From contig NZ_FUIC01000019.1 in the NCBI RefSeq assembly GCF_900163695.1, positions 1 through 34,180 of the forward strand: a stretch of 34,180 nucleotides of DNA, given 5' to 3'. Below, one piece after another: positions 1 to 34,180 of the stretch. The position numbers and the translations under genes are program-made. Numbering within the stretch: the first letter of the stretch is position 1; the number at the start of each line of letters is the position of its first letter. The notes beneath the pieces were generated by a model. It was not told the origin of the DNA. It ran no database searches and was given only the letters and a program-made list of their open reading frames with translations. The DNA comes from Gulosibacter sp. 10. Its GTDB lineage: Bacteria; Actinomycetota; Actinomycetes; Actinomycetales; Microbacteriaceae.

Positions 1-2
1 TC

Positions 3-164
3 TGCTCGAAGCCGGCGGTTTCAGACCTCGACTACACCCTCGTTCGTGAAGAGCCTATTTGCCTCGGTGTCGGGAACGCGTTCGGGTGCGCGTTTATTTT
101 CATGTCGTATTTCGCGCTCGCGTTATGGGCGGGCGGTGATCTGGATGCGGGCGTGGACGCTTGA
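3..164 (+). CDS. C-terminal end of a possible upstream gene (partial)
   Basis: Frame 3 is open from the window edge to a TGA at 162-164 and has mostly G/C third positions, more like the confirmed genes than the competing frame 1 over the same bases. It would be the last 53 residues of a gene starting outside the window. The tail of the product has a hydrophobic stretch (FIFMSYFALALW), but I recognise no family. It would overlap the preferred start of the next gene by about 20 nt, which fits the overlapping style of this operon. The call rests on codon bias alone. Confidence 0.3.
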   Translation, partial: CSKPAVSDLDYTLVREEPICLGVGNAFGCAFIFMSYFALALWAGGDLDAGVDA

Positions 165-513
165 TCTGCGGTATCAGTCGCCGCCGCTGCGGGAGAACGA
201 CCGGAAACATTGGCGGGCGAAAGCACCGATAACCAGGGAGATTCGCGAAAGGGCGGCATGGCGAGCCCGTGCTGCGGGTATTCCGCGACTTTCGCGCTGC
301 CAGATTCATCTCGTGTGGTCGGTGACGGATAAACGCCGGCGGGATTCCGCGGCACCGAATCCGACATTGAAAGCCGCGATAGATGGGCTGGTGGATGCGG
401 GGGTGGTCGCGGATGACCATCACGGGATTGTCGTGCGGTCGTGGTGCGAGATCGAGCACGCCGCAGAGGCCGGCGTGGCGCTGGTGATTGAGGAGATAGG
501 AGAAGCGGCATGA
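145..513 (+). CDS. RusA-like Holliday junction resolvase
   Basis: About 122 residues from ATG 145 (GTG 136 is also possible; the frame is open to the window edge but its upstream codons look non-coding). Known RusA enzymes are small dimeric nucleases that cut four-way DNA junctions using clustered aspartates. Visible here is the family layout: a basic N-terminal half, then R-R-R-D67, N72, K76, D80 and the D90-D91 pair in the pattern D-x(4)-N-x3-K-x3-D-x(9)-DD. The first D-x-D-N box is looser than usual (D-S-A-A-P-N). The stop overlaps the next start (ATGA at 510-513). Position beside exonuclease and annealing genes fits a role in resolving recombination or replication intermediates. Confidence 0.75.
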   Translation: MRAWTLDLRYQSPPLRENDRKHWRAKAPITREIRERAAWRARAAGIPRLSRCQIHLVWSVTDKRRRDSAAPNPTLKAAIDGLVDAGVVADDHHGIVVRSWCEIEHAAEAGVALVIEEIGEAA

Positions 514-1394
514 GTTTGCAGGATCTACTGGCGCGCGCTGGCGCGTCGGATGAGGACCGGGAAGCGTGGCTTGCGGAGCGGCGCGAGGGCATCACGGCGA
601 CGGAGGTTGCGAAGCTCGCGAAGTCGCCCGCGTTCGAGGCGGAGCTTCGCCGCGTCAAGGCCGGGGAGGAAACGTTCTCGGGGAACCGTCATACGTCGTG
701 GGGCGTGGCGCGGGAGCCGGTGATCGCGGAGCATGCGCGTGGTTTCGGTCTTGAGCCGGAGCATCGAGTGTTCCACGCGCGGGAGGATTCCCGGCATCTC
801 GCGTCCCCGGATGCGCTCGGTGAGGATTTCGACGGGCGCTTGTTCATCGGGGAGTTCAAGACCTCGTCGCATGACCTCGACCCGTCCGGGGGCTACTACT
901 GGTCGACTACCTATGCGGATCAGATGCAGTGGCAGATGTACGTGACGGGTGCGGAGCGGTGTCTGCTGGTGTGGGAGCAGCATGACGGGCACTGGCCGGA
1001 GCCGTACGCGTTCCCGGTGCGGTCGTCGTGGGTTGAGCGGGACGAGCAGAGGATTCTCGAGCTGATCGAGCTCGCGGATCGGTTTCTCGAGGGCCCGGTG
1101 ATGGGTGTCGAGGCGTGGCAGGCGGAGTACCTGGACGCGAAGCAGTCACGCGAGGCTGCGCAGCAGCGCATGGACCAGGCGGCGGATGCGATCGCGGGCT
1201 TGTTCCCGGAGGGGGGTTCGGTGGAGTCCCCGCTGGGGAAAGTGACGGTGTCGATCCCGAAGCCCGGGACGCGGTTCGATGCGACGGCGTTCAAGGCCGC
1301 GCACCCGGATCTCCACCGGCAGTTTCAGAAGGCGACGAAGCCGGGCGGGCCGCGCGTGACGGTCACGCCTGTGAAGGAGGAAGACGATGAGTGA
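510..1394 (+). CDS. YqaJ-type phage recombination exonuclease
   Basis: 294 residues. YqaJ/lambda-exonuclease-like enzymes digest one strand of duplex DNA from an end to give 3' single strands for annealing. The PD-(D/E)xK signature is visible: a GITATE motif near residues 28-32, D101 in SPDALG, then E115-x-K117 in IGEFKTS, followed by a Gln-rich helix motif (DQMQWQMYVTG, residues 137-147) typical of the family. The C-terminal 90 residues are charged and helical and may serve partner contacts. It ends in ATGAGTGA, overlapping the ERF gene by 8 nt; the pair makes a classic exonuclease/annealase recombination system. Confidence 0.88.
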   Translation: MSLQDLLARAGASDEDREAWLAERREGITATEVAKLAKSPAFEAELRRVKAGEETFSGNRHTSWGVAREPVIAEHARGFGLEPEHRVFHAREDSRHLASPDALGEDFDGRLFIGEFKTSSHDLDPSGGYYWSTTYADQMQWQMYVTGAERCLLVWEQHDGHWPEPYAFPVRSSWVERDEQRILELIELADRFLEGPVMGVEAWQAEYLDAKQSREAAQQRMDQAADAIAGLFPEGGSVESPLGKVTVSIPKPGTRFDATAFKAAHPDLHRQFQKATKPGGPRVTVTPVKEEDDE

Positions 1395-1965
1395 GCACAA
1401 GACGCTTACGGCGGCGCTGGCTGCGTTCCAGGCGGATCTCCCCAAGGTGGGGAAGGGGTCGGTGAATCCGCACTACAAGAATCGCTATGCGGCGCTGGAA
1501 GATATCGTCTCGGTGGTGCTCCCCGCGCTGGGGAGGCAGGGGCTCGCGTGGGTCGCGGCGCCGACGATGCGCGACGGTGCGTTCGTGCTGCATTACGAGC
1601 TGCAGCACACCAGCGGCGAGAAGGTCGAGGGTGACTATCCGCTGGGTGGGGGGAACCCGCAGCAGCGGGGCTCGGAGATCACCTATGCCAGACGGTATGC
1701 GTTGTCGGCGGTGACGGGCATCGCCCCGGACGAGGACGACGACGGGAATGCTGCGGCGAAGCCGAAGCAGGAGTTGCCGAAGCCTCGCGTGCTGACTGGT
1801 GCGGAGTGGGCGGTGTGGGCGGAGAAGCTTGATGCCTGCTCGACTGCGGACGAGGTGCGTGCGGTCTGGCAGGAGGCGCAGAAAGCGGGTCTGCTCGCGG
1901 CGATCACGCCGTTGGAGGCGCCGGTGGGTGCGACGATTCAGCGTCGGGCTGGTGAGCTGCAGTGA
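1387..1965 (+). CDS. ERF-family single-strand annealing protein
   Basis: 192 residues. ERF proteins (prototype P22 Erf) form rings that anneal complementary single strands, replacing or aiding host RecA in phage recombination and circularisation. The N-terminus has the family layout, with HYKNRYAALEDI near residues 29-40, and the hallmark GSEITYARRYALSAVTGI box lies around residues 98-115, followed by acidic EDDDG. The C-terminal third, after the acidic linker, is less conserved and ends near a predicted helical region. It sits directly after the exonuclease gene and overlaps the following GTG start by 4 nt. Confidence 0.92.
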   Translation: MSEHKTLTAALAAFQADLPKVGKGSVNPHYKNRYAALEDIVSVVLPALGRQGLAWVAAPTMRDGAFVLHYELQHTSGEKVEGDYPLGGGNPQQRGSEITYARRYALSAVTGIAPDEDDDGNAAAKPKQELPKPRVLTGAEWAVWAEKLDACSTADEVRAVWQEAQKAGLLAAITPLEAPVGATIQRRAGELQ

Positions 1966-2363
1966 CGGCGCAGGCGAGGTTGAACGGCACGCTGGTTGAG
2001 TGGGATTCTGCGGCCGCGGCGTTTGAGCAGGCGGTGCGTGAGGCGGCTCAGGCGAAGGTCGCGTGGGAACGCTACGCGGCACGCAAACGCATTCTCCTGA
2101 AGGCGGAGGCTGCCGGGGAGGGCGAGAAGCTCACTGTCCCGGACCTGAACGCGCGCATTCTCGCGGATGACGAGGACGGCTTGTACGAGGCGGCGGAGGT
2201 GTCTGACGCGCTCGTGACGGGCCTGCGGAAGCGCCTGGACCTGTTCGCGGCGCAGGCTGACGCGTGCCGTTCGGAGATCGCTTCGGAGCGTCGCCGGCAG
2301 GAGGCGTGGGAGTCGTCGCCGTCGGTGCCGTCTGCTCGTGATGTGCCGGGGGGATTCCGGTGA
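1962..2363 (+). CDS. Hypothetical helical protein of the recombination operon
   Basis: 133 residues from GTG 1962, which overlaps the ERF stop (GTGA). The sequence is rich in Ala, Glu and Arg with heptad-like spacing over residues 12-115, suggesting a mostly alpha-helical, perhaps coiled-coil protein. It has no cysteines beyond one, no transmembrane segment and no motif I recognise. Such small helical proteins often follow the annealase in actinophage operons; a role as recombination or SSB partner is only a guess. The end overlaps the next gene by 4 nt. Confidence 0.75.
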   Translation: MTAQARLNGTLVEWDSAAAAFEQAVREAAQAKVAWERYAARKRILLKAEAAGEGEKLTVPDLNARILADDEDGLYEAAEVSDALVTGLRKRLDLFAAQADACRSEIASERRRQEAWESSPSVPSARDVPGGFR

Positions 2364-2743
2364 GGGTGTGTCCGCCGGAGCATAGGCACGGGGAGACGTC
2401 GACGTGCTATGGGCATCACCGCTGCCGGTGCCGGCCGTGCGTCGAGGGGCAGGCTGAGCGTCAGCGGTCCCGTCGCGCGAGCCTGGGCCGGTGCCCTGAC
2501 GGTCATGCTCACGGTCGCACGGCTACCTGCTATCAGGCGCACGCTTGCCGGTGCGTGGACTGCCGGGCCGCTGACGCGGCGCGTAGAGGCGAGCGGCGTG
2601 CGGAGAAGGCCGGGTATGTGCGGGCGTCGGTGACGCGCTGTCAGATCTGCCTCGGTCCTCTCGGTGACCGCCCGGAGGGGTGGAACTGCGCGGGGTGTGT
2701 GGCGGAGTGCCTGCGGCTGTGGCGTGAGGGGGTAGCGGCATGA
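2360..2743 (+). CDS. Cys/His-rich protein with two tandem zinc-binding-like repeats
   Basis: 127 residues from GTG 2360. Residues 4-27 and 45-68 are two copies of one 24-residue module with identical spacing of C, H, H, G, C-Y, H, C-x-C and C (C4/C45, H8/H49, H10/H51, C16/C57, H20/H61, C22/C63, C24/C65, C27/C68). A third Cys cluster (CQIC then CAGC) follows near residues 93-112. The pattern strongly suggests metal-binding domains, probably zinc. Linkers are Arg-rich, which fits nucleic acid contact. The specific function is unknown. It sits between recombination genes and an HNH nuclease, with 4-nt overlaps on both sides. Confidence 0.8.
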   Translation: MRVCPPEHRHGETSTCYGHHRCRCRPCVEGQAERQRSRRASLGRCPDGHAHGRTATCYQAHACRCVDCRAADAARRGERRAEKAGYVRASVTRCQICLGPLGDRPEGWNCAGCVAECLRLWREGVAA

Positions 2744-3087
2744 TCCCGAAGCGTGTCCGCGCGATCGTCGAGGCACGGTCTGGCGGGGTGTGCGAGGGGT
2801 GCAGGGCCGCCCCTGCGAGCGAGATGCACCATCGCAAGTTCCGGTCCCGTGGGGGCCGGGATGAGGTCGTGAACATCCTCCACCTGTGCGGGTGGGGGAA
2901 CCATTCGGGCTGTCATGGCGTTGCGCATTCCGGGGCGCGTGGCGCGGATCTTGGGTGGGCGTTGCCGTCTGGTAGCAACCCTGAGCGGCAGCCGGCGAAC
3001 GCCGCGTTCTACGACCTCACGGGGCATGCCTGGTGGCTGCTGCCGGATGGGGGCGTGGAGGAGGCGTTCACGGACCCCGGATTCTAG
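2740..3087 (+). CDS. HNH endonuclease
   Basis: 115 residues. HNH nucleases cleave DNA with a beta-beta-alpha metal fold. Visible elements are a structural zinc pair C18-x2-C21, the H30-H31 catalytic motif in EMHHRKFRSRGG, N45 in VVNILHLC, and C50/C58-H59 with H63 closing the fold. The short C-terminal tail is not typical of any fusion. It lies within the replication operon, so it may act in recombination or be a free-standing homing-type nuclease. A separate HNH gene near the terminase is the likelier packaging partner. Confidence 0.85.
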   Translation: MIPKRVRAIVEARSGGVCEGCRAAPASEMHHRKFRSRGGRDEVVNILHLCGWGNHSGCHGVAHSGARGADLGWALPSGSNPERQPANAAFYDLTGHAWWLLPDGGVEEAFTDPGF

Positions 3088-3101
3088 GAGGGAGGTAGTC
3101 G

Positions 3102-3950
3102 GTGAGGATCAGAAGCATTAAGCCTGAGTTTTGGCGGTCGCCGGATGTGTCGGGGCTTGAGATCGAGGATCGGCTGCTGTTTATCGGCTTGTGGTCGTAT
3201 GTGGACGACAACGGGGTCGGGGTGGATGAGGCAGCGTTTATCGCCGCCGACTTGTTCGCTCATGACCTTTCAGTGAGTCCTCATGACACGCTCAATCGTG
3301 TTTCAGGAGGGCTCAATCGCTTGTTTTCGGCGGGGTTGATCGGCCGGTATGAGGTGGATGGGCGCGGGTTTTTGCATGTCACGAATTGGTCGCGTCATCA
3401 GAAGATCAACCGCCCTTCCCCTGGCCGTTATCCGTTGCCTGATCAGGGGATTCTCCGCCCCGCTCCTGATGCTCAAGTGCTGCTCAGTGATAGCTCAGTG
3501 AGTACTCACTTCCCGGAACAGGGGAACAGGGGAACAGGGGAACAGGGGAACAGGGGAACAGAGGAACAGTCTCTTCGTCGATCAGAGATCGCCGGACTCT
3601 TCGAGGAGGCGTGGAAGCACTGGCCGAAGAAGGTTGAGAAGAAACCCGCGCTCGAGAAGTTCGCCCGGCTCGCCAAGCAGCACGACCCCGAATGGCTCGC
3701 TGGCGAGATCTCGAAGTTCGGAGACGCCTACGCCGCGACCACGGACAAGCGATTCACCCCCGGGCTGCTCGTGTGGCTGAACCGCGAGCGGTGGACGGAT
3801 GAGCTCCCACAGTCGAGGTCGAGCACGTGGGTGGACCCGGAGCGATTAGCGATTCAGCAGTTGGAGGAGATGGAGCATGGAAATTTCGGAGGCGGCGAAG
3901 CTGGTGAAGTTCGCCCGTACGGCGATGCTGCAGCGATCGAAAGCTGCTGA
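3102..3950 (+). CDS. Replication initiator / DnaD-like helix-turn-helix protein
   Basis: 282 residues from GTG 3102, preceded by a strong Shine-Dalgarno (AGGAGGGAGG, 3087-3096). The N-terminus (RIRSIKPEFWRS, then RLLFIGLWSYVDDNG) is typical of phage replication-initiator proteins with a winged-helix domain (about residues 1-105). A low-complexity linker of E-Q-G-N-R-G-T-G repeats (about 138-157) is followed by a C-terminal domain with FEEAWKHWPKK and FTPGLLVWLNRERW, typical of helicase-loading partners. The linker is encoded by direct repeats that look like an origin, as in lambda O, where the origin lies inside the initiator gene. It overlaps the next gene by 74 nt. Confidence 0.8.
   Translation: MRIRSIKPEFWRSPDVSGLEIEDRLLFIGLWSYVDDNGVGVDEAAFIAADLFAHDLSVSPHDTLNRVSGGLNRLFSAGLIGRYEVDGRGFLHVTNWSRHQKINRPSPGRYPLPDQGILRPAPDAQVLLSDSSVSTHFPEQGNRGTGEQGNRGTEEQSLRRSEIAGLFEEAWKHWPKKVEKKPALEKFARLAKQHDPEWLAGEISKFGDAYAATTDKRFTPGLLVWLNRERWTDELPQSRSSTWVDPERLAIQQLEEMEHGNFGGGEAGEVRPYGDAAAIESC
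3259..3319 (+). repeat. Helically phased CTCA boxes, first cluster
   Basis: Inside the initiator gene, CTCATGAC occurs at 3259 and 3280, and CTCAATCG at 3291 and 3312. Box spacings are 21, 11 and 21 bp, whole turns of the helix, so all boxes face the same side. They may be an upstream set of initiator-binding sites related to the second cluster at 3471. Confidence 0.45.
3471..3514 (+). repeat. Four tandem 11-bp iteron-like repeats
   Basis: Four imperfect 11-mers run without a gap (GCTCAAGTGCT, GCTCAGTGATA, GCTCAGTGAGT, ACTCACTTCCC), placing CTCA at 3472, 3483, 3494 and 3505. The third and fourth form a perfect 14-bp palindrome AGTGAGTACTCACT at 3497-3510. An 11-bp unit does not keep reading frame, so the periodicity is a DNA-level signal. 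It is a candidate binding array for the initiator encoded by the same gene. Confidence 0.6.
3515..3570 (+). repeat. Seven tandem 8-bp repeats (GGAACAGG)
   Basis: Five perfect and two final imperfect copies (ending in GA and GT) follow directly on the 11-bp repeats. Three units equal 24 bp, so the protein shows an 8-residue EQGNRGTG repeat. Possible roles are origin iterons, an unwinding or spacer element, or an expandable slippage tract in a flexible linker. Confidence 0.8.
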
Positions 3951-4320
3951 CCAGTCGTCGGCGGAGTATCAGGCGCAGGCGCTGCGGGATGAGGCGACGA
4001 CGTGGGCGGTGCTTCTGGACGGGGTGCCGTTTGAGGAGGCGCAGGCCGCTTTGGTGCGAGTGGTCCGAGGATGGACGTCGGACAAGTTCGGCCTTCCGAA
4101 GCCGGGGGATGTTCTCGCGGAGGTGGAGCAGGGGCGTCGGGCTCGGGCGAGGGTCGCGTGGGCCGAGAGGGAACTCGCGGACGCTCGGGCCGATGATTCG
4201 CTCTTGGACGAGCGGCGGTTCTGGCTGGGCATGTCGCGTCGCGACGACGTGAGCGTGTTTGTCCGCGAGCATGCTCAGCGGAGGCTCGCGAGCCTCGACG
4301 TCCGGGGGGTGGAGTCGTGA
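3877..4320 (+). CDS. Putative helicase-loader-like replication protein
   Basis: 147 residues from ATG 3877 (SD GGAGGAGA just upstream), starting inside the initiator gene. The middle part (WAVLLDGVPFEEAQAAL then PKPGDVLAEV, residues about 45-85) resembles the small helicase loader/inhibitor proteins of phages (G39P-like), in which a helix pair packs on the replicative helicase and a Pro-rich turn follows. The C-terminal half is charged and helical. Placement immediately after the initiator supports a loading role. No replicative helicase gene is visible in the window, so a host helicase would be the partner. The family assignment is tentative. Confidence 0.5.
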   Translation: MEISEAAKLVKFARTAMLQRSKAADQSSAEYQAQALRDEATTWAVLLDGVPFEEAQAALVRVVRGWTSDKFGLPKPGDVLAEVEQGRRARARVAWAERELADARADDSLLDERRFWLGMSRRDDVSVFVREHAQRRLASLDVRGVES

Positions 4321-5009
4321 GGCCGCTCATGCTGGATCTTTTCTGCGGGCAGGGCGGCGCGGCCGCGGGGTATGCGGATGCCGGTTTTGACGTCATCGGC
4401 GTAGACATCGAGGATCAGCCTCGGTACCCGTACGACGTGATCGTTGGCGACGCGCTCGAGCTGCTTCGGCAGCTCCTCGACCGCCGTGCGCATCCCGTGA
4501 TCGGGTACGCGCTCTCGGATTTCGACGCGATCCACGCGTCTCCGCCGTGTCAGGGCTACTCGACGGTCACCCCTGACCGGTCGAAGCACTCTCGGATGAT
4601 CCCGGCCGTGCGGGGCTTGCTCGAGGCGACGGGGTTGCCGTATGTGATCGAGAACGTCGAGGGCGCGCGGGCCGAGATGCGTGATCCGGTGAGGCTGTGC
4701 GGGTCGTCCTTCGGGCTGTCCGTGCGACGGCACCGGCTTTTCGAGTCGAGCGTGCCGATCGAGGCGCTGCCGTGCGACCACGCCGGCCAGGGGACGCCCG
4801 TGGGGGTGTACGGCGCGCTCCGGTCCCGGCACTGGTCCCGCCCGGACGGCACCTCACGAGGCCGGAAAGCCACCTCGGTGGAGGAGGCGCGGGACGCGAT
4901 GGGCATGCAGTGGGCCGACTGGCATGGCTGTACGCAGGCGGTCCCTCCTGCGTATACGGAGCACATCGGCCGGGCGCTGATGGCGCACCTCGAGGGGGTG
5001 CCTGCATGA
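4317..5009 (+). CDS. C5-cytosine DNA methyltransferase
   Basis: 230 residues from GTG 4317. C5 methyltransferases transfer a methyl group from S-adenosylmethionine to cytosine. Motif I (LDLFCGQGGAAAGY, residues 6-19) binds the cofactor; motif IV SPPCQGYS holds the catalytic C78; motif VI ENVEGA is at 112-117; motif VIII RRHRLFES at 137-144; and a short motif IX/X-like end PAYTEHIGRAL lies at 211-221. It is much shorter than cellular enzymes (usually over 300 residues), leaving only about 50 residues for target recognition. No cognate restriction gene is adjacent, so it is an orphan phage enzyme, probably protecting phage DNA from host restriction. Confidence 0.9.
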   Translation: MRPLMLDLFCGQGGAAAGYADAGFDVIGVDIEDQPRYPYDVIVGDALELLRQLLDRRAHPVIGYALSDFDAIHASPPCQGYSTVTPDRSKHSRMIPAVRGLLEATGLPYVIENVEGARAEMRDPVRLCGSSFGLSVRRHRLFESSVPIEALPCDHAGQGTPVGVYGALRSRHWSRPDGTSRGRKATSVEEARDAMGMQWADWHGCTQAVPPAYTEHIGRALMAHLEGVPA

Positions 5010-5191
5010 GTGTGGTGCTGCCTCCGCCGCGTGCCGCGGATGGCACGTGGGCGCATGACGTGGACGCGCTCGTTCAGGCGTTGTACACGAAGCCGTGGCT
5101 GCCGATGAGCGCAGCCGCGGCGCTGTTCCCTCGTATCCCTGCGGGGGTGTTGGAGCACATCTATCAAGAACGACGAAGGAGAAAACACTAA
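5006..5191 (+). CDS. Small hypothetical protein upstream of SSB
   Basis: 61 residues from ATG 5006, overlapping the methyltransferase stop (ATGA) and ending in TAATG, which is shared with the SSB start. Translational coupling on both sides argues that it is real. The product is soluble, with a basic tail (ERRRRKH) and a central Ala/Leu helix. The segment [23 protein letters not shown] could be a small helix-turn-helix, but I recognise no family. Confidence 0.65.
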
Positions 5192-5676
5192 TGGCTAACG
5201 AAACGACTATCACCGTGGTGGGGAACCTCACCGCGGACCCGGAACTCAGGTACACGCAGAACGGCACGGCCGTCGCGAACGGCACCGTCGCCTCGACACC
5301 GCGGCAGTTCGATCGGCAGTCGGGCGAGTGGAAGGACGGCGACCCGCTGTATCTGCGCTGGTCGGTGTGGCGGGAGTACGCGGAGCATGTGGCGGCGTCG
5401 CTGTCGAAGGGCGCTCGCGTGATCGTGCAGGGGCGGCTCAAGCAGCGGTCGTACGAGACGAAGGAGGGTGAGAAGCGCACCGTCTTCGAGCTCGAGGTGG
5501 ACGAGATTGGTCCCGCGCTTCGGTACGCGACGGCACAGGTGTCCCGTGCGGAGCGCTCACAGCCCGCTGGGGGCGCGCAAACGTCGTCCTGGTCCCCCAG
5601 TGAGGGGCGGGGTGGTTTCGGCCCAGGAGAGGCCACACAGCAGGCCCAGGGATGGAGTGAAGAGCCACCTTTCTAG
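5191..5676 (+). CDS. ssb: Single-stranded DNA-binding protein
   Basis: 161 residues from ATG 5191 with SD GAAGGAG at 5174-5180; the longer frame upstream is discarded because it overlaps the coupled upstream gene. SSB coats single-stranded DNA during replication and recombination. The OB fold spans about residues 1-108, with [17 protein letters not shown] at the start, [18 protein letters not shown] and the [17 protein letters not shown] strand. A Gly/Ser/Gln linker leads to an acidic-aromatic tip SEEPPF, the usual partner-binding tail. It closes the replication operon and is followed by an intrinsic terminator. Confidence 0.95.
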
Positions 5677-5701
5677 GCCTTCACCCCCAAGTATTTAGCC
5701 T

Positions 5702-5726
5702 CCGCCTTCAGGGTGGCGGCTTTTTT
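5702..5726 (+). terminator. Intrinsic terminator after ssb
   Basis: Stem CCGCC (5702-5706) and GGCGG (5715-5719) with an 8-nt loop is followed by C and six T. It separates the replication operon from the accessory genes; since only 30 bases remain before the next start, the downstream genes depend on read-through or on a promoter inside ssb. Confidence 0.75.
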
Positions 5727-5755
5727 GATGGCCGTATGGCCGGAAAGGAGCCCTG

Positions 5756-5947
5756 ATGGGCCTCCCGATTCAAGTGCATGTCCCGGACGTGTCCGCACGT
5801 CCTCAACCTCGGAAGCGGTGTTGCGCTCGGTGTACGCGCATGCCGTTCAACTCGACCTGCGGCCGCCCTGGCTGCGGCTGCCACACCCCAAAGTTACCCA
5901 AAACTTTGGGGCTCGACGGAGATGACAAGGAGACGACCAATGACTGA
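5756..5947 (+). CDS. Small Cys-rich (zinc-knuckle-like) protein
   Basis: 63 residues from ATG 5756, chosen for the good SD AAAGGAG at 5744-5750. Cysteines are spaced C-C-x2-C, then C-x4-C-x-C-H (around residues 22-43), consistent with one small metal-binding module. The product is basic at the N-terminal side and acidic at the very end. No family recognised. The last part of the gene carries a perfect inverted repeat (5886-5911), and the stop overlaps the next start by 8 nt. Confidence 0.6.
   Translation: MGLPIQVHVPDVSARPQPRKRCCARCTRMPFNSTCGRPGCGCHTPKLPKTLGLDGDDKETTND
5886..5911. promoter_or_regulatory. Perfect 10-bp dyad, possible operator or RNA hairpin
   Basis: CCCCAAAGTT (5886-5895) and AACTTTGGGG (5902-5911) are exact inverted repeats around the 6-nt centre ACCCAA. 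There is no T-run, so it is not an intrinsic terminator. It lies 29 nt before the next start codon, within the coding end of the upstream small gene. Confidence 0.5.
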
Positions 5948-6314
5948 GCCGAAGAAGTACCGAAAGAGGCCGGTGACGATCGAGGCGATGCGCCTCCCGG
6001 AGCGGTACCCGGAGGGCGTGGATCCGTCGAGCGATGGGTACGCGCGGAACCTGCAGGCGGCTCGAGTCTATGGCTGGGTTGCGGAGCACATCGGCACGGT
6101 CTCGCCTCCGTGTGATGACGAGCCGGGAAATGGCGCGGACTCGGGCGTGACGATCGATCCCGCGGATGGGTGTCTGGTGATCCGCACGCTCGAGGGCGAC
6201 ATGAAGGCGGAGCTGGGCGATTGGATCATCCGGGGCGTGCAGGGCGAGTTCTACCCGATCAAAGAGTCGATCTTCATGGAGACTTACGAGGAGGTGAGCG
6301 ACGATGGGCAGTGA
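5940..6314 (+). CDS. Conserved phage hypothetical protein (GDWIIRGVQGEFYP type)
   Basis: 124 residues from ATG 5940. The beginning (YRKRPVTIEAMRLP) and end (GDWIIRGVQGEFYPIKESIF) match a common uncharacterised phage family found in early or accessory regions of many siphoviruses; the function is unknown. A middle stretch with CDDEPGNGADSG may be a variable insertion. Predicted to be a small soluble alpha/beta protein. It overlaps the next gene by 11 nt. Confidence 0.8.
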   Translation: MTEPKKYRKRPVTIEAMRLPERYPEGVDPSSDGYARNLQAARVYGWVAEHIGTVSPPCDDEPGNGADSGVTIDPADGCLVIRTLEGDMKAELGDWIIRGVQGEFYPIKESIFMETYEEVSDDGQ

Positions 6315-6639
6315 GCTTCGAGATGCGATAGTTGGAGCAGTATCAGGGGGGACGATTAGCGTCCCTGGCGGGTACGGGGCTCTCGCACACGACGACGCCG
6401 AGAACATCGCCGATGCCGTGCTCGCGGCGCTCGCGGCCCCGCCCGAGAGCGTGGTCGAGGCGGCTGCTCGTCGTGTCGATCCTGCTGCATGGGACGAGTC
6501 CCTGTGGCAGTGCGGAGGTCTTCGGGGCGTGATGCCTGACAGTGAGGGCGCGAATGCTGCCCGGGAGGAGGCCCGAGGCATCGCGGAGACGGTGCTCGCG
6601 GCGCTCGCGGGAGGTGAGGTTGATGTATCTGCTTCGTGA
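6304..6639 (+). CDS. Hypothetical accessory protein
   Basis: 111 residues from ATG 6304. Two Ala-rich segments (AENIADAVLAALA near residues 32-44 and ARGIAETVLAALA near 91-103) repeat the same helix-like pattern, suggesting an internal duplication or two similar helices. The segment PPESVVEAAARRVDPAAWDE between them resembles helical parts of other actinophage early proteins. No known function. Overlaps both neighbours, so it belongs to the same transcript. Confidence 0.65.
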   Translation: MGSELRDAIVGAVSGGTISVPGGYGALAHDDAENIADAVLAALAAPPESVVEAAARRVDPAAWDESLWQCGGLRGVMPDSEGANAAREEARGIAETVLAALAGGEVDVSAS

Positions 6640-6967
6640 TCTGGATAACCGCGGGCCGGACGGGGAGCCGTTCGAGGCCCGGGCTCGGGCGCTGAGCGAG
6701 TTCGTCGGCTACGTGGATGGGCCGCTGCGATCCGATGTGCGGTCGCCGGAGGGGATCGCGGCGGTGGACGCCGCGATTGCAGCGTTGCGTGGCGGCATGT
6801 TCGCCGTGGCCGACATGCAGCTTCGTGCGGTGGGCGTGTACCTGAGCGAGACGGATGAGGTGCTCGAGCAGGAGATGCGGGAACGCCTCGAGCAGATGGG
6901 TGTCGATGAGGAGTCGGCGGAGATCTTGGCCGCTGAGGCTGGCGAGGGAGGTGCTTTCGATGTCTGA
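6623..6967 (+). CDS. Hypothetical acidic accessory protein
   Basis: 114 residues from ATG 6623, preceded by GAGGTGAGG; a longer frame from 6542 is discarded because it overlaps the previous gene heavily. The product is strongly acidic, with a C-terminal helix rich in Glu (ETDEVLEQEMRERLEQMGVDEESAEILAAE region, about residues 79-107). No motif recognised. It ends 8 nt into the next gene. Confidence 0.6.
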   Translation: MYLLRDLDNRGPDGEPFEARARALSEFVGYVDGPLRSDVRSPEGIAAVDAAIAALRGGMFAVADMQLRAVGVYLSETDEVLEQEMRERLEQMGVDEESAEILAAEAGEGGAFDV

Positions 6968-7424
6968 GCGGATTACCGATGAGCGGCTTGCCGAGCTGCG
7001 CACGGTCGCGACGGGAGCGACGGATGGGTCGTGGGAGGCTGACTACGATCACTACAGCCGGGGCATATGGCCGGAGGGCTCTGGGGGCGAGATCATCCTC
7101 GGTGAGTACACCGCCTCGGATGGATTCGATTCCCCGTGTTGGGAGTCCGGCACGGACGAGGATCTGCGGCATATCGAGACGTTTGATCCTCCGACGGTCC
7201 TCGCGCTGCTCGATGAGGTCGAGCGTCTGCGGGGTCTCGCTGATGACCCGGAGGCCGTAGAGCGGGGCGCGCGAGCGGCTTACGAGGATGCGCTTCGCCG
7301 GGAAACGCCGTCCGGCGCCGCCAGCTGGGAGCAGATTCTTCTAGAGCGTTATCCCGCGGTGGATCTTTGGCGCGCGGCTGCGCGCGAGGTGCTGCGTGCA
7401 GCGATTGGAGAGAGCGATGACTAA
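6960..7424 (+). CDS. Ea22/Ead-like accessory protein
   Basis: 154 residues from ATG 6960. The pattern ITDERLAELRTVATGATDGSW at the start and HIETFDPPTVLALLDEVERL in the middle (about residues 68-87) matches the Ead/Ea22-like family of phage accessory proteins: a short N-terminal module, then a statement-like F-x-P-x-x-V-x-A-L-L-D-E helix. The family's function is unknown; members sit in early accessory regions. The C-terminus adds an AAYEDALRRETP helix. Overlaps the next gene by 8 nt. Confidence 0.65.
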   Translation: MSERITDERLAELRTVATGATDGSWEADYDHYSRGIWPEGSGGEIILGEYTASDGFDSPCWESGTDEDLRHIETFDPPTVLALLDEVERLRGLADDPEAVERGARAAYEDALRRETPSGAASWEQILLERYPAVDLWRAAAREVLRAAIGESDD

Positions 7425-7893
7425 GCACATCATCACGATCACGAGAGACGAAGATTTTCTCAAGCGTCTCTCTCAGTACCGGGAACCGGACGAGCATGAC
7501 CGGAGCAACGCTTACACGTACTCGGTCGAGTGCACCGTGTCGGGTGGGTGCGGCGGCTGGCAGGAGTGTGGCAAGCCTCACGAGGTCGACGGTGTCGATG
7601 CCAGCGATGGCCCGTGGGAGACGCCTTGCTCGTGCGCTTACGTGGAAGCCGACCATCATTCCATCCCCTGGTGTGGGGAGGAGGAGTTCGAGTTCCACGG
7701 TGTCCTGCACGAGTGGCGGTGGGGATATGGGTGGACCGTGCCCTACACGGGATGCATCATCCGTGACTACCCGCCTGAGCTGCCGGACGGTATCGACACG
7801 GAGCGTGATGGTCGCTGGCTTGTCGATGACGATTGGGATGACACCGACTGCTATCTCGTGCTCGTGCGAGAGCTAGGAGAGAGCGATGAGTGA
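7417..7893 (+). CDS. Hypothetical Cys/Trp-rich protein
   Basis: 158 residues from ATG 7417 (SD GGAGAG at 7408). Residues about 30-65 contain clustered cysteines (VECTVSGGCGGWQECGKPH, then CSC), likely a metal-binding site. The middle is rich in Trp (HEWRWGYGWTVPYTGC). The end is very acidic (VDDDWDDTDCYLV). It looks like a compact beta-rich protein. I recognise no family. The gene overlaps both neighbours by 8 nt. Confidence 0.65.
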   Translation: MTKHIITITRDEDFLKRLSQYREPDEHDRSNAYTYSVECTVSGGCGGWQECGKPHEVDGVDASDGPWETPCSCAYVEADHHSIPWCGEEEFEFHGVLHEWRWGYGWTVPYTGCIIRDYPPELPDGIDTERDGRWLVDDDWDDTDCYLVLVRELGESDE

Positions 7894-8197
7894 GTGGGCC
7901 GAGGACCTCACTAGCGAAGTCAAGATTTCGTATCGACTGATCCAGACCTGCGGACTACCCGACGTCAACGCCACTGAATTCGACTCGGAATTCGTTTCTG
8001 AGGTCGATACCCAATTCGAATCCTGGCTGCGCCGGGTTAAGGAAAATGCTTGGGCAGAAGGGTACGGAGATTGCTGGGCGTTTCATCAAAGCAGTGGCCT
8101 CACCGGCCGAGAGTCAAATCCGTATGGGCAGGAGCCGCGAGGTGGGCGGGATGTCGAGGCGATGGCCTGGCTAGAGGAGGAGCAGAGGGATGAGTAG
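7886..8197 (+). CDS. Hypothetical accessory protein with atypical base use
   Basis: 103 residues from ATG 7886. Codons such as AAA, GAA, TCG and AAT are more frequent in its first 200 bases than in flanking genes, so it may be a recent arrival. The product is acidic with two Trp-containing helices (FESWLRRVKENAWAEGYGDCWAF around residues 43-65). No family recognised. It shares 8-nt overlaps with the genes on both sides. Confidence 0.6.
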   Translation: MSEWAEDLTSEVKISYRLIQTCGLPDVNATEFDSEFVSEVDTQFESWLRRVKENAWAEGYGDCWAFHQSSGLTGRESNPYGQEPRGGRDVEAMAWLEEEQRDE

Positions 8198-8495
8198 CGA
8201 CAGCATCGAGCGCATCGAGCGCATCGAGCGCATTGCGGCGGCGGTTGCGGCGGTGACGCCGTGCGCGTGCTCGGCGCAGCGAGCGCGCGCGGAGGCCGCG
8301 GAGCAGCGGGTGGACGCGCTCAAGGACGATGCCGCCGAGCTCTTCGTGCGAGCCCGCAAGGCGGAAGCGAAGCTCGCCGCAATCCGGAAGTTCCTCCAAC
8401 CGCTCGCAGATTCGGTGCCTGATAGCGCCTACGAGTTTGGCCGGCGTCAGGTCACATACATGGTGCTCAAGATCATGGACGGAGACGACGCATGA
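8190..8495 (+). CDS. Coiled-coil hypothetical protein
   Basis: 101 residues from ATG 8190. Starts with an I-E-R tripeptide repeat (residues 6-14), followed by a CAC motif and a long Ala/Glu/Lys helix (about residues 29-70) with heptad character. The tail GRRQVTYMVLKIMDGDDA ends in acidic residues. It resembles small coiled-coil accessory proteins of actinophages, function unknown. The repeat is also a DNA repeat (8207-8233). Overlaps the next gene by 4 nt. Confidence 0.65.
   Translation: MSSDSIERIERIERIAAAVAAVTPCACSAQRARAEAAEQRVDALKDDAAELFVRARKAEAKLAAIRKFLQPLADSVPDSAYEFGRRQVTYMVLKIMDGDDA
8207..8233 (+). repeat. Three 9-bp direct repeats (CGAGCGCAT)
   Basis: Three exact copies in tandem encode part of the I-E-R repeat. 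Nearly the same unit, CGAGCGCAC, occurs three times (the last ending in G) in the gene at 9954. Confidence 0.75.
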
Positions 8496-8590
8496 GTGAC
8501 GCGACGGTAGTCACGATCCCCACGCTGTACGCCCGCACGCACGTGTGCGTGATCAGCGACTGCGACTTCATGGACGAGGAGGACACGTGA
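8492..8590 (+). CDS. Very small hypothetical protein (32 residues)
   Basis: ATG 8492 overlaps the preceding stop (ATGA) and its TGA overlaps the next GTG (GTGA), so it is coupled on both sides. The product is MSDATVVTIPTLYAR followed by a short C-x4-C segment and an acidic end (MDEEDT). It is too short for a family assignment; it may mainly link translation of the neighbours. Confidence 0.5.
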   Translation: MSDATVVTIPTLYARTHVCVISDCDFMDEEDT

Positions 8591-9351
8591 CCGAAATCGA
8601 CGTGAGGCAGCTAATCGGCGAAGCGGCTGACCTCGCAGCGCAGCTCGCGGGGCAGATCATCCCGTCCTCGCAGCCCTCCGACCTGCCCGCGCAAGGCAGC
8701 GACCCATCCGACGCCGCCAGAGTCACCGCCCTCCACGACCTCGACCGGCTCATGCGCATCCTCGTCGACGCCATCGACTACTGGGACCGCGCACAGTCCG
8801 GGTGGGAGTACGTGCAGCCCCGGGATGTGCAGGCCGCCGGCGTGATCCGTGGCGACAGGCTCCGCTACGGGAGGGTCGTGACCGACGACCCCCTACAGGC
8901 GGGACGCGACGCGGGACTGCTCGCAGGCATCCTTACCCGCACATGGGCGGACATTGCATCGTCGCCGCTCTACGCGCACTGGCAGGACGCCACCGAGGAT
9001 GACCTGAAATGGCTCGCGCGGAAGGTCCGCATGCTCGAGGTGCGGGAGGTCGCGCAACGCCCCCGGCACTGCCAGGTGTGCGGCGTCCGAGACGTGTGGG
9101 CAGACCTCACCCACAACTCGGGCGTGTGCGCCGGCTGTGGGGCGGTGATGCGGGCAGAGGTGTGGCTGAGCGTCAGGGAGGCAGCGAAACGCCTCGGCGT
9201 GAGTATCCGCACGGTGCAGTCCTGGGTCGCGGGCGGTGCAGTGGAGAGCCGCAAATCGGGGCGGACCTCGCAGGTCGAGTGGTCGGAGTGTCGGGAGCAT
9301 CAGGAGCTCGCGGAGGCACGCCGCAAGCTGAATCTCAAGGTCGGATCGTAG
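8587..9351 (+). CDS. Zinc-ribbon / helix-turn-helix DNA-binding protein
   Basis: 254 residues from GTG 8587; longer frames would overlap the coupled small gene. Residues about 1-150 are a helical domain of unknown function with DYWDRAQSGWEYV and LLAGILTRTW. A zinc ribbon follows (HCQVCGVRD, then CAGCG, about residues 160-182). The C-terminus (about 193-240) is a MerR/excisionase-like HTH: WLSVREAAKRLGVSIRTVQSW, then VAGGAVESRKSGRTSQV. It probably binds DNA as a regulator or accessory factor of the adjacent structured region. It is the last gene of the accessory operon. Confidence 0.75.
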   Translation: MTEIDVRQLIGEAADLAAQLAGQIIPSSQPSDLPAQGSDPSDAARVTALHDLDRLMRILVDAIDYWDRAQSGWEYVQPRDVQAAGVIRGDRLRYGRVVTDDPLQAGRDAGLLAGILTRTWADIASSPLYAHWQDATEDDLKWLARKVRMLEVREVAQRPRHCQVCGVRDVWADLTHNSGVCAGCGAVMRAEVWLSVREAAKRLGVSIRTVQSWVAGGAVESRKSGRTSQVEWSECREHQELAEARRKLNLKVGS

Positions 9352-9360
9352 ATCCCCGAA

Positions 9361-9382
9361 TTGCGCCTGACTGTGATAGGCT
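9361..9382 (+). promoter_or_regulatory. Weak candidate extended -10 promoter
   Basis: TGATAGGCT at 9374-9382 fits an extended -10 (TGn-TAnnnT) used in high-GC actinobacteria. TTGCGC at 9361 is only 10 nt upstream, too close for a normal -35, so this would be an extended -10 promoter without a -35. Initiation near 9389 would meet the hairpin at 9415. Confidence 0.25.
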
Positions 9383-9414
9383 TGCAGCCGTAGGCGATCT
9401 GCCTGTGTACGAGA

Positions 9415-9440
9415 CCCCCGGAGGTTGCACCTCTCGGGGG
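9415..9440 (+). terminator. Intrinsic terminator after the accessory operon
   Basis: CCCCCG/CGGGGG outer stem plus GAGGT/ACCTC inner stem, loop TGC and a single bulged T at 9434, followed by TTTCGTCGTTT. The hairpin is very stable although the T-run is broken. It ends the 5.75-9.35 kb operon. Confidence 0.7.
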
Positions 9441-9481
9441 TTTCGTCGTTTCCACTAGGTCTACGCGGGACATGCATCGCC

Positions 9482-9753
9482 CCATGAGGGTGCCCGCTTC
9501 TGGTCGTGCGACTCATGGCGAGCGCGCCCCACAGCTTGGCAATCCGCCGCGGGAGCTTAGCCTTTCGTACCGCGGCGGGTGCTGCACCGGGCATAGCGCT
9601 CCCGGGCCAAGAGAAACGCGCAGGCGCACCGGCTGCAACATGCCGGACGAGTGCCGATTGCCTGACGCCCCGGCCACAGGCCGCGTCAGAGGCCGCACAC
9701 TGGCGGCTACAACGTCACACGAGGCCCTGGCCGGGAGGCACGCGTATCCCGGC
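9482..9753 (+). ncRNA. Candidate structured RNA or packaging element (chain of stem-loops)
   Basis: No convincing gene is present between 9352 and 9867. Instead there are consecutive inverted repeats: 9482-9488/9512-9518 (7 bp), 9544-9552/9570-9578 (9 bp), 9587-9591/9601-9605 (5 bp), 9629-9633/9642-9646 (5 bp), 9662-9668/9683-9689 (7 bp with an inner GGCC/GGCC pair), 9692-9696/9703-9707 (5 bp) and 9730-9736/9747-9753 (7 bp), followed by an intrinsic terminator. Several loops (9553-9569, 9634-9641) are relatively A/T-rich while stems are G/C. It does not look like tmRNA, tRNA or RNase P RNA. Alternatives are a terminase binding site or chance pairing in GC-rich DNA. Confidence 0.3.
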
Positions 9754-9763
9754 GCTCATAGCT

Positions 9764-9796
9764 CCCCACCGTCCTCCGGGACTGGTGGGGCTTTTT
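9764..9796 (+). terminator. Strong intrinsic terminator
   Basis: CCCCACC (9764-9770) pairs with GGTGGGG (9784-9790), extended by GTCC/GGAC around loop TCCG with one bulged T, then C and five T. It has no ordinary gene immediately upstream, so it either ends a non-coding transcript or insulates the late region from the early one. Confidence 0.85.
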
Positions 9797-9799
9797 CTT

Positions 9800-9845
9800 C
9801 CCTGGCCCGCTGGCAGACCCACCGGGTGCACAGCCGAGGCCAGGG
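9800..9845 (+). other. Long nested stem-loop
   Basis: CCCTGGCC (9800-9807) pairs exactly with GGCCAGGG (9838-9845). Nested inside are GGC/GCC (9812-9814/9833-9835) and ACCC/GGGT (9817-9820/9824-9827). It lies between the terminator and the ribosome site of the 29-residue gene, so it could shape a leader RNA or be a protein-binding DNA site. Confidence 0.5.
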
Positions 9846-9867
9846 GTAGACACACAAGCCGGGAGGC

Positions 9868-9957
9868 ATGATGGACACGGTGACGCTGAAGGCAGACATC
9901 TCCACGTACGTGGACGCCATGAAGGGCGATGCGCAAAGTGACAGGGGCAACGAATGA
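9868..9957 (+). CDS. Mini-gene resembling a tape-measure N-terminus
   Basis: 29 residues from ATG 9868, with SD GGGAGG at 9861-9866 and an ATGA overlap with the next gene. The segment VTLKADISTYVDAMKGDA lines up with VVLRADVANYVRGMQEA at residues 8-24 of the tape measure at 21752, sharing V, L, A-D, Y-V and M in register. Tape measures of actinophages typically begin with such a segment. It is probably a fragment of a foreign tape-measure gene, or a small protein that mimics that segment. Too short to prove by eye. Confidence 0.5.
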   Translation: MMDTVTLKADISTYVDAMKGDAQSDRGNE

Positions 9958-10238
9958 TCCACGTCACCACCCGCGGCAGTGATGACTTCATCACCGCCGA
10001 CACATTCACGGTGCAGGCCACGACCGGGACGCTCCACGTCTACGACGGGTCCCGTCTCGCCGTGGTCTACGCAGCCGGTGCATGGTCGACCGCACGTCGA
10101 GTCACGGACGACGAAGCCGAGACGATCCGTGCCGAGCGCACCGAGCGCACCGAGCGCAGCCGATGGCTAGTCGACCGCCTCACGCAACCCAGGCCCGACG
10201 AGATCACCAGCGATGCCAGCACTACGACGATGCGCTGA
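9954..10238 (+). CDS. Hypothetical protein near the left end of the late region
   Basis: 94 residues from ATG 9954. The N-terminal part (MIHVTTRGSDDFITADTFTV, then GTLHVYDGSRLAVVYAAGAW) looks like a small beta-sheet domain seen in other actinophage hypothetical proteins. A T-E-R repeat follows (residues 60-69), encoded by 9-bp repeats. The C-terminus is unstructured. The function is unknown. It overlaps the next gene by 26 nt. Confidence 0.65.
   Translation: MIHVTTRGSDDFITADTFTVQATTGTLHVYDGSRLAVVYAAGAWSTARRVTDDEAETIRAERTERTERSRWLVDRLTQPRPDEITSDASTTTMR
10133..10159 (+). repeat. Three 9-bp direct repeats (CGAGCGCAC)
   Basis: Two exact copies plus one ending in G encode E-R-T repeats. The unit differs by a single base from the CGAGCGCAT triplet at 8207, and the two sets flank the stem-loop region at about equal distance. 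Confidence 0.75.
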
Positions 10239-10542
10239 GCCAGGCTGCCCCGAACTCACCGGCACCACCCGATGCCCCGAGCACACCCGGACCCAAGACC
10301 GTGCACGCGGACCCCGACAAGCCCGAGGCTACGACACCACCCACGACCGCCTCCGCCGACACTGGCAGCAACGCCTCGCCACAGGCGAACACCCAGCATG
10401 CCCCAAGTGCGGACACCACGTCACCGCCGCCCACGACTGGCACCTAGGCCACACAGACAGGCGCGACGACTGGACAGGACCAGAGCACGCGCACTGCAAC
10501 CTCTCCGCAGCAGGCACCAAAGCCCACAACGCTGCACACTGA
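10213..10542 (+). CDS. HNH endonuclease linked to the terminase
   Basis: 109 residues from ATG 10213. Two zinc clusters are visible: C7, C12, C21, H24, then C63-x2-C66. The HNH core reads HDWHLGHTDRRDDW (H77, H80, D82) and EHAHCNLSAAG (H92, H94, N96). In HK97-like phages an HNH protein encoded next to the terminase is needed for DNA cutting at packaging, and this gene lies directly upstream of the small subunit. The role is inferred from that precedent. Other actinophages have the same arrangement. Confidence 0.85.
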   Translation: MPALRRCAEPGCPELTGTTRCPEHTRTQDRARGPRQARGYDTTHDRLRRHWQQRLATGEHPACPKCGHHVTAAHDWHLGHTDRRDDWTGPEHAHCNLSAAGTKAHNAAH

Positions 10543-10711
10543 CCAACACCAACCATTCGAACAACATTCGAACACGCGCCTCGACCCCACCCGCAACAAG
10601 GGGTGGGGCCACCCATTCTCACCCAGCGGACCAGTACCGCCGGGGATGCGAAAAAAGCGCGTGGTGGGTTCAAAACGTTTCTGCTTTACAGGTGTCAAGG
10701 AGGTGGTTGGG
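10543..10711. promoter_or_regulatory. Late-region leader: phased TTCGAA boxes, hairpin and A-tract
   Basis: The 169-nt gap before the terminase holds CATTCGAACA twice, putting TTCGAA palindromes at 10556 and 10567 (11 bp apart), an 8-bp hairpin CCCCACCC/GGGTGGGG (10585-10592/10601-10608) without a T-run, and an A6 tract at 10651-10656 in a relatively A/T-rich stretch. It is a candidate cos/terminase site or late promoter-operator; I see no clear -35/-10 pair. Confidence 0.4.
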
Positions 10712-11239
10712 ATGGGTTCTGGTGGCGCTCGGGCGCGCTCTGGCCCTCCTGCGAATCCGTTCTCGGCCCGCTCTGAGGGCAGGGAGTACGTGGAGCTTCC
10801 GGCGAAGGGGTTCAAGGGTTACGTGCCGGTGTTCCCGCTGCCGAAGCTGGATGTGTACGTGACGGAACTCTCGGATGAGGGCAAGCCGTACCGTGCGCTC
10901 TCGACCGAGTTGACGGAGGAGACGCATCGTCGGGAGCTGGCGCTGTGGCGTCGGCTGTGGCGGTATCCGCAGGCGTCGTGCTGGTCGCGGGAGAAGTGGC
11001 GGCAGGACGCGGTAGCGCATTACGTTCGCGTGTCGGTTCGGGTCGAGGGGCCGGAGGCGAAGGCCGCGGATGTGACGGCGATGCTGCGGCTTCGTGACGA
11101 GATCGGGCTGACGCCGCAGGGCATGAGCCTGAACGGCTGGAAGGTCGTGGAGGACGAGACCGCGGTGAAGCGTGCGGCGAAGAAGTCGGAGTCCACGGCG
11201 CAGGAGCGGCGGCGAAGGTTCGATGTCGTGACTGGCTAG
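10712..11239 (+). CDS. terS: Terminase small subunit
   Basis: 175 residues from ATG 10712, chosen over ATG 10646 because AAGGAGG lies at 10697-10703 with good spacing. Small terminases form rings that recognise the packaging site and stimulate the large subunit. The sequence contains LRLRDEIGLTPQGMSLNGW (about residues 128-146), a motif typical of actinophage small terminases, and a basic C-terminal tail (RAAKKSESTAQERRRR). Position directly before the large terminase supports the call. Confidence 0.85.
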   Translation: MGSGGARARSGPPANPFSARSEGREYVELPAKGFKGYVPVFPLPKLDVYVTELSDEGKPYRALSTELTEETHRRELALWRRLWRYPQASCWSREKWRQDAVAHYVRVSVRVEGPEAKAADVTAMLRLRDEIGLTPQGMSLNGWKVVEDETAVKRAAKKSESTAQERRRRFDVVTG

Positions 11240-11248
11240 GAGGGTGCG

Positions 11249-12931
11249 ATGGCTGAGCTGCGGATCGATTTCCCGACGCTCGGTCATCTCCTCGACGCCT
11301 GGTATGCACAGCATCTGGTGATCCCGGATGGCTGGGATCGTGGGCAGCCGTTTGAGCAGTCGCGGTGGCAGTACTGGTGCACCGCGAGTTTCTACCGGGT
11401 GCGGGAGACTGCCGCGCTCGAGGGTGGCCGGCCGATTGGTGCGCAGGCGTTTACGTTCCGCAAGGGCATCATCGTGGGCCCGCAGAAGTCGGGCAAGGGT
11501 CCGTGGTCGGCTGGCGTGGTCGCCGGCGAGGCCGTGGGCCCGTCGCAGTTTGCTGGGTGGGCGAAGCGCGGTGATGTGTATGAGTGCTCGGAGAACGGCT
11601 GCCCGTGCGGGTGGGTGTACGAGTACGAGCCGGGCGAGCCGATGGGCCGCCGGCACCCGTCGCCGCTGATTCAGCTTGCGGCGCTCGCGGAGGATCAGGT
11701 AGCGAACGTGTACGGGCCGCTGACGGAGATGGTTGGCGCGCCGGTCTTGTCGCCGCTGCTGCAGGTCCGTGAGGGCTTCATCCGCGTGCTCGGCGGGTCT
11801 CTGAGCGAGAACCGGGACCGCATCGACGTGGTGACGGCGAAGGCCAGGACCAAGCTGGGCAACCCGATCTCGTTCGCGTTGCAGGACGAGTTTGGGACGT
11901 GGATGGCGAACCCGGGCGCGAAGCAGAACATGCTCGAGTTCGCGGACACGCAGGATCGTGGCGCGGCGGGCATGAACGGCCGCACACTCGCGACGACGAA
12001 CGCGTATGACCCGGCGGAGAATTCCGCGGCGCAGATCCAGATTGAGCAGAACGACCACGATGTGTTCGTGTACTGGGACAAGCCGCCGTCGAATCTTCGG
12101 TTTGATGTGGCGGATGAGCGGCGCGAGATCATCGAGTACGTGTACCGGGATTCGCCGTGGGTGTCGGTGGACACGATCCTTGCGCAGGCGGCGTCGACGG
12201 CGAAGCGTGACCCGGGTCAGGCGGAGCGGTTCTTCGGGAACCGTGACGTGCGGGGCAAGCACAAGTGGTTCACGGATGAATTGCTTTCCGCGTATCGCGG
12301 GAAGCGGTCGGAGATCGACGTGTTCCCCGGCGCCCGTGTGGGGCTGGGCATGGACGGGTCGAAGAACGACGACTGGACGGCGATCAGGCTCGAGACCCTG
12401 GACCAGCACCAGTTCACGCCCACCTACACGGTGGGGGGCGTGGAGCGACTGTGTGTGTGGCGGCCCGAGGAGTGGGGTGGGGAGATTCCCCGCCAGGAGG
12501 TTCGCGAGGCGGTTCGGCAGATTCACCGGCGCTTCGAGGTCGTCCGGGGCTATTACGACCCGTTCTGGTGGGAGTCCGAGATCGATGACTGGGCGGACAC
12601 GCACGGGCCCGAGCGGGTGGTGCGGTGGCCGACGAACTCGATCAAGAACATGCACGCTGGGCTCGAGCGGTTCCGGCATGATTCCACGGCGTCGGAGTCG
12701 CGGTTCACGCATGACGGGTGCGAGTGGATGGAACGGTGCGTGTCGCACGCGATCACTCGTGCGCGCAGCGGGGAAATGTACATCATCGGTAAGCCGGAGC
12801 CGCATTTGAAGATCGACGTGGCCATGTCTGGCGTGCTCGCGCACGAGGCAGTCATGGACGCGCTCGCGAAGGGGCTCCGGTCGAAACCGGAGAAACCCCG
12901 CATCTCGCATGCGGTGTTCGGGTTTAGTTAG
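11249..12931 (+). CDS. terL: Terminase large subunit
   Basis: 560 residues from ATG 11249 with SD AGGAGGG. It is the ATPase that drives DNA into the capsid and the nuclease that cuts the concatemer. Visible are a variant Walker A VGPQKSGKG (residues 76-84), Walker B FALQDEFG (D213, E214), a coupling motif ATTNAY near 248-253, and an RNase H-type nuclease domain beginning LGMDGSKNDDW (D369). Length and domain order are normal. A large leftward open frame opposite it is a GC-bias shadow. Confidence 0.96.
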   Translation: MAELRIDFPTLGHLLDAWYAQHLVIPDGWDRGQPFEQSRWQYWCTASFYRVRETAALEGGRPIGAQAFTFRKGIIVGPQKSGKGPWSAGVVAGEAVGPSQFAGWAKRGDVYECSENGCPCGWVYEYEPGEPMGRRHPSPLIQLAALAEDQVANVYGPLTEMVGAPVLSPLLQVREGFIRVLGGSLSENRDRIDVVTAKARTKLGNPISFALQDEFGTWMANPGAKQNMLEFADTQDRGAAGMNGRTLATTNAYDPAENSAAQIQIEQNDHDVFVYWDKPPSNLRFDVADERREIIEYVYRDSPWVSVDTILAQAASTAKRDPGQAERFFGNRDVRGKHKWFTDELLSAYRGKRSEIDVFPGARVGLGMDGSKNDDWTAIRLETLDQHQFTPTYTVGGVERLCVWRPEEWGGEIPRQEVREAVRQIHRRFEVVRGYYDPFWWESEIDDWADTHGPERVVRWPTNSIKNMHAGLERFRHDSTASESRFTHDGCEWMERCVSHAITRARSGEMYIIGKPEPHLKIDVAMSGVLAHEAVMDALAKGLRSKPEKPRISHAVFGFS

Positions 12932-12939
12932 GGGGCCGC

Positions 12940-14379
12940 ATGGCTGACGCACTCGACCGCCTCCGCTACGGGGAAGCGCGGATTGAGAATCGGGCGCCGA
13001 AGGTCGCGCGACGCGAGGCGTACGTGCGGGGCGAGCAGGATCTGCCGTTTGCGCCGAAGGGCGCGACTCGGGAGTATCAGGTGCTCCGTGAGTACTCGAT
13101 CGCGAACTGGACGGACCTGTACGTGTCCGCGCCGGTGCAGCGCCTCAACGTCACTGGCGTGCGGGCTGGTATCGGTGAGACCGACGAGGAACGCAACGTC
13201 ACGAATTCGGAGATCTGGCGATGGTTCCAGGCGAACAAGTGGGGCAAACGCCAGTCGCAGGTGTTCGCGGACATCATGAAGCACGGACTCGGGATGGTGT
13301 CGGTGTGGCCGGGTGAGAACGGCATCCCGAAGATCCGGCCCGAGTCGATGGAGAACGTCTATCTGCATCCCTCTGACGAGGATCCGTTCGTGACCGATTG
13401 GGGCGTGAAGATCCTCAAGGTCTCGAGCTTGACGAGTTTCGGGACGGAGCAGGTCGAGGATCTGATCGGGTTCGTGTACGACAGCGAGCACCGGTACCGG
13501 TACGAGAAGAAGGACGGCGGGCAGTGGGAGCCGGTGAAGCGGCTACCTAACCAGCTCGGCCGGGTGCCGTTCGCGACGTTCGATTACAAGGCGCGAGCGA
13601 ACGGGGAGCCGTGGTCCGGGCTGGATCACATGATCAACCAGCAGGACAGCCTCAACACGATCCGCTTCAACATGCTGCTCGCGATGCAGTTCTCCGCGTT
13701 CCGTCAGCGGGTGATCACCGGGTTTGACCCGCGCGTGCTGGATGAGAACGGGCAGATCGCTTATCAGACTGACGAGGACGGGAAGCTGCGGCTCGATGAC
13801 AACGGCCAGCCCATACCCGTGCTGGTGGACATCGGCAAGGTCGGCGTGGACAGGCTGCTCACGTTCCCGGGGGAGCAGACGAAGGTGTTCGACATGCCGG
13901 AATCGAACCTCGCGAACTACACGCACGTCTACGACTCGTTCCTGAACACGTTCTTCGCGACGGGGCAGATCCCCACGCAGTACATGCCGCAGAAGATGTC
14001 GAACCTCACCGGCGATGCGCTTGCGGGCGCGGAGTCCGCGTTCGCGTCGCTCATCAAGGAGCTGCAGCACGCCGCGGATGAGGGCGTCACGGAAGTCGCG
14101 GAACTCGCGTGGATCGCGGCGGGCAAGCCCGCGGATGAGTGGAACCCCGCGGCGGAAGCCTCCTGGGGTGATGCGGAAGCGCGTTCGTTCTCGCAGATCG
14201 TGGACGCGATCACGAAGCTCATCGCCGTGGACTTCCCGCACCGCGCCGGGTTCGAGATGATCCCCGGGGCGACCGATCAGAAGGTGAACACGTGGATGCA
14301 GCAGATGGACGATGAGTCCTTCACCCGTGCCCTGTCGCAGATCGAGCGGCCGTTCCAGGATGTGACCGTGGAGGACTGA
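12940..14379 (+). CDS. Portal protein
   Basis: 479 residues from ATG 12940, 8 nt after the terminase stop with AGGGGG as SD. Portals form the 12-subunit ring through which DNA enters and to which head-tail proteins attach. The N-terminal REYSIANWTDLYVSAPVQRL and the central SGLDHMINQQDSLNTIRFNML are typical of the SPP1 gp6-like portal family in actinophages. The length is usual. TGATG couples it to the MuF-like gene. Confidence 0.93.
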   Translation: MADALDRLRYGEARIENRAPKVARREAYVRGEQDLPFAPKGATREYQVLREYSIANWTDLYVSAPVQRLNVTGVRAGIGETDEERNVTNSEIWRWFQANKWGKRQSQVFADIMKHGLGMVSVWPGENGIPKIRPESMENVYLHPSDEDPFVTDWGVKILKVSSLTSFGTEQVEDLIGFVYDSEHRYRYEKKDGGQWEPVKRLPNQLGRVPFATFDYKARANGEPWSGLDHMINQQDSLNTIRFNMLLAMQFSAFRQRVITGFDPRVLDENGQIAYQTDEDGKLRLDDNGQPIPVLVDIGKVGVDRLLTFPGEQTKVFDMPESNLANYTHVYDSFLNTFFATGQIPTQYMPQKMSNLTGDALAGAESAFASLIKELQHAADEGVTEVAELAWIAAGKPADEWNPAAEASWGDAEARSFSQIVDAITKLIAVDFPHRAGFEMIPGATDQKVNTWMQQMDDESFTRALSQIERPFQDVTVED

Positions 14380-15629
14380 TGCTGCCTTCGGCTTCGGTGA
14401 AGCATTACCAGGAGTCGCAGGCGATCAGGTCGTCCGCGGTCCGTGAGGTGCGGGCGCAGTGGCGTCGCATGGGCGAGGATTTCGACCTGTCCTGGCAGAC
14501 CGCCGGTCCTCGGATCACGGCGACGATCGAGCAGGCGCAAGCGTACTCCGCGGCCTCGGCGGTGGAATACGCGGTGGCGGAGGGCACCGAGGTCGGCGTG
14601 CCGCTGCAACTCGCTGGCCGGGTGAATGTCGCCGCGTTCGCGGGGGCCACCCCGTCTGGCGGGGTTGTGTCGGCGGCGGCCCGGCATGCGGTGGTGGAGG
14701 CGAAGCAGCAGATCGCGCAGGGCGTGACTGCACAGCAGGCTCTCCGCGGCGGGGAACTGTTTCTTCGCCGGTTGACGCTGGATTCCATCACCGGGGCGTC
14801 GTCGGACGCGCTGTCCACGGCGATCGCCTCGTCTCCGCCGACGACTGGGTTCGTGCGCATGCTGAACCCGCCGTCCTGCCCCGACTGTCTGTTGCTCGCG
14901 GGGAAGTGGTTCCGCTGGAATGAAGGGTTCGAGCGGCATCCGGGCTGTGATTGTCGGCATGTCCCCGCGCGGGAGTCGATGACCGAGCTGCGCACGGACC
15001 CGTACGAGTACTTTCACAGGCTTTCGGAACGGGAGCAGAACGCGCTCTTCGGCGAGGCCGACGCGCAGGCTATCCGGGATGGCGCCGACATGTACCGGGT
15101 CCGCAACGTGCGGAACCGTGGCGCCTCGACCGGGCACACTTGGCAGGCGCGCCGATACGATTCCCCGACTGTCACGATCGATGACATTCTCGTGCAGTCG
15201 CACGGGAACCGGGGTCGCGCGATCGAGCTCATGGCCGAGCACGGGTTTATCCTCCCCGAGGGGCAGGTGTCCGGCGGCGCGGTCCTTGGGAACCGGGGTG
15301 GATCCCCGTGGGGCTGGTCTGCGGGCGCGATGGGCCGTGGCGGAACCCGCCCGGGGGCAACGCAGTCCTACCGGGACGCGGTGCAGTCGGGAACCAGGGA
15401 CATCCTCAACCCGGCCACACAGACCGCTGGCGAGCGCCGCTTCCACCAGTCGTATCTCGCACATGAAGCAGCAGTCGCGGGGCGGAACCCGTTCGGGAAC
15501 CGCCTGCTGACCGCGAAAGAACGCGAACTGATCGACCGGCAATGGCGAGAACAGCTCGCGTTCCTCAACTCCGGACGGGAGGGTGCCGCGCAGGTGCGTG
15601 CCCTCGCGATCAAGCTCGGAGTGCTGTAG
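14379..15629 (+). CDS. MuF-like minor capsid protein
   Basis: 416 residues from ATG 14379. Proteins of this type sit inside or at the portal vertex of the head and are usually encoded right after the portal. The N-terminal half is helical; residues about 165-195 contain the CPDC...LLAGKWF... HPGCDCRHVP signature of MuF-like domains, with clustered Cys/His likely binding metal. The C-terminal region (about 330-416) has FHQSYLAHEAAVAGRNPFGNR and is conserved in actinophage versions. No toxin or enzyme fusion is evident at the C-terminus. Confidence 0.85.
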   Translation: MLPSASVKHYQESQAIRSSAVREVRAQWRRMGEDFDLSWQTAGPRITATIEQAQAYSAASAVEYAVAEGTEVGVPLQLAGRVNVAAFAGATPSGGVVSAAARHAVVEAKQQIAQGVTAQQALRGGELFLRRLTLDSITGASSDALSTAIASSPPTTGFVRMLNPPSCPDCLLLAGKWFRWNEGFERHPGCDCRHVPARESMTELRTDPYEYFHRLSEREQNALFGEADAQAIRDGADMYRVRNVRNRGASTGHTWQARRYDSPTVTIDDILVQSHGNRGRAIELMAEHGFILPEGQVSGGAVLGNRGGSPWGWSAGAMGRGGTRPGATQSYRDAVQSGTRDILNPATQTAGERRFHQSYLAHEAAVAGRNPFGNRLLTAKERELIDRQWREQLAFLNSGREGAAQVRALAIKLGVL

Positions 15630-15634
15630 AAGCT

Positions 15635-15675
15635 TCCCTCCCGCAACGGGCAGGGATCCACCGGGGCCATGCCCC
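15635..15675 (+). other. Two intercistronic hairpins before the scaffold gene
   Basis: TCCCT-CCCG/CGGG-c-AGGGA (15635-15656, loop CAA) and GGGGC/GCCCC (15663-15675, loop CAT) occupy most of the 76-nt gap. Neither has a T-run, so they are more likely to affect mRNA processing or stability than to terminate. Confidence 0.5.
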
Positions 15676-15705
15676 TTACTGATCGATGCAATCGGAGATC
15701 ACACC

Positions 15706-16266
15706 ATGACGGAAACCACTGACACCACGCAGACGCCCGGCCAGGGAGAGGGCGGTGAAGAGCAGCTCGGCGATGCCGGCAAACGTGCTCTGGACCGCAT
15801 GAAGGAGGAACGCAACGATGCGCGCACGGCGCTGAAAGCGTTCCAGGACCTCGGCCTGCCCGCGGACGAGCTGGGCGAGATCGTGAAGAAGCACACGGAA
15901 ACCGACCAGGAAGCCGCGCTTGCGCAGGCCCGGCAGGAAGGCGCTCAGGAGGCTCGGAAGACCTTCGAGCAGCAACTGACGGCATTGGCGGTGCGGGAGC
16001 GTGCCGCGGCGAAGGGGTTCCACGAGCCCGAAGCGGCGCTGCTGTTCCTCGGTGACCGGGTGTCGGAGATCACGGTCACGGACGAGGGCGTGGACACCAG
16101 CTCGGTGGACACGCTGCTGGACGACGTGGCGACCAACCATCAGTACCTCGTCCGCCAGAAGGACGAGGGCTCCGGTTCCAGCTTCGGCCTCGGCGCGCAG
16201 AGCGCGCTGCCGCTGAACGGGGATGGGATCGAGCACGCGCTGAAAACCAAGCTCGGCATCAAGTGA
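15706..16266 (+). CDS. Capsid scaffolding protein
   Basis: 186 residues from ATG 15706 (SD ATCGGAG); the frame upstream overlaps the MuF gene and is discarded. Scaffolds guide assembly of the procapsid and are then lost. The sequence is typical: an acidic, disordered N-terminus, a long charged helix rich in Ala, Glu, Gln and Lys (about residues 35-100), and a C-terminal tail ending GIEHALKTKLGIK that probably contacts the capsid protein. Position directly before the capsid gene fits. The capsid protein lacks a delta domain, consistent with a separate scaffold. Confidence 0.88.
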   Translation: MTETTDTTQTPGQGEGGEEQLGDAGKRALDRMKEERNDARTALKAFQDLGLPADELGEIVKKHTETDQEAALAQARQEGAQEARKTFEQQLTALAVRERAAAKGFHEPEAALLFLGDRVSEITVTDEGVDTSSVDTLLDDVATNHQYLVRQKDEGSGSSFGLGAQSALPLNGDGIEHALKTKLGIK

Positions 16267-16279
16267 TGCCACCCGATTC

Positions 16280-16301
16280 GCCCCCAGAACGGGGGCCTTT
16301 T
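16280..16301 (+). terminator. Terminator-like hairpin before the capsid gene
   Basis: GCCCCC (16280-16285) and GGGGGC (16291-16296), loop AGAAC, followed by CTTTT. Lying between scaffold and capsid genes on the same strand, it may be a partial terminator or an RNA-stability hairpin at the start of the capsid message. Confidence 0.6.
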
Positions 16302-16317
16302 CTGTTAAGGAGCAGTC

Positions 16318-17214
16318 ATGCCGATTACGGCCCCTACTAAGACCAGCGAGTTCGCTGGCTTTCTCAAGCCCAACGAGGCGCAGGCCTATTTCCAGGAGGC
16401 GCAGAAGCAGTCGATCGCGCAGTCCCTCGCGCGGAAGGTGCCGCTGGGCATCAACGGCGAGGAGATCCCGGTCGTCACGTCGAAGCCCACTGCCGGGTGG
16501 GTGTCTGAGGGCGGTCAGAAGCCCGCTACGAGCGGTTCCCTCGGCCTCAAGTCGATGAAGCCGCACAAGATCGCCGCTATCGCGGTGGTCTCCGCGGAAG
16601 TCGTGCGCGCGAACCCGGGGAACTACATCAACATTCTCCGGTCGGACATCGCGGAGGCGTTCGCGATCGCGTTCGACGCCGCCGCGCTCCATGGCGTGGA
16701 CACCCCGTTCGGCCAGTACGTGGCGCAGACCACGAAGGCGGTCGGTCTCGGGACCGCGGCGCAGGCTGACGGCGGCGTGTACGGCGACGTGAACGCGGCC
16801 CTCAAGCTGCTCGTGGACGACAAGAAGAAGCTCACCGGGTGGGCGTTCGATGACACGACGGAGCCGACGTTCAACGCGGCGACCGACCTGAACGGCCGGC
16901 CGCTGTTCGTGGACGCGACCTACGAGGACACGTCGCTGTCGGGTGGTCGTCTCCTGCGCCGCCAGGCGCTGTACTCGGAGGGCATCGCCCGCGATGAGAT
17001 CGTGGGCTTCGCCGGGAACTGGGCGCAGGCGATCTGGGGCGTCGTCGGGGGCATCTCCTACGACGTGTCGACCGAGGCGACGGTCACCATCAACGGTCAG
17101 CTCACGTCGCTGTGGGAGCACAACCTGGTCGCGATCCGTGCAGAAGCTGAGTACGGGTGGATGATCAACGACGTGGAGTCGTTCGTGAAGATCACCGAGC
17201 CGGAAAACCCTTAG
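16318..17214 (+). CDS. Major capsid protein (HK97 fold)
   Basis: 298 residues from ATG 16318 with SD AAGGAG at 16307. It forms the icosahedral shell. The sequence follows the phage_capsid/HK97 pattern: an N-arm with FLKPNEAQAYFQEAQKQS, an E-loop region with VTSKPTAGWVSEGGQKP, the helix of the P-domain with NILRSDIAEAFAIAFDAAALHG (about residues 104-125), and a C-terminal strand LTSLWEHNLVAIRAEAEYGW. The size is normal for the family without a delta domain. Strong hairpins flank the gene on both sides, as expected for a highly expressed message. Confidence 0.93.
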   Translation: MPITAPTKTSEFAGFLKPNEAQAYFQEAQKQSIAQSLARKVPLGINGEEIPVVTSKPTAGWVSEGGQKPATSGSLGLKSMKPHKIAAIAVVSAEVVRANPGNYINILRSDIAEAFAIAFDAAALHGVDTPFGQYVAQTTKAVGLGTAAQADGGVYGDVNAALKLLVDDKKKLTGWAFDDTTEPTFNAATDLNGRPLFVDATYEDTSLSGGRLLRRQALYSEGIARDEIVGFAGNWAQAIWGVVGGISYDVSTEATVTINGQLTSLWEHNLVAIRAEAEYGWMINDVESFVKITEPENP

Positions 17215-17216
17215 CC

Positions 17217-17252
17217 GCCTGGCCCGGGTCGACCCTCTTCCCCGGGCCGGGC
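17217..17252 (+). terminator. Stable hairpin after the capsid gene
   Basis: GCCTGGCCCGGG (17217-17228) pairs with CCCGGGCCGGGC (17241-17252) with one G-T pair and a 12-nt loop. There is no T-run after it, so termination would be weak; it may instead protect the 3' end of the capsid message. Confidence 0.5.
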
Positions 17253-17276
17253 TTACACCCCATGGAGGTATGACGC

Positions 17277-17555
17277 ATGGCGTACGAACCGCAGACATGG
17301 GCGGATGGCGAAGACGGTGGAACGCCGATCACCGCTGACCGCCTCAACCACATCGAGCAGGGCATCGCCGAGGTGACCTGGGGGACGCTTCCGGGCAAGC
17401 CGGAGGAGTTCCCGCCCGCAGGGCATAAGCACCCGGCGGCCGATATCACCTCGGGGACGTTCGCGGTCGCGCGAATCCCGGATCTCGCGATCGCGAAGAT
17501 CACGGGGCTCGAAGCGCGCCTCGCCGCAATCGAGGCGCGCCTTCCCGAGGCGTAA
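17277..17555 (+). CDS. Head fiber / decoration-like protein
   Basis: 92 residues from ATG 17277. The start YEPQTWADGEDGGTPITADRLNHIEQGI is the widespread N-terminal attachment motif found in phage head fibers and some tail fibers. It is followed by GHKHPAADITSG and a C-terminal short coiled coil (LEARLAAIEARLPEA, residues 76-90) that would make a trimer. Location immediately after the capsid gene favours a capsid-attached fiber or decoration protein. Which structure it attaches to cannot be seen from sequence. Confidence 0.65.
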   Translation: MAYEPQTWADGEDGGTPITADRLNHIEQGIAEVTWGTLPGKPEEFPPAGHKHPAADITSGTFAVARIPDLAIAKITGLEARLAAIEARLPEA

Positions 17556-17565
17556 AGGGGGCGTC

Positions 17566-17955
17566 GTGATCACCACGGACGAGGTGCAGGGCGTCATCGA
17601 ACGCACGCTCACCCCGGATGAGCTCCGCGTCATCCCGAACTGGATCGCGCAGGCCGAGGACATCCTGCGGCGCCACGTGCGTGACCTGGATGCCCGCATG
17701 AGCATGGCGGAATCCGCGCCCGCGTACCTGTCGGAAACGACGGTGAAGCGGGTGCTCACGCGGATGGTGGAGCGCAAGGCCCGCAACCCAAACGCGTACC
17801 GTCAGGTGTCGTCGGATGGGGCGCAGGCCACGATCGATTCGGACTCCTCGGCGGGCAAACTGTACCTGTCCGAGGAGGACATCGAGGATCTCGCGCCGCT
17901 CCCCATCACCGGGTGGCGGGTGCCGGGAGCGTTCAGTCTGCAGGTGGGCATATGA
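17566..17955 (+). CDS. Head-to-tail adaptor
   Basis: 129 residues from GTG 17566, with AAAGGGGG as SD. Adaptor proteins form a ring below the portal. The helical N-terminus (DEVQGVIERTLTPDELRVIPNWIAQAEDILRR region) and VLTRMVERKARNP in the middle match the gp6/gp15-like connector families in position and style. Its stop overlaps the next start. Assignment depends chiefly on gene order and helical profile. Confidence 0.75.
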   Translation: MITTDEVQGVIERTLTPDELRVIPNWIAQAEDILRRHVRDLDARMSMAESAPAYLSETTVKRVLTRMVERKARNPNAYRQVSSDGAQATIDSDSSAGKLYLSEEDIEDLAPLPITGWRVPGAFSLQVGI

Positions 17956-18350
17956 TGTCGCCCGCGATGCTGGGGCAGCTCCAAGCGATCCAGGAACAGG
18001 CCCTCACGGAACGCGTCCGCGTCGAGCATGTCGAGCAGGGCGTGCTCAACGAGGACACCGGGCAGATCGAGGAGCAGCGCACCACGGTGTGGGAGGGCCC
18101 CGCGCAGGTGGTGCGCGCCTCGGCCGAGGTGGTGGAGTCGGGCGGGAAGCTCGTCTCCGTCACCGAGGTGCAGGTGAAGTTCCCCGTGCACGGCAGCGAG
18201 GGCATCACGCTCGGGCATGTCGTGACGGTACTCGAGTCCATCGTGCCCGGCACTGCCGGGGCGGAGATCACGCTGAACGATCGACCGCTCGGCGGCTGGT
18301 CCACGCTGCGCCGGTTCCGTGGCCAGGAGGTGAGGCAGATCCGTGAATGA
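17952..18350 (+). CDS. Head-to-tail stopper-like protein (DUF6093-type)
   Basis: 132 residues from ATG 17952 (ATG 17955 is equally possible), overlapping the adaptor stop. The N-terminus has LTERVRVEHVEQGVLNEDTGQIEEQ, then a beta-rich segment VWEGPAQVVRAS and VQVKFPVHGSEGITLGHVVTV, the pattern of actinophage stopper proteins. Stoppers close the portal channel until tail joining. Gene order supports the call. Confidence 0.7.
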   Translation: MMSPAMLGQLQAIQEQALTERVRVEHVEQGVLNEDTGQIEEQRTTVWEGPAQVVRASAEVVESGGKLVSVTEVQVKFPVHGSEGITLGHVVTVLESIVPGTAGAEITLNDRPLGGWSTLRRFRGQEVRQIRE

Positions 18351-18717
18351 CGAATTCGCCCACCTCCGCGCGTCGCTCGAGCATGTGCCGGCGAAGACTA
18401 TGCCGCTGATTCGGAAGGCTGTGGAGGTCACGGCCCGGCATGTGAAGGATGATGCTCGTGCGCTCGCTGCGGCGCAGGTGGGGAAGCATGCCCGCCAGTA
18501 TCCGGCGGCGATGGAGTACGAGATGAAGTCCTCCGGTGACGATATCCGCGCGGAGATCGGCCCCCGCCCGCAGGGGCAGGGCAATCTCGCGCCGGTCTTT
18601 GAGACGGGCAACCCGTTCTCGGGTCGGAAACCGGCGCTGGAACCCGCCCTCGAGTACAACATGGACGATTTCGTGACCGGTCTCGGTAAGGCTCTCGATG
18701 ACGGGATGCAGCTATGA
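18343..18717 (+). CDS. HK97 gp10-like tail-completion protein
   Basis: 124 residues from GTG 18343. The sequence is an alpha/beta protein with an N-terminal helix pair (residues 4-45) and GNLAPVFETGNPFSGRKPALEPALEYN (about residues 82-108), a signature of the HK97-gp10-like family of minor connector proteins. Stop and start overlaps tie it to the genes on both sides. It probably helps join head and tail. Confidence 0.75.
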   Translation: MNDEFAHLRASLEHVPAKTMPLIRKAVEVTARHVKDDARALAAAQVGKHARQYPAAMEYEMKSSGDDIRAEIGPRPQGQGNLAPVFETGNPFSGRKPALEPALEYNMDDFVTGLGKALDDGMQL

Positions 18718-19112
18718 GAGCCGAGCTGACGGAGTTCGTGTACCTCATCAATCAGGGTCCGCTCGCGGGCCGCGTCTGTGTCGGGGATGATGACCCGGAT
18801 ATCGGCATGCCGAGGGTCGTGGTCGTCCCGGGGCGGAACGCGGACGTGCAGGATCGGCACACGGGCGCGCAGCGTCGTGAGGTGTTGCAGTTCACGGTGA
18901 TGTCGGTCGGGTCGACGCTGGATCAGGCGTCGTGGGCTGATGAGGTCGTGGATCGTGTTCTCCGCCCTGACGGACGGGGACGCGTCTTGGACGTGCCGGG
19001 GCGGTCGTGTTCGCGGCTGTCTCGTCGCGCGTCGGACTTGGCTGCGGATGATTCGGGTCCACGGGTGTGGGCCGCGATCACGTCGTACGCGTTCACATCC
19101 ACCCCCGCCTAA
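18714..19112 (+). CDS. Tail terminator protein
   Basis: 132 residues from ATG 18714. Terminators cap the tail tube at the head-proximal end and set tail length with the tape measure. Position just before the tail tube gene is diagnostic for siphoviruses. The sequence has alternating beta strands (GMPRVVVVPGR, LQFTVMSVGS) and a C-terminal VWAAITSYAFTSTP strand, typical of the family. It is followed by an intrinsic terminator-like hairpin. Confidence 0.75.
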   Translation: MRAELTEFVYLINQGPLAGRVCVGDDDPDIGMPRVVVVPGRNADVQDRHTGAQRREVLQFTVMSVGSTLDQASWADEVVDRVLRPDGRGRVLDVPGRSCSRLSRRASDLAADDSGPRVWAAITSYAFTSTPA

Positions 19113-19124
19113 CCCCTTTGTTTC

Positions 19125-19149
19125 GCCCCGCCCTTGTGCGGGGCTTCTC
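19125..19149 (+). terminator. Intrinsic terminator-like hairpin before the tail tube operon
   Basis: GCCCCGC (19125-19131) pairs with GCGGGGC (19138-19144), loop CCTTGT, then TTCTCT. It ends the head-tail joining block. The next gene's SD (AAGGAGG) begins at 19155. Confidence 0.65.
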
Positions 19150-19169
19150 TAGTTAAGGAGGCCCCCCAA

Positions 19170-19313
19170 ATGGGTCAGTTCAAGTACGGCTCGGAGAAGC
19201 CGACGAAGAAGGTGCAGGTGCGGTCGCATGATGGCCGCACCATCGAGGTGCCGGAGAGTGCCGCGCCGCTCTACAAGGAGCAGTCGAAGCCTGCCCGGAA
19301 GGAGTCGAAGTAA
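19170..19313 (+). CDS. Small conserved-looking protein before the tail tube gene
   Basis: 47 residues from ATG 19170, with the strong SD AAGGAGG, ending in TAATGG that overlaps the tail tube start. Very basic, with alternating Lys and strand residues (KYGSEKPTKKVQVRSHDGRTIEVPE). Small proteins of this kind often precede the tail tube gene in actinophages, and the SD and coupling show that it is translated. No known domain; it may assist tail-tube assembly. Confidence 0.7.
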   Translation: MGQFKYGSEKPTKKVQVRSHDGRTIEVPESAAPLYKEQSKPARKESK

Positions 19314-19852
19314 TGGCGATCAAGAAGAATCAGCAGTACAACGAGGGGTTCATCGCTGACGGCAACCTCGTCGTCATGGCCGTGGCCGCGGACGAGGTGG
19401 AGGATCCTACGCAGGTGTCTGCGGCGCTCCTCAACGGCGCGACGGCGCTGGATGTCACCTATGACATCACCCCGGACGGGTGGAACCACACGCCGCAGAA
19501 CGAGACCTCGGAGGGCCGCCGGCTCACGTCGCCGTTCACGATTCAGCGTGAGGGCCGTCAGACGGACACGCTCGAGGTCACGTACGTGTGGAACCCGGAA
19601 CTGCCCGAGGGGGACACGTCCCTCGACCGGTTCCTGACCGTGGGCGAACGCTACATTTTCTTCACCCGCTGGGGTATCGACCACGACCAGGATTTCGCGG
19701 CGGGCGACATCGTGGACCTGTTCCCGGTGAAGTGCGGTCGGAAGCGGAAGAACCAGCCCGCGGAGGGTGAGGACCACACGAAGACGGTCACGCTCTCCAC
19801 TGCGGGTCTCGTGCGTGAGGATGTCGCGCTCGTCGCCGGCCCCACCCCGTAG
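19313..19852 (+). CDS. Major tail (tube) protein
   Basis: 179 residues from ATG 19313. It forms the stacked hexamer rings of the tail tube. The sequence is beta-rich, with ALDVTYDITPDGWNHTPQN (about residues 45-63), GRQTDTLEVTYVWNPELPE and GERYIFFTRWGIDHDQDF, and is placed between the tail terminator and the tail chaperones as usual. There is no extra C-terminal Ig-like domain. A large 11-bp hairpin follows. Confidence 0.85.
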   Translation: MAIKKNQQYNEGFIADGNLVVMAVAADEVEDPTQVSAALLNGATALDVTYDITPDGWNHTPQNETSEGRRLTSPFTIQREGRQTDTLEVTYVWNPELPEGDTSLDRFLTVGERYIFFTRWGIDHDQDFAAGDIVDLFPVKCGRKRKNQPAEGEDHTKTVTLSTAGLVREDVALVAGPTP

Positions 19853-19859
19853 CAGATCT

Positions 19860-19891
19860 GTGCGGGCAGGTTCCCTCTGGCCTGCCCGCAC
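19860..19891 (+). terminator. 11-bp perfect hairpin after the tail tube gene
   Basis: GTGCGGGCAGG (19860-19870) pairs exactly with CCTGCCCGCAC (19881-19891); loop of 10 nt; no T-run. Probably reduces read-through or stabilises the tube message, giving a step down towards the tail chaperones. Confidence 0.55.
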
Positions 19892-19933
19892 GGCACACGA
19901 GCAGAGGGACAGACTTTTCAGAGGGAGAAACGT

Positions 19934-20464
19934 ATGTCTCGGATGAGTAGGGCGACGGAGCGTGTCTCCCGCCGCTACAAGGACGTACCCGTAGTACTGG
20001 ACGGGGCGCTTGTGGTGCAGCATGACGAGCTGCTCCGTGCCGTGCTGCAGGCGGGCATGAAGACGGGTCGGCTCGCGGCGCCGAACCGCGCGTCCGCGCA
20101 GAAAGCGCTCGATGAGTGGGTGGAAGCCCACCGGGAGGACGCGCTGACGGTACGCGTGTACGCGTGCCTCGGCTTGCAGGAGTGGAAGCTGATCCGCCTC
20201 AAGAACCCGCTCCCGAAGGACGCGGCGAAGCAGGACCCCGGCGCCGCCCGGTACGGGTTCGACATCACCGGCGCCGCGGTCGACGCGCTCGAGAAGTACG
20301 GCCGCGTCCTCGACGGCGAGGAAGAGGAGCAGCCCGGCCAGGACGAGTGGGCTGAGTTTTTCCGGTCGGTGGGGAACGCGGACATGACCGCGCTCGTGAA
20401 CGCCGTCATCGAGGTCAACGGCTCCACTACTGAGCAGTCGTTCGGGAGTCTCCTAAAAGCCTGA
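19934..20464 (+). CDS. Tail assembly chaperone (short, unshifted form)
   Basis: 176 residues from ATG 19934. Siphophages make a short (G-like) and a frameshifted long (GT-like) chaperone that bind the tape measure during tail assembly. Position between tube and tape measure, an open -1 frame directly downstream, and an acidic segment (DGEEEEQPGQDEW, about residues 127-139) all fit. The gene ends CTC-CTA-AAA-GCC-TGA; the -1 frame is open from 20434. A join through 20458 gives a 301-residue long form. Confidence 0.85.
   Translation: MSRMSRATERVSRRYKDVPVVLDGALVVQHDELLRAVLQAGMKTGRLAAPNRASAQKALDEWVEAHREDALTVRVYACLGLQEWKLIRLKNPLPKDAAKQDPGAARYGFDITGAAVDALEKYGRVLDGEEEEQPGQDEWAEFFRSVGNADMTALVNAVIEVNGSTTEQSFGSLLKA
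20452..20458 (+). promoter_or_regulatory. Candidate -1 ribosomal frameshift site (CCTAAAA)
   Basis: The 0-frame reads CTA-AAA-GCC-TGA. Slipping back one base re-pairs AAA with AAA exactly, but CTA to CCT poorly, so it is not a classic X-XXY-YYZ heptamer. It is the only homopolymer run in the short window (20434-20464) where both frames are open. Confidence 0.55.
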
Positions 20465-20838
20465 CGGCCCAGCCGCAGACCCGCGCCGAGATTCGGCTTG
20501 CGGAGCGGCTGGGCATCTCCCCGCGCCGGTTGTGGGGAGAGGAGCCCGTGACCCGCCTCACCCCTGATGGGGAGGGCGGGTTTCTTGTGGTCCGGGAGCG
20601 GGAGTTCACGGACGAGGACATTCAACTGTTCGAGGCGGCTCGGATCGCGGAGGAACAGATCTCCCCCCGGGGTATCCCGGTGGAGGAGGAACTGGACCCG
20701 GCGAACAAGTACCGGTTCCGGGTTGAGAAGCGCACGAATTTCGCGGTGCGTGCTCAGGAGCAGGCGCGGCGGAAGTGGGAGAAGGACAACCCGAAGAGTG
20801 ACGGGGCAGGGCTCATGTGGGCCGTGTCACTCGATTGA
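20458..20838 (+). CDS. Frameshift-encoded C-terminal part of the long tail chaperone
   Basis: 126 residues in the -1 frame, with no start codon of its own at the expected place; an internal-start version from 20530 lacks a clear ribosome site. The sequence (RAEIRLAERLGISPRRLWGEEP, then FTDEDIQLFEAARIAEEQ and a C-terminal ARRKWEKDNPKSDG) is helical and charged, like T-domain extensions of actinophage chaperones. It ends with SLD, and its last 12 bases overlap the 3' end of the leftward gene at 20827. Confidence 0.8.
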   Translation, partial: SLTAQPQTRAEIRLAERLGISPRRLWGEEPVTRLTPDGEGGFLVVREREFTDEDIQLFEAARIAEEQISPRGIPVEEELDPANKYRFRVEKRTNFAVRAQEQARRKWEKDNPKSDGAGLMWAVSLD

Positions 20839-21267
20839 CATGTCGATCACCATCGTCATGTCGCCCGTGTGCACCGTGCAGGAGTAGGACGCGGGGACGA
20901 CTGCACCGAAACTGTTGGTTGAACGGACAGTGCCGGACACCTCCCAAATATTGTCCGAAGTCTCTATCGCAGTCTCGCCGCTATAGCTCGCGGTGGACGG
21001 GTCTTTAAGGCGTCGCTCGACGCTGCTGTGACAGGCATCTACCGCCGCATTCTTCGCAGCGAATGGCAGGTAGGGCGTGATGACCCACGCTGCCAAACCG
21101 ATTACGACGACAGCTAGCACGCCGAGGACGATCCAGTTCTTGCGGCGGTTCTTCACCGCCTCCCGGGCCTCGTCTTGGGCCGCCTTTTTGGCGTCAAGTT
21201 CGCGGTCCGCTTTTCGCTGCACGAGCGCTTCGAAGGCGTCGTTGTCGTGAGGCTCCATGTCTCTCAT
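20827..21267 (-). CDS. Leftward membrane-anchored protein in the tail operon
   Basis: 146 residues from the ATG at 21267 (the second Met, at 21258, is an alternative). Layout: a charged cytoplasmic helix (about residues 1-40), one transmembrane helix IVLGVLAVVVIGLAAWVI, then an exported domain of about 80 residues with C-x(8)-LKDPSTASY, IWEVSGTVRSTNSFG and SYSCTVHTG; the two cysteines could form a disulfide. The pattern resembles small membrane proteins found in Gram-positive bacteria and their phages, function unknown. It is oriented against the late operon and convergent with the chaperone. Being separately transcribed, it may be expressed during lysogeny or act in superinfection exclusion (inference). 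Confidence 0.75.
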   Translation of the reverse strand: MRDMEPHDNDAFEALVQRKADRELDAKKAAQDEAREAVKNRRKNWIVLGVLAVVVIGLAAWVITPYLPFAAKNAAVDACHSSVERRLKDPSTASYSGETAIETSDNIWEVSGTVRSTNSFGAVVPASYSCTVHTGDMTMVIDMSIE

Positions 21268-21282
21268 CCTAGGAGGTTTCCT

Positions 21283-21324
21283 GTGGTCGATAAGTCCGTG
21301 AAAGTGACCCCGGCACTCGATTAG
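21283..21324 (+). pseudogene. Duplicated tape-measure start fused to a chaperone-like end
   Basis: GTG 21283 has the same SD context (AGGAGG at 21271) and reads MVDKSVKV exactly like the tape measure at 21752, then diverges to TPALD and a stop. The bases around the stop, CACTCGATT, repeat those at the chaperone end (20829). It is therefore a hybrid scar, tape-measure start followed by chaperone end, left between two inserted cassettes; it may be translated into 13 residues but is not a functional gene. Confidence 0.75.
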
Positions 21325-21737
21325 GGGTACGCCTCCGCGTACACGTCGAGACAAAGATTCGAGATCTCAATGTTTGCGGGAGCGGGGTCCTCGGCCACCT
21401 CGTGGCCGTCGCTGATCAGGCTCAGCGCGGCGTATTGCTTCTCAAACTCCTGACGAAGATCGCCTTCGGTCACGTCAAGGATCGTCACCAGCGTGGGCAC
21501 CAGTCCCGAAGCGGCGTCGGAGTCGTTCTCTCGGATGGCGTCGGTGACTTGGCTTCGCAGGTGGTCGTCGTATGCCTCGCATGCGTCAAGCGCGGTCGTA
21601 ATTTCTGAGTCTTCTGTGACCGCGGCGGGGGTCTCATCAGGGCTTGTTTCCGCTTTCGGTCCGCCCGCTGCGCAGCCGGCGAGTGCGAGAAAACAGGCCG
21701 CGCTCGCGGCGAAGAGTGGGCGCTTCATGCCCCCCAT
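21321..21737 (-). CDS. Leftward lipoprotein in the tail operon
   Basis: 138 residues from the ATG at 21737 (21728 is an alternative: MGG-MKRP). A signal peptide with a lipobox LALAGC predicts lipid attachment to the cysteine at about residue 22, so the mature protein would sit on the outer face of the membrane. The exported part is acidic, helical, and has two cysteines (near residues 53 and 129). No family recognised. Placement next to the tape measure is suggestive: the TP-J34 Ltp lipoprotein blocks superinfection by acting on a tape measure. That parallel is an inference from position and lipoprotein character only. Confidence 0.75.
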   Translation of the reverse strand: MGGMKRPLFAASAACFLALAGCAAGGPKAETSPDETPAAVTEDSEITTALDACEAYDDHLRSQVTDAIRENDSDAASGLVPTLVTILDVTEGDLRQEFEKQYAALSLISDGHEVAEDPAPANIEISNLCLDVYAEAYP

Positions 21738-21751
21738 CTTAGGAGGCTTTT

Positions 21752-24700
21752 GTGGTCGATAAGTCGGTGAAGGTTGTTCTGCGCGCGGACGTAGCGAACT
21801 ACGTGCGTGGCATGCAGGAAGCGGCCCGGTCGACGCGGGAGCTCGAGATGGGTTCGGAGAACATCGACGAGTGGGGCGAGAAGTGGTCCTCCGCCGCCGA
21901 GAACATCGGCGGAAAGATGCTCATCGCTGGCGGTGCGATTGCTGCCGGCCTTGGCCTCGGCGTGAAAGCGGCGGTCGACTGGGAATCGGCGTGGACCGGT
22001 GTGCTCAAGACGGTCGATGGGACGCCGCAGCAGCTGTCGATGGTCGAGGACGGCCTGCGCGAGATGACTTCCGTGCTCCCTGCATCGCACGAGGAAATCG
22101 CGGCGGTCGCAGAAGCAGCCGGCCAGCTTGGTATCCAGACCGAGAATGTTGTCGGGTTCACGCGCACGATGATCGACCTTGGAGAGACAACGAACCTTTC
22201 TGCTGAGCAGGCTGCCATGTCGCTCGCTCAGTTCATGAACATCATGGGCACGTCGCAGAGCGAGGCCGAGAATCTTGGGTCCGCCATCGTGGGGCTCGGC
22301 AACAATTTCGCCACCACGGAATCCAGCATCCTCGAGATGGCGATGCGGCTCGCAGGTGCCGGTGCCCAGGTTGGGTTCACCGAGGGCGAAGTCCTCGGCC
22401 TTGCAACTGCGCTCTCCTCGGTAGGTATCGAGGCTGAGGCCGGCGGTTCGGCCATGTCCAAGGTCATGATCGACATCGCCGCATCGGTCGAGGAGGGCGG
22501 CGACCGGCTCGAACAGTTCGCCGCTGTCGCAGGCATGACCGCGGACCAGTTCGCAACGCTCTGGCGGAAGGACTCGGCTGCAGCGCTGACAGCGTTCGTG
22601 CAGGGCCTCGCAGACGCCGAGTCGCAAGGATCATCCACGCTCGGCATTCTCGCGGATCTCGAAATCACCGAAGTACGGATGCGTGATGCGCTGCTGCGAG
22701 CTTCCGGAGCTGCCGGCACGTTCTCTGAGGCCATGGACATGGGCAACGCCGCGTATGAAGAGAACATCGCGCTCATGGAAGAGGCTGAGCTTCGCTACGG
22801 CACTACCGAATCAAAGCTTGGCATCCTCCGTAACCGATTCACCGAAGCAGGGATCTCAATCGGCACGCACCTGCTACCAGCCCTTGAGCTCGTAGCATCC
22901 GGACTCGGCTCGGTCGCTGACATGATCTCGGGATCGGACGGACCCATGCTGCAACTCGCAGCCTGGGGTGGGGTCGTGGCCGCAGGCGTTCTGCTGGCTG
23001 GTGGCGCCTTCCTCACGCTCATCCCCAAGATCGCGGCGACCAACGCGGCATTACTCACTCTCGGGGTGAACACGACTGGGGCAATGACCGCACTGAGAGG
23101 GCTGTTCTCCCTCAAGGGCGGGATTGCTCTGACCGCGGTGTGGGCGGCGCTAGAACTCGGGCAGGCGGCGCTAGATGCCGTTACTGCTTCGGCAGATGAC
23201 GCGGTGAACGCGCTCAAGGATGCTACCTCGGCCGCGGACGTGATGGCGGCTGCGATGAGTCGAAACACATCTATCGGAGAGGTTTTCGGCTGGCGAGATG
23301 ACGCGAAGGAAGCCGCCGAACTCATGGCGAACCTTGGCGAGCGAATCGATGAGACCAACAAGGCGTGGTACGAGACCTCATCTCAGGCTCGCGATGACAT
23401 TCGCACCTTTGATGCCCTAGGTGAAGCGCTCCGCGATCTCGGAGAGTCGGACGCCCCTGCCGCGGCGGAGGCTTTCAAGCAGATCACGGAGGAAGCGAAT
23501 CTCACTGACGATCAGATCGTCTCCCTGCTGGACCGGATGCCGATGTACCGGGACCAGCTCCGGGACCAAGCGGCCGGCCTCGGGATTGTAGAAGGCCAGC
23601 TCGACACGTACGAGGAGAAGCTTGCTCTCGCTGAGTGGGCGATCGGCAATGCGTCTAGCTCATCGGAGGCATTCGCAGAGGAACTTGAGGCGCAAGAGAC
23701 TGCTGCGGCGGAGGCTGAGGCGCAGATCTCTGCTCTCGCGGATGCCATCCGGGAGTATGACGACCTAGTGTCGGGGCTCATCAATGCCGAGATGGGGTTC
23801 TATCAGGCGGTTGATCAGGCGAATGATTCGCTCGAGAAGAACGGGGTGAATCTCGACCTGACCACCGAGGCCGGGCGCGAGAACATGTCGGCGCTGCTCG
23901 ATCTGGCAGAGACGACCAACAATTGGGCCGCTGATCTTGCTGGCTCCCAGGCTCCTCTAGAGGAGTACGCCGCGGTTATCGCAGATGGGCGGGAGAAGTT
24001 CATCGAGCTGGCCACGGCAATGACTGGCAGCGCGGAGGAAGCCGAAGCTCTCGCGGACCAGCTGTTCATGCTCCCAGAAGATCTCGAGACCGAATATCGG
24101 ATCAACACGAGCACGGTCGCTGACGAACTCACCTACATCCTCGGCCTGCTGCAGGAGATGGACCGCAGCAAGACGAACACGGTCACGGTCGATGCGCTGA
24201 CAGCGGAGGCGCGGCTGCAGCTCGAATCGCTGGGATACGCAGTGGTCGAGCTGACTGATGGATCGTACGCGATCTCTACCGAGCTGAACGATAAGAAGGC
24301 TCGGGAAGAGATGGACGGGCTTGTGGCATGGATTGAGTCGCAGGACGGCTCGGTCGATGTCGAGGCCGATACGTCTGGGGCTGAGTGGTCGATCGATCAA
24401 CTCAACGGGAAGACGATCACGGTCGGCGCCTATATCCGTCAGATTGGCACGTTGCGCGCCTACGGCGGGTTTGATGAGTACGCGTCTGGTGGGATCCGCC
24501 GGAACGTGCCGACCGGGATCTACCCTGGCGGCGCGAACATCGTGAAATTCGCTGAGCCAGAGACCCGGTGGGAGGCGTACATCTCCGGGAAACCCGGGCT
24601 CGAGAAGCAGAACATTGGCTACGCCCTCGAGGCGCTGGACCGGCTCGGGTACTGGCGGGAGTACGCGGATGGTGGCGTGCTGCAGCAGGCGAGCTACCAG

Positions 24701-24859
24701 GCGTCCGCGCCGGTCGTGAACGTGTCCTCCCCGGATCGTGGCATGTCGTTCAGTCAGAACGTGACAGTGACAGAGGCGATGAGTGGCGCGGAACTCGTGT
24801 CGCTGATGCGACGCGAAGCGAAGCGTGCCCTCGCGGACGAGATGAGGAGCTACCGGTGA
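21752..24859 (+). CDS. Tape measure protein
   Basis: 1035 residues from GTG 21752, with SD AGGAGG at 21741. It sets tail length; at about 0.15 nm per residue it predicts a tail near 155 nm. The N-terminus (VVLRADVANYVRGMQEAARSTREL) is typical, followed by a TP901-type tape-measure domain (about residues 70-400), hydrophobic segments such as VVAAGVLLAGGAFLTLIP and a C-terminal domain with GGIYPGGANIVKFAEPETRWEAYISG-like features seen in actinophage tape measures. No lysozyme or peptidase domain is evident within it. The 5' end is duplicated at 21283. Confidence 0.95.
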   Translation: MVDKSVKVVLRADVANYVRGMQEAARSTRELEMGSENIDEWGEKWSSAAENIGGKMLIAGGAIAAGLGLGVKAAVDWESAWTGVLKTVDGTPQQLSMVEDGLREMTSVLPASHEEIAAVAEAAGQLGIQTENVVGFTRTMIDLGETTNLSAEQAAMSLAQFMNIMGTSQSEAENLGSAIVGLGNNFATTESSILEMAMRLAGAGAQVGFTEGEVLGLATALSSVGIEAEAGGSAMSKVMIDIAASVEEGGDRLEQFAAVAGMTADQFATLWRKDSAAALTAFVQGLADAESQGSSTLGILADLEITEVRMRDALLRASGAAGTFSEAMDMGNAAYEENIALMEEAELRYGTTESKLGILRNRFTEAGISIGTHLLPALELVASGLGSVADMISGSDGPMLQLAAWGGVVAAGVLLAGGAFLTLIPKIAATNAALLTLGVNTTGAMTALRGLFSLKGGIALTAVWAALELGQAALDAVTASADDAVNALKDATSAADVMAAAMSRNTSIGEVFGWRDDAKEAAELMANLGERIDETNKAWYETSSQARDDIRTFDALGEALRDLGESDAPAAAEAFKQITEEANLTDDQIVSLLDRMPMYRDQLRDQAAGLGIVEGQLDTYEEKLALAEWAIGNASSSSEAFAEELEAQETAAAEAEAQISALADAIREYDDLVSGLINAEMGFYQAVDQANDSLEKNGVNLDLTTEAGRENMSALLDLAETTNNWAADLAGSQAPLEEYAAVIADGREKFIELATAMTGSAEEAEALADQLFMLPEDLETEYRINTSTVADELTYILGLLQEMDRSKTNTVTVDALTAEARLQLESLGYAVVELTDGSYAISTELNDKKAREEMDGLVAWIESQDGSVDVEADTSGAEWSIDQLNGKTITVGAYIRQIGTLRAYGGFDEYASGGIRRNVPTGIYPGGANIVKFAEPETRWEAYISGKPGLEKQNIGYALEALDRLGYWREYADGGVLQQASYQASAPVVNVSSPDRGMSFSQNVTVTEAMSGAELVSLMRREAKRALADEMRSYR

Positions 24860-25620
24860 ATCCTTCCATGGTCCTCAGAACCCGGTCGGGGTTTACCGCG
24901 TTCGGGCAGCACGAGCACGAACACTCCGCATTCGGGTGGGGTGTGGAGGAGTTCGAGGGCTGGGGCCCGGTGGAGGTACAGGACCGTGACGTGGAGCGGT
25001 GGGGCGACGGCGATCATGCCGTGCAGCCCCGCCGCCGCGCCCGCACGGTTGTCGCGGGCGGTCTCGCGTTGGTGCGCACGTGGGCGGATCTTGCGCGGAT
25101 GCGGGACCAGCTCGCGGCGCTACCCACGAGCGGGGATGTGCTCACGGTCGAGGATCTCGGCGAAACCCGGTGGGTGACTGCCGGGGTCCGCGGGAAGCCG
25201 CTGTTTCGGGAGCGGTACGACCTCGGGGATCCGGCCGCGGATTGGGAGGTCACGTGGAAGGCCGCGGACCCACTCAAGTACGGCCGCACCCGCACGGTCA
25301 CGGTCCCGGCGGGTGGTGCGGTCGAGGTGGAGCATCTCGGGACCGCGGACGCGTGGCCGGTGCTGCGACTCGTCGGGCCGCTGTCCGCGCTAGAGGTGCG
25401 GGCCGGGGGCCGGGCGGTGCGCGTGTCGAGGTCGATCCCGGCCGGTGGCTGGGTGGAGGTCGATACCCGGCGGGCGTGGGCGGTGGATCAGGCGGGCGTG
25501 TCGATCGGCACGGACCTGCGGGGTCGTATGCCGCTGATCCCGTCCGGCGGCGGGCCGGTGTATTTCGATGCCACGGGGTCGGGGCGGCTCGAGCTGACGG
25601 TGACGGACACGTACTACTAG
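24856..25620 (+). CDS. Distal tail protein (Dit-like)
   Basis: 254 residues from GTG 24856, overlapping the tape-measure stop (GTGA); a longer frame upstream lies inside the tape measure and is discarded. Dit proteins form the hexameric hub at the tail tip. Position right after the tape measure and a beta-rich sequence with TWADLARMRDQLAALP, VTWKAADPLKYGRTRTV, and a C-terminal galectin-like strand region (about residues 150-254) fit the family. Confidence 0.8.
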   Translation: MNPSMVLRTRSGFTAFGQHEHEHSAFGWGVEEFEGWGPVEVQDRDVERWGDGDHAVQPRRRARTVVAGGLALVRTWADLARMRDQLAALPTSGDVLTVEDLGETRWVTAGVRGKPLFRERYDLGDPAADWEVTWKAADPLKYGRTRTVTVPAGGAVEVEHLGTADAWPVLRLVGPLSALEVRAGGRAVRVSRSIPAGGWVEVDTRRAWAVDQAGVSIGTDLRGRMPLIPSGGGPVYFDATGSGRLELTVTDTYY

Positions 25621-25629
25621 GAGGCGCCC

Positions 25630-26796
25630 GTGTGGAATGTGGTCGCGGTCGGGGTCGAGGACTGGCTGCCGTTTGTGCCGTCGTTGGACGCGAATCTCGA
25701 GGACGGGTGGTCCTGGAAGCGCGTGCTGAACGGCGTCGGTACGGGCGAGTTCACGATCCGCACGAAAGCGCCCGGTGCGGAGCTGGACGCTGAGACGGTC
25801 GCGAAGCTGGGCCGGGATGGCTGGCGCACCCTCATCGTCGTGGAATGGATCGAGGGGGACCAGCGCACGGCCATGTACGCCGGGTTCGTCACGAGCCTGC
25901 CCGACTATGACCCGGTGTCGGGGGTGTTGCGGTTGCGGACGCAGGACGCGCGCGCGATCCTCCGTAAGCGCGGCATCATGCCCGTGGACCTGAACTATCA
26001 GGGCGAAAGCTTCGGCGCGCAGGTCGGGAATATCAAGGACGCCGTGATCCTATTTGTGCGGGGCGCGTTGATCGGTGGCGTGAACGGGGACCGTTCCCTG
26101 GACTGGCGTGGCCGGGCCGGGTGGGCGCTGCCGGTCACGATCATCGATGACGCATGGGTGGTCGATGACGGCGAGGACTACCGCGTGGACGTGCGCGGCC
26201 GCTCCGCGGAGGACATCATCGCCGACCTGCAAGACCGCGAGGACGCACCCGACATCGACTTCCAGCCGGTCTGGGATGGTGACTCGCTGGCCTGGCAGGT
26301 GATCGTGGACCTCGACCCGCACCGGTGGGATGTGCTGCTGTCCTACGACCCGCATCCGACCGCGCAGGCCGAGATGACCGGGTTCCGGATGCAGGCGGAG
26401 TATCAGCATCAGGTGACCGCGCTCACCGCGATCGGCGGCGGGTCCGGCAAATCCATGATCCAGATCCCTGTCACGCACGACACGATCCGCGCGACCCCGC
26501 ATCAGGGCCTCGATTTGGAGGAGTCCGTGTCCGGGAAACAGGACGACCGGCGCGAGGACGTGCGGTCCATGGGTATCGCGGAGCTGCGGAAGCTGCGCCG
26601 TGGGATCCGCCAATACTCGTTCGGCGTGCACACGTCGGAGCGGCATCCCCCCACGCAGTTCGTGCCGGGCGCGCACGTGCTGCACGACTACCCGGGTGAC
26701 CCGTTCACCCCGGCGCAGCGCATGGAGCACCTGATCCTCTCGGTCGAGGGCGGGCCTGGGCCGGAGCTGGGGTTGGAGGTGGCACAGGTTGGCTAG
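25630..26796 (+). CDS. Minor tail protein (tail-tip hub, Tal-like)
   Basis: 388 residues from GTG 25630, SD AGGAGG. Sits after Dit, where the tail-associated hub protein is normally encoded. The beginning (WNVVAVGVEDWLPFVPSLDANLEDGWSWKRVLNG) and the later WVVDDGEDYRVDVRGRSAEDIIADL and the terminal GAHVLHDYPGDPFTPAQRMEHLIL follow the ReqiPepy6 gp37-like family of actinophage tail proteins. There is no enzymatic domain here; the peptidase lies in the next gene. Hub role is inferred from order. Confidence 0.75.
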   Translation: MWNVVAVGVEDWLPFVPSLDANLEDGWSWKRVLNGVGTGEFTIRTKAPGAELDAETVAKLGRDGWRTLIVVEWIEGDQRTAMYAGFVTSLPDYDPVSGVLRLRTQDARAILRKRGIMPVDLNYQGESFGAQVGNIKDAVILFVRGALIGGVNGDRSLDWRGRAGWALPVTIIDDAWVVDDGEDYRVDVRGRSAEDIIADLQDREDAPDIDFQPVWDGDSLAWQVIVDLDPHRWDVLLSYDPHPTAQAEMTGFRMQAEYQHQVTALTAIGGGSGKSMIQIPVTHDTIRATPHQGLDLEESVSGKQDDRREDVRSMGIAELRKLRRGIRQYSFGVHTSERHPPTQFVPGAHVLHDYPGDPFTPAQRMEHLILSVEGGPGPELGLEVAQVG

Positions 26797-27805
26797 ACCG
26801 AATCTCGCGGAGCAGGAGGACCTGGCCGCGACGACGAAAAACCTCCGCGACTTGAACACCGCGAACCCGCTCGAGAACGGTTCCACGGATCGGGGCACGT
26901 ACACGGTGCGGTCCCGGGGTGAGGGTCTCGTGATCGATGGCGGCGCGTTCCGGGCGCGGGAGAACGCCCTGATCGAGATCCTGTCTCGCCTGTACGGCGA
27001 GTCGATTGACCTCTCCGGACAGCTCCGCGTCTACGGCGACAGTTTGCATTTTCAGCAGCTCCAGGTGGGCACGTCCGACCAGGCCGCAGCCACCTACCTG
27101 AACGGCCCGCTGTTTGCGCGCGGGCAGACCACGGTCGGCACGTCGGCGTCCCCGCAGGGCCTCATCGTGCTCGGCGACACGCAGGCGCGGGGTGGCCTCG
27201 AGGTCGGTACGTCCTCGGACAGGAAGGCCGCGTTTTTCAACGGCAACCTGTGGGCGCGGAACCGCGTGTACATGGAGGAGATCCCTACCGCGGAGGGTGG
27301 TACCGCGGACGCGTTCCGGGTGCTGCTCATCAACTCCGCCGGACAGGTCCACAAGGGCCCGCAGCTCGGTGGGATCGGCGGCGGCACGGACCCCGGCGAC
27401 CCCTCAGGAACCGGCCTGAAGTGGCCGTTCCCGCTGTCCACGATGACCTCCGACTACGGGCCCCGCTCGTCCCCGGGAGGGGTGGGGTCCACGTTCCATC
27501 AGGGCATCGATTTCGGCTGGTACCCGGCAGTGAACGGCGCGCAAATTCCGTCCGCAGGCAAGGGGACCGTGATTTTCGCGGGCTGGACCGACGGGTGGGG
27601 CAACTATGTCCGCGTCGATCACGGCGGGGGCGTGTGGACGGCGTACGCGCACATGTCGGGGTTCGCGGTCTCGGTCGGCCAGCAGGTCAACCAGCGCGCG
27701 ACTCTCGGCTACATCGGCTCAACTGGGCCGTCGACCGGGCCGCACCTGCACTACGAGGTGTGGATCAACGGATCCCGCGTCAACCCGCGTGGATACACGA
27801 GCTAG
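26789..27805 (+). CDS. Tail protein with C-terminal M23 peptidase domain
   Basis: 338 residues from TTG 26789, preceded by GGAGGTGG; no other start fits. Residues 1-200 are beta-structured, like a tail-tip fiber segment. A Gly-rich linker (196-209) leads to an M23 (LytM-type) zinc endopeptidase: H237-x3-D241 in FHQGIDF, H288 in YAHMS and H319-x-H321 in GPHLHYE. M23 enzymes cut peptide bridges of peptidoglycan, so this is likely the tail lysin that opens the wall at DNA entry. All catalytic residues are present. Confidence 0.92.
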   Translation: MARPNLAEQEDLAATTKNLRDLNTANPLENGSTDRGTYTVRSRGEGLVIDGGAFRARENALIEILSRLYGESIDLSGQLRVYGDSLHFQQLQVGTSDQAAATYLNGPLFARGQTTVGTSASPQGLIVLGDTQARGGLEVGTSSDRKAAFFNGNLWARNRVYMEEIPTAEGGTADAFRVLLINSAGQVHKGPQLGGIGGGTDPGDPSGTGLKWPFPLSTMTSDYGPRSSPGGVGSTFHQGIDFGWYPAVNGAQIPSAGKGTVIFAGWTDGWGNYVRVDHGGGVWTAYAHMSGFAVSVGQQVNQRATLGYIGSTGPSTGPHLHYEVWINGSRVNPRGYTS

Positions 27806-27815
27806 GAGCAGTACT

Positions 27816-28253
27816 GTGACGACGATCATCATTGACCGCGAGCGATTCCGCGGCATCATCCACCCGCACACTGTGACGCCCACGCTGGTGCTGGTCCCGC
27901 AGGGCCCCGGCCTCGACGTGTTTCCCGGGCATGAGCCGGTGGTGGTACCCGAGGATGGCCGCACGGAGGTGCCGTCTACGGCGCGCACGGGCGGCACGGT
28001 CTGGTATCAGCTGCAGGCGCTGTGGGAGCACCGCGGCTACTGGCCGCACGACCTGCATATCCCAGAGTCCGGGGAGCACGAGGTCTGCGAGCTCGTGGAG
28101 CTGCAGGAGTGGGAGCAGGCGCAGCTCGACGCCGCCGCGGAGGGCGTCTGGACGCTCGATGAGGACGGCTGCCCGGGCGCGCCTGCACCGGATCCGCTGG
28201 CGGCGCAGATGGCCGCGGTCGGCGCGTCGGGAACGGGGTCTACTGATGGTTGA
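27816..28253 (+). CDS. Minor tail protein, first of a paralogous pair
   Basis: 145 residues from GTG 27816 (SD AGGAGC). The middle (VTPTLVLVPQGPGLDVFPGHEP, then GTVWYQLQALWEHRGYWPHDLHI) parallels the next gene, indicating a duplication of one tail module. The C-terminus is longer, acidic and variable (SGTGSTDG). No known enzymatic motif. Probably a small baseplate or fiber-adaptor protein, judged by location. Confidence 0.7.
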   Translation: MTTIIIDRERFRGIIHPHTVTPTLVLVPQGPGLDVFPGHEPVVVPEDGRTEVPSTARTGGTVWYQLQALWEHRGYWPHDLHIPESGEHEVCELVELQEWEQAQLDAAAEGVWTLDEDGCPGAPAPDPLAAQMAAVGASGTGSTDG

Positions 28254-28713
28254 ACTTCGGTTCCCGCTGCGCCGCTTTGACGGGCACCTGTGGCCTGCGG
28301 GGGTGACGCCCACGCTCGAGCTGGTGCCGTCCGGGCCGGGCGTGGACGCGTGGGGCGCGTACGCCGGCGGCCCCGTCGCCGTGACCGTGGCCGAGGGCGA
28401 GGCCCGCGCCGACGTGGCTCCAACCACGTCGATGCATGGCCGGCACTGGTACACGCTCCGCGCCTCCTGGGCCGAGGACCGGGTGCCGCAGCACGCGTAC
28501 TGGCTCCACAAAATCCGCGTGCCGCACTCCCCGGGGCCGGTGTACCTGCATGACCTCGTGGACGCGGCCCCGGATGACCTGTATCCCCTCCTCGAGGTGT
28601 CGAAAGGCACGACCGATGGGCAGGGGCGTCCGATTCCGCACTCGCGGCACGCGACGCACTGGATCCGCGAGACCGCGGATGGCCGCATGATCTGGATGGA
28701 GAAACGCGAATGA
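28246..28713 (+). CDS. Minor tail protein, second of a paralogous pair
   Basis: 155 residues from ATG 28246, overlapping the previous gene by 8 nt. The pattern VTPTLELVPSGPGVDAW, HGRHWYTLRASWAEDRVPQHAYWLHKIRVP aligns with the preceding gene. The C-terminal part (GRPIPHSRHATHWIRETADGRM) is distinct. It is a likely structural tail protein; exact place in the tail tip unknown. It shares a 4-nt overlap with the next gene. Confidence 0.7.
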   Translation: MVELRFPLRRFDGHLWPAGVTPTLELVPSGPGVDAWGAYAGGPVAVTVAEGEARADVAPTTSMHGRHWYTLRASWAEDRVPQHAYWLHKIRVPHSPGPVYLHDLVDAAPDDLYPLLEVSKGTTDGQGRPIPHSRHATHWIRETADGRMIWMEKRE

Positions 28714-29408
28714 CGTCCTGGCATGACATTACTGAACTGAACCCCGCGTCGGATGCGACGATGGCGGGGCACGTGCTCGACACGGAATCGTCGGTGCGGG
28801 ACGCGCTCGATGACCTGTACAAGCCGCGCTACGCGACGGTGGCGGAGGCCACCGCAGGCACCCGCACGGACCTGCAGCTCAACCCGTCTGTGACCCGGCA
28901 GGCGTTCAACTCGTGGCTGCCCGCGGCGAGCTACGAGGTACGCCCCGAGACCGCGCTATTCGCGTACAACTCGGCTGCGTTCACGCATCAGCCCGGCGCG
29001 CAGTACGCGCTCAACTGGGGCGAAGGTGGCGGGTGGACGAGCTCGGACCCGACTGGCCTCACCGCCACGGACGGCGCCTGGATCGTGGTGCAGAAAGACG
29101 GCCTCTACGAGCTGTCCGCGCACATCGGCATCGGCCGGGAGGAGTCCGTGTCCGGTACCGCGTCGATCTGGTGGGCACTGCCCGGCCGCGGCACGACCCG
29201 CGGGAAGGGATACGGGGTGGCGCAGATGAGCGGCGAGGGCGTGATCAGCGTGCACTCCACGCCGACGCCGATCCTGCTCCGTCAGGGGCAGTCCGTGGCG
29301 CTGCTGACGCATGTGACCGTGGCTCGCCCGATCGCGGGAGACGCCCGAGCGGTATCGCGGATCGCGATCACGCGCCTGGGCCCTGCGCAGGGCTGGGGCT
29401 TCTCCTAA
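28710..29408 (+). CDS. Minor tail protein with C-terminal jelly-roll-like domain
   Basis: 232 residues from ATG 28710. The N-terminal 65 residues are helical (attachment segment). The rest (about 85-230) is beta-rich with YALNWGEGGGWT, GAWIVVQKDGLYELSAHIGI and HSTPTPILLRQGQSVALLTH, resembling the C1q/TNF-like jelly-roll domains used as fiber or adsorption heads in phages. It is probably a tail-tip structural or binding protein. No catalytic motif. It is followed by a terminator. Confidence 0.7.
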   Translation: MTSWHDITELNPASDATMAGHVLDTESSVRDALDDLYKPRYATVAEATAGTRTDLQLNPSVTRQAFNSWLPAASYEVRPETALFAYNSAAFTHQPGAQYALNWGEGGGWTSSDPTGLTATDGAWIVVQKDGLYELSAHIGIGREESVSGTASIWWALPGRGTTRGKGYGVAQMSGEGVISVHSTPTPILLRQGQSVALLTHVTVARPIAGDARAVSRIAITRLGPAQGWGFS

Positions 29409-29420
29409 ACCCGCCGTTTC

Positions 29421-29446
29421 CGCCCTGCTGGGGCGACCCCTTTTTT
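29421..29446 (+). terminator. Terminator-like element before the SGNH tail gene
   Basis: CGCCC/GGGCG or the tighter GGGG-CGA-CCCC hairpin is followed by six T (29441-29446). The next gene's SD GAGGAGG follows immediately, so it may only partly terminate. Confidence 0.6.
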
Positions 29447-29465
29447 GCCTGAGGAGGCCTACTAC

Positions 29466-31340
29466 ATGGACATTTCGGAGAGCGTCGCGCTATGCGAGGT
29501 GACCGGCAGCATCGTCCGGGCGGTGCTCGACTCCCGCGACGCCGGCGACCGGCCCGACGCCCGCGAGCTGCCCGACCTGAAAGCGACCCTGACCGCGCGG
29601 ATCCCGTACCTCATCGCGGGCGGGCAGCTCATCGTGCTGGACCCCATCGTACTGGTCACGAACCAGGCCGGGGAGATCATCAACCCGGCCTCGCTCGACG
29701 AACCGCCGCAGGTCATCGCGACGGACCAGCCGGGCCAGTCGGAGTTCCGCTACGCGGTGCAGATCACGTGGAGGGGGCAGACTCCGGAGCAGGCCGCCGC
29801 GCTGTCCTGGGACGCCGCCGCCCCTGCCGGTGGGGTGCTGGATCTGTCGCACCCGGTGGATCCTCCGGCGCCGGAGGAGGTGCCGGAGTGGGAGCGGGTG
29901 CTCGCGGAGGTCGAGGCCGTCCGCCAGGCGGTGCAGGCCCTGCTCGAGGACACTGAGCAGGCCCGTGATGGGGCGGTGGTGGAGCGGGAGGCCGCGGAGG
30001 CTGCCCGGGACGCCGCCGAGCAGTACCGGGACGAGGCCGGGGAGATCGTTGCGGGGGAGATCATTGATGATGCGGCGCCGTCTGCGGTGCGGGTGTATTC
30101 CTCGGAGCGGGTGACGGCGCTGCTCGCCGCGCTCGACGCCGCGAAAGCCCCGGTCGAGCACACGCACTCCGCCGGACAGATCACGTCGGGGATCATGCAG
30201 TCTGCACGGCTGCCGTCGTCGACGACCGCGGGCCGTGGCATCGTGGAGCTCGCCACGAACGATGAGGCGGTCACGGGCACGGACACGTCCCGCGCGACGA
30301 CCCCCGCCGGGGTCGCGGCCGCGCTGTCTGCGTTTGGGGATCGGCTGCCGGAGCCGCCGGGCGCGCTGGATGCCCGTCTCGCCGCGCCTCTCGCAGGCGG
30401 CCGCTCCGTGGTCGTGTTCGCGGGGTCGTCGACGACGTGGATGGATGTGTGGCCGGCGGTGCTCGCCCGGCAGGTCGCGGGCCGGTGGCGGCAGCCCGCC
30501 CGGGTGAAACTCACCGACAGCATCCCCACCGGCGACCAGCTGGTGTTCGTGAACGCGGGCGTGAACGGCACCAACGCGGGCACGTACATCACGGACACGA
30601 CCCGCCCGCAGATCAACGCCCTCAACCCAAGCGCCATCTTCCACATGGTGGGCAGCAACGACTGGAAGCTGGGGCGGACGCCGGCCTGGTATCGCACAAA
30701 CCTTACGAGCCAGATCGCGGGGTTGTCGTCGTCGCGGCCGCTGCTGCACGTGCTCGTGCATCAGCACGAGCGGGCCGACACGGACACCGGCTCCTGGGAC
30801 GACTACGGGCAGGTGCTGCGGGAGATCGCGGCGGACCGGTCGGACACGATCGTGGTGGATGTGGCGGACGCGATGCGCGCCGCCGGTGTCGGCCGCGGCC
30901 TCGGCAACGCCTACGGGTTGCTGGGGGCGGATGATATTCACCTCACCGACCTCGGTGGGGAGGTGCTCGGTGACCTCATCGCGGACCGCCTCGGTCTCGC
31001 GTCCGGTGGTGCCTCGAGCACGGACACCGGCTGGATCGACATCTCGAACCGGCTCATCTCGGGGTTTTCCGCGGGCACGATTCAGGCGCGGCGGGACGGG
31101 GACTGGGTGATGATCCGCGGCATCGGCGTCACCGGCAGCTTCGCGGCGTCGTCCACGACGGATTTCATCTCGGGTCTCGACTCGATCTTCCGGCCGTCGC
31201 TGCAGGCCTGGGGCACCGCCTGGGGCGGCACGGGCACCGACAAGACCGGTTCCGCGACCGCGCGCACGAACGGGACGGTGGGCGTGACCTTCGGCACGGC
31301 GATGTCGAGCATGCAGTTCACGATCGTCCACCGCATCTAA
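29466..31340 (+). CDS. Tail receptor-binding protein with SGNH/GDSL hydrolase domain
   Basis: 624 residues from ATG 29466 (SD GAGGAGG); TTG 29445 is a poorer choice. Layout: N-terminal beta domain (1-130), coiled coil (140-195), fiber-like region with EHTHSAGQITSG (231-242), then an SGNH hydrolase domain (about 312-512) and a C-terminal beta domain (515-624) like those at fiber tips. Catalytic blocks: FAGSSTT (S322; the usual GDS is GSS), VNAGVNG (G365), VGSND (G396, N398), and DDIH (D489, H492). SGNH enzymes are esterases/deacetylases acting on lipids or polysaccharides, so this may deacetylate or deacylate a surface glycan during adsorption. Confidence 0.85.
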   Translation: MDISESVALCEVTGSIVRAVLDSRDAGDRPDARELPDLKATLTARIPYLIAGGQLIVLDPIVLVTNQAGEIINPASLDEPPQVIATDQPGQSEFRYAVQITWRGQTPEQAAALSWDAAAPAGGVLDLSHPVDPPAPEEVPEWERVLAEVEAVRQAVQALLEDTEQARDGAVVEREAAEAARDAAEQYRDEAGEIVAGEIIDDAAPSAVRVYSSERVTALLAALDAAKAPVEHTHSAGQITSGIMQSARLPSSTTAGRGIVELATNDEAVTGTDTSRATTPAGVAAALSAFGDRLPEPPGALDARLAAPLAGGRSVVVFAGSSTTWMDVWPAVLARQVAGRWRQPARVKLTDSIPTGDQLVFVNAGVNGTNAGTYITDTTRPQINALNPSAIFHMVGSNDWKLGRTPAWYRTNLTSQIAGLSSSRPLLHVLVHQHERADTDTGSWDDYGQVLREIAADRSDTIVVDVADAMRAAGVGRGLGNAYGLLGADDIHLTDLGGEVLGDLIADRLGLASGGASSTDTGWIDISNRLISGFSAGTIQARRDGDWVMIRGIGVTGSFAASSTTDFISGLDSIFRPSLQAWGTAWGGTGTDKTGSATARTNGTVGVTFGTAMSSMQFTIVHRI

Positions 31341-31356
31341 CCCGCAAATGCTCTCT

Positions 31357-31384
31357 GGCCACCCCGGTGCGGGTGGCCGTTTTC
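31357..31384 (+). terminator. Strong intrinsic terminator between tail and lysis genes
   Basis: GGCCACCC (31357-31364) pairs with GGGTGGCC (31371-31378), loop CGGTGC, then GTTTTC. It separates the virion genes from the endolysin, which keeps its own strong SD (AAGGAGG at 31392). Confidence 0.8.
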
Positions 31385-31404
31385 ATGCCCGAAGGAGGCA
31401 ACCC

Positions 31405-32475
31405 ATGGTCAAGCAGAACATCGGGTACCCGAACGGGGACCCCCGCAACGCGACCGGCACCGCCCGATGGGGCGGGAAGTCGTGGAGCGTTCGAAAGGAG
31501 GCAGCGCCCTGGCTGGAAGCCCTCGCCCGGGCGTTCAAAGCCCGGTTCGGGTACGAACTCCCCGTGTTGGAGGCGCACCGCTCCCTCGCGGAACAGCGGC
31601 GCCTCTACGACGGGTGGGTCAACCGCCGGCCAGGGTTCAACCTTGCCGCGGTTCCGGGCACCTCGAACCACGGGTGGGGGCTGGCGGTCGACTTCGGGTC
31701 CCCGCTGAACCTCACCAGCAGCGCGGAGCACAAGTGGATGCTCGAAAACGCGCCGAAGTACGGCTGGTGGTGGGCTGGCGGCCAGTCCTGGTGGAGCGTT
31801 AAGGAGCCCTGGCATTTTGAGTTCGACGGACGCAACACGCGAGGGAAGATCCCTCCGAAGGCGACGTCGTCCACGATCGGTACCTACACGACCCGGAAGG
31901 GCGACACGCTCCGGAAGATCGCGGTGCGCTATCGCATGTCGGTGGCCGCGCTCGCCCGCCTCAACAGCCTCAAGACTGACGCGACGCTCACGGCAGGGCG
32001 GAAGCTCAAGGTCGAGACGAAGTGGACGCAGCCCTACGGCACCGGGAAGGCGGGGACGTACAAGGTCACGACGTGGCCGGACGGTATCTACTACCTCAAG
32101 AAGGGGGATACGCAGCGCTCGGTCGCGGTCGCGCACAAGATGAGCGTGGCGGCGCTGCGCCGCGCCAACGGCATGGACGAGGAGAAGGGCTTCATGCGCT
32201 GGCCCGCCGGTCTCGGCGTGCGGGTGAAGCTTTCTCATCTCCCGGTCGTGTACCGGTACCTCGACGGCCCGGACTCGGACCCGGTCGCGACGGCGCAGGT
32301 CCAGCACCGCCTCAAGACCGTCTACCCGTCCTATGCCGGTGATCTCGTGGTCGACGGCATCTACGGCCCCGCGACCGCTGCCGCGGTGCAGGAGTTCCAG
32401 CGGCGCACGCCCGGTCTCGGCGCCTCCGCGAAGGTCGACTCCACGACCTGGTCCGCGTTGTTCGGGGGTAGCTGA
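31405..32475 (+). CDS. Endolysin: M15 (VanY-type) peptidase with two LysM and a PG-binding domain
   Basis: 356 residues from ATG 31405. It degrades the host wall at lysis. Residues 1-145 form a D-Ala-D-Ala carboxypeptidase/L,D-peptidase domain of the M15 type: H89 in SNHGWGLAVD96 and H137 in EPWHFEF bind zinc. Two LysM repeats follow (about 160-203, YTTRKGDTLRKIA...; 229-275, YYLKKGDTQRSVA...), then a peptidoglycan-binding domain (296-352) with VVDGIYGPATAAAVQEFQ. No signal peptide is visible, so release should need a holin. TGATG couples it to the next gene. Confidence 0.93.
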   Translation: MVKQNIGYPNGDPRNATGTARWGGKSWSVRKEAAPWLEALARAFKARFGYELPVLEAHRSLAEQRRLYDGWVNRRPGFNLAAVPGTSNHGWGLAVDFGSPLNLTSSAEHKWMLENAPKYGWWWAGGQSWWSVKEPWHFEFDGRNTRGKIPPKATSSTIGTYTTRKGDTLRKIAVRYRMSVAALARLNSLKTDATLTAGRKLKVETKWTQPYGTGKAGTYKVTTWPDGIYYLKKGDTQRSVAVAHKMSVAALRRANGMDEEKGFMRWPAGLGVRVKLSHLPVVYRYLDGPDSDPVATAQVQHRLKTVYPSYAGDLVVDGIYGPATAAAVQEFQRRTPGLGASAKVDSTTWSALFGGS

Positions 32476-32903
32476 TGCGCGCGATCGTGAAACACGTCTG
32501 GGCACAGGCGCGGAAGCCGCCCCACCAGGATCCGATCTACTTCATCGTCTACGTGGCGACGGCGTGGTTCGGGGTCTGGGTGCTCGCCCAGCCGCCCCGC
32601 ACGGTAGAGGCGGAGTGGGGCCCGATCGTGTCGACGGGGTGGGCGTGGTTTCTCATCGTCGGGGGCACGATCTGCGCAGCGGTCGCGTTCACGCGCTGGT
32701 GGTGGGTGGAACGTCTTGGCATGCTGCCTCTCGCGACCGCCCTGCTGTCGTACGGCAGCCTCATCATCTGGGCCCACTTCACGTCGGAGGGGTCACGATC
32801 TATGCAGACGTGGGTGGTGCTGCTCGGCGCTGCGCTCATCGCTGTCCGGCTCGCCTCGTTCCGAGGCTACGCGTACGGGCCGCCGACTGATCGGGAGGGC
32901 TGA
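32475..32903 (+). CDS. Multi-pass membrane protein of the lysis cassette
   Basis: 142 residues from ATG 32475 overlapping the endolysin stop. Hydrophobic segments suggest four transmembrane helices (about residues 21-40, 54-74, 82-100 and 110-127). Trp-rich turn RWWWVERLG in the middle. In actinophages such proteins follow the endolysin and are often called membrane or holin-like proteins; the function is not proved. It overlaps the next start by 1 nt. Confidence 0.7.
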   Translation: MRAIVKHVWAQARKPPHQDPIYFIVYVATAWFGVWVLAQPPRTVEAEWGPIVSTGWAWFLIVGGTICAAVAFTRWWWVERLGMLPLATALLSYGSLIIWAHFTSEGSRSMQTWVVLLGAALIAVRLASFRGYAYGPPTDREG

Positions 32904-33202
32904 TGTGGGGCGCGCAGGAAATCGCGATCGTCCTCGGAGCGATCGGCGGTGGCGCGTTCATCCGCGAGGCCGTATCCGCGGTCTGGCGTGCAGCTACCGG
33001 GCGTGAAGGCCGGCGCCGCGCGGACTCTGACGCGGGATGGCGGGCGCGGGACCGGGAGGCCACGAAGCGGCGGAAGCTGCAGGAGTACGCGACGCATCTG
33101 CGCATGGAGCTGATGGCTGCGGGCGTGCCGATGCACGAGCTCCCGCCGTGGCCGCGATCTGCCCCGGACACGGGGCCCACGAACACGAAGGAGAAGACAT
33201 GA
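32903..33202 (+). CDS. Single-pass membrane protein of the lysis cassette
   Basis: 99 residues from ATG 32903. One hydrophobic N-terminal segment (EIAIVLGAIGGGAFIREAV, about residues 5-23), then a strongly basic helix (GREGRRRADSDAGWRARDREATKRRK region) and a Pro-rich end. Such anchor-plus-basic proteins commonly sit between endolysin and holin genes. It could regulate lysis or act as a pinholin partner, but this is inference. It overlaps the holin start. Confidence 0.65.
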   Translation: MWGAQEIAIVLGAIGGGAFIREAVSAVWRAATGREGRRRADSDAGWRARDREATKRRKLQEYATHLRMELMAAGVPMHELPPWPRSAPDTGPTNTKEKT

Positions 33203-33480
33203 CCCATGACGAGCATGAGGAGACCCGCCGCGAAGCCCTCGCGGCCGAGCAGGCCACGCACGAGGTTGCGCTCGATCGCGCGAAGGCGACGTTCTGGCAG
33301 TCCCTCGCCGGCAGCGCCGTGTTCACGGTGCCGTTCGGGCAGGTGACGACCTGGGGTGATCTGCAGCAGCAGGCTCTCGCGTTCGCGATCGCCGGTGCGG
33401 GCTCGCTCGCGGCCGCGCTCGTCGCGGCGTCGGCGTCGTACGCGCGCTGGCGCGGCGGCGCCCAGAAGTCCGAACGCTGA
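33199..33480 (+). CDS. Putative holin
   Basis: 93 residues from ATG 33199 (SD GAAGGAG). The acidic N-terminus (HDEHEETRREALAAEQATHEV) precedes FWQSLAGSAVFTVPFGQV (about residues 36-53) and a second hydrophobic helix, LAFAIAGAGSLAAALVAASAS (about 62-82), ending in a basic tail YARWRGGAQKSER. Two hydrophobic segments and a charged basic end fit a class II-like actinophage holin that makes the membrane hole releasing the endolysin. Assignment depends on topology and position. Confidence 0.75.
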   Translation: MTHDEHEETRREALAAEQATHEVALDRAKATFWQSLAGSAVFTVPFGQVTTWGDLQQQALAFAIAGAGSLAAALVAASASYARWRGGAQKSER

Positions 33481-33500
33481 CCTCATCAACCCCCGTAATC

Positions 33501-33537
33501 GCGCCCCACCTGGCTTCGGCTGGGTGGGGCGCGTTTC
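33501..33537. terminator. Long hairpin with UUCG loop between convergent genes
   Basis: GCGCCCCACC (33501-33510) pairs with GGTGGGGCGC (33523-33532); two G-T pairs and a GC/GC pair extend it to 14 pairs closed by a TTCG tetraloop, then GTTTC. It lies between the rightward lysis operon and the leftward gene, so it probably ends both transcripts. Confidence 0.8.
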
Positions 33538-33550
33538 GGGGTTTCCGGGG

Positions 33551-34180
33551 TTAGCGTTTGGAGGCGGCCGCTTTCGCGAGGAGGTCGGAGACCTTAGCGC
33601 TCCCGGTCCAGGTGATGTCGTCCTCGAGCTCGTCGCGGAGGTGCCGGGGAGGGCTGAAATCGTAGGTCGGAGCGGCGTCGGGCCAGTCGAGGAGGTTCTC
33701 GGTGACCTCGGCGGCGTACTCGTCGGCGAAGCTGCCGGCGGCGTAGGAGCCCTGGTCGTAGCCGTGCTCGGCGGCGAACTCGGCGAGCTCGGCGCGGACC
33801 TGGTCCTGCAGGTCGACGGTGCGGGATTCGTGGATTTCCATGAGTATCTCCTGGTAGCGGTCGGGGTGGCGGTTGCGGATCATGGCGCGGCGGCGATTGC
33901 ACGCGGCCTGGGTCCGGCGGATGTAGGTGGTGGCGGATTTGATCGAGATGGCGGGATCGAGCGCGATGAGATCCTCATCGTGCGTCCAGGGCCGGTACTT
34001 CGCTCGAGTCGAGGGCGGGTAGTACTGGTCGTAGTGTGATCGGCAGCAGCCGCGCCCGTAGAGGCGTCTGGTGCAGCCGGGTTCCTGGCAGGTGAGGGCG
34101 GGGGGAGCGGGTGGGAGTTTCTTGGTCGTGAGTTGCAGGGCATCCCATCCGGGGATGATGTGGCTGTATACGGAGGGGGT
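33551..34180 (-). CDS. Leftward zinc-finger / HTH-like protein (partial, 5' end outside window)
   Basis: The frame is open from the right edge to the stop at 33551, giving at least 209 residues; the true start lies beyond the window. It has a Cys/His motif (CQEPGC, then GCCRSHYDQY, with C-x4-C-x9-C-C-x2-H spacing) followed by a helical, basic segment YRPWTHDEDLIALDPAISI and TYIRRTQAACNRRRAM that resembles a Myb/HTH DNA-binding helix. The C-terminal 96 residues are acidic. An internal ATG at 33841 has a good SD (AGGAGA), so a shorter form may also be made. It is oriented opposite to the lysis operon. Confidence 0.75.
   Translation of the reverse strand, partial: TPSVYSHIIPGWDALQLTTKKLPPAPPALTCQEPGCTRRLYGRGCCRSHYDQYYPPSTRAKYRPWTHDEDLIALDPAISIKSATTYIRRTQAACNRRRAMIRNRHPDRYQEILMEIHESRTVDLQDQVRAELAEFAAEHGYDQGSYAAGSFADEYAAEVTENLLDWPDAAPTYDFSPPRHLRDELEDDITWTGSAKVSDLLAKAAASKR

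What the first reader, a model, noticed from the sequence alone, without database searches (positions are those of the whole stretch)
9441..9867. Dense chain of stem-loops in a gene-poor interval: candidate structured RNA or packaging site
Nine non-overlapping inverted repeats (stems of 5-9 bp, some extended) occupy 9482-9845, ending in one textbook terminator at 9764-9796 and one more nested hairpin. Some loops are A/T-rich, which fits folding as RNA. The open frames over it cross the terminator and show no coding bias. Known large phage RNAs (tmRNA, RNase P, GOLLD-like) are not recognised by sequence motifs. The region lies between the early and late blocks, where the DNA end or terminase binding site could also be.
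Basis: partly seen in the sequence, partly recalled or inferred. Interest (0 to 1): 0.75.

Follow-up and report, generated by a model that had tools for sequence, protein, structure and literature searches.

The report
Phage terminator hairpin shared with nuclease leaders
The "chain of stem-loops" is mostly ordinary non-coding DNA that ends in one real transcription stop signal, but that stop signal belongs to a widespread RNA hairpin that elsewhere sits at the very start of messages for a mobile bacterial RNA-cutting enzyme.

Summary
The interval is non-coding. One element in it is clearly real: the hairpin at 9759-9797 (7-bp stem, bulged U, 4-bp stem, UCCG loop, U-tract). The rest of the "chain" is near chance (5 perfect stems; shuffles 4.3). 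The folding signal (z about -3.2) falls to -1.1 for 9441-9757, and 4 of 49 other contig windows fold as well. A large structured RNA is not supported. Nor is a DNA end: the likely cos is 0.83 kb downstream (positional argument). The hairpin is not in Rfam. Its exact 27-nt stem-loop occurs in 20 genome-collection loci; 19 show an NYN-nuclease motif just downstream. Where hairpin and NYN occur together, a -10-like element ends 12-13 nt before the stem in 32 of 37 loci, so it is a terminator placed at the promoter; 6 of 11 pairs covary. Not every NYN gene has it. Phage copies lack the NYN gene and mostly the promoter (2 of 13 have one), and in three phage groups relatives carry other hairpins at that site. 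Here it most likely ends early transcription; an RNA decoy against NYN nucleases is not excluded. A CRISPR spacer of the same bacterium matches 9725-9758.

The parts
9759..9797 (+). Terminator hairpin of the NYN-leader hairpin family: TAGCT flank, 7-bp stem, bulged U, 4-bp stem, UCCG tetraloop, U-tract
   Evidence: R1 covariance model 67.9 bits (the model includes the window's own sequence); MFE -21.8, z -4.1; exact 27-nt matches elsewhere
9764..9790 (+). The stem-loop proper (27 nt used as search pattern)
9407..9447 (+). Strong hairpin, probably the first terminator after the HTH gene; its T-tract is interrupted (by eye)
   Evidence: fold z -5.4; sequence
9448..9756 (.). Non-coding spacer, no structure above chance as a whole, no detectable homologs
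9725..9758 (-). Protospacer matched at 97% over 34 bases by a CRISPR spacer of the same bacterial genome
8545..9351 (+). Helix-turn-helix gene, last of the early block
   Evidence: HTH_17, E 4.2e-6
10213..10542 (+). HNH endonuclease gene preceding the terminase genes
   Evidence: phrog_144, E 8.7e-7
10628..10679 (+). Predicted cos region of the phage (inferred)
   Evidence: best placement in 9301-11300 of the joined ends of Gordonia phages Ewald and Nyceirae (Dogfish 10637-10678); score not above shuffles, order collinear
11249..12931 (+). Terminase large subunit, in the late block
   Evidence: phrog_19179, E 3.5e-139

Best explanation
9441-9867 is the non-coding spacer between the early block and the terminase/late block of an actinobacterial tailed phage. 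Its one clear RNA element is an intrinsic terminator at 9759-9797 that stops early transcription which has read through a first hairpin at 9407-9447. Shown: the hairpin, its covariation across homologs, and its family. Inferred: termination in vivo. The hairpin is one copy of a family, not in Rfam 15, that in bacteria and plasmids forms the first ~40 nt of the mRNA of an NYN-domain nuclease gene, that is, a terminator placed directly at the promoter (start site inferred from the -10 position). Phages carry it detached from that gene and mostly from that promoter, and use it like any other terminator.
For: Non-coding. Hairpin z -4.1 plus U-tract. Alignment of 17 copies, NYN leaders and phage copies together: 97.3% of cells paired, 6 of 11 pairs with changes on both sides, 0 of 500 shuffles reach any of the five measures. 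An NYN motif follows in 19 of 20 exact genome-collection loci; in 7 of 7 plasmid records with the hairpin an NYN gene lies next to it (coordinates; four opened). A -10-like nAnnnT ends 12-13 nt before the stem in 32 of 37 loci with both hairpin and NYN (34 control offset pairs: mean 3.2, max 11), but in 2 of 13 phage or viral-contig copies, the window not among them. In Hortus1 it follows tRNA-Tyr, in CN1A it is annotated as a terminator. In the three phage groups compared, relatives carry other hairpins at the same site (Krypton555 vs Whirlwind, Snenia, Lolly9; Hortus1 vs Pioneer3; Birdsong vs Getalong).
Against: No transcript data. The window copy keeps the NYN-type 5' flank CATAGCT and a -10-like TATCCC at the right distance, hinting at more than a bare terminator. 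Gordonia phage Squiddly has a new inner stem yet keeps the outer stem and the bulged U (my reading), as some NYN leaders do, so part of the motif may be under specific selection in phages too. Sub-stretches of the spacer fold mildly better than shuffles.
Confidence: 0.72

Rival explanations
1. Decoy: the phage hairpin RNA mimics the leader RNA of NYN nucleases and sequesters or inhibits such a nuclease in the host, as pseudo-ToxI of phage PhiTE does for ToxN.
For: Closely similar hairpins occur in 11 named phages (14 records), while the NYN protein of L104 gave no match in 50,697 phage records. The NYN gene is sporadic (9 of 148 class genomes) and on plasmids (11 of 72,556 records). It has an NYN-like fold, invariant acidic residues and a weak match to a PADLOC defence candidate, HEC-09, E 8e-5. 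Precedent: PMC3475682 (abstract and passages read).
Against: Relatives carry other hairpins at the same sites. The genome that holds this phage shows no NYN gene. No evidence that the NYN protein is toxic or binds the hairpin.
Confidence: 0.12
2. Large structured non-coding RNA (~300 nt, 9448-9797) made as a discrete transcript.
For: Flanked by two hairpins; z -3.2 for the + strand; z -2.65 for 9520-9760; non-coding.
Against: Stem count at chance; z -1.1 for 9441-9757, and 4 of 49 other contig windows fold as well; no Rfam match at threshold; no sigma-70-type promoter found in 8400-11000 (other promoter types are not covered); no homologs found.
Confidence: 0.1
3. Packaging initiation or DNA end (cos, terminase binding) within 9441-9867.
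For: Lies upstream of the terminase genes.
Against: In Ewald the annotated cohesive ends interrupt the HNH gene, and the Nyceirae record is opened at the same place in a gene of unstated function. The best alignment of the ends of Ewald, Nyceirae and Dogfish in 9301-11300 is at 10628-10679, between the HNH and terminase genes. The alignment scores do not exceed the best of 100 shuffles, so this rests on position.
Confidence: 0.04
4. RNA-based replication origin of an extrachromosomal prophage, as in parABS mycobacteriophages.
For: The phage is a separate contig; such prophages need a non-coding RNA region of a few hundred bases (PMC7157519, passages read).
Against: Those origins lie beside parABS; no ParA or ParB among the 38 of 167 window ORFs scanned with Pfam or PHROGs, and a replication initiation protein gene is present at 3102-3950.
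Confidence: 0.02

Closest known systems
Rho-independent (intrinsic) terminator
   Same: G+C-rich stem-loop followed by a U-tract, at the end of a transcription block
   Different: Stem sequence and bulged U are kept across distant actinobacteria and tied to one gene family, which is not expected of ordinary terminators
Type III toxin-antitoxin loci (ToxIN) and the pseudo-ToxI of phage PhiTE (PMC3475682, abstract and passages)
   Same: NYN loci have promoter, RNA element with terminator, then a nuclease gene; a phage carries a look-alike of the RNA
   Different: One hairpin that is itself the terminator, no antitoxin repeats; the nuclease is NYN-like, not ToxN-like; no toxicity or neutralisation shown
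Promoter-proximal transcription attenuators (general knowledge)
   Same: Terminator between promoter and coding start
   Different: The terminator starts about 5 nt after the inferred start site, so no upstream sensor or antiterminator domain fits; the signal is unknown

Membership tests
Intrinsic terminator | Stable G+C-rich hairpin | tested here: met
   -21.8 kcal/mol, z -4.1
Intrinsic terminator | U-tract directly after the stem | tested here: met
   GGTGGGG CTTTTTC
Intrinsic terminator | Terminates transcription in vivo | not testable with these tools
   needs 3'-end sequencing
NYN-leader hairpin family (defined here, model R1) | Sequence/structure match to the covariance model | tested here: met
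   67.9 bits, with the caveat that the window sequence is in the model
NYN-leader hairpin family (defined here, model R1) | NYN gene directly downstream | tested here: not met
   no NYN motif or match in the window's loci L093 and L172; none in the host genome
NYN-leader hairpin family (defined here, model R1) | -10 element ending 12-13 nt before the stem | tested here: not met
   TATCCC at gap 13, lacks the final T; no -35 seen by eye
Known Rfam RNA families (tmRNA, RNase P, GOLLD and others) | Covariance-model score above gathering threshold | tested here: not met
   0 matches in 34,180 bases; sub-threshold matches only
cos / terminase site | Collinear with the genome ends of related cos phages | tested here: not met
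   best placement of the ends is 10628-10679, positional only
Type III toxin-antitoxin | Tandem antitoxin RNA repeats | tested here: not met
   one match above 11 bits in the window; among the NYN loci read, two copies were seen only in L108, 132 nt apart, not counted systematically
Type III toxin-antitoxin | RNA neutralises the nuclease | not testable with these tools
   needs co-expression and binding assays
RNA-based prophage origin | Next to parABS | tested here: inconclusive
   none among the 38 of 167 ORFs scanned

The most novel reading that the evidence does not exclude
Promoter, leader hairpin and NYN nuclease form an undescribed, mobile, RNA-regulated nuclease system of actinobacteria: the hairpin RNA is terminator, regulator and possibly inhibitor of the nuclease. 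Actinophages, this one included, carry detached copies of the hairpin as RNA mimics that keep the nuclease in check.
Probability: 0.12. Interest if true: 0.82.

Novelty: new variant of a known kind. Interest (0 to 1): 0.4.

Why it matters
In the window itself this is a terminator. The family it belongs to is the useful part: a terminator hairpin set at the start site of a sporadic, often plasmid-borne nuclease gene across actinobacteria, with strong covariation. That suggests regulated, perhaps conflict-related expression of an uncharacterised NYN nuclease, and it raises a directly testable question: do phages that carry the hairpin interfere with it?

Tried and rejected
Rfam at gathering and relaxed thresholds: nothing credible. 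tRNA/tmRNA: none. Homologs of the spacer upstream of the hairpin: none in the 10 other genus genomes searched with 9441-9870. In 299 family genomes searched with 9445-9760, 20 besides the own genome had matches of 19-42 nt at E 4e-4 to 0.009, which I treat as chance. An exact 24-mer of the protospacer site is in no other viral contig. Sigma-70 promoter scan: 0 found. Ewald-type cos inside the interval: rejected on position only.

Results against a tight hairpin-NYN link. (a) Not every NYN gene has the hairpin. Of the 11 plasmid records with the NYN protein, 7 have it by BLAST and Dietzia and Rothia have divergent forms, read by eye; the two Mycolicibacterium plasmids (L145, L146) show none in the 160 nt before the gene. 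Of the 13 class-search loci (L131-L143), L139 shows a different hairpin and L137 a partial gene without one; L135 and L136 show it only farther upstream. (b) Not every strong hairpin has NYN. One search gave 48 matches in 40 of 296 genomes; 30 loci were fetched, and by profile search 19 of 30 have an NYN match, one of them (L196) with the gene on the other side of the hairpin. Eleven have none, the window among them; of these, L177, L178 and L188 keep only the first codons of the NYN gene and L179, L183 and L192 only its leader, by eye. In the family scan (8 of 398 genomes, reversed-pattern control 0) 4 of 8 have NYN; some of these are the same places as loci. (c) The -10 count was made on 38 loci that I picked because they show the hairpin; one did not pass the script's pattern and was dropped. 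The phage set of 13 leaves out L092 (viral contig with NYN) and near-duplicates (L095, L119, L121, L170).

Papers: the listings of searches (10 to 15 titles shown of up to 833 papers; one search found none) showed nothing that describes this leader; only open-licence PMC papers are held, and I judged from titles and abstract openings.

Full report
What was claimed.

Setting. The window is a whole contig (C20, 34,180 b) of a 3.65-Mb genome and is also a viral contig in IMG/VR. It holds recombination and replication genes on the left (RusA, RecE-like, Erf, replication initiator, SSB), an HTH gene at 8545-9351, an HNH gene at 10213-10542, then terminase, portal, protease, capsid, tail and lysis genes. 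The stretch 8400-16000 matches 73 phage records, all at 60-80% identity (Brevibacterium, Arthrobacter, Gordonia and Streptomyces phages among them); the listed matches lie over terminase, portal and head genes.

Noticed in passing
G000:C5 array (locus L002) versus window 9725-9758, 12377-12411, 30567-30601, 32101-32135: The same genome has a CRISPR array (37 spacers within L002, which may cut it) with a type I-U/I-G Cas7 gene about 6 kb away (L214:4052-5494). Four of the 37 spacers resemble this phage: one matches at 97% over 34 bases inside the finding, three match 28-30 of 35 (the last bases belong to the repeat); the best of five shuffles per spacer reach 21-25. A targeted phage living with its targeting array hints at escape, an anti-CRISPR or an inactive system (family PF09344 absent).
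   Followed up: partly
window 10646-11239: PHROGs calls this gene a minor tail protein (phrog_226), but it aligns with the terminase small subunit gene of Gordonia phage Ewald and precedes TerL; the PHROG name is probably wrong here.
   Followed up: partly
L108 (Actinomycetota MAG, JACPZY010000183.1): Two copies of the hairpin in tandem, 132 nt apart, before one NYN gene.
   Followed up: no
L177, L178, L188, L179, L183, L192: Loci where hairpin and leader, or the first NYN codons, persist but the gene is gone, as if deletions or exchanges start inside the NYN gene (read by eye).
   Followed up: partly
window 9868-9957: Possible short gene (29 codons) with a GGGAGG ribosome site after the terminator, overlapping the start of ORF 9954-10238; read by eye, not tested.
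   Followed up: no
L213:6071-7006 (- strand): Gene on the other side of the CRISPR array with PADLOC matches to mad3 (E 2.6e-32) and AriA (E 2e-13).
   Followed up: no
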